Source: Desulfuromonadales bacterium
Lineage (GTDB): Bacteria > Desulfobacterota > Desulfuromonadia > Desulfuromonadales > JAAXQG01
NCBI GenBank assembly: GCA_012974445.1
Contig: JAAXQG010000151.1
Span: 1-40,800 of the forward strand
Reading direction: 5' to 3'
DNA length: 40,800 nucleotides
Shown here: one piece after another, positions 1 to 40,800 of the stretch
Layout: each line of letters opens with the position of its first letter
How positions within the stretch are numbered: the stretch's first letter is position 1
Notes under the pieces: generated by a model
Databases searched by the model: none
Seen by the model: only the letters and a program-made list of their open reading frames with translations
What the model was told of the DNA's origin: nothing
Made by a program: the position numbers and the translations under genes

Positions 1-805
1 CGGCGATACGCTGACGCAGATCCTCGAGGCTGAGTTCCTTATCTTTCATGGTGCGACTGGAATCGCTCTCGGGTTGTTGATCCATGTTAAGATTGACATC
101 GTAGCGGTCGAAGCCGATGGTCTGGTAGGTTTGGGACATCTGTCCCTCCGGGGTGCGGTGGATGGATCCTTCTTCCAGCCGCAGGTTCAGAGTGCGGCTC
201 TCGGGGTCGGATAGCAGCCTGCCGCGGCGGGCCAGAATGATCGAAGGCTGGTCGGCAACCCGCCCATCCTGAATGAAGACGCCTTCCATGGATCCGCTGC
301 GCTCATCCAGGTTGTTGGTATAGAGAACCAGGCCCTTGAATTCATCGATAAACACCCGCTCCTGAAGGCCCACATGGGCTCGACTGTTGAGAATATTGAA
401 GACCTGGTTTCGAAAGGCGTGATAGCTAAGGGGTTGGAGATAGAGTGACATCATTGCGGTCAGGAGGCACACGGGGATCGAGAGCATGATCGTGGGCGCA
501 ATAAGGTTCGTGGCGCTGAATCCCGTGGCTTTCAGGGCGATGATTTCTCCGTCGGAGGAGAGCCGTCCATAGGCAAGGATAATGCCGAGCAAAAAGGCGA
601 GGGGCAGGCACAGGGTCAGAAAAGACGGGATGAGGTAGAGGAAGAGCTTTGCCGTCTCTGACGCAGGAACACCCTTGTTGATGACCATCTCTATAAGGCG
701 AAGCATGCGCCCCAGGAGTAGGACGGCCGTAAGGACGCAAAGCCCCAATGCAAAGGGGGTAAGCGTTTCGCGTATAATATAGATGTATAAGCGCCATGAT
801 CTCAT
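1..805 (-). CDS. LptF/LptG (YjgP/YjgQ) family permease, C-terminus truncated by window edge
   Basis: Minus-strand frame open from ATG at 805-803 to the window edge: [47 protein letters not shown]...[38 protein letters not shown]; typical LptF/G membrane and jellyroll sequence. Not in the ORF track because it has no stop inside the window. Confidence 0.88.
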
Positions 806-868
806 ATCGCGCGGATACTAGCGATTTTATGGAGGCTTGTAAACCGCTCTGCGAGACTGTTTTTTGCC

Positions 869-897
869 TTGTCAGAGCAGGGGCTGCGTGTTATAGA
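869..897 (+). promoter_or_regulatory. Predicted sigma70-type promoter for rpsB
   Basis: TTGTCA (869-874), 17-nt spacer, TATAGA (892-897), about 110 nt upstream of the rpsB ATG. Confidence 0.5.
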
Positions 898-1015
898 CAG
901 TCGTTGCAAAAACCACACGCTCACCGGACCCGGGCAAGCAGGTGGCCGAATCGTTCGGCTTCTTGTCTCGGGGTGGAAGGGGGCGGAGGAAACCAACCAA
1001 ACCAAGGAGAAAACA

Positions 1016-1879
1016 ATGGCCACAGTATCAATGAAGCAACTTCTGGAGTCCGGAGTCCATTTCGGTCACCAGACCAAGCGTTGGAACCCCAAGATGAAGC
1101 CCTATATTTTCGGGGCTCGTAACGGGATTTACATTATCGACCTTCAGAAGACCGTTCGTTATTTCAAGACGGCTCAGAACTTCCTGAAGGATGTCGCCGA
1201 AAGAGGCGAGAAGGTTCTCTTTGTCGGTACCAAGCGTCAGGCTCAGGAGGCGATTGCAGAGGAAGCTCTCCGTGCCGGTCAGTATTTCGTAAACAGCCGC
1301 TGGCTCGGCGGTATGCTGACTAACTTTTCCACCATCAAGAAAAGCATCGATCGTCTCAAGAAGATCGAGGCTATGGCCGAAGATGGAACCTACGATCTGA
1401 TCACCAAGAAAGAGGCGCTTCAGCTTGAGAAGGAGCGCGTCAAGCTTGAGAGGACTCTGGGCGGAATTAAGCACATGGGCAAGATCCCCGCCGCGATTTT
1501 CGTTATCGACCCCAAGAAAGAAACCATCGCCGTCAAGGAAGCCCGCAAGCTCGGCATTCCCGTTGTGGCCGTTGTCGATACGAACTGTGATCCCGACGAT
1601 ATTGATTACCTGATCCCCGGTAACGATGATGCGATTCGTGCGATTCGTCTCTTCTGTTCTTCCATGGCTGAGTCCTGCATTGAGGGCACCCAGGCCCGCA
1701 ACGAGAAGCTTCAGGCCGATACCGAAGGCGACGAAGTCGTTGCCGCACCAGAGACAGCCCCTGTTGTTGCCGCACCAGAGACAGCCCCTGTTGCTGCTGC
1801 ACCAGAGACAGCCCCTGTTGCTGTTGCTCCTGCTACAGATGCTGCTGTTGCTCCCGAGGCTCCCTCGGTCGAGGCGTAA
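1016..1879 (+). CDS. rpsB: 30S ribosomal protein S2
   Basis: [46 protein letters not shown]...; start set at ATG 1016 after AAGGAG; the ORF-track start at 869 adds non-conserved sequence. Confidence 0.97.
1741..1821 (+). repeat. Three tandem ~27-bp repeats inside the rpsB 3' end
   Basis: TGCCGCACCAGAGACAGCCCCTGTTGT / TGCCGCACCAGAGACAGCCCCTGTTGC / TGCTGCACCAGAGACAGCCCCTGTTGC at 1741, 1768, 1795; encode (V/A)AAPETAPV repeats. Confidence 0.93.
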
Positions 1880-1901
1880 TTTGTCTCTGTTCTAGTCAGT
1901 C

Positions 1902-1935
1902 AATGGCGACCCCTTGAAGGGGGTCGCCATTTTTG
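1902..1935 (+). terminator. Intrinsic terminator/attenuator between rpsB and tsf
   Basis: AATGGCGACCCC-TTGAA-GGGGGTCGCCATTTTT hairpin with T-run. Confidence 0.75.
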
Positions 1936-1990
1936 AATTCAAAAAAGCGGGAGATTTCTCCCCGAAAACATAGGTTGGAGGTCAGTGATC

Positions 1991-2902
1991 GTGTCTATTA
2001 CCGCAAAGATGGTTTCAGAGCTGCGCACTAAAACAGGTGCCGGAATGATGGATTGTAAAAAAGCTCTTACCCAGACCGCAGGAGACATGGAGGCGGCGGT
2101 AGACTTTCTTCGTCAGAAGGGCCTTTCTGCCGCTGCGAAGAAGTCCGACCGTGTTGCTGCTGAGGGTATGGTTGTTGCTGCGGGCACTGGCAATGTGGGA
2201 ACGATTCTCGAGGTAAACTCCGAGACCGACTTCGTCGCAAAAAACGATGCTTTCCAGACATTTGTCAACACTGTCGCTCAGGTTGTTGTGGATAAGGCTC
2301 CTGCTGATCTTGAGGCTCTCAAGGCCCTGCCGTACCCCGGTAGCGATCGTGACGTGGTTGCCGAATTGAACCATCAGATCTCCACTATCGGCGAGAACAT
2401 GAACCTGCGTCGCTTTGAGCGTTTTGAAGTGGCTGAGGGCCTGGTCAGCTCCTACGTTCACGCTGGCGGCAAGATTGGTGTTCTGATTGAGCTCAGCACT
2501 GCAAAGGCCGATGACGAGCGTGTGGCAGCCGTAGGCCGCCAGCTCGCCATGCATGTTGCGGCAGCGTTCCCCCAGTTCCTTAAGCGTGAAGAAGTGCCCG
2601 CCGAAATTGTCGAGCGCGAGAAGGACGTATTGCGCAGCAAGGCCAAGGATAGCGGCAAGCCCGACGAAATTATCGAAAAAATTCTGCTTGGGCAGATCAA
2701 CAAGTTCTACGGCGAAATCTGTCTTCTCGAGCAGGCCTATGTTATCGACCCTGATCTGAAGGTTGCCAAGGTCGTTGAAGCTCTGGCCAAGGAGATCGGT
2801 GCCGAAGTGACCCTGAGCCGCTTTGGACGTTTTCAGCTGGGTGAGGGCATCGAGAAGAAGGAAGACGATTTTGCCGCAGAGGTAGCTGCTCTGAGCAAGT
2901 AA
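1991..2902 (+). CDS. tsf: Translation elongation factor Ts
   Basis: [51 protein letters not shown]...; GTG start at 1991 with GGAGG at 1977-1981 (GTG at 1985 is an alternative but too close to the SD). Confidence 0.96.
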
Positions 2903-2913
2903 GGAGCGAATCG

Positions 2914-3639
2914 ATGGCGCAAAGCAATTTAAAATACAAGCGGGTACTTCTCAAACTCAGTGGTGAGGCTCTTGCGGGCAATCAGGGCTTTGGTATTGAT
3001 CCCGATGTGATTGTCGGAATCGCCAACCAGGTGCGGGAAGTGTCGGAGCTGGGTGTCGAAGTTGCCCTGGTCATTGGCGGCGGTAATATTTTCCGTGGCC
3101 TTGCCGCTTCATCGAAGGGGATGGATCGTGCTTCGGCTGACTACATGGGGATGTTGGCGACTCTTATGAACAGCCTCGCCATGCAGGATGCTCTTGAGAA
3201 AGCCGGCGTTGACACTCGTGTTCAATCCGCCATCGAGATGCATGAAATTGCCGAATCCTACATTCGACGTCGTGCGATGCGCCACCTGGAAAAGGGAAGA
3301 GTCGTTATTTTCGGAGCCGGTACCGGTAATCCCTATTTCACCACCGATACGGCAGCGAGTCTCAGAGCCATGGAAATCGGCGCTGAAGTCATTTTGAAGG
3401 CAACCAAGGTTGACGGGGTTTACAGCTCTGATCCCGCCATTGACAAAGATGCCGTCAAATACGACACTCTGACTCATTTGGATGTTCTTAAGCTTGGACT
3501 TCAGGTGATGGATGCCACGGCAACTTCCCTTTGCATGGATAATAACCTGCCCATTATTGTGTTCGATCTGACTCAGGACGGCAATATCAAGAAGGCTGTC
3601 ATGGGTGAGTCCATCGGGACGATTGTTGAAGGAGATTGA
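2914..3639 (+). CDS. pyrH: UMP kinase
   Basis: [26 protein letters not shown]...[13 protein letters not shown]...; classic PyrH, in the rpsB-tsf-pyrH-frr order. Confidence 0.97.
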
Positions 3640-3644
3640 TTACC

Positions 3645-4202
3645 ATGTACAAGTCGATTATTTCTTCCGCCTCGGAGCGGATGGACAAAACTCTGGAGTC
3701 TTTGAAAAAAGATTTTGCCAGGGTTCGTACCGGGCGCGCTTCCACCACTTTGCTTGATCCGGTGATGGTCAATTATTACGGAAACCCCACACCTTTGAGT
3801 CAGGTTGGAACCCTGTCTGTTCCCGAGGCCAGGCTGATTACTGTCACGCCCTGGGAAAAGAACCTGATTCCTGAAATTGAAAAGGCTATTCTCAAGTCGG
3901 ATCTGGGCCTCAATCCCTCTTCTGACGGGGTGATTATTCGTATTCCCCTGCCCTCCTTGACCGAGGATCGCCGCAAGGAACTCTGCAAGAACGTCAAACG
4001 TCTTGGAGAGGATGCCAAGGTCAGTGTCCGTGCCATACGTCGTGACGGCAACGATGAGCTCAAGAAGCTCGAAAAGTCCAAGGATATTTCCGAGGACGAC
4101 CTCAAGCGTGGCGAGAAGGATATTCAGGATATCACCGACCAGCATGTCAAGAAAATCGACGATCTGGTTGTTCATAAAGAAAAGGATGTGATGGAAATCT
4201 GA
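3645..4202 (+). CDS. frr: Ribosome recycling factor
   Basis: [72 protein letters not shown]... Confidence 0.97.
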
Positions 4203-4242
4203 TCCATCACCGTATAACAACCCAAAAAAGAGGAGAGAAATC

Positions 4243-4410
4243 ATGGCTTATAAAATCAACGATGACTGTCTTAACTGTGCTGCCTGTGTAGATTCCTGCC
4301 CTGTTGGCGCTATCGTCGAAGGCGACAGCAAGTACGACATCAACGCGGATTGTGTTGAGTGTGGCGCTTGTGTTGATACCTGCCCCGTCAGCGCTATCAT
4401 CAACGAGTAG
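4243..4410 (+). CDS. Small 2[4Fe-4S] ferredoxin, 55 aa
   Basis: MAYKINDDCLNCAACVDSCPVGAIVEGDSKYDINADCVECGACVDTCPVSAIINE*; two CxxCxxCxxxCP motifs; AGGAG SD upstream. Shorter than the ORF-track cutoff. Confidence 0.95.
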   Translation: MAYKINDDCLNCAACVDSCPVGAIVEGDSKYDINADCVECGACVDTCPVSAIINE

Positions 4411-4419
4411 TCTCTTGAT

Positions 4420-4445
4420 GGGGCGCCTTCGGGCGCCCCTTCTTT
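4420..4445 (+). terminator. Intrinsic terminator after the ferredoxin gene
   Basis: GGGGCGCC-TTC-GGGCGCCCC followed by TTCTTTTAT. Confidence 0.75.
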
Positions 4446-4544
4446 TATCTGCCTTCGCTTCTTCTTGTCTCTTCCCCCGATTTCATGTTAATTACACAAC
4501 CTCTTGGTCAGGCATTATCCTGAGTCTGCAGAGGTTGTTTTCTT

Positions 4545-5270
4545 ATGCACATCCCTAAACATCTTGCGATTATCATGGACGGCAATGGCCGATGGGCACG
4601 AAACCGTCAACTCCCCCGTCTTGCAGGACATGCTCGTGGTGTAGAGACGGTCCGTACCGTGGTGCAGGAGTGCGCACGTCTTGGCGTGGAGTATCTCACC
4701 CTCTATGCTTTTAGTTCCGAAAACTGGCGTCGTCCCGGTGACGAGGTTTCGGGACTGATGAGCCTGCTTGCTGCCTTTCTGCGTTCGGAGCTCGCCAGCA
4801 TGCAGGAATATGGTATCCGATTGTCTGCCATTGGCGATCTTGCTTTGCTTCCTGAGCAGTCCAGAAGGGTTCTGCAGGAGACCATGGAGGCAACGGCAAG
4901 CAACGACAAGATGGTTCTTAATCTGGCGCTTTCTTATGGCGGTCGTGATGAAATCATCCGAGCCATGGCTTCGATCGGAAAAAAAATTGAAACTGCGCAG
5001 CTCAGTTCCTTGCAGATTGACGAGGCGCTGATCTGCGATCATCTTGATACTCGTTCGCTTCCTGATCCTGACTTGCTCATTCGTACCAGTGGAGAGATGC
5101 GTATCAGTAATTTTCTGCTTTGGCAGATCGCCTATTCGGAACTCGTATTTACCGATGTGCTCTGGCCCGATTTTGGGGTGGAGGAACTTCACCGGGCCAT
5201 CGAGGAATTCTCCCTGCGGGAGAGAAGATTCGGGTTGACGGGCGATCAGCTCCAGACGCCTGAGACCTGA
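4545..5270 (+). CDS. uppS: Isoprenyl transferase (undecaprenyl diphosphate synthase)
   Basis: MHIPKHLAIIMDGNGRWARNRQLPRLAGHARGVETVR...LTLYAFSSENWRRP; UppS signatures. Confidence 0.97.
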   Translation: MHIPKHLAIIMDGNGRWARNRQLPRLAGHARGVETVRTVVQECARLGVEYLTLYAFSSENWRRPGDEVSGLMSLLAAFLRSELASMQEYGIRLSAIGDLALLPEQSRRVLQETMEATASNDKMVLNLALSYGGRDEIIRAMASIGKKIETAQLSSLQIDEALICDHLDTRSLPDPDLLIRTSGEMRISNFLLWQIAYSELVFTDVLWPDFGVEELHRAIEEFSLRERRFGLTGDQLQTPET

Positions 5271-5284
5271 CTTCGGAGGATCCT

Positions 5285-6079
5285 ATTAAACAGCGCATTC
5301 TAACCGCCCTTATTGCCCTGCCTTTACTGATTCTTTTTCTCAACTATTCAGGAAAAAGTCTTTTTCTACTTTTCTCGGTGCTTGTCTGCGCCCTGGCCCT
5401 GCAGGAATTTTTCGTCATGGCCCTGCCGAATCAGAGCCTGCTGGAGCGTAGGGTTCTCATTGGCCTTGGTTCCGGCTGGATATGTCTTTTCGGTTTCGGA
5501 ACATTCGGTTCGCTTTTCGCCGGATGGGTGGGACTCTTTTTGCTTTGTGCCTTTCTTTTCTTGTTTCGGTTCCAGTCCATGGAGACTGTTGCCTCTCGTA
5601 TGGGGCTGAGTTGTCTGGCCTTTTCCTATGTCCCGCTACTTCTTGGGCACCTGGTGTGGCTTCGAAACCTCGATGCCGGTGTACACTGGATAATTCTGAC
5701 TCTGGTGGTGGTTATGTGCGGTGATTCGGCGGCTTACTTCACCGGATCCGCCTGGGGCAGGAGGCGGCTGTATCCGGCGGTGAGCCCCAACAAGAGCCTG
5801 GAGGGCGCCTTGGGCGGGTTGGTCGGAAGTCTGATCGGCGCCTGCGTGTACAAAGGGTTTTTCCTCCCCAATGTCTCCTTCGGATTTGTGATTGCGCTGG
5901 CCCTGCTGCTGGGTGTGCTTGGACAGGTGGGTGATCTGTTCGAGTCGCTGCTCAAGCGCAGTTTCAAGGTAAAGGATTCAGGGACCCTGATTCCGGGGCA
6001 CGGAGGGATTCTGGATCGTCTTGACAGTCTGCTGTTCGCTTTTGCGCCAGCCTACTATTTTATTTTTTTCTTTGGCTAG
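5285..6079 (+). CDS. cdsA: Phosphatidate cytidylyltransferase, apparent ATT start
   Basis: Frame from ATT 5285 reads (I/M)KQRILTALIALPLLILFLNYSGKSLFLLFSVLVCALALQEFF...; C-terminal SFKVKDSGTLIPGHGGILDRLDSLLFAFAPAYYF is the CdsA signature. GGAGGA at 5275-5280. ORF track starts only at GTG 5378, which would delete the N-terminal TM segment. Confidence 0.93.
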   Translation: MKQRILTALIALPLLILFLNYSGKSLFLLFSVLVCALALQEFFVMALPNQSLLERRVLIGLGSGWICLFGFGTFGSLFAGWVGLFLLCAFLFLFRFQSMETVASRMGLSCLAFSYVPLLLGHLVWLRNLDAGVHWIILTLVVVMCGDSAAYFTGSAWGRRRLYPAVSPNKSLEGALGGLVGSLIGACVYKGFFLPNVSFGFVIALALLLGVLGQVGDLFESLLKRSFKVKDSGTLIPGHGGILDRLDSLLFAFAPAYYFIFFFG

Positions 6080-6091
6080 GGGGAGACTGAC

Positions 6092-7249
6092 TTGAAGACC
6101 ATTTCGATACTTGGTTCGACAGGTTCCATCGGCCTGAGTACTCTGGAGGTCGTGCGCAGCTATCCCGAGCGTTACCGCGTGGGAGCCCTCTGTGCCGGGC
6201 GCAATATTGATCTGCTCGAAGAGCAGATTCGTGCTTTTGCCCCTTCTGTGGTTTCGGTGCTTTCGCAGCGCGATGCGACTTCGTTGCGCCAGCGACTGGG
6301 GGCGCAAGCTCCGGAAATTGTCGCAGGCGTCGAGGGGCAGGTGCTCTGTGCCACCCATCCGGACGTCGATACAGTGGTTTCTGCCATCGTTGGTGCTGCC
6401 GGGTTAGTGCCTACCATGGCCGCCGTATGTGCGGGCAAGGATGTTGCCCTGGCCAACAAGGAGACGCTGGTCACGGCTGGCTCCGTATTCATGGAAGCTG
6501 TAGCGCGCCATGGAGGCCAACTTTTTCCCGTGGACAGCGAACACTCGGCCATCTTTCAGTCTCTGCAGGGGCACCGCCGTCAGGACGTGAGTCGACTCAT
6601 CCTCACGGCCTCTGGTGGACCCTTTCGAGGTCGCACCCGTGCTGATCTTCAGAACATCACCCCCGAGGTGGCCCTGGCCCACCCCAACTGGAGCATGGGG
6701 AGAAAGATCAGCATCGATTCCGCCACCCTGATGAACAAGGGTCTGGAGGTCATCGAGGCCCGATGGCTCTTCGGTGTCGAGGCCGATCGCATCTCGGTTA
6801 TGGTTCATCCCCAGAGCATCGTTCATTCCATGGTCGAGTACCTTGACGGTTCGGTTATCGCCCAGATGGGGATTCCGGACATGACGGCACCTATCGCCTA
6901 CGCGCTCAGTTACCCCGAACGCCTGGATCTTGATCTGCCTCCGCTGGATCTCTGTGCGCTGGGACAGCTGAGCTTTGAGGCTCCTGATCTGGAGACCTTC
7001 CCCTGTCTCGGACTTGCGTATCAGGCGCTGGAGTCCGGAGGAACGGCTCCCGCCATTCTCAACGCTGCCAACGAAATCGCCGTGGAGGCTTTTCTCGAGG
7101 GGCGACTGTCCTTTCTCGGCATAGGGGAAGTCCTGGACGCCGTTCTACAATCTGAGGACACGGGAGCGCTGGCGAGTCTGGATGATGCCCTGGACGCCGA
7201 TCGTCGTGGGCGCCTTGGTGCTTCTGAACTTATTGATCAAAGAAACTAA
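6092..7249 (+). CDS. dxr: 1-deoxy-D-xylulose 5-phosphate reductoisomerase
   Basis: TTG start; MKTISILGSTGSIGLSTLEVVRSYPERYRV...ALANKETLVTAG...VDSEHSAIFQSLQG...LTASGGPFRGR; Dxr motifs. Confidence 0.97.
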   Translation: MKTISILGSTGSIGLSTLEVVRSYPERYRVGALCAGRNIDLLEEQIRAFAPSVVSVLSQRDATSLRQRLGAQAPEIVAGVEGQVLCATHPDVDTVVSAIVGAAGLVPTMAAVCAGKDVALANKETLVTAGSVFMEAVARHGGQLFPVDSEHSAIFQSLQGHRRQDVSRLILTASGGPFRGRTRADLQNITPEVALAHPNWSMGRKISIDSATLMNKGLEVIEARWLFGVEADRISVMVHPQSIVHSMVEYLDGSVIAQMGIPDMTAPIAYALSYPERLDLDLPPLDLCALGQLSFEAPDLETFPCLGLAYQALESGGTAPAILNAANEIAVEAFLEGRLSFLGIGEVLDAVLQSEDTGALASLDDALDADRRGRLGASELIDQRN

Positions 7250-7261
7250 CGGAGGTTTGTT

Positions 7262-8590
7262 GTGACCATACTTGCTGGCATTCTGATGCTGGGAATCCTT
7301 GTCTTCGTGCATGAGCTTGGACACTTTTGCGTGGCCAAACTCTCGGGAGTCAAGGTTCTGAAATTCTCCATCGGTTTTGGCCCCAGGCTGCTCTCGAAGC
7401 AGTTCGGCGAAACCGAATACATGGTCTGCGCCATCCCTCTGGGGGGGTACGTCCAGATGCTCGGAGAGGGGCAGCAGGAAAACGGCGAGCAGGTGCAACT
7501 CTCCCCCGAAGAGCAGGCCCGCTCTTTCGCAGGTAAGCCGGTTTCGCGCCGCATTGCCATCGTGGCTGCGGGGCCGCTGATGAACCTGATCTTCCCCTTC
7601 GTGGTTCTGCCTCTGGCCTATATGGTCGGAGTGAGTCTGCCCGCCTATCTGGAGCAGCAGCCCTGCATCGGGTACGTCGTGGAGGACAGTGTGGCGGCCC
7701 GGGCGGGATTTGAGCCTGACGACTGCATTGTGCGCATCGGTGATCGGGAGGTTCTGAGCTGGGAGGCTTCGGATCTGGCGCTGGTCGCGGGTTCGGGCAA
7801 AGAGGTTTCTGTTTTGGTACGCCGGGACGGGGCGCAGGTGGGGCTGGATATTCCCGAAGACCATGCAGGTATTGAGGGCGGCCAGGCCCTGGGGCTTCTT
7901 CCGATACAGGAAGCCCGGGTGGGTTCGCTGGTTGAGGGGATGCCCGGAGCCGAGGCGGGGCTTAAGGTCGGTGATCTGATTCTCTCCATCAATGACGAGG
8001 CCGTGCAGTCCTGGTATGACCTTCGCCGCATGATACAGATTCAGGGCGAGGGGCAGCAGAGTTTCGTTGTGGATCGCGCTGGCGAGGCTCTCAGCCTGAA
8101 TATCCTCCCGAAGCGATCGGGGCAGGGGGAGGATCTGCTCGTCGGCATCGCCCCTGTGCGGGAGATGGTTTTCAAGCGTTTCGGGCTGTTTGCTGCTATG
8201 GAGGCGGGGTTTGAGCGCTCCAGAGAGTTGATCAGCCTGACGGTTCTGTTTATTCAGAAGATCTTCCTCGGAGAGGTCTCCAGCAAGAGCATCGGCGGTC
8301 CGATCACCGTGATGCAGATCGCCGGTCAGGCGGCGCAGACCGATCTGGCCTCGGTTCTCACCATTCTGGCCTTTCTGAGCATACAGCTGGGCATTTTGAA
8401 TCTGCTGCCCATTCCCGTGCTGGACGGAGGTCATCTCTTTTTCTACCTCTGTGAAATCGTCTTTCGTCGCCCCCTGTCCATGCGGGCCAGGGAAGCCGCT
8501 CAGAAAGTAGGTCTTTTCATGCTTCTGGGGCTGATGGCCCTGGCGTTTTATAATGATATTTTCCGGCTTATTTCGGGGGGGATGTTCTGA
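7262..8590 (+). CDS. rseP: RIP metalloprotease RseP (site-2 protease, PDZ domains)
   Basis: GTG start; MTILAGILMLGILVFVHELGHFCVAKLSGVKV (HExxH), PDZ-like segments, C-terminal LNLLPIPVLDGGH motif. Confidence 0.96.
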   Translation: MTILAGILMLGILVFVHELGHFCVAKLSGVKVLKFSIGFGPRLLSKQFGETEYMVCAIPLGGYVQMLGEGQQENGEQVQLSPEEQARSFAGKPVSRRIAIVAAGPLMNLIFPFVVLPLAYMVGVSLPAYLEQQPCIGYVVEDSVAARAGFEPDDCIVRIGDREVLSWEASDLALVAGSGKEVSVLVRRDGAQVGLDIPEDHAGIEGGQALGLLPIQEARVGSLVEGMPGAEAGLKVGDLILSINDEAVQSWYDLRRMIQIQGEGQQSFVVDRAGEALSLNILPKRSGQGEDLLVGIAPVREMVFKRFGLFAAMEAGFERSRELISLTVLFIQKIFLGEVSSKSIGGPITVMQIAGQAAQTDLASVLTILAFLSIQLGILNLLPIPVLDGGHLFFYLCEIVFRRPLSMRAREAAQKVGLFMLLGLMALAFYNDIFRLISGGMF

Positions 8591-9303
8591 TGGAGACCAC
8601 CCTGCTGATCGTCGATACCTCCACACAGGCAGGGAGTGTCGCCCTTTGCAGGGGGGATGAGATCCTGGGGGAAGTTCTTCTCAACGTACGCAGTACCCAC
8701 AGCGAAACCCTTCTGAGGTCCCTTGAGGGGCTGCTTCGGGACAGTTCGCTGAGTCTGACCGATGTGGATGCCTTCGGGGCCGTTGTCGGTCCGGGGTCTT
8801 TTACCGGGGTGCGCATCGGGGTGGCGACGGTACAGGGGTTGGCTCTTGCCGTGAAACGCCCTGTGGTGACGGCGACCTCCCTGGAAACTCTGGGGCAGAA
8901 TATTCCCTTTTCCCCCTATCCCGTCTGCGCCATGATCGATGCCCGAAAAAACGAAGTCTACAGCGCCCTTTATCCGGGGCGCTCGCAGAGTGCCGCCCTG
9001 TCTGAAGCTCAGGTGATTGCGCCCGAGCAACTTCTTCAGTCGATGCAGGGCGACTGTCTGTTTATCGGCGATGGCGCCCGGAAATACCGGACCCTCATCG
9101 TTCGTCAGCGGGGCGACAGGGCTCATTTCGTCTGCGGTGCTCTTAATCTGGTGCGAGCCTCTTCGGCGTTGCCCATTTTGCTGGACAAACTGGCCTCTGG
9201 AGAGACGACCCCCCTTGCTCAACTGGTGCCCTGTTATATCCGCCCCTCCGATGCCGAAATCTCCCTGGCCGACAGGCTTCGGGAAGCTTCTATTGAAGGT
9301 TGA
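8590..9303 (+). CDS. tsaB: tRNA threonylcarbamoyladenosine biosynthesis protein TsaB
   Basis: METTLLIVDTSTQAGSVALCRGDEILGEVLLNVRSTHSETLLRSLEGLL...FGAVVGPGSFTGVRIGVATVQGLA; 1-nt overlap with rseP stop. Confidence 0.93.
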   Translation: METTLLIVDTSTQAGSVALCRGDEILGEVLLNVRSTHSETLLRSLEGLLRDSSLSLTDVDAFGAVVGPGSFTGVRIGVATVQGLALAVKRPVVTATSLETLGQNIPFSPYPVCAMIDARKNEVYSALYPGRSQSAALSEAQVIAPEQLLQSMQGDCLFIGDGARKYRTLIVRQRGDRAHFVCGALNLVRASSALPILLDKLASGETTPLAQLVPCYIRPSDAEISLADRLREASIEG

Positions 9304-9380
9304 CAAGGTCTGAACCCTCTTCTATTCTAACAAATCCACGGTCTCTAGATGAAATATCAACCTAACTCAGGGAGGTGTTC

Positions 9381-9602
9381 ATGGCGCAAAGAGCAGAGGT
9401 TCTGGTCGAGAAGTTGTGCGACGAAAATAAGCGGTTTTATATGCTCAATCGTGAGCATAGCTTGCTCGAAAAAGAGCTGCAACAGTTCGGGAAAAGGACA
9501 TATCTGACTGCGGAAGAAGAGATGGAACGTAAACGACTCCAGAAACTCAAGCTCGCCGGCAAAGATGAGATGGAACGGATCATGACCGCCTACGGCGCCT
9601 GA
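9381..9602 (+). CDS. DUF465/YdcH-family small protein
   Basis: MAQRAEVLVEKLCDENKRFYMLNREHSLLEKELQQFGKRTYLTAEEEMERKRLQKLKLAGKDEMERIMTAYGA; ATG 9381 after GGAGG. Confidence 0.85.
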   Translation: MAQRAEVLVEKLCDENKRFYMLNREHSLLEKELQQFGKRTYLTAEEEMERKRLQKLKLAGKDEMERIMTAYGA

Positions 9603-9623
9603 CCTCCAGCCTCCTGATTTATT

Positions 9624-9657
9624 CGAAAGGGTTTGGGCAAAAGCTCAAACCCTTTCG
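9624..9657 (+). terminator. Hairpin, probable terminator after the DUF465 gene
   Basis: CGAAAGGGTTTG-GGCAAAAGCT-CAAACCCTTTCG inverted repeat; T-run is weak and displaced downstream. Confidence 0.55.
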
Positions 9658-9780
9658 CTATATCCGGGGTTTTTTGATCCCTCGGAAACTCAATTTATTC
9701 TTATGGATCTGTTGGCGGACTGACCGCCTTCCTTTTTATGTCGATCGAACTGGACATCAAGCAAAGGACCTGATGCGATT

Positions 9781-11448
9781 ATGAGTGCAAAACGCAGCGA
9801 CGCCATCACCAAAGGATTTGAAAAAGCCCCCCAGCGAGCCCTTCTCATGGGCACGGGTGTCCCCAGGACAGAGATGGGCAAGCCCTTCATCGGAATTGCC
9901 AGCTCCTTTACTGACCTGATCCCCGGACATACCGGCATGAGGGACCTGGAGCGTTTTATCGAGAAGGGGGTTCATTCCGGGGGAGGTTTTTCTTTTCTTT
10001 TCGGCATTCCCGGTGTCTGCGATGGCATCGCCATGGGGCACAAGGGAATGCATTACAGTCTTCCGACCCGTGAACTGATCGCCGATATGGTGGAATCCGT
10101 CGCCGAGGCCCATCGTCTGGATGGTCTGGTGCTGTTGACCAACTGCGATAAAATCACCCCCGGCATGCTTATGGCCGCGGCTCGTCTGAATATCCCCGCT
10201 ATCGTGGTAACTGCAGGTCCCATGATGACCGGCAAGGGGCGCGATGGACGCCGCTTCAGTTTCGTCACCGATACTTTCGAGGCCATGGCCCAGTACAAGG
10301 CCGGGGTCATTGACGAGAAGCAGCTCTGTGTCTGCGAAGACAACGCCTGCCCCAGCAGCGGTTCCTGTCAGGGACTCTTCACCGCCAACACCATGGCTAT
10401 TCTCACCGAGACTCTGGGGATGAGCCTCATGGACTGCGGCACGGCCATGGCTGGCTCTTCGCTCAAACGCCGCATCGCCTTTGCCTCGGGGGAAAAGATC
10501 GTTGATCTGGTTCGCGATAATGTGACTCCCCGCGACATCATGACGCCTGCGGCCTTTGAGAATGCCATTCGGGTGGACGTTGCCCTGGGCGGTTCGAGCA
10601 ACACCGTTCTTCATCTGCTTTCCATTGCCCGTGAGGCCGGAATCGAATTGCCTCTGGAGGACTTCGATCGTATCAGCAAGGATACCCCCCAGCTCGCCTC
10701 GATGAACCCGGGGGGAATCCATTTCATGGAAGATCTCGATGCTGCCGGGGGCGTGCCCGGCGTACTTTTCCAGCTCAGGGACAAGATCAAGGATAATCCG
10801 ACCCTTTCCGGGATGAGTATCAGGCAGATTGTGGAGAGCATCGAATCGGTGGACGAAGAGGTGATTCATCCGCTTTCCGATCCGATTCGCGCCGAAGGAG
10901 GTATCGCTATCCTCCATGGCAACCTGGCGCCCAAGGGGGCTGTTGTCAAGCAGTCCGGTGTTTCCGAGGTCATGATGAATTTCGAAGGGCGCGCCCGCTG
11001 CTTTGATTCTGAAGAGGGAGCCATGGAAGCGCTCATGGGGGGGGAGGTTGTTCCCGGAGACCTCGTGGTCATTCGTTACGAGGGCCCCAAGGGTGGTCCC
11101 GGAATGAGAGAGATGCTGGCCCCAACCGCGACCCTTATGGGGCTGGGGCTGGGCGACAGCGTGGCCTTGATCACCGATGGCCGCTTCTCCGGGGGGACTC
11201 GCGGTCCCTGTGTCGGGCATATTTCACCCGAGGCGGCCGAGGGCGGCCCCATTGCTCTGGTCGAAGATGGAGACAGGGTTCTGCTCGACATCCCGAATCG
11301 CCGCCTGGAGCTTCTGGTGAGCGAAGAGGAGTTGGCCGAGCGGCTCAGTCGCTGGACCATGCCGGAGCCCAAGATCAAGACCGGCTGGCTGGCCCGTTAT
11401 GCCAAACTGGTGACCAGCGCCAACACCGGCGCCGTACTCAGCGTTTGA
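9781..11448 (+). CDS. ilvD: Dihydroxy-acid dehydratase
   Basis: [27 protein letters not shown]...[31 protein letters not shown]...[32 protein letters not shown]. Confidence 0.97.
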
Positions 11449-11450
11449 GT

Positions 11451-11490
11451 GGTCGACGTAAAAGTCCGCCAACGGACTTTTACGTCGACC
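11451..11490. other. Perfect 18-bp inverted repeat with 4-nt loop between ilvD and ilvB
   Basis: GGTCGACGTAAAAGTCCG-CCAA-CGGACTTTTACGTCGACC, starting 2 nt after the ilvD stop; no T-run on the plus strand. Confidence 0.9.
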
Positions 11491-11563
11491 TTCCGTGCCC
11501 GGACTGTCTGCCGGGCTGGTATGAGCGGCCGATCTGATTTGTTTTGTTATTCATGATACGGGG

Positions 11564-11588
11564 ACTTCGGTGGGGCCGAAGTTTTTTT
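11564..11588 (+). terminator. Hairpin plus T-run upstream of ilvB (terminator or attenuator)
   Basis: ACTTCGG-TGGGG-CCGAAGT followed by TTTTTT; 36 nt upstream of the ilvB start. Confidence 0.6.
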
Positions 11589-11623
11589 AAGTCGCAGCGA
11601 AGCGGCTGCAAGGAGGAACAACA

Positions 11624-13318
11624 GTGAAAATGACGGGATCTCAGATTCTGTTGGAATGTCTCAAGCTCGAAGGGGTCGATATGGTTTTCGGCTATCCGGG
11701 CGGGGCAGTCATAAATATCTACGATGATCTGGCCAAAAGCTCGATCCATCACATTCTGCCGAGGCATGAGCAGGCGGCTATCCACGCCGCTGACGGTCTT
11801 GCCCGGGCCACAGGCAAGGTAGGGGTCGCCATTGCCACCAGCGGCCCCGGCGCCACCAACACCATCACGGGGCTTGCCACGGCTTATATGGATTCTATCC
11901 CCATGGTCGTCATCACGGGGCAGGTCCCGACTTCTCTGATTGGTAATGACGCCTTTCAGGAAGCGGATATTGTTGGTATTACCCGCCCCTGCACCAAGCA
12001 CAACTATCTGGTGCGGGACGTGCGGACTCTTGCTGAAACCATCAAGAAAGCCTTCTATATTGCCCGTACCGGTCGCCCGGGCCCCGTGCTCATCGACATC
12101 CCCAAGGATGTCCAGGTCGCCCAGACCGATTTCGTCTATCCTGAAACCGTAGAGCTGCGGGGCTACAAGCCCAATTTCAGCGCCAATCCCCGTCAGGTGG
12201 ACAAGGCCCTGAAGATGATCCTGGATGCCAGGCGTCCGCTCATTTACGCCGGTGGCGGTGTCACTGCGGCCAATGCCTCGGCACTGCTTCAAGACGTGGC
12301 GGAGCTGGCGCAGATTCCCGTAACCACGACTCTGATGGGTATGGCGGATATGCCCCGCAAACACCCCTTGTGTCTGGGGATGCTTGGAATGCACGGGACC
12401 TACTATGCCAACATGGCTGTCACCCAGTGTGACTTGCTCATCGCCGTGGGGGCTCGTTTCGACGATCGCGTTACCGGCAAGGTGGACGCTTTTGCGCCTC
12501 ACGCAAAGATCATTCATATCGACATCGACCCGACCTCTATCAAGAAAAACGTTCGGGTCGATCTGCCCATCGTCGGCGATGTCCGGGACGTGCTGAGTAA
12601 GCTCCATGGGAGCATGGTCCAGCAGTCGGAGTCGGTCAAGGCTTTCGCCGAAGGCAATAGTCCCTGGCTGGAGGTCATCGAAGGCTGGAGAGCGGCCCAT
12701 CCCATGGCCTACCGCAGCTCCGAATCCATCATTAAGCCTCAGCAGGTCATTCAGAGCCTCTGCGAGATGGCCGATGAAGACGCCATCATCACCACCGAGG
12801 TGGGGCAGCACCAGATGTGGACGGCTCAGTTCTACGACTTCAAGCAGCCCAGGACTTTCCTGACTTCGGGGGGGCTCGGGACCATGGGGTTCGGACTGCC
12901 TGCGGCTCTCGGTGCTCAGGCGGCCTATCCCGATCGTCAGGTCATCGATATCTCCGGCGACGGTTCCTTTCAGATGAATTCGCAGGAGCTTGCGACTCTG
13001 GTTCAGTACCGTCTGCCGGTGAAAATTGCTATTTTGAATAATAATTTTCTAGGCATGGTGCGGCAGTGGCAACAGCTTTTCTTCGATAAGTGCTACAGCC
13101 AGACCTGTCTCTCCAGCCCCATCGATTTCGTCAAACTCGCAGAAGCCTATGGCGCTGCGGGACTGCGTGCCGAGCGTCCCGATGAGATTCAGGACGTGAT
13201 CCGCCAGGCCTTCGCCATCGATGGTCCCGTTATCATGGAATTCAAGGTGGCGCGGGAGGAAAATGTACTCCCCATGGTTCCGGCCGGTGTCGGGCTGGAC
13301 AAGATGATTCTGCTCTGA
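11624..13318 (+). CDS. ilvB: Acetolactate synthase, large subunit
   Basis: [79 protein letters not shown]; ThDP-binding [17 protein letters not shown] at 11630 is an alternative start. Confidence 0.97.
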
Positions 13319-13366
13319 TCGATTTCATCCAATACTGTTGCTGAAGTTTATTAAGGAGAAACAGAA

Positions 13367-13843
13367 ATGACACATACCATATCGGTCCTACTGGAAAATG
13401 AATTCGGCGTACTGGCCCGGGTTTCCGGTCTTTTCTCCGGTCGAGGCTTCAATATCGAAAGTCTGACCGTGGCTCCGACTCTCGATCCCTCGGTCTCGCG
13501 CATGACCATTGTCACCAGCGGAGATGATGCGATTCTTGAGCAGATTACCAAGCAGCTCAACAAACTCATCGACGTTATCAAGGTCATTGATTTTACCGGA
13601 CAGGATTTTGTCCAGCGGGAGATGGCTCTGGTCAAGGTCGCCGCCGATGAAGGCACCCGAGCTGAAATTCTCAGGATTGCCGATATTTTCCGCGCCAAAA
13701 TCGTGGATGTGACCCCGCGCTCCTATACCGTCGAAGTTACCGGAGCACCCAGCAAGGTTGCTGCCATGATCGAGCTTGTGCGCCCCCTTGGGATCAAGGA
13801 AATTGTCCGCAGCGGCCCCATCGTCATGGGCCGGGGGGCCTGA
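13367..13843 (+). CDS. ilvN: Acetolactate synthase, small (regulatory) subunit
   Basis: MTHTISVLLENEFGVLARVSGLFSGRGFNIESLTVAPTLDPSVSRMTIVTSGDD; ACT domain. Confidence 0.96.
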   Translation: MTHTISVLLENEFGVLARVSGLFSGRGFNIESLTVAPTLDPSVSRMTIVTSGDDAILEQITKQLNKLIDVIKVIDFTGQDFVQREMALVKVAADEGTRAEILRIADIFRAKIVDVTPRSYTVEVTGAPSKVAAMIELVRPLGIKEIVRSGPIVMGRGA

Positions 13844-13914
13844 TTTCTACGGCTTCGGCTGCAGTGAGCTCCTGCGCCAGAAAAGAACTGGCAGCTCCAA
13901 GCATCTTATGCTAA

Positions 13915-14982
<1,068 letters not shown>

Positions 14983-15064
14983 TTTCCTAATAAAAACGTA
15001 AAATTGCAGAATGCGGGGGAGGGCTTTGCCCGACCCCGCTTCATGCGTTCTGAAGGAAGAATTG

Positions 15065-15709
15065 ATGCGCAACAATAATCAGCCTGTGGCCCTTGAGGGT
15101 TACCCGTTTATCGCGCTTTTCGCTTTCATTACTCTGGTATTTGCCCTGCTGGGCTGGACCTTTTTAGCCCTGATCTTTCTGGGCCTGGCCTTTTTCACCG
15201 TTTATTTTTTCCGTAACCCTGAGCGGGTCTGTCCCGATGATGAAGCCGCGATTGTTGCACCCGCCGACGGAAAAATCGTTTTTGTCGGCGAGGTAAAAGA
15301 AGAGCGTCATCTCAATGATGAGGCGATCAAGGTGAGCATTTTTATGAACGTCTTCAATGTTCATATCAACTACGCCCCTTTCTCGGGCAAGGTGCTCAAG
15401 ACCTTTTATCATCACGGTTCATTTCTGAATGCTTCCTTGGATAAGGCCAGCCTCCAGAATGAGCAGGGCGGAATCCTGATGGAAAACGACAAGGGAGTGA
15501 AACTTCTGGTCGTTCAGATTGCTGGCCTTGTCGCCCGTCGGATCGTTACCTACCCTGTGGTTGGTGATATCCTTAAGCGGGGAATGCGTTTCGGATTGAT
15601 CCGTTTCGGTTCCCGCGTGGATGTCTACTTTCCCAAGGGCAGTGAAATCAAGGTGCGACTGGGAGACCGGACCGTAGGTTCTGAAACCATACTGGGATAT
15701 CTGCCATGA
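15065..15709 (+). CDS. psd: Phosphatidylserine decarboxylase (short form)
   Basis: MRNNNQPVALEGYPFIALFAFITLVFALLGW...YFFRNPERVCPDDEAAIVAPADGKIVFVGEV...SIFMNVFNVHINYAPFSGKV...RFGLIRFGSRVDVYFP (candidate pyruvoyl GS site). Confidence 0.95.
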   Translation: MRNNNQPVALEGYPFIALFAFITLVFALLGWTFLALIFLGLAFFTVYFFRNPERVCPDDEAAIVAPADGKIVFVGEVKEERHLNDEAIKVSIFMNVFNVHINYAPFSGKVLKTFYHHGSFLNASLDKASLQNEQGGILMENDKGVKLLVVQIAGLVARRIVTYPVVGDILKRGMRFGLIRFGSRVDVYFPKGSEIKVRLGDRTVGSETILGYLP

Positions 15710-16497
15710 CCAACGAGCGGCCGCAGCGCCCTCCAAGAGAGGGCCTACGTAAAGGGGTTTACATTATCCCTAACCTCTTTACCACGGGAACTCTCTTCGC
15801 GGGTTTTTACGCCATTATCGCCACAATGAATGGCCAATTCGATATTGCCGCTTGGTTTGTCCTGGTGGCGGGTATTTTCGATGTCATAGACGGCAAGGTC
15901 GCTCGCATGACGGGAACCACCAGTCGCTTCGGTGTGGAATATGACTCCCTGGCCGATCTGGTGGCTTTTGGTGTGGCTCCCGGAGTACTCATGTATGCTT
16001 GGGCGCTGCAGCCTTTCGGCAAACTGGGCTGGCTTGCGGCGTTTCTCTACGTGGTCTGCGGCGCGTTGCGGCTGGCTCGCTTCAACGTTCAGGCCAACAC
16101 GGTTGAATCCCGTAGATTCGTGGGTTTGCCCATCCCTGCGGCGGCGAGCATGGTGGCGGTCTGTGTGCTGCTTTTTTACGAGATGGGAGGCACTGGAACC
16201 ATCAAGAAGCTCTCGGTGCTGCTGCTCATCTATGTACTGGCTTTCTTGCTGGTCAGCAACACCCCCTATCATTCCCTGAAAGATCCCGATCTGTTCAAGC
16301 GCCAGCCTTTTATGGTGTTGGTTTTGGCCATCATGGGAATCATCGTGATTGTCGCAGCGCCGGAGATCATGCTTTTTTTTCTTTCCAGCGCCTATGTCGC
16401 TTCGGGCCCGATTATCTGGTTTCTGAGTCGTGGACGCTCCGGCTTCAGGACCCCGGTCAAGCCGCCGCAAGCCTCACCGCCTGAGGATTCGGTCTGA
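15706..16497 (+). CDS. pssA: CDP-diacylglycerol--serine O-phosphatidyltransferase
   Basis: YIIPNLFTTGTLFAGFYAIIATMNGQFDIAAWFVLVAGIFDVIDGKVARMTGTTSRFGVEYDSLADLVAFGVAPG; CDP-alcohol phosphotransferase motif; 4-nt overlap with psd. Confidence 0.96.
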   Translation: MTNERPQRPPREGLRKGVYIIPNLFTTGTLFAGFYAIIATMNGQFDIAAWFVLVAGIFDVIDGKVARMTGTTSRFGVEYDSLADLVAFGVAPGVLMYAWALQPFGKLGWLAAFLYVVCGALRLARFNVQANTVESRRFVGLPIPAAASMVAVCVLLFYEMGGTGTIKKLSVLLLIYVLAFLLVSNTPYHSLKDPDLFKRQPFMVLVLAIMGIIVIVAAPEIMLFFLSSAYVASGPIIWFLSRGRSGFRTPVKPPQASPPEDSV

Positions 16498-16560
16498 CCA
16501 AATTTCATCTGTTCCTGTTGAAAATCGGCACTGCGGCATTCGGGGATTGAATAAAACGGA

Positions 16561-16590
16561 TTGACAGCTCCCGGGATCTTTTGCTTTATT
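16561..16590 (+). promoter_or_regulatory. Predicted sigma70-type promoter for the leuACD T-box leader
   Basis: Consensus TTGACA (16561-16566) with TTTATT (16585-16590), spacer 18. Confidence 0.55.
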
Positions 16591-16609
16591 ATTGGGAAGT
16601 AAATTTAAA

Positions 16610-16852
16610 AGGCATTGAAGAGGAGTAGTAGACTGTCTGTTTCGTTTCAGAGAGTCGGCGTCTGGTGCAAGCCGATACGAAGCAACGTTGAACTCGCCTT
16701 GGAGCTGCAGGAATGAACGGGCAGAAATTGCCTGCTAGTTTTTGTCGTGAACCTGCGTAAAGGGTAAAAGAAGGTCTCTTTTCGAGACGAACCAGGGTGG
16801 TACCGCGAAGCCAAGGCTCTCGCCCCTGTACAGGGGCGGGAGCTTTTTTTTA
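16610..16852 (+). ncRNA. T-box leader RNA upstream of leuA, putative Leu (CTC) specifier
   Basis: Stem I elements incl. terminal-loop-like GGTGCAAGCC, candidate specifier GTTGAA-CTC-GCC (CTC 16693-16695), T-box AGGGTGGTACCGCG (16794-16807), then a terminator. Confidence 0.9.
16816..16852 (+). terminator. T-box-controlled intrinsic terminator
   Basis: GCTCTCGCCCC-TGTA-CAGGGGCGGGAGC followed by TTTTTTTT. Confidence 0.9.
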
Positions 16853-16986
16853 TTCGGCGAGCCGAAAGAGTGACAGGAGGGGGTTTGGACACAGACCTAG
16901 ACCTAGGATTCGAGGCCGGTTGTTAGCCATTTTGATGGCTTGAATTCCACTTATTTTCACGTTCAACGATCGATAAGGAGAACGGC

Positions 16987-18525
16987 ATGAGCGATATAAA
17001 CAGGATCAAGATTTTCGACACCACTTTGAGAGATGGTGAGCAGTCGCCGGGCGCCAGCATGAACATAGAAGAGAAGCTGCGCATCGCCTATCAACTCGAG
17101 AAGCTGAATGTTGATGTCATCGAGGCCGGTTTCCCCGTAGCCTCCATTGGTGATTTCGAGGCGGTCAAGAAGATCGCACAGTGCATCAAGGGTCCCCAGA
17201 TTGCCGGTCTCTGCCGTGCCAACGACATGGATATCGATCGTGCATGGGAGGCGCTCAAGTACGCCGGAGATCGCGGTCGTATTCACACCTTTATCGCGAC
17301 CAGCGATATTCACATGAAATTCAAGCTCAAGATGACCGAGGACCAGGTCGTTGAGGCCGCAGTCAAGGCCGTCAGCAGGGCTGCTGGCTACACTCCCAAT
17401 GTCGAGTTCTCTGCCGAGGACGCCGTGCGTACGCGCCTGCCTTTTCTGGCTCGGGTCGTTGAGGCCGTAATTGATGCCGGGGCGACCACGGTCAATATTC
17501 CCGACACCGTCGGCTACACCATTCCTTCGGAATACTTCAACATCATCCGTTTTCTGAAGGAAAATGTTCCCAACATCGAAAAAGCGGTCATCTCCGTTCA
17601 CTGCCACAACGATCTTGGGCTCGCCGTGGCCAATTCGCTGGCCGCCGTTCAGGCTGGTGCCGGACAGGTGGAGTGCACCGTCAACGGCATCGGTGAACGG
17701 GCCGGAAACTGCTCTCTCGAAGAGGTGGTTATGGCTCTTCGCACCCGCTGCGATGTGATGCCTTTCGAGACGGGAATCGTCACCGAGCATATCGCTGCTG
17801 CCAGCCGCCTGCTTTCCACCGTTACCGGGATCATGGTGCAGCCCAACAAGGCCATCGTCGGTGCCAATGCTTTTGCTCACGAAGCCGGAATTCATCAGCA
17901 CGGCGTGCTTCAGGAAAAGAGTACCTACGAGATCATGACTCCCGAGTCCATCGGTCTTCTGACCAACAAGCTGGTGCTGGGCAAGCACAGCGGTCGCCAC
18001 GCCTTCAAGCAGCGTATTGAGGAGCTTGGTTATGATCTGAGTAAGGAGGACCTTGAAAAGGCCTTTTGCCGCTTCAAGGATCTGGCTGACCAGAAGAAGG
18101 AGATCTTCGACGAGGACCTCGACGCCATTATAGCCGATGAGATCATACGGGTGCCCGAGCAGTTCAAGCTTCTTCAGATGAATGTCTCCTCCGGCTCCTT
18201 TGCTGCCCCTACGGCAACGGTGCAGATGGAGGTCAACGGTGAGGTGAAAAAGGCGGCACTGATGGGCGATGGTCCTGTGGATGCTGCCTTCAAGGTGATC
18301 AAGAAGCTCACCGGCAGCCAGGCGCATCTGTTGACCTTTACCGTGGGAGCCATCACCGGAGGAACCGACGCTCAGGGCGAGTGTACCGTGCGTCTGTCGC
18401 AAGACGGTAAGGAGTTTCTGGGGCAGGGCGCTCATCCCGACATTATCGTGGCCAGTGCCAAGGCCTATATCAACGCACTCAATAAGGCGGCCAGCTTCGA
18501 GGCGCGCGAATCCGTTGAGCTCTAA
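16987..18525 (+). CDS. leuA: 2-isopropylmalate synthase
   Basis: MSDINRIKIFDTTLRDGEQSPGASMNIEEKLRIAYQLEKLNVDVIEAGFP...HCHNDLGLAVANSLAAVQAGAGQVECTVNGIGERAGN...HEAGIHQHGV. Confidence 0.97.
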   Translation: MSDINRIKIFDTTLRDGEQSPGASMNIEEKLRIAYQLEKLNVDVIEAGFPVASIGDFEAVKKIAQCIKGPQIAGLCRANDMDIDRAWEALKYAGDRGRIHTFIATSDIHMKFKLKMTEDQVVEAAVKAVSRAAGYTPNVEFSAEDAVRTRLPFLARVVEAVIDAGATTVNIPDTVGYTIPSEYFNIIRFLKENVPNIEKAVISVHCHNDLGLAVANSLAAVQAGAGQVECTVNGIGERAGNCSLEEVVMALRTRCDVMPFETGIVTEHIAAASRLLSTVTGIMVQPNKAIVGANAFAHEAGIHQHGVLQEKSTYEIMTPESIGLLTNKLVLGKHSGRHAFKQRIEELGYDLSKEDLEKAFCRFKDLADQKKEIFDEDLDAIIADEIIRVPEQFKLLQMNVSSGSFAAPTATVQMEVNGEVKKAALMGDGPVDAAFKVIKKLTGSQAHLLTFTVGAITGGTDAQGECTVRLSQDGKEFLGQGAHPDIIVASAKAYINALNKAASFEARESVEL

Positions 18526-18554
18526 CAGGATCACCCGGATAATTAGGAGTCAGC

Positions 18555-19835
18555 ATGGGTAAGACAATCGCACAGAAAATTTTCGACGCTCATCTTCGCG
18601 ACGAGCCATTTCCCGGCGCCAAGGTTCTGGATCTCGACCGGGTCTTCTGCCACGAGATCACGACCCCCGTGGCCATCGCCGATCTGGAATGGCGCCAGAA
18701 GGACCGGGTCTTCGATCCCTCCAAGATCAAGGCTGTGGTTGACCATGTCACCCCGAGCAAAGACAGCAAGACCGCGACCCAGGCTAAAATCCTGAGGGAC
18801 TGGGCCCGCCGTCACGAGATCAAAGATTTTTTTGATGTGGGTCATAACGGCGTCTGTCACGCCCTCTTTCCTGAGAAGGGTTTTGTGCGCCCCGGATTCA
18901 CCATCATCATGGGCGACAGTCACACCTGTACCCACGGAGCCTTCGGCGCCTTTGCTGCCGGGGTCGGAACCACCGACCTCGAGGTCGGTATCCTCAAGGG
19001 GGTCTGTGCCTTTCGCGAGCCCATGACCATCCGCATCAACATCGAGGGGACGCTGCCCGAAGGCGTTGTGGCCAAGGACGTGATCCTTCACATCATCGGC
19101 AAGCTCGGCGTCAACGGAGCCACCGACCGGGTTCTGGAGATTCGCGGCAGCGTCGTCGATGCCATGAGCATGGACGCCCGGATGACCCTGTGCAACATGG
19201 CCATCGAGGCCGGCGGCACTTGCGGTATCTGTCTTCCCGACATGACCACCGTGGACTACCTCTGGGAGTTCATCAGCGACGACTATGCTTCCAAGGAAGC
19301 CGCGCTTGAGGATTACAGTAAATGGCACAGCGATGCCGATGCGCACTACGAGCAGACCCTGACCTTTGATGTCACGGCTCTGGAGCCCATGGTCACCTAT
19401 GGCTACAAGCCCGACTGCGTCAAGCCCGTCTCCGAGATGAAGGGAACCAGGGTCGATCAGGTCTATATCGGCACCTGCACCAACGGTCGCATCGAGGACC
19501 TGCGCCAGGCCGCCGCCGTGCTCAAGGGGCGTACTGTTAATGAGAACGTCCGGGGTATCGTTTCTCCGGCGACTCCGAAGATTTTCAAGGACGCCATGGC
19601 CGAAGGAATCATCCAGATTTTCATGGACGCCGGGTTCTGCGTCACCAATCCGACCTGCGGCGCCTGCCTCGGTATGAGTAACGGCGTGTTGGCCGAAGGG
19701 GAGGTGGCTGCAGCCACCAGTAACCGTAACTTCAACGGTCGCATGGGCAAGGGGGGGATGGTTCACCTGATGAGTCCTGCCGTAGCCGCCGCCACTGCCG
19801 TAGCCGGGGTGATCTGCGCTCCTGCCGATCTTTGA
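18555..19835 (+). CDS. leuC: 3-isopropylmalate dehydratase large subunit (426 aa type)
   Basis: MGKTIAQKIFDAHLRDEPFPGAKVLDLDRVFCHEITTPVAI...GDSHTCTHGAFGAFAAGVGTTD...YIGTCTNGRIEDLRQAA. Confidence 0.93.
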   Translation: MGKTIAQKIFDAHLRDEPFPGAKVLDLDRVFCHEITTPVAIADLEWRQKDRVFDPSKIKAVVDHVTPSKDSKTATQAKILRDWARRHEIKDFFDVGHNGVCHALFPEKGFVRPGFTIIMGDSHTCTHGAFGAFAAGVGTTDLEVGILKGVCAFREPMTIRINIEGTLPEGVVAKDVILHIIGKLGVNGATDRVLEIRGSVVDAMSMDARMTLCNMAIEAGGTCGICLPDMTTVDYLWEFISDDYASKEAALEDYSKWHSDADAHYEQTLTFDVTALEPMVTYGYKPDCVKPVSEMKGTRVDQVYIGTCTNGRIEDLRQAAAVLKGRTVNENVRGIVSPATPKIFKDAMAEGIIQIFMDAGFCVTNPTCGACLGMSNGVLAEGEVAAATSNRNFNGRMGKGGMVHLMSPAVAAATAVAGVICAPADL

Positions 19836-19878
19836 AACTTCGATTTTCGAGACCCGTTTAAACGTTGGAGACAATACG

Positions 19879-20409
19879 ATGAAAAAACACTTTGGCGGCC
19901 CGGCCATCTGTCTGGACCGCGACGATATCAATACCGATGAAATCATCCCTGCCAAGTACCTCACCGAGGTGACCAAGGAGGCTCTGACTCCCTATATCCT
20001 GGAAGATCTGAAACTCGAAGGTTTCGACCCCAGGGGGCAGAAGCTCAAAAACTCGAAGGTGGTCGTGACCGGAGGCAATTTCGGATGTGGTTCTTCGCGC
20101 GAGCACGCTCCCTGGGTATTCGAGGTCAACGACATCCACACGGTCATTGCCGAGAGCTACGCACGGATTTTCCGCCAGAACATGTTCAACTGCGGCATGC
20201 TCGCTATCGAGCTGCCCAAGGCCGACATTGCCGCCATCATTGCCCTGGGGCGTGATGCCGAGCTGGAGGTCGCTGTGGATCTTCCCTCCAGGAAGATCGA
20301 GGCCAGTGCCGCCGGAAAAAGCCTGAGCTTTTCCTTCGACATCAGCCCCTTCGACGCCGCCCTGGTTGACGCCGGCGGCTGGGTTGAGTTCGCCGACTCC
20401 AGGTACTGA
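19879..20409 (+). CDS. leuD: 3-isopropylmalate dehydratase small subunit
   Basis: MKKHFGGPAICLDRDDINTDEIIPAKYLTEVTKEALTPYILEDL...VVTGGNFGCGSSREHAPW. Confidence 0.94.
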   Translation: MKKHFGGPAICLDRDDINTDEIIPAKYLTEVTKEALTPYILEDLKLEGFDPRGQKLKNSKVVVTGGNFGCGSSREHAPWVFEVNDIHTVIAESYARIFRQNMFNCGMLAIELPKADIAAIIALGRDAELEVAVDLPSRKIEASAAGKSLSFSFDISPFDAALVDAGGWVEFADSRY

Positions 20410-20437
20410 GCATAGGTTCGGCGAGAACATTCAGGAT

Positions 20438-20479
20438 ACAGAAAAGCCCCGTCTGAATTAACAGACGGGGCTTTTCTGT
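20438..20479. terminator. Perfect 18-bp inverted repeat, probable bidirectional terminator between leuD and the tad locus
   Basis: ACAGAAAAGCCCCGTCTG-AATTAA-CAGACGGGGCTTTTCTGT; A/T tracts within the arms in both directions. Confidence 0.85.
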
Positions 20480-20504
20480 GAGGAATAAATTATTGAGGAT
20501 AGAA

Positions 20505-20642
20505 TCAAAGCACCTGATTCAAGACCAGCTTCGTTCGCTATCCCGGGGATTGGTGCAGAAGCGGCTGGTGCTTTCCCCACTGACCTGTCCAGTCAAACGG
20601 ACCACCTCTATGGAGCACCACGGTCATGGTCAATCCATCTGA
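20505..20642 (-). pseudogene. Decayed 3'-end fragment of an amino acid ABC transporter ATPase gene
   Basis: Minus-strand SDGLTMTVVLH...GKHQPLLHQSPG*RTKLVLNQVL* aligns with [11 protein letters not shown]...[23 protein letters not shown] of the intact gene at 32832-33566; DNA similarity at 20505-20577 vs 32832-32904 includes TCA(A/G)AGCACCTGATTCA and CAGCTTCGT, with a 1-nt indel, in-frame stop and internal deletion. Confidence 0.8.
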
Positions 20643-20733
20643 GGTAAAACCTCTGGGCAATGTCCTGTTTTTTAACCTGCAAGCAGGTGGTGAACTTTGA
20701 ACCTGTATCTACCGATACGTTGGACCGTTGGGC

Positions 20734-21171
20734 TTAGTTTCCTCCCCAAGTCAGGTTTTTTGAAATCCAGCCTACATTGCCCGATTGGTGGTGAATTTTA
20801 ATCCAATCTTCTTGGTATTCAAGAACCATGAAGCTGACACCCTTCTCAGCCTTGAACAGCACGCGATTGTCAGTGCCCGGACCGCTTCTGATGTTTGCCG
20901 GGCCACGTTGGACCACTACTGCAGATGCTTTGCTCACAAGGGGTTTATAAATCCACCCTTCCTTGTTCCGATAGTCCGCCACCCTGAAAAACTGGTTATT
21001 GCCCTCAAGAACTGTTAACGGGTAGTACCGAGGAACCTGAAGGACAATCATGGAGCCTGAAAGAGATGGGAAACTCCGGATGTTGGCCGAATCAGCAGCG
21101 ACCGAAACTGTTTCACCCGTCGCAGTGCCGCAGCAAAGGATGATAATCGAAAGAGCCAGTATGAATTTCAT
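20734..21171 (-). CDS. Secreted SH3b-domain protein
   Basis: Signal peptide MKFILALSIIILCCGTATGETV; two SH3b-like segments (SANIRSFPSLSGSMIVLQVPRYYPL...; ANIRSGPGTDNRVLFKAEKGVSFMVLEYQEDWIKIHHQSGNVGWISKNL). Confidence 0.8.
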   Translation of the reverse strand: MKFILALSIIILCCGTATGETVSVAADSANIRSFPSLSGSMIVLQVPRYYPLTVLEGNNQFFRVADYRNKEGWIYKPLVSKASAVVVQRGPANIRSGPGTDNRVLFKAEKGVSFMVLEYQEDWIKIHHQSGNVGWISKNLTWGGN

Positions 21172-21266
21172 GTTGCCTCCTCTCCATTCCTGAATCGTCT
21201 CGGGACTTCTCCTTAGCTGCTGCGTTATTTCATGGTTCGGCGAACACCGGTTGGCAGAATGACCAT

Positions 21267-22223
21267 TTATTGAGCGCTTATTTGCAGTTGGTTGAGATTT
21301 GTTTTAGCCCGAGTATAGAATCTGGGCTTCAGCTGAAGGGCCTTGTTGAAGGCCTCTCTGGCTTTATCCTGGTGCCCTTGGCTCATGTAGGCGTAGCCCA
21401 AATTGTTGAAGGCTTCAGCTTCCCCGACGGCTGTAATAAAATGTTGAAGCGCCTTTTGTTCCTGGCCAGAAAGGGCATAGGCCAGAGCGAGATTGTTGTG
21501 CAGTTTTTTGTCTGTCGGGGCAAGACTCAGTGCTCTGCTGAAGGACTGAATTGCCAAGTCGTATTTTTGCTGCAAGAGGAGGTTGAAGCCTAGATTGCCT
21601 TGTGCAAAGGCTTGCCCCGGAGACAGGCTTGCAACATCACGAAAAAGGTTCTCGGCTTCAATTTCTTTGCCCTGCCAATCATAGATAATGGCTAATTCCG
21701 TCAGTGCTTCCAGGTTTTTCGGCTCTATGTCGATTACGGATTCTATTACCTCACGGGCGCCCTCAATATCCCGTTGCCACCGCAAGAGTCTTCCCTTTTC
21801 CAGAAGGGCTATGAGGTGTTCAGTGGCGCCTGCTGGAATTGCATTTAAGGCTTGCAGCGCCTCAGGGTACTTCCCCAGTCTTGAAAGAGTTTTCCCCAGT
21901 CCAAGAAGGGCAGTTGTGGAATCAGGGTTTCTGGATAGGGCGGTACTGAAATGCAGGCTGGCTAGGGAAAAGTCGCCGGAATCAAGGTAGGAGTAGCCTT
22001 GATGGAGCAAGGCGTCCAGGGGGAGGTTTGAAATCTTGCCCTCTTCGATCTGCTCCGGAATCCTCTTGCTAGTCTCTGCCGGCAGTTTTGTTGCCGTTGT
22101 GGTGCAGCCGGATAGCACAAGTACGATAAGGAATATTGCCATCCTCACCGATCTGCAGCATGACGACTTCAATCCTTCGGCTCTGCGCCCATCTGTTCCG
22201 GAATTGCCGAGATTTTCCATCAT
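21267..22223 (-). CDS. tadD: TPR-repeat lipoprotein, TadD-like
   Basis: Lipobox LVLSGC plus TPR repeats; last conserved gene of the Tad operon. Start uncertain (MAIFLIVLVLSGC possible). Confidence 0.8.
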   Translation of the reverse strand: MMENLGNSGTDGRRAEGLKSSCCRSVRMAIFLIVLVLSGCTTTATKLPAETSKRIPEQIEEGKISNLPLDALLHQGYSYLDSGDFSLASLHFSTALSRNPDSTTALLGLGKTLSRLGKYPEALQALNAIPAGATEHLIALLEKGRLLRWQRDIEGAREVIESVIDIEPKNLEALTELAIIYDWQGKEIEAENLFRDVASLSPGQAFAQGNLGFNLLLQQKYDLAIQSFSRALSLAPTDKKLHNNLALAYALSGQEQKALQHFITAVGEAEAFNNLGYAYMSQGHQDKAREAFNKALQLKPRFYTRAKTNLNQLQISAQ

Positions 22224-23218
22224 TACCCCCCCACGGACGCAAAAATCGAGTCAATTATCTGGATAGCGGCCGGGCCCACCAGAACGACAAATATGACAGG
22301 GAAAATAAACAATACAAGCGGCAGCATCAACTTTACGGCTGATTTTGCCGCTCTCTCCTCTGCATCCTGCCTGCGTTTTATTCTCATGCCATCCGAATGA
22401 ATTCGTAATGCCTTTGCGATGCTTGTACCGAAGCGGCTGGTCTGAGAGAGCACTGTCATCAAGTTGGAAATTTCCGGCACTCCTGTGCGGGTGCTCATGT
22501 TCTTGAAGCTTTCGTCTCTGGCGCGCCCGGCGCGTATCTCAAGGTTGGTCAGGTTGAATTCTTCGCTCAGGGCCAGGCTAATGGAGGCCATTTCATCGCC
22601 AACTTTTTTAATTGTCATATCAAGTCCAAGCCCCGCTTCTACACAAAGGACCATAAGGTCAAGAGCGTCAGGTAGCGCCCTGGTAAGGTTTCTTTTTCTT
22701 CGGTGTACCAGGTAGTCAAGGCACATGTCCGGTAACAGAAAACCTATTACGGCGAGTACAGCGGTAATCAATAACGTTTGGGAACTTAACTTGTAGAGGG
22801 CCATTGTAGCGAACATGGAAATCAGGACGAGACCAAGGGTGAAAAAAATCTTTATTGCAAGGTATTTGGTGTAAGCACGTTGTGATCTGAATCCCGCCTG
22901 TACCAGCCGGGTTTTTAATTTCTTAGTAGGGGTGTTTTTTTCCGTCCCGGTGATGCTGTGAAGAGGTTTTGTCAGCTTCGCCAGGAACTCATTGCCGTCT
23001 TCTTCGATGATTTTTGGCTTTTCAGGGGTAGTTGCAGAATCAGGCCCTGTCGATAGGAGACGCTTCAACCTGTCTTTGGCGTTTCGGTTGTTAAGAAAAA
23101 AAACGCAGACGCCACCCGATGCCAGTGAGACAGAGACAAAAACAAGGAATAACAGTGACAGGTAGTCAAGGTTCTGCAGTGCCTGGTAGATGATGGAGAT
23201 GATTGCGTTCATGGCCAC
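22223..23218 (-). CDS. tadC: Type II secretion system F-family protein, TadC
   Basis: RALPDALDLMVLCVEAGLGLDMTIKKVGDEM...RTGVPEISNLMTVLSQTSRFGTSIAKALRIHSDGMRIKRRQDAEERAAKSAVKLMLPLVLFIFPVIFVVLVGPA. Confidence 0.92.
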   Translation of the reverse strand: MAMNAIISIIYQALQNLDYLSLLFLVFVSVSLASGGVCVFFLNNRNAKDRLKRLLSTGPDSATTPEKPKIIEEDGNEFLAKLTKPLHSITGTEKNTPTKKLKTRLVQAGFRSQRAYTKYLAIKIFFTLGLVLISMFATMALYKLSSQTLLITAVLAVIGFLLPDMCLDYLVHRRKRNLTRALPDALDLMVLCVEAGLGLDMTIKKVGDEMASISLALSEEFNLTNLEIRAGRARDESFKNMSTRTGVPEISNLMTVLSQTSRFGTSIAKALRIHSDGMRIKRRQDAEERAAKSAVKLMLPLVLFIFPVIFVVLVGPAAIQIIDSIFASVGG

Positions 23219-23221
23219 CCC

Positions 23222-24199
23222 TTAAATCTCAATTTTGACGATCTTCCGTATGAAAATTATGCCGACTATCTGTGAAGCGATGCCAATAAGCATCATCTGC
23301 CTGCCAATCTCTTCGGTCCACAGAAGAGAGATGTAATCAAAATTGACAAAATACAGGTATGCAAAGAGCAAGATGGGCAGGGCGATTAGTATGCCGGCAG
23401 ACATTCGTCCTTCCGCCGTCAAGGCTTTCACTTGCCTTTGAAACTGGTCCCGTTCGCGCATGAGACGACTGAGGTTGTCGAAAATTTCCGCGATATTCCC
23501 TCCCGTCTCTTTCTGGATCTGAATTGAGATGGAAAAAAATCTCAAATCCTGAACAGGAACTCGTTTACAAAGATTGTTAAGTGCCTCATTGATGGTCAAG
23601 CCCAACTTGATTTCATCGACAAGGGTGGCGAATTCGGATCGAATAGGGTCTTCCATCTCTTCTGCCACCATATTCATGGCCGATGAGAGGGCATGGCCGG
23701 AACGCACGGCCCTGGCCAGCAGATCAAGGGCACTGGGGTATTGCTCCTTGAATTTCCGAAGCGTGGATTGTTCGGAGGCTCTCAGGAAAAAATAGGGGAG
23801 GCCGCCACACAGCAGGGGCAGTGCGACGATCAAGGCAACCTGGGCATTCAGAGCGAAGGCGAGGGCAATGCCTAAACCGCCAAAAGCAAGACTGCCAAGT
23901 ATAAAGGTCGTGGCATTCAGAGGGAGCTTGGACCTGAGCAGCATACGGTCAAGTTTGGCAACACGGGGTAGTTCCAGGGCCAGCTTTTCTATGATGCCAG
24001 CATCCTTGAGGGCCTTTTCCTTGTAGAGATTAAGTGTCTCGTTGCCCTGCATGCCCCCGGCGGACATGAGTAGAAGGCGTTTCTTGATCTGTCGCTTCTG
24101 CTTGAAGTGACTCTCTTTCCACATCAGGAAAATGAAACCGACCAGAGTGGAGACAAAGAAGAAAACCGAAAACATTAAAAAGAAGGTTAGGGTGTCCAT
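23222..24199 (-). CDS. tadB: Type II secretion system F-family protein, TadB
   Basis: FKEQYPSALDLLARAVRSGHALSSAMNMVAEEMEDPIRSEFATLVDEIKLGLTINEALNNLCKRVPVQDLRFFSISIQIQKETGGNIAEIFDNLS. Confidence 0.92.
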   Translation of the reverse strand: MDTLTFFLMFSVFFFVSTLVGFIFLMWKESHFKQKRQIKKRLLLMSAGGMQGNETLNLYKEKALKDAGIIEKLALELPRVAKLDRMLLRSKLPLNATTFILGSLAFGGLGIALAFALNAQVALIVALPLLCGGLPYFFLRASEQSTLRKFKEQYPSALDLLARAVRSGHALSSAMNMVAEEMEDPIRSEFATLVDEIKLGLTINEALNNLCKRVPVQDLRFFSISIQIQKETGGNIAEIFDNLSRLMRERDQFQRQVKALTAEGRMSAGILIALPILLFAYLYFVNFDYISLLWTEEIGRQMMLIGIASQIVGIIFIRKIVKIEI

Positions 24200-24220
24200 T
24201 GGACCTCCTTTGACCAGGGA

Positions 24221-25549
24221 TCAAAATGAAAAGAGTTCCTCCGGCAGGTAAACTCCGGCGAGCTTGAGTTTTTCAGCAAATCTGGGTCGGATTCCGGTGG
24301 CTTTCAATTTGCCAAGAACCTTGCCTTGCGGATCGACGCCCCGTTTTTCATACTCAAAAATATTCTGTAGGGTGATGACTTCTCCCTCCATGCCTGCAAC
24401 TTCGCAGATGGCGCTCACCCTGCGGCTACCATCGGCCATACGTTGAACCTGAATGATCAGGTCGAGGGCAGAGGCGACCATGAACCGCATTGCCTTCTCC
24501 GGAAGGTTGATTCCGGTCATCAGAATCATGGAGTCGAGGCGAATCAGGGAATCCCTTGGAGTGTTGGCGTGAATGGTGGTGAGGGATCCCTCGTGGCCGG
24601 TGTTCATGGCCTGGAGCATGTCAAAGGCTTCGGAACCCCGGACCTCTCCGATGATTATGCGATCCGGTCGCATTCGAAGACTGTTTCGCACCAGATCCCT
24701 CTGGTCGAAAATGCCGTTTCCCTCGATGCTTGCCGGTTTTGTCTCCAGGCGCACCACGTGCTCCTGTTGCAGCTGCAGCTCAGCCGAGTCTTCGATGGTG
24801 ATAACCCGCTCCTGAGAGGGGATGAAGGCGGAGAGGACATTCAGCAGGGTGGTTTTTCCCGAGCCCGTGCCTCCCGAGATCATGATGTTGAGCCTGGCCT
24901 TGACGCAGCCGCCAAGAAAAGAGGCGATCTCCGGGGTCAGCGCCTGAAGCTCAATCAGATCTTCAACCTTCAGAGGCTGTACGGCAAAGCGGCGGATTGA
25001 GAGCATCGGGCCGTCCAGGGCCAGGGGAGGGATGATGGCATTGACCCGGGAGCCGTCGGTCAGCCTTGCGTCAACCATGGGGGATGATTCATCAATCCTT
25101 CGACCGACCTTGGAAATAATGCGATCGATAATGTTCCGCAAATGGGCATTATTGAGAAAACGGGCGTCTGTCTTCTCCAGCAGACCGAAGCGCTCGACAT
25201 AGATGTGCTGGTAGGTGTTGCACAGGATGTCGGACACCGTGGGATCTTTCAAAAAAGGCTCGATCGGCCCCAGCCCGATGAGTTCGTCCAGAATTTCGCT
25301 CACCAACTCTGCTTTCTCGGAGCTGTTGAGCGGTACTTTTTCCTCCATCAGGAAGTGATCGATAATCTGTGCCACCTCTGTCTCGATTTCATCCGAACTC
25401 AACTTATCAAGGGCCTTCAGGTTGATCTGCTCAATCAGGCGCGAATGAATCCTGTGTTTCACTTCATAGAAGAAGTCACCCTTCGAAGGGGAGGGGGCAT
25501 TGAGTCCGGGCTCAGATGATGTCTGTTGCAGAATGTTTTTCAAACTCAC
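24221..25549 (-). CDS. tadA: TadA/CpaF-family secretion ATPase
   Basis: [56 protein letters not shown]...[48 protein letters not shown]. Confidence 0.96.
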
Positions 25550-25558
25550 GGTGTCCTC

Positions 25559-26755
25559 CTAAAAGGCTCGTCCGAAAAAGGTCCTCAGGCCACGATATTT
25601 CTTGGCAGAATCCTGAATCTTCTGGTCTTCGGTTCGCCGGAGTTTTCCTACGAAATCCCCGATACTCCTGGAGAACGGGCAGCGGGGACGGCTGCTGACC
25701 AGGGGAATCCCCGTGTTGATGGAGGTGAATACGTTTTCGTAGTCATTGGGAAAGAGCCAGAAAACCTGTTTTTTAAGCGTCTTCTCCACATCCTGAAGGC
25801 CGAGTTCCCCGCCTTTAATGAAGCGGTTGACAACGATTTCGATTTTTCCCTGATCCACCCCAAGCTTGAGCAGCAGCTGCATAAGGCGAGACGCATCTCG
25901 GATGGAGGTGACGGAGAGATCCGTGATCAGAAAGATTTTTGTGGCGACATTGAAGACTTCTAGAGCGCAGTCGTTGACCTGCATGGAGGCACAGTCGATG
26001 ATGACGGTCCTGTAAAGTTTCTGGAGAATCTGAAGGATCTGTCGTACATGCAGCGCGCTGATGTCTTCGTGTTGTTCCGGGCTCGTCGGGGCCGCCAGAA
26101 ACTCAATCCCGCTGCTGTGACTGACCAGGATGCTGCTTAAAAAGGCCGCATCCAGGCGATGCATGTTGGTGCAGGCATCGTAAATGGTGTGCCGGGGCAC
26201 GCTGTCCAGCAGGACGGAGCTGTCTCCAGACTGAAGACTCATGTCCATCAGGACTGTAGATTCTTTCAGCAGAGTGGAAAATGCGATGGCTGTATTCACC
26301 GCCAAGGCAGTGGCGCCAAGGCCTCCTTTGGAACTTAGAAATGCGAAAGTTTCTCCACCGCTGCTGAGTCGGGTCTCGGTCAGTTGCTGGCGGATTTTTT
26401 CAACTGCATCGGTCAAGGTCCCGTGCTTCATGGGCATCTGGAAATACTCGGAGACACCGGCTTTCATCACTGCGATGATGCGTTCCGGCCTCATGTCCTC
26501 GGAGAGGATAAAAACGGCGCTGTTCGGAAAGGCGCGCAGCAGGGCGAATATTCTCTCAAAGATGTCATCGCCGCTTTGTTCATCGTGGATGAGGATGACA
26601 TGAGGAGCGTTTTGGGTTGAAACAGCCCCTTTTTCAGCCATCGGGTCAAACCACTGCATTGCGGTGACATCCGGTATCTGCTCCAGTTCGCGGAGAATCT
26701 CCGTGCTCAGATTGAAGTCAGATATTTCGACGGCGATGATGACCTCTGGATTCAT
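25559..26755 (-). CDS. CpaE/TadZ-like ParA-family protein
   Basis: Receiver-like N-terminus then FAFLSSKGGLGATALAVNTAIAFSTLLKESTVLMDMSLQSGDSSVLLDSVPRHTIYDACTNMHRLDAAFLSSILVSHSSGIEFLAAP. Confidence 0.9.
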   Translation of the reverse strand: MNPEVIIAVEISDFNLSTEILRELEQIPDVTAMQWFDPMAEKGAVSTQNAPHVILIHDEQSGDDIFERIFALLRAFPNSAVFILSEDMRPERIIAVMKAGVSEYFQMPMKHGTLTDAVEKIRQQLTETRLSSGGETFAFLSSKGGLGATALAVNTAIAFSTLLKESTVLMDMSLQSGDSSVLLDSVPRHTIYDACTNMHRLDAAFLSSILVSHSSGIEFLAAPTSPEQHEDISALHVRQILQILQKLYRTVIIDCASMQVNDCALEVFNVATKIFLITDLSVTSIRDASRLMQLLLKLGVDQGKIEIVVNRFIKGGELGLQDVEKTLKKQVFWLFPNDYENVFTSINTGIPLVSSRPRCPFSRSIGDFVGKLRRTEDQKIQDSAKKYRGLRTFFGRAF

Positions 26756-26802
26756 ATCCTCTGTCCAATCGGTAGGGTAAAGCGCTTCCCGTTGTCTCTC
26801 TT

Positions 26803-28173
26803 CTATTTCACCAGTACCGGTATCCTGGCCAGTACGCCAAAATTCACTCCCCCCGTCACGCCGGCGGGTTCATGGGGCTCGCAGTCCGGCATGAAGTACA
26901 TCGATTTTTTTTCCAAAGGGGCATAGGCTTCGTCGGCATTCTTCAGATTGAAATGTTTGACGAAGCAGTCCCATCTGGCCATCCCCGCGGTGTACGTTGA
27001 TTGTCCCTGCCATCGATCCGGGCCCCCGAAACCCAGATTGGCGAGAGCAACCGTCGTCGGATTGTCAATTTGTGATTCGAATGGTTCGCACTGGCCCGAT
27101 TCGAAATTCCAGTCGGCAATGTCGGCGTTCGGGCTCTCCATGCTGTCCGGGGCATCCGCTGGTTTGGCCGTTCCTGATTCGGTCATCCAGAGCATGTTCA
27201 CTGTGACGGCGCCGATAACCGTCGGACAGTTTCCGATATTCTGACCCGTACAGTCGGCGACAGGCAAGGTCATCTCCCAGGCTCGAGATCCGTTTGTGGT
27301 GTTTAATTCCCAGCAATCCCTCATCCGTTTAAAGGCAGATTCCAGTTCTCCTCCCGTTGCCGCCAGTGGCTCCCCGAGGGTGAGGGGATCCGGATTTCCT
27401 CCTGAGCAGACAAGAGACCTAACCTCGCTGGCATTTGTCCCGTTGCACGTGTCATCCGTCTGATCGAAGCTGGTCCAGCCTGCGGTGTTGGAGGTTGCGG
27501 GGTCGGAGCCGCTGTTGATCATCCTGCCCACATTGCAGCTGTATTCATCGTCTCCGTTAAGGATGCTGCTCTGGCAAATGGCGACAGGCTGATCAACTTC
27601 CCCCGGGCCAAGAGTACCGGCAAAGCCTATATAGGCAATGGCCTCGGCGCTCAGCGCGACTTCGTTGAAACCCAGCACCTGGGCGAAAAAGAAGGTTACC
27701 GGATTTGTCTGCCTGCGGGCGGTGACCCTGACAGCATTGATAAAGTTCAGGTTGGCATCCAGTTCCTCATCGCTGACACCGGCCAGTGAAACCGGCTCCA
27801 GGGAGGGGTTGGGCGTGAATGTCTTGTCGGAAAAGCTCCAGTGCCCCCTTTGGCTGTCGCCGTCGTTTGTCCCCGCAGTCCAGTGCACCTCTGCTGCCAG
27901 GCCATCGCTTCTGTTTTGCGTGGCCGTTTCGAAGGCGATGCGGTTGGCGTCGGCATTGACCTGTTGCCCGTCATCGTCATAGAGATCCTGGGCTCCGGCC
28001 AGGGCTCCTGCATCGGCGGCGTTCTGGAGTTCATTTTTGACTACATGGAGGCGGCTGATGTCGATGGCCAGCGCTGCCACACCCAGAAAGACAAGGAGCA
28101 GAAGTGCCACCAGCACAAGGGTTGCTCCTCGTTGATCTTTCAGGTTGAACTGCATCGGTAATCTGTCCCGCAT
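26803..28173 (-). CDS. TadG-like Tad pilus assembly protein
   Basis: N-terminal QRGATLVLVALLLLVFLGVAALAIDISRLHVVKNELQNAADAGALAGAQDLYDD. Confidence 0.87.
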   Translation of the reverse strand: MRDRLPMQFNLKDQRGATLVLVALLLLVFLGVAALAIDISRLHVVKNELQNAADAGALAGAQDLYDDDGQQVNADANRIAFETATQNRSDGLAAEVHWTAGTNDGDSQRGHWSFSDKTFTPNPSLEPVSLAGVSDEELDANLNFINAVRVTARRQTNPVTFFFAQVLGFNEVALSAEAIAYIGFAGTLGPGEVDQPVAICQSSILNGDDEYSCNVGRMINSGSDPATSNTAGWTSFDQTDDTCNGTNASEVRSLVCSGGNPDPLTLGEPLAATGGELESAFKRMRDCWELNTTNGSRAWEMTLPVADCTGQNIGNCPTVIGAVTVNMLWMTESGTAKPADAPDSMESPNADIADWNFESGQCEPFESQIDNPTTVALANLGFGGPDRWQGQSTYTAGMARWDCFVKHFNLKNADEAYAPLEKKSMYFMPDCEPHEPAGVTGGVNFGVLARIPVLVK

Positions 28174-28184
28174 CGCCTTGACTC

Positions 28185-28586
28185 CTATTCCAGTCGCATT
28201 CTTGTCTGCGCCTGCAGGTTAATGCCTCCGGTCAGGTCGGTAATGAAGGCCGGCATCAGAAGGAAGTCGTATTGATATGAAAGAGTGACGGTCAGATGTT
28301 CGGCATCAATGACAGGGGTAGTGCTGTAGCTGCTGGTCCCTCCGAAAGTAATAAGAGATGAACCTAGATAGTTGGAGGTGGTATCGGTGATCACTGCGGT
28401 CCTTTCATCGTCCGAAAGGCCAAAGACCACGCCGGCCCTGGCGGCCTCGCGGCTCGCATTGGTGAGCATCGCCTTGTCATAGAAAAGCACACCGAATTCG
28501 ATAATCCCGAAGACCAGCAAAAGAAGCAGTGGCAGGATGATGCCGAATTCGACACTGGCGGCTCCTCTCTGTTTCTGCTTGTTCAT
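28185..28586 (-). CDS. TadE-like pseudopilin
   Basis: MNKQKQRGAASVEFGIILPLLLLLVFGIIEFGVLFYDKAMLTNASREAARAGVVFG; TadE-like motif. Confidence 0.88.
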   Translation of the reverse strand: MNKQKQRGAASVEFGIILPLLLLLVFGIIEFGVLFYDKAMLTNASREAARAGVVFGLSDDERTAVITDTTSNYLGSSLITFGGTSSYSTTPVIDAEHLTVTLSYQYDFLLMPAFITDLTGGINLQAQTRMRLE

Positions 28587-28671
28587 GGCCTGAACCTCCC
28601 GTCGATACCGTTTACCCATCTTCGTTTCAACCCATTAAATTGTCTGACACTTTCATGCCGAAGAAAGCGGC

Positions 28672-28941
28672 TTAGTTCCCCCTGCCACCTTTGCCTGAGA
28701 GGCCTAACTCCATGACATTGGTCTTCTGTCGCTTCAGGGCGTAAGAATTGGTATCGGCCTTCATGATCTCTTCGGCCACGATACCCGTGGTCCCCTCAGG
28801 TATCGTTTGCACGGCTTCGGTTCTAATGACCTGGGATTTCCATACTGCATTTTGAGCCTGCCCGAACTCCGCATCGACCAGGGGCGCGGTACATCCGGTA
28901 AGCACAAGGAGTGGTATTGCGATAGCGATGAAAGCTTTCAT
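28672..28941 (-). CDS. Small putative lipoprotein in the tad locus
   Basis: MKAFIAIAIPLLVLTGCTAPLVDAEFGQAQNAVWKSQVIRTEAVQTIPEGTTGIVAEEIMKADTNSYALKRQK...; lipobox LTGC; 89 aa. Confidence 0.72.
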   Translation of the reverse strand: MKAFIAIAIPLLVLTGCTAPLVDAEFGQAQNAVWKSQVIRTEAVQTIPEGTTGIVAEEIMKADTNSYALKRQKTNVMELGLSGKGGRGN

Positions 28942-28954
28942 GTTCTGGTCCCCC

Positions 28955-30457
28955 TCATTGTTCGATACTGACCGGTTGGTAGCCGAAAGAGCCTTCCAGC
29001 CCGCCTGGCTGTTTCATATTCCTGTGATTTGCCGACGATTGTTCTTTGTTTCCGGAGTTCAGTCTTCGCCCTTCCAGGCGCCCTTCGAGGTAAAATTCAT
29101 ACCAGTTCGGAGGCTGGAAATTTTCTCCCGGGAATTCAAGGTCGCTGCCGGAAATGGGCTTGATAAGTCGCGGGGTCACTGCAATCAGCAGGTCCGTTTT
29201 CTCCTGAAGGTAGGAGGTGCTTTTAAAGAGAGCCCCCAGCACGGGAATGTCGCCCAGCCCCGGGATTTTTCTGACTTCCTCGCGCAGGTTGTCCTGGAGA
29301 AGACCGGCCAGGGCAAGGGTCTGACCATCATACAGCTGTACCGTGGTTTCAAGTTTTCTCGTGGACAGGTTGGGAATGATGAATTCCGCCCCGAGGATCC
29401 CTGCCGGGAAGGAGCTTGTGGAGGATATCTCGCTGACGGTTGGCGCTACGCGCAGGGTTATTTTCCCATTGCTGAGAACCACCGGCGTGAAGACCAGAGC
29501 CACTCCGAATTCCTTGAACTCGACGGTAATTGTATCCAGCCCCTGAGCTACTGGAATTGGAAACTCCCCACCGGCGAGAAACTTGGCCTCATGACCGCTC
29601 AGGGTTACCAGCCGAGGTTCCGCCAGTACGCGCGCAAGGCCCTCAGTTTCCAGAAACTTCAGCGCCGTGGTGACGTTATCTATTTTTGCGAATATGTTGG
29701 CTGCCGAACCGACACCGTCAAAATTTGCGAAGTTCACGAGAAGCGTGCGGGTGGAGGCTCCAAGGCCTCCGTCGGTGAGATTGCCGAGGGAACCCACCCC
29801 GAACTGTCCGCCGAAGCTTTTACCCAGCTTGGTCAGCCCCAGAGCTGCCTGCCAGTCTTTTTCGGATCGTCTTGTAATCTCTGCAATTTTCACTTCAAGC
29901 ATCACCTGCTGGTTTCCTTCGACCATAAGCAGGTTGGTTATTCCCGGGAAAGACTTGCCGCTACCTTCCTGTTGGTCCTGTTCTTCAGCCTTTTCCGGGA
30001 GATATGCCTGGGTAAGCCTGAGTACCTGTTCAACAATTTCGGGGCCCGATACCGATCCGGAAAGCACTACACCCGTTTCCGAGGCGTAAACTTCAATGTT
30101 CTGCCGGGGGTAGAGTTTATGGAGTTTTTCCTTCAGGGCTGTGAGATCCAAAGCGACAACAAGGTCCAGAATGGTCCTTCCCTTGCCCTCTTCCCAGAGC
30201 ATGATGCTGGTGTAGCCGACTTCTTTTCCGTACACATAAATCTCTCTGGGAGACAGGACAAAGACATCTGCAATGGCCGGGTCGGCAATTGAGACCCGTT
30301 TTACCGCATGGGTGGTTTCAACAAGTTCCGCACCGCCGAGTTTGAGTTCGACCGTTGAGCGGTTGATTCCTGCTGCCCAAACAAGAGAGGCAGACAAGGT
30401 AATCAAGGAGAGGGTCAGTAGACTGAGGTGAACGATGAAAATGCTCTTGCGGAACAT
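28955..30457 (-). CDS. cpaC: CpaC/RcpA-family outer membrane secretin
   Basis: Signal peptide, pilus/secretin N-terminal region, secretin core VEGNQQVMLEVKIAEITRRSEKDWQ...LVTLSGHEAKFLAGGEFPIPVAQGLDTITVEFKEFGVALVFTPVVL...IPGLGDIPVLGALFKSTSYLQEKTDLLIAVTPRLI. Confidence 0.95.
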   Translation of the reverse strand: MFRKSIFIVHLSLLTLSLITLSASLVWAAGINRSTVELKLGGAELVETTHAVKRVSIADPAIADVFVLSPREIYVYGKEVGYTSIMLWEEGKGRTILDLVVALDLTALKEKLHKLYPRQNIEVYASETGVVLSGSVSGPEIVEQVLRLTQAYLPEKAEEQDQQEGSGKSFPGITNLLMVEGNQQVMLEVKIAEITRRSEKDWQAALGLTKLGKSFGGQFGVGSLGNLTDGGLGASTRTLLVNFANFDGVGSAANIFAKIDNVTTALKFLETEGLARVLAEPRLVTLSGHEAKFLAGGEFPIPVAQGLDTITVEFKEFGVALVFTPVVLSNGKITLRVAPTVSEISSTSSFPAGILGAEFIIPNLSTRKLETTVQLYDGQTLALAGLLQDNLREEVRKIPGLGDIPVLGALFKSTSYLQEKTDLLIAVTPRLIKPISGSDLEFPGENFQPPNWYEFYLEGRLEGRRLNSGNKEQSSANHRNMKQPGGLEGSFGYQPVSIEQ

Positions 30458-30476
30458 GACGGTCTCCTTTGCTCAT

Positions 30477-31310
30477 CTAGAGTCTTTCTTCTGACTCGAC
30501 ATTTTTAAAACTAATTTTCTCCGGATCTTTCTGCCCCCTGAGTATTTCAACCGAATAGGGGGTTGAAGGGGGAACGACGACCCTTGATTTCAATGTCGGA
30601 ATTCTCTTTTTAGGAGGCGGTTCCTTGACGGGGGGAAGAGTCTCTTCAACCAGGGGATTGCGCAGCACGAGATGGATCTCTCCGCTGTTGGTTTGCAGTG
30701 CCAGGGCCTCAGCCTCTTCAGGAAGGAGTTCCAGGGTTACAGTCTTGACCAGTTGGGGTTTTCCTTCTTCGATAAAGGTCTCCTGAGCGACAGCCAGAAC
30801 CTCGATGTTTTTCAGAATGGTTTCTGCAAATTTTTTTCTGTCTTTTCGTTCAATGACGGCCACGACATCAACGAAGGTGTTTGGAAGTATGAATCCCCCC
30901 ACCCCTGTTTCTTCATTCACGCGAATGGACATGGCCCGCTTGTTGGGTTTGATCTTGGCGAGCAGGCCGGCCCCGGACCCCGGGGAGGCCAGCGATGCGG
31001 CGATCACGGGCATGCCCGCATTGATAGGGGTGACGGCGACCCTTCCCTCGAGTTCCTTCAAATCCGTGAAAGCCCCCCTGGGAACATTCGCTTTGGGCCA
31101 TTGAACAAGGGAGAGGTTGGCTTCCAGCAATCGCATGCCGATGTCGACATCCTTGGCTGCAATAGCGATGAGTGTTATAGGGATTGTCGATTGGATTACG
31201 GGAGTTTCAGCAGACACTTGAGATTCAAGCCACCTGTTGGTGAGTGCAACAGCTGCCACGCCGAAGAGCACCGCCAGGCCCAAAACCAGGATTGCCGCAT
31301 ACTTTTTCAT
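30477..31310 (-). CDS. cpaB: CpaB/RcpC-family Flp pilus assembly protein
   Basis: N-terminal TM, SAF-like DVDIGMRLLEANLSLVQWPKANVPRGAFTDLKELEGRVAVTPINAGMPVIAASLA...KRAMSIRVNEETGVGGFILPNTFVDVVAVIE. Confidence 0.93.
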   Translation of the reverse strand: MKKYAAILVLGLAVLFGVAAVALTNRWLESQVSAETPVIQSTIPITLIAIAAKDVDIGMRLLEANLSLVQWPKANVPRGAFTDLKELEGRVAVTPINAGMPVIAASLASPGSGAGLLAKIKPNKRAMSIRVNEETGVGGFILPNTFVDVVAVIERKDRKKFAETILKNIEVLAVAQETFIEEGKPQLVKTVTLELLPEEAEALALQTNSGEIHLVLRNPLVEETLPPVKEPPPKKRIPTLKSRVVVPPSTPYSVEILRGQKDPEKISFKNVESEERL

Positions 31311-31404
31311 TGCTCACACCTCACGAATCTGTTTATGAAGAGGCCAACCTGTGAAATCCGCTGAGCTACAGGCTAACAAAGAAATTCGATTTGAAAAGAA
31401 GTCG

Positions 31405-32013
31405 CTAAATGAATCCGCCCCAGCCCTGGAAAGAGAAGTACCCAAAGGCAATGGCCGAGGCGTAAGGAAATCTCTGCGTTTCGCCCCGAGGCTCTGGTCT
31501 GAAGAGGCCCGGATCACGGGTATATGCGAAAATCCGTAGATTTGAGAGCAATTTAAGGCTGCGCTTTCTAAGCTGAGGCACCAGGGCGCAGTGGAGCAAG
31601 GCGATGAGGCCACCGATCAGTGCAACATAGAGAAAGACATTGAAGATGGCAGCCGGGCCCAGGATCGCACCCATCGCAGCGAGAGCTTTTACGTCTCCCG
31701 CGCCCATTCCGCCCAGCAGGTAGGGGATGATAAGCAGGGAAAAACCGATACCGATCCCGCCGAGGGCATTTAAGAGGCCGGCAACTCCAGAGGAAGAAAG
31801 TCCAAGGTAAACGCCGGACAGGAGAAGGACCAGGGACGCGGGGTTGGGAATCCGTGTCAGGAAGGTGTCCGTTGCAACAATAAGGAAGAGGTAGCAGGAA
31901 CAGAACAGAACAGTCGTGTCCAAATTTGAAAAGGAAAGAAAAAGCAGAGAGAGGGACATGGATGCTGCTCCCATCACATAGCGCAAGAATTCTTCATCGC
32001 AAGACCATCCCAT
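31405..32013 (-). CDS. A24-family prepilin peptidase (TadV/CpaA)
   Basis: DTFLTRIPNPASLVLLLSG...YLLGGMGAGDVKALAAMGAILGP (GxGDVK motif); GGAGG SD. Confidence 0.92.
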   Translation of the reverse strand: MGWSCDEEFLRYVMGAASMSLSLLFLSFSNLDTTVLFCSCYLFLIVATDTFLTRIPNPASLVLLLSGVYLGLSSSGVAGLLNALGGIGIGFSLLIIPYLLGGMGAGDVKALAAMGAILGPAAIFNVFLYVALIGGLIALLHCALVPQLRKRSLKLLSNLRIFAYTRDPGLFRPEPRGETQRFPYASAIAFGYFSFQGWGGFI

Positions 32014-32094
32014 CTCTCTGCCTCCTGAATTGAAGAGCTAAACATTTTAGGTGTCAAATTTAACAGCCATAAAACTTAACGTTGATACAGACTG

Positions 32095-32277
32095 CTATGG
32101 CGTCGTCCCCGTTATTTTAGTGTTGACGGTCTCAAAGGCAGTATTGACTGTGCCTCCAAGAGTTTTTACTGCGACAACCATGACGGCGGCAATCAGGGCC
32201 ACCATGAGTCCGTACTCTACAGCTGTTGCTCCGCTTTCATCGGAGAGGAAATTTGCCAGCATTCTTTTCGTTTTCAT
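32095..32277 (-). CDS. flp: Flp/Fap-family type IVb pilin (copy 1)
   Basis: MKTKRMLANFLSDESGATAVEYGLMVALIAAVMVVAVKTLGGTVNTAFETVNTKITGTTP. Confidence 0.95.
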   Translation of the reverse strand: MKTKRMLANFLSDESGATAVEYGLMVALIAAVMVVAVKTLGGTVNTAFETVNTKITGTTP

Positions 32278-32438
32278 GATTTATTCCTCCTTATTGGGGA
32301 AGTCGGTTTGAAAACATCACATTCACAGGTTGCTTGAACTTAGGGTGGTCTGATTGCGTGACTGCTGCGAACTCCTAGCATCTGCCACCTCCTTTCTTGA
32401 ATACTTGAATCCCCTGGCCTGTTTTGGAAAAGCGGTAA

Positions 32439-32612
32439 CTACCAGGGTGCCTCTAAGACTTTGGCGAATAACAACACAACTTGGTCTCCCAAGCTCATCA
32501 CCACCGCTACAATAACCGCCGCCACAAGAGAGGCCATGATGGCATATTCGATCGCCGTGGCCCCTCGATCCTCTTTCAGAAACCGCTTGATAAAGTTGTC
32601 TCGAATAGTCAT
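32439..32612 (-). CDS. Second, divergent Flp/Fap-family pilin (57 aa)
   Basis: MTIRDNFIKRFLKEDRGATAIEYAIMASLVAAVIVAVVMSLGDQVVLLFAKVLEAPW* read on the minus strand; Flp G|ATAIEY cleavage motif. Missed by the ORF track for length. Confidence 0.9.
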   Translation of the reverse strand: MTIRDNFIKRFLKEDRGATAIEYAIMASLVAAVIVAVVMSLGDQVVLLFAKVLEAPW

Positions 32613-32752
32613 CTAAGTACCTAATTAAACCGAAAATTCTGTGCGGGTAATTTCGATGTTGGCTTTACTTCTATCGCTCATGTGGGGAATGTCAACGGGG
32701 ATAAATGTTGGAAGGGTAATTTGTTGAGTGTAATGGTCGGGCACAAAGGGAT

Positions 32753-32799
32753 TGTGGAAAAAAAGAAACGCCCCCTCCGGTGGAGCCGGAAGGGGCGTA
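32753..32799 (-). terminator. Terminator downstream of the ABC transporter operon
   Basis: Minus strand: ACGCCCC-TTCCGG-CTCCA-CCGGAGGGGGCGT hairpin followed by TTCTTTTTTTCC. Confidence 0.75.
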
Positions 32800-32831
32800 G
32801 ATGCGATGGAAACATATCTGGCGGGAAGGAC

Positions 32832-33566
32832 TCAGAGCACCTGATTCAGAAACAGCTTCGTCCGGTCTTCCTGGGGGTTGGTGAAGAAGTGCTCGGGCGT
32901 TCCCTCTTCAACAATTTTCCCCTGATCCATGAACAGAACGCGGTCGGCCACCTCGCGAGCAAACCCCATCTCGTGGGTGACCACGACCATGGTCATGCCT
33001 TCGGCGGCAAGTTGCTTCATGACGTCGAGCACCTCGCCGACCATCTCGGGATCCAGAGCGCTGGTGGGCTCGTCGAAGAGCATTACCTTAGGGTTCATGG
33101 CCAGAGCGCGGGCGATGGCCACGCGCTGCTGCTGACCTCCGGAGAGGCGGGAGGGATATTCATCCTCCTTAAATGCGAGACCGACCTTGTTGAGCAGGGC
33201 TCTGGCCTTTTGTTGCGCTTCGGAGCGTTTTCGGCCGTGGACGACCTGCTGGGCGAGGCAGAGATTCTCCAGCACCGTTTTGTGGGGGAAGAGGTTGAAC
33301 TGCTGAAAGACCATGCCGACTTCACGGCGAACCCTGTTGATATCGGTTCTGCGATCGGCAAGATTGAGACCATCGATGCAGATGCTGCCGCTCTCGAAGG
33401 ATTCCAGGCCGTTCATACAGCGCAGACAGGTGGATTTTCCCGACCCCGAGGGACCGATGATCACGACCACTTCGCCTTTGCTGATCTCCAGGCTGACATC
33501 ATCCACGGCGCGCACGATCTGTCCGCGACCCTGAAAGGTTTTAACGACATTTTCGACCTTAATCAC
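32832..33566 (-). CDS. Polar amino acid ABC transporter ATP-binding protein
   Basis: [34 protein letters not shown]...[67 protein letters not shown]; GlnQ-like. Confidence 0.96.
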
Positions 33567-34518
33567 TGACTGCGAACCTCCTCTCCATCCAGAAAATAAT
33601 CTGCGACAGCAGGGATGTAAGAATCAGGTACATAGCCGCCACGGTGAACCAGACCTCGAAGGTGGCGAAGGTCGAGGTGATAACCTCGCGGCCGCCTTTG
33701 GTCAGGTCGGTGATGGCGATGACCGACACCAGGGACGAATCCTTGATCAGGCTGATAAACTGCCCGGCCAGGGGGGGGAGGGTGCGCTTGATGGCCTGGG
33801 GCAGGATGATATTCTTCATCGCCTGAGGCACGGTCATCCCCAGAGAGCGGGCCGCTTCCATCTGTCCGCGGGGCACGGACTGGATCCCGGCGCGGATGAT
33901 CTCGGCCACATAGGCGCCGGAGAAGATGGCCAGGGCGCCGATACCGGCCACGTGGCGATTCAGGTCGAAGACCGTGCCAAGGAAGAAATAGAAGATGAAG
34001 ATCTGGACCAGCAGCGGAGTGCCCCGGATCAGTTCGACATAGAGGATCGCCAGGTGCCGTACGCAGTAGTTGCTGGAAATCCGGCACAGACCGATCACCA
34101 GTCCCAGCGCCATGCCGATGATACCGGAGAAAAAGCTGATCCAGAGGGTAACCCCGAGGCCTTGAAGCAGGGGGCCGAAGCGCCACTCACTGATGGAGCC
34201 GAGGTAGTCCCCCTCGAAGAGTTCGTCGCCTTCACTGACTTCCAGCGTTTTGGTATCGACGCTGATCTCCAGAGTCTCTCCCGTGTCGCTCTCCAACGTC
34301 AGCAGAGCCGATTTATCAGCCTCGACGATCTTGTGCACACGGCCGTCGAAGGGGATCGGCTGGAGTGTTTCGCTCTGGTAGATAAAATACTGGGGGACCC
34401 GTTGCCAGCGCCAGGTGTAGTCGATTTGTTTGGTGGCGCCCCATATACCAGCCGCCATCATCAGGATGATGGCGGCCAGCAGAAGTTTCCAGGGCCAAAG
34501 GGCTTTTTGAGACTGCAC
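33559..34518 (-). CDS. Amino acid ABC transporter permease with N-terminal extracytoplasmic extension
   Basis: HisM/GlnP-type core [29 protein letters not shown]...[17 protein letters not shown]...[30 protein letters not shown] after an extra TM and ~90-aa region. Confidence 0.94.
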
Positions 34519-34543
34519 GATGATAAAAACTCCTGGTTCAGGC

Positions 34544-35341
34544 TTACTGCAGCTGCTTCATCCAGGAATCGCTCAGGAACCACTTTTTGTAGATCTTGTC
34601 GTAGGTCCCATCGTTTTTGGTCTGATTCAGGAAGTGATTCAGCCAGTTGATCAGGTCGGCATTGCCGCGACGGACTCCCCAGGAGATCGGCTCGTAGGTG
34701 AAGGGTTCGTCCAAAAAGACGAGTTTCCCCTCGCCGCGCTGGGCAAAGGCGATGGCATTGTAGGGCAGGTCGTAGATGAAGGCGTCAGCCTTGCCGTTGG
34801 TCAGCTCCATGATGCCTTCCTGCTCGGTCTCGAAGCTGATGTAGGTCGCCTTGGGAATCATGCGCTTGGTGGCCTGCTCTCCGGTGGTGCCCAGCTTGGA
34901 GATGACCTTGTATTTGGGGTCGTTGAGGTCTTTGTAGGACTTGATCTCTCCTGCCAGTTCCTTGCGCAGCAGGATGGTCTGACCGATGACGACATAGGGA
35001 TCGGCAAAGCTGAGCTGGAGGTTGCGCCCCTGGGTCAGGGTCATGCCGCTCATGATGATGTCGAATTTTCCGGTGAGCAGCGAGGGGATGATACCGTCCC
35101 ATGCGGTGCTCACCAGTTCCAGCTTCACGCCCATGGCCTTGGCCATGCGCTTGGCCATGTCTGCGTCGAAGCCGACGATATCTCCCCGCTTGTTTGTGAG
35201 CTCGAAGGGCATGTATCCGGGCTCCATGCCGACGCGCAGGGTGCCGCGTTTGAGAATATCGTCCAGGGTGTCAGCCAGGGCGCTGCCGGCGCTGAACGTC
35301 AGACAGCACAGAGTCAGGATAAGTGCGAGAATCTTCTTCAT
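34544..35341 (-). CDS. Amino acid ABC transporter substrate-binding protein
   Basis: Signal peptide; LDDILKRGTLRVGMEPGYMPFELTNKRGDIVGFDADMAKRMAKAMGVKLELVSTAWDGIIPSLLTGKFDIIMSGMTLT; SBP family 3. Confidence 0.96.
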   Translation of the reverse strand: MKKILALILTLCCLTFSAGSALADTLDDILKRGTLRVGMEPGYMPFELTNKRGDIVGFDADMAKRMAKAMGVKLELVSTAWDGIIPSLLTGKFDIIMSGMTLTQGRNLQLSFADPYVVIGQTILLRKELAGEIKSYKDLNDPKYKVISKLGTTGEQATKRMIPKATYISFETEQEGIMELTNGKADAFIYDLPYNAIAFAQRGEGKLVFLDEPFTYEPISWGVRRGNADLINWLNHFLNQTKNDGTYDKIYKKWFLSDSWMKQLQ

Positions 35342-35398
35342 GTGTTTCCTCCTGTGATCGAGATGATAAAAAGGGGACTAATGCCCCAAAAGATGCTT

Positions 35399-35566
35399 TC
35401 AGTAGGATTTGCCTTCGTCGAGCAGCTCTTCGATGACCATGGTCGAATCGCATTGGGAGCAGCGGGGGAAATCATCGATAAATCCCTCGGAGGGCAGGTA
35501 GATAATTTCTGTGTGCCGGCACCTGGGACAGACGATCTGTATCGGTTCTTTTCTGTCCTGAGCCAT
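35399..35566 (-). CDS. Small zinc-ribbon protein
   Basis: MAQDRKEPIQIVCPRCRHTEIIYLPSEGFIDDFPRCSQCDSTMVIEELLDEGKSY; CPRC...CSQC pairs. ORF-track start (35623) may be upstream of the true start. Confidence 0.65.
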   Translation of the reverse strand: MAQDRKEPIQIVCPRCRHTEIIYLPSEGFIDDFPRCSQCDSTMVIEELLDEGKSY

Positions 35567-35652
35567 CTTGACCTCGCAAGTTCCGCTGAATGGAATAGTG
35601 GTTTGGTTTCGCAAAAAAGACATATATCACAGCACTTTGGTAAGGCCAAAGA

Positions 35653-35678
35653 GAAAAAAGCCTCTTGCCGAAGGCTGG
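35653..35678 (-). terminator. Probable terminator after pfkA
   Basis: Minus strand AGCCTT-CGGC-AAGAGGCT then TTTTTT; imperfect stem. Confidence 0.5.
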
Positions 35679-35741
35679 GAAGTGCCTCCCCGCCCTCGGG
35701 CCGGTTCAGTGCGAACGGAGTCAGGCGGGGGGGGGCATTTC

Positions 35742-36704
35742 CTAGATTCCGAGAGTTTCTCCAAGTCGAATCAATTTGAAATCGATGGGCCTGGTTCCCG
35801 ATGTGGTGACTTTTTCAAGGTCGGTGAGCTGGAGGCTGGAGCAGGACAGCCCCACCATTTTACCCGATTGTCCTTCGAGCAGGGCTTCCACGGCGGCAAC
35901 TCCGAAGCGGGCTGCGAGGATACGGTCGAAGGCCGAAGGGGCTCCCCCGCGCTGGTAGTGTCCCAGAACCATAATTCGGGTTTCGAAGCCTATACAATCC
36001 TTGATCTGCTCGGCCAGATCCTGGGCCAGAGCGGCGCCTTCGGCAACCATGATGATTGAATTATCCCGCCCTTCGCTGTAGCGGGCCCGAAGAAGGCGAC
36101 AGATTTTGTCGATATCATAGGGCGTCTCGGGAATGATGGCGAATTCGGCGCCGCAGGCCACGGCCGCCGCCATGGCAAGGTAGCCGCAGTTGCGCCCCAT
36201 GGTTTCCACGACGAAGGCCCGGTCGTGGGAAGAGGCCGTATCACGAAGGCAGTCTACGGCGTAGAGGATGTTGTTCAGGGCGGTGTCTACTCCCAGGGAC
36301 ATGTCGGTAAAGGGGATGTCGTTGTCGATGGAGGCCGGAATGCCTATGGTGGGGATTCCTCTCAGATGCATGCTTCTGGCCCCTTTCAGGGAGCCATCTC
36401 CGCCGATAACCACCAGTCCTTCAACCCCCAGATCCCGAAGCTTCTGCGCAGCACGGGCCTGCCCGGCTTCTTCGTAGAGCTCTTTGCAGCGGGCGCTTTG
36501 GAGGAAGGTCCCGCCGCGTTGAAGAATTCCGCTGACCGATCGGGTCGTAAGTTCTTCCATATGGTCGTGGAGCAGGCCTGAGAAGCCTTTCTGGATACCC
36601 AGAACTCCCATGCCCCGGGATAGGGCGGCGCGCACCACTGCTCTGACTGCTGCATTCATCCCCGAACAGTCTCCCCCGCTGGTCAGGACTGCGATTTTGT
36701 TCAT
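35742..36704 (-). CDS. pfkA: ATP-dependent 6-phosphofructokinase
   Basis: MNKIAVLTSGGDCSGMNAAVRAVVRAALSRGMGVLGIQKGF...LVVIGGDGSLKGARSMHLRGIPTIGIPASIDNDIPFTDMSLGVDTALN; start placed at ATG 36704. Confidence 0.95.
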   Translation of the reverse strand: MNKIAVLTSGGDCSGMNAAVRAVVRAALSRGMGVLGIQKGFSGLLHDHMEELTTRSVSGILQRGGTFLQSARCKELYEEAGQARAAQKLRDLGVEGLVVIGGDGSLKGARSMHLRGIPTIGIPASIDNDIPFTDMSLGVDTALNNILYAVDCLRDTASSHDRAFVVETMGRNCGYLAMAAAVACGAEFAIIPETPYDIDKICRLLRARYSEGRDNSIIMVAEGAALAQDLAEQIKDCIGFETRIMVLGHYQRGGAPSAFDRILAARFGVAAVEALLEGQSGKMVGLSCSSLQLTDLEKVTTSGTRPIDFKLIRLGETLGI

Positions 36705-36782
36705 GGATTCCCCTCCTGAATGGATTCCCTGAATGGAATATCCACTGTGAAATGTTATATTAACCAGCCCCAGATTCCAAAG

Positions 36783-36803
36783 TATTACGGTTATACTGTA
36801 ATA
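36783..36803. promoter_or_regulatory. Candidate operator palindrome between divergent pfkA and lon
   Basis: TATTACGGTTATACTGTAATA matches its reverse complement as TATTACnGTnnnACnGTAATA. Confidence 0.5.
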
Positions 36804-36914
36804 ATATAGTCCATGCGGTCGGTCAATCATGCGTCGGATTTAAATCTTATCTTATCCATTGAATGTTTTTTGCTGCTTACCCGAGCGTTACGTAGACATG
36901 CAAGGGAGTCTTTG

Positions 36915-39293
36915 ATGCCAGATAATCAAGTATTCGCACCTTCGGTGCTGCCGATTTTTCCCATGCGGGAGCAGGTGGTTTTTCCTTTTATGCTTTTTCC
37001 GCTGGTGATTCGCCCAGAGGGAATGGTGGTGATCGAAGAGGCCCTAAAGGGGAAGGGGCTCTTGGGGCTGGTCTGTTGCGCCACTCCTGGCGAGATGTGC
37101 CGGGTCGAGGATTTCTTCCGGGTGGGCACCCTTTGTCGCATCACCAACGTTGAACGCCAGTCCGACGGCAGCGGCAAGGTTACCGTGGAGGGCCTGCGCA
37201 GGATGCGCATTGTTTCTACAACCCAGCTTACTCCATACATCCTGGCAGTGGTGGAGGTTGTCGAAGAGCATGAACACCGGGGAGCCGTTTCCGAGGCCCT
37301 GATGCACAGTGTGCATTCCATGCTTTCGGTGGCCCGGGAGCATGGTCGTACCCTGCCCGAAGATGTGGTCGAGATGATCGGCCGAATTCGCGACCCCGGT
37401 CGTTTGGCCGATCTGGTCACCGTCTATCTGTCTCTTGATATGAAAGCCCAGCAGGAACTCCTTGAAACCTATGATTCCGAGGAGCGGCTCAAGCGGGTCT
37501 ACCTGCATCTTGCCACCGAGGTGCAGAAGGCCTCTTCCCGGAAAATCTCTCAAGGGGATGCAACATTGAGCCTCAGAGGGCAAAAGGAAGCGGTGCTTCG
37601 CGATCATATGAAGAAAATCGATGAAGACCTAACCGGTGACGATCCCCGAGCTACTGAAATTAAGGAGTTGCGCCAGAAGATTCTAAGTGTTGATTTTGCC
37701 CAGGAGGTTCGAAGCATTGCCCTCAAGGAGTTGGGGAGGCTGGAGCGACTCAACACGGCTTCTCCCGAATATGCGGTTCTTCGGACTTATCTGGAATATC
37801 TCGTTGCCATGCCCTGGGGCAAGGGAACCATCGATAACCTGGATATCGATGCCGCGCAGATCATCCTGGATGAAGATCATCATGGGCTCCATGAGGTCAA
37901 GCAGCGCATTCTCGAGTTTCTCGCCGTACGTGCTCTGAAATCCAGCAGTAAGGGGCCCATACTCTGTTTTGTTGGGCCTCCGGGGGTAGGCAAGACCTCT
38001 TTGGGGCGCTCTATCGCAAGGGCGCTGGGGCGCAAGTATATCCGCATGGCGCTGGGGGGCATGAAGGATGAGGCTGAGGTTCGAGGTCATCGGCGAACCT
38101 ATGTCGGTGCCATGCCCGGACGTCTGGTGCAGGCGATCAGTCGCTCCGAGGTGAACAATCCCCTGATCATGCTTGATGAGATCGATAAAATCGGGCAGGA
38201 TTTTCGAGGAGACCCCGCTTCGGCCCTGCTGGAAGTTCTGGATCCCGAGCAGAACAGCAGCTTTACGGACCATTATCTTGATGTGCCCCTGGACCTGTCC
38301 AAAGTCCTGTTTATCTGCACAGCCAATCAGCTCGACCCCATTCCGGGGGCTCTTCGTGATCGCATGGAGGTGATCATGCTGTCGGGGTACAGTGAGGAGG
38401 AGAAGGAGCAGATCGCCTTTCGCTATCTCATCGCCAAAGAGATGGAGGAAAACGGCCTAGCGAATTATCCTCTTGAGTTCAGCCGCGAAGCTGTGCGCAA
38501 AATCATCCGGGACTACACCCGTGAGGCCGGTGTTCGAAATCTCGAGCGCAAGATTGCCTCTATCTGCCGCAAGGTGGCCCGGGAGATCGCCCAGGGGCAT
38601 CCGCCACATATCGATATCGATGAGCGTTCAGTGGAAGAGATGCTGGGTCCCAAGACTTTCTTCTCCGAGGTAACCGGGGAGAAGGACCTTGTCGGGGTTG
38701 TGACTGGACTTGCCTGGACCGAGGCCGGGGGGGACATTCTCTTTATCGAGGCCTCGCGCATGAGTGGCAGCAAGCAGCTCACCATTACGGGGCATCTCGG
38801 CGAGGTGATGCAGGAGTCGGTCAAGGCGGCTCTGTCTTACGTGCGTTCTCACGCTGAACAGTATGGTATTGAATCGGATTTCTTTGATCGAAGCGATCTC
38901 CATGTGCATGTTCCCGCCGGCGCCATCCCTAAGGACGGTCCTTCGGCCGGAGTGGCCATCGCCACGGCACTGATCTCTCTGCTGACCGGTCGCCCGGTGC
39001 GACGGAGCTTGGCCATGACCGGCGAGTTGACCCTCACGGGGCAGGTTTTGCCCATCGGCGGAGTGCGGGAAAAAGTCCTGGCAGCTCGTCGTGCGGGCGT
39101 TCGATCGGTGGTCCTGCCCGAACGCAACCGCGAGAGTCTCAAGGAAGTTGAGCCTGATCTGCTGAAGGAGTTGCAGATCGATTATGCCGATGAAATGTCT
39201 CAGGTTATTGCACTGGCTCTGCGTCCAAAGGTTCTTTGCACCACGGGAAGCTCCGAAAGTGGCAGTTGTATCTCGGTTGGCCCCTTAGGCTGA
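36915..39293 (+). CDS. lon: ATP-dependent endopeptidase Lon
   Basis: LPIFPMREQVVFPFMLFPLVI...GPPGVGKTSLGRSIARALGRKYIRMALGGMKDEAEVRGHRRTYVGAMPGRLVQ...PKDGPSAGVAIATALISLLTGRPVRRSLAMTGELTLTGQVLPIGGVREKVLAARRAG (catalytic PKDGPSAG). Confidence 0.96.
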   Translation: MPDNQVFAPSVLPIFPMREQVVFPFMLFPLVIRPEGMVVIEEALKGKGLLGLVCCATPGEMCRVEDFFRVGTLCRITNVERQSDGSGKVTVEGLRRMRIVSTTQLTPYILAVVEVVEEHEHRGAVSEALMHSVHSMLSVAREHGRTLPEDVVEMIGRIRDPGRLADLVTVYLSLDMKAQQELLETYDSEERLKRVYLHLATEVQKASSRKISQGDATLSLRGQKEAVLRDHMKKIDEDLTGDDPRATEIKELRQKILSVDFAQEVRSIALKELGRLERLNTASPEYAVLRTYLEYLVAMPWGKGTIDNLDIDAAQIILDEDHHGLHEVKQRILEFLAVRALKSSSKGPILCFVGPPGVGKTSLGRSIARALGRKYIRMALGGMKDEAEVRGHRRTYVGAMPGRLVQAISRSEVNNPLIMLDEIDKIGQDFRGDPASALLEVLDPEQNSSFTDHYLDVPLDLSKVLFICTANQLDPIPGALRDRMEVIMLSGYSEEEKEQIAFRYLIAKEMEENGLANYPLEFSREAVRKIIRDYTREAGVRNLERKIASICRKVAREIAQGHPPHIDIDERSVEEMLGPKTFFSEVTGEKDLVGVVTGLAWTEAGGDILFIEASRMSGSKQLTITGHLGEVMQESVKAALSYVRSHAEQYGIESDFFDRSDLHVHVPAGAIPKDGPSAGVAIATALISLLTGRPVRRSLAMTGELTLTGQVLPIGGVREKVLAARRAGVRSVVLPERNRESLKEVEPDLLKELQIDYADEMSQVIALALRPKVLCTTGSSESGSCISVGPLG

Positions 39294-39343
39294 GATTTTT
39301 TCGCTTCGGCGTGAATTTAATTTTATTACTGGAGGTATCCCCT

Positions 39344-40800
39344 TTGAGATCCATCATCTGCGTTTTATTGCTCTGCCTTCTATCCCCGGTATTTCTTGCT
39401 CCAGAGGCCCAGGCCCTGTCGCTGACTGAAAAAGTAAAGGAACATCATTACGAAAATGGCCTGCGCCTGCTCCTGGTCACAAGGGAGAACTCCCCCACAT
39501 TCAGTGCCTATGTCACCCTGGGGGTAGGCTCGGTGGATGAAACCAGTGACCGCCGGGGTGTCGCTCATCTTCTGGAGCACATGCTCTTCAAGGGCACCGA
39601 GCTTTACGGCACCCGGGACTACGCACAGGAGAAGCCGCTGCTGGACGAGATTGAAAAAGTCGGCAGCCGCATCGACGTCCTGAAGAACCAGGCAGGGGCC
39701 GATTCCGGGGAACTCAGTGCGCTGCGCCAGCAGCTTGTCGAGCTGCAGGGGCAGCACAAGGCTCTGGTGATCAAGGACGAATTCGCGAGCCTGTACGCCG
39801 AAAACGGAGGGGTCGGCTTCAACGCCTTTACCAGCAAGGATCTGACCACCTACCTTATCTCCCTTCCCGCCAACAAGTTGGAACTCTGGGCCGCTCTGGA
39901 GTCCGATCGCATGAAGCATCCGGTGCTCAGAGAGTTCTACACCGAGCGCGATGTGGTCCGCGAGGAGCGTCGCCGTTCCTATGACGGCAACCCCTCTGGT
40001 CTGCTGTATGAAAACCTGCTGGCTACCGCATATCAGACCCATTCCTACCGCAACCCCATCATCGGATGGCACTCGGATATCGAGAACCTGACCCTGGCTG
40101 AGACGCGGGAGTTTCTGACCAGTTATTACGCTCCCGTCAACACGGTCATTGCCCTTGTGGGTGACCTCGATTTCGATCAGGCCGTGGAGATGGTCGGGCG
40201 CTATTTCGGCGATATCCCTCCGGGGATTGCTGTCCCTGTTGTCAGCGATCTGGAGCCTGAGTCCATCGGAGAGCGACGTTTGGATATTGTCTTCGATGCC
40301 GAACCTCGGTTGGCCATGGCCTTTCATAAACCGACCCTGCCTTCTCGGGACGATTACATCTTCGATCTCATCGATCTGCTGCTCTCTTCGGGCAGAACCT
40401 CCAGGCTTTATCGCGCTCTGGTGCTGGAGCAGCAACTGGCAACCAGTGTTTCGACCTTCGGGGCGCCGGGGGCTCGCTTTGACAACCTTTTTGTCATCAC
40501 CGCCATCCCCCGTCACCCCCACAGTCTCGCCGAAGTTGAAGAGGCTATAACTCGGGAACTTGCGCTCCTTGCCACTGAACCGGTAACCGAGCAGGAACTG
40601 GAGCGGGCACTGAACCGACTGCGTACCGACCGGCTTGAGCAGTTAAAAACCAACAAAGGCCTTGCAAGCCTCCTGACCTACTATCAGACCGTCGCCGGAG
40701 ACTGGCGCTACATGGCGACCTACGACGAAATAGTGGCGGGAATCACCCCGGAGGAGATCCGGGCAGTGGCGCAGAAGTATTTCACATCGATAAACCGTAC
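39344..40800 (+). CDS. M16-family zinc peptidase, C-terminus truncated by window edge
   Basis: TTG start at 39344 after GGAGG: signal peptide MRSIICVLLLCLLSPVFLAPEAQA, then TEKVKEHHYENGLRLLLVTRENSPTFSAYVTLGVGSVDETSDRRGVAHLLEHMLFKGT (HxxEH), FNAFTSKDLTTY. Open to window end, hence absent from ORF track. Confidence 0.92.
   Translation, partial: MRSIICVLLLCLLSPVFLAPEAQALSLTEKVKEHHYENGLRLLLVTRENSPTFSAYVTLGVGSVDETSDRRGVAHLLEHMLFKGTELYGTRDYAQEKPLLDEIEKVGSRIDVLKNQAGADSGELSALRQQLVELQGQHKALVIKDEFASLYAENGGVGFNAFTSKDLTTYLISLPANKLELWAALESDRMKHPVLREFYTERDVVREERRRSYDGNPSGLLYENLLATAYQTHSYRNPIIGWHSDIENLTLAETREFLTSYYAPVNTVIALVGDLDFDQAVEMVGRYFGDIPPGIAVPVVSDLEPESIGERRLDIVFDAEPRLAMAFHKPTLPSRDDYIFDLIDLLLSSGRTSRLYRALVLEQQLATSVSTFGAPGARFDNLFVITAIPRHPHSLAEVEEAITRELALLATEPVTEQELERALNRLRTDRLEQLKTNKGLASLLTYYQTVAGDWRYMATYDEIVAGITPEEIRAVAQKYFTSINR

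Follow-up and report, generated by a model that had tools for sequence, protein, structure and literature searches.

Why does the spacer behind leuD in this Desulfuromonadales genome hold what reads like the tail of an ABC transporter gene, when an intact gene of that kind lies on the far side of a tad pilus locus? The features concerned are listed in the table, in the coordinates of the window, that is, the whole stretch of 40,800 nucleotides that was analysed. Answering the question requires knowing what the fragment is, which gene it came from, and how the pilus locus came to lie between the two.

Table. Features of the window that bear on the origin of the relic
Feature	Position	Strand	Evidence
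leuD, convergent neighbour of the relic	19879..20409	plus	Pfam Aconitase_C
Near-perfect palindrome between relic and leuD	20438..20479		opposite-strand self-match, 91% over 42 nt
Relic, degenerate copy of the final ~180 nt of the ATPase gene	about 20505..20648	minus	alignments, shuffles, tree
SH3-domain protein, last gene of the conserved tad module	20734..21171	minus	Pfam SH3; follows tad-TPR in same-order genomes
Prepilin peptidase, rcpC, rcpA, lipoprotein-like ORF, tadE, tadG, tadZ, tadA, tadB, tadC, TPR protein	21267..32013	minus	Pfam; same module in relatives
Flp-type pilin ORF 2	32095..32277	minus	translation
Flp-type pilin ORF 1, start of the tad block	32439..32612	minus	translation
Terminator-like hairpin of the intact ATPase gene	32768..32798	minus	hairpin evidence
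Polar amino acid ABC transporter ATPase, GlnQ/TcyN-like, intact, source of the relic	32832..33566	minus	Pfam ABC_tran, E 1.4e-40
Permease of the same ABC operon	33559..34518	minus	Pfam BPD_transp_1; GlnP-like
Substrate-binding protein of the same ABC operon	34544..35341	minus	NCBIfam TIGR01096 best match, below cut-off; operon conserved in relatives

The relic occupies the spacer between the stop codons of the SH3 gene (20734) and of leuD (20409), and its homology to the 3′ end of the ATPase gene is well established by several comparisons. A global alignment over the last 180 positions of the ATPase gene gave 108 identical bases among 138 aligned (78%). When the two stretches were paired in blastn, the last 77 bases matched at 60 positions (78%) with two single-base gaps (E 1e-11 for the pair). 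The Smith-Waterman score was 66, compared to 19.5 ± 2.5 (SD) and a maximum of 36 in 1000 dinucleotide shuffles. An upstream block of the relic (TTACCTCAGATGGATTGACCATGACCGTGGT...; SDGLTMTVV... in place of AEGMTMVVV...) is colinear with the corresponding ATPase segment and independently significant (p = 0.002). A search of the whole 3.35 Mb draft with the relic region returned a self-match, a match to the region's own palindrome, and, as the only other hit, the 3′ end of the ATPase gene (E 1.5e-8). The relic runs in the same orientation as the intact gene, and its frame is broken by an in-frame stop, small indels, and internal deletions, so that no open frame is left. In other words, the relic displays both marks of a pseudogene, a disrupted frame and a loss of coding constraint, and on this evidence it is a pseudogene fragment, a 5′-truncated second copy of the ATPase 3′ end.

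Which ATPase gene did it come from? The tails of 136 ATPase homologues, drawn from this genome, the order, and a wider collection, were each freely aligned with the relic. The local ATPase scored 66, the next best tail 45, and most tails 20–30. The second ATPase of the genome (contig 229; 64% amino acid identity) was considered as a source and has no DNA match to the relic; the ATPases of other families all score below the local gene. In a tree of the 180 tail positions with 67 other homologues, the relic grouped with the local ATPase at 100% bootstrap, a pairing toward which the tree is somewhat biased by the pre-alignment of the relic row to that gene, unlike the free alignments. The tip leading to the local ATPase has a length of about 0, and the relic branch measures 0.26 substitutions per site.

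Further evidence comes from the way the differences are distributed. The 30 differences between relic and ATPase fall almost evenly over the three codon positions (11/10/9), whereas orthologues of the ATPase differ from it at 26–36 third positions and at 4–9 of each other position (six examples). At 27 of the 30 differing sites it is the ATPase that carries the commoner orthologue base, leaving the relic as the odd one out, and of 12 ATPase bases that are rare in the order, the relic shares 10. Because of the tree, the codon-position spread, the odd-one-out sites, and the shared rare bases, the relic is best read as an unconstrained, lineage-specific copy of the local gene. By these patterns, it descends from the local ATPase, from which it split after this lineage had parted from the compared families, and has evolved without coding constraint, as a dead copy and not as a paralogue. 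It looks like a functionless piece of neutral debris left by an old local duplication or insertion rather than a working element.

These results agree in large part with the original prediction, which had described a decayed copy of the ATPase end on the minus strand. The blastn match, the genome-wide search, and the shuffles all bear this out, and the proposed translation, with its stop and internal deletion, proved right on re-reading the sequence. The choice of the GlnQ-like gene at 32832-33566 as parent, and not another ABC ATPase, is upheld by the free alignments, the tree, and the shared rare bases. The two copies do lie on the same strand just outside the tad genes (20734-32612), as had been claimed. 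The limits first given, 20505-20642, placed the copy correctly but ended it slightly too early, since it extends to about 20648.

On the leuD side, the palindrome between the relic and leuD probably acts as a bidirectional terminator, for leuD on one side and for the former ATPase copy on the other, as read from the sequence, although a simple terminator scan did not list it. A search for RNA families in the relic-leuD spacer gave sub-threshold matches only, to the palindrome. Two further genomes of the order (L004 and L005) have lookalikes of the palindrome. The idea that homology continues past the ATPase stop to a terminator common to both copies was set aside; the spacing is suggestive, the stretch before the hairpin gave p = 0.20, and hairpins are alike anyway.

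On the other side, the intact gene heads into the tad block from an operon for a polar amino acid transporter; the best NCBIfam match of the ATPase is GlnQ, yet the score is below the GlnQ cut-off. The block contains everything expected of a Tad locus: flp pilin, secretin, the TadA ATPase, TadB/C, TadZ, and TadE/G, where TadZ was called from a weak AAA match together with its position and its similarity in relatives. Two Flp-type pilin ORFs (32095-32612) open the block right after the ATPase terminator and are absent from the 80-aa ORF list. At the opposite end, the TPR and SH3 proteins (20734-22223) form a tail of the module that is conserved across many families of the order, and in the majority of the loci fetched from the order, an SH3 homologue comes after tadC-TPR. 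A Pfam scan of the tad genes found no integrase or other recombinase, and no transposase, IS, tRNA, or unexplained long ORF was found between the copies.

What did the region look like before? A total of 136 genomes of the order were searched, including this one, which is the only member of its family among them. leuD is present in 119 of the 136, own genome included, and in 13 of 20 leuD neighbourhoods leuB lies no more than about 2 kb behind it, on the same strand. Here the two genes are parted, with leuB on contig 21 (L195:7645-8736), where it comes after unrelated genes and has a histidine kinase and a phosphonate-type binding protein beside it. In relatives, the operon of binding protein, permease, and ATPase often has a drug/metabolite-type transporter gene before it and AzlC after it, with lepA nearby in some; among 18 neighbourhoods compared, 11 have AzlC close to the ATPase. 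Neither leu genes nor a tad locus was found near the ABC operon in 16 same-order neighbourhoods. The tad loci of relatives sit among other genes, and the tad-TPR-SH3 module occurs in differing chromosomal settings across the other families of the order.

No ATPase relic was found behind leuD in 21 stretches of relatives (20 fetched regions and one short extra locus), nor behind the tad SH3 gene in 15 stretches. The one hit behind SH3, in L167, belongs to a separate ABC gene of the ordinary kind. Contig 21, the leuB side of the leuD breakpoint, carries neither a missing part of the duplicate nor the usual ABC neighbours, and contig 27, which has AzlC, shows no ATPase trace. Several rearrangements met here because leuB usually follows leuD in the relatives examined and the ABC operon lies elsewhere. 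At the least, this lineage underwent a break between leuD and leuB and a move of either the ABC operon or tad, and the junction is where the relic is found.

The account we prefer, to which we give a probability of roughly 0.55, is that the relic was made in this lineage as tad took up its position separating the ATPase gene from the leuD side. The incoming DNA, a circle or a donor fragment with the ATPase 3′ end as well as tad, would have inserted through that end in a single-crossover-like event; a site-specific event there would leave the same traces. The product would be an intact gene, the insert, and then a 5′-truncated gene end in the same orientation, and the leftover fragment, having no function, would decay neutrally. 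What we infer from the arrangement is that a single event both duplicated the gene end and placed tad, and that it took this recombination route. The account is supported by the position of the two copies, which abut the two block ends on the same strand as a direct repeat of the gene end, by the different settings of the tad module elsewhere, and by the frequent transfer of Tad systems between bacteria (PMC6668835). Against it stand the lack of an integrase, tRNA, or IS between the copies, the mild GC difference, and a leuD-ABC neighbourhood, the presumed empty site, that no relative examined possesses.

The idea of an old island boundary, raised in the original prediction, is only partly supported: the 5′-truncated same-strand repeat is as expected of one, but the mobility genes are missing and the GC3 shift is mild. 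GC3 is 0.61 in the tad block and 0.67 elsewhere in the window. In relatives, the tad genes are offset from their flanks by similarly small amounts in either direction, and composition does not argue for import of tad because in several of them, too, the GC content of tad falls below that of its flanks. The neighbourhood envisaged before the insertion, with the ABC operon by leuD, did not appear in any of the relatives examined. A relic by leuD in relatives devoid of tad, which would have spoken against an insertion, did not turn up in the leuD downstream stretches.

The same final arrangement could also arise if the ATPase gene, or the whole ABC operon, was first duplicated in tandem, tad was later inserted between the copies, and the distal copy was eroded to its 3′ end. 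The evolution of the relic as a dead duplicate of the local ATPase is consistent with this order of events. However, an extra deletion ending at the tad edge would be required, and near 20.6–20.7 kb there is no trace of a 5′ part of a second ATPase, of a permease, or of a binding protein; we hold this course of events to be possible but rather unlikely. Less likely again is that the relic is a scar from some small duplication or recombination at this spot that had nothing to do with tad, in which case it would lie at the tad edge by chance. The window has few long spacers, and debris survives in spacers between genes; moreover, leuD and leuB were parted here too, so the spot was rearranged more than once. 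The same orientation of the copies, the position at the block end far from the source gene, and the presence of only one such fragment in the genome argue against a scar of this kind.

Two further explanations carry little weight. It is very improbable that the relic is the attachment-site scar of a tad island with a protein gene as its target, an element that integrates into the 3′ ends of ATPase genes for polar amino acid ABC transporters and whose integrase has since disappeared. It is barely conceivable that the sequence is no relic at all, whether because the likeness arose by chance, because a distinct and diverged ABC gene ends here, or because the assembly is at fault. Chance is refuted by a score far beyond the shuffles, and a separate gene is disfavoured by the local gene being the closest among the 136 tails. 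In favour of an artefact, the draft is fragmented and the window makes up an entire contig of it, but the copies differ at 22% of their bases, and an assembler is therefore unlikely to have joined reads through them.

The relic is thus a small fossil, overlooked by gene callers, that records a local rearrangement beside a pilus locus. It provides a concrete marker by which the arrival of tad at its present place in the lineage could be dated; alone it reveals no new mechanism. How does the arrangement compare with known systems? It resembles integration into the 3′ end of a gene, as at tRNA or protein-coding att sites by a Campbell-type single crossover, in having an intact gene, a block, and a 5′-truncated same-strand end by the old downstream DNA. 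It differs in that the block has no integrase or other mobility gene and in that the two ends have diverged by 22%. The block itself is like other Tad or widespread colonization island loci, with the standard flp, rcpC, rcpA, tadZABC, tadE, and tadG, but in this order it ends with TPR and SH3 genes, and no mobility genes were seen in this copy. In its neutral substitutions, stop codon, indels, lack of an open frame, and single copy, the relic matches ordinary bacterial pseudogene fragments and does not differ from them in kind; all that sets it apart is where it lies, at the edge of the tad block. As a pseudogene fragment it is ordinary, and its position is mildly informative.
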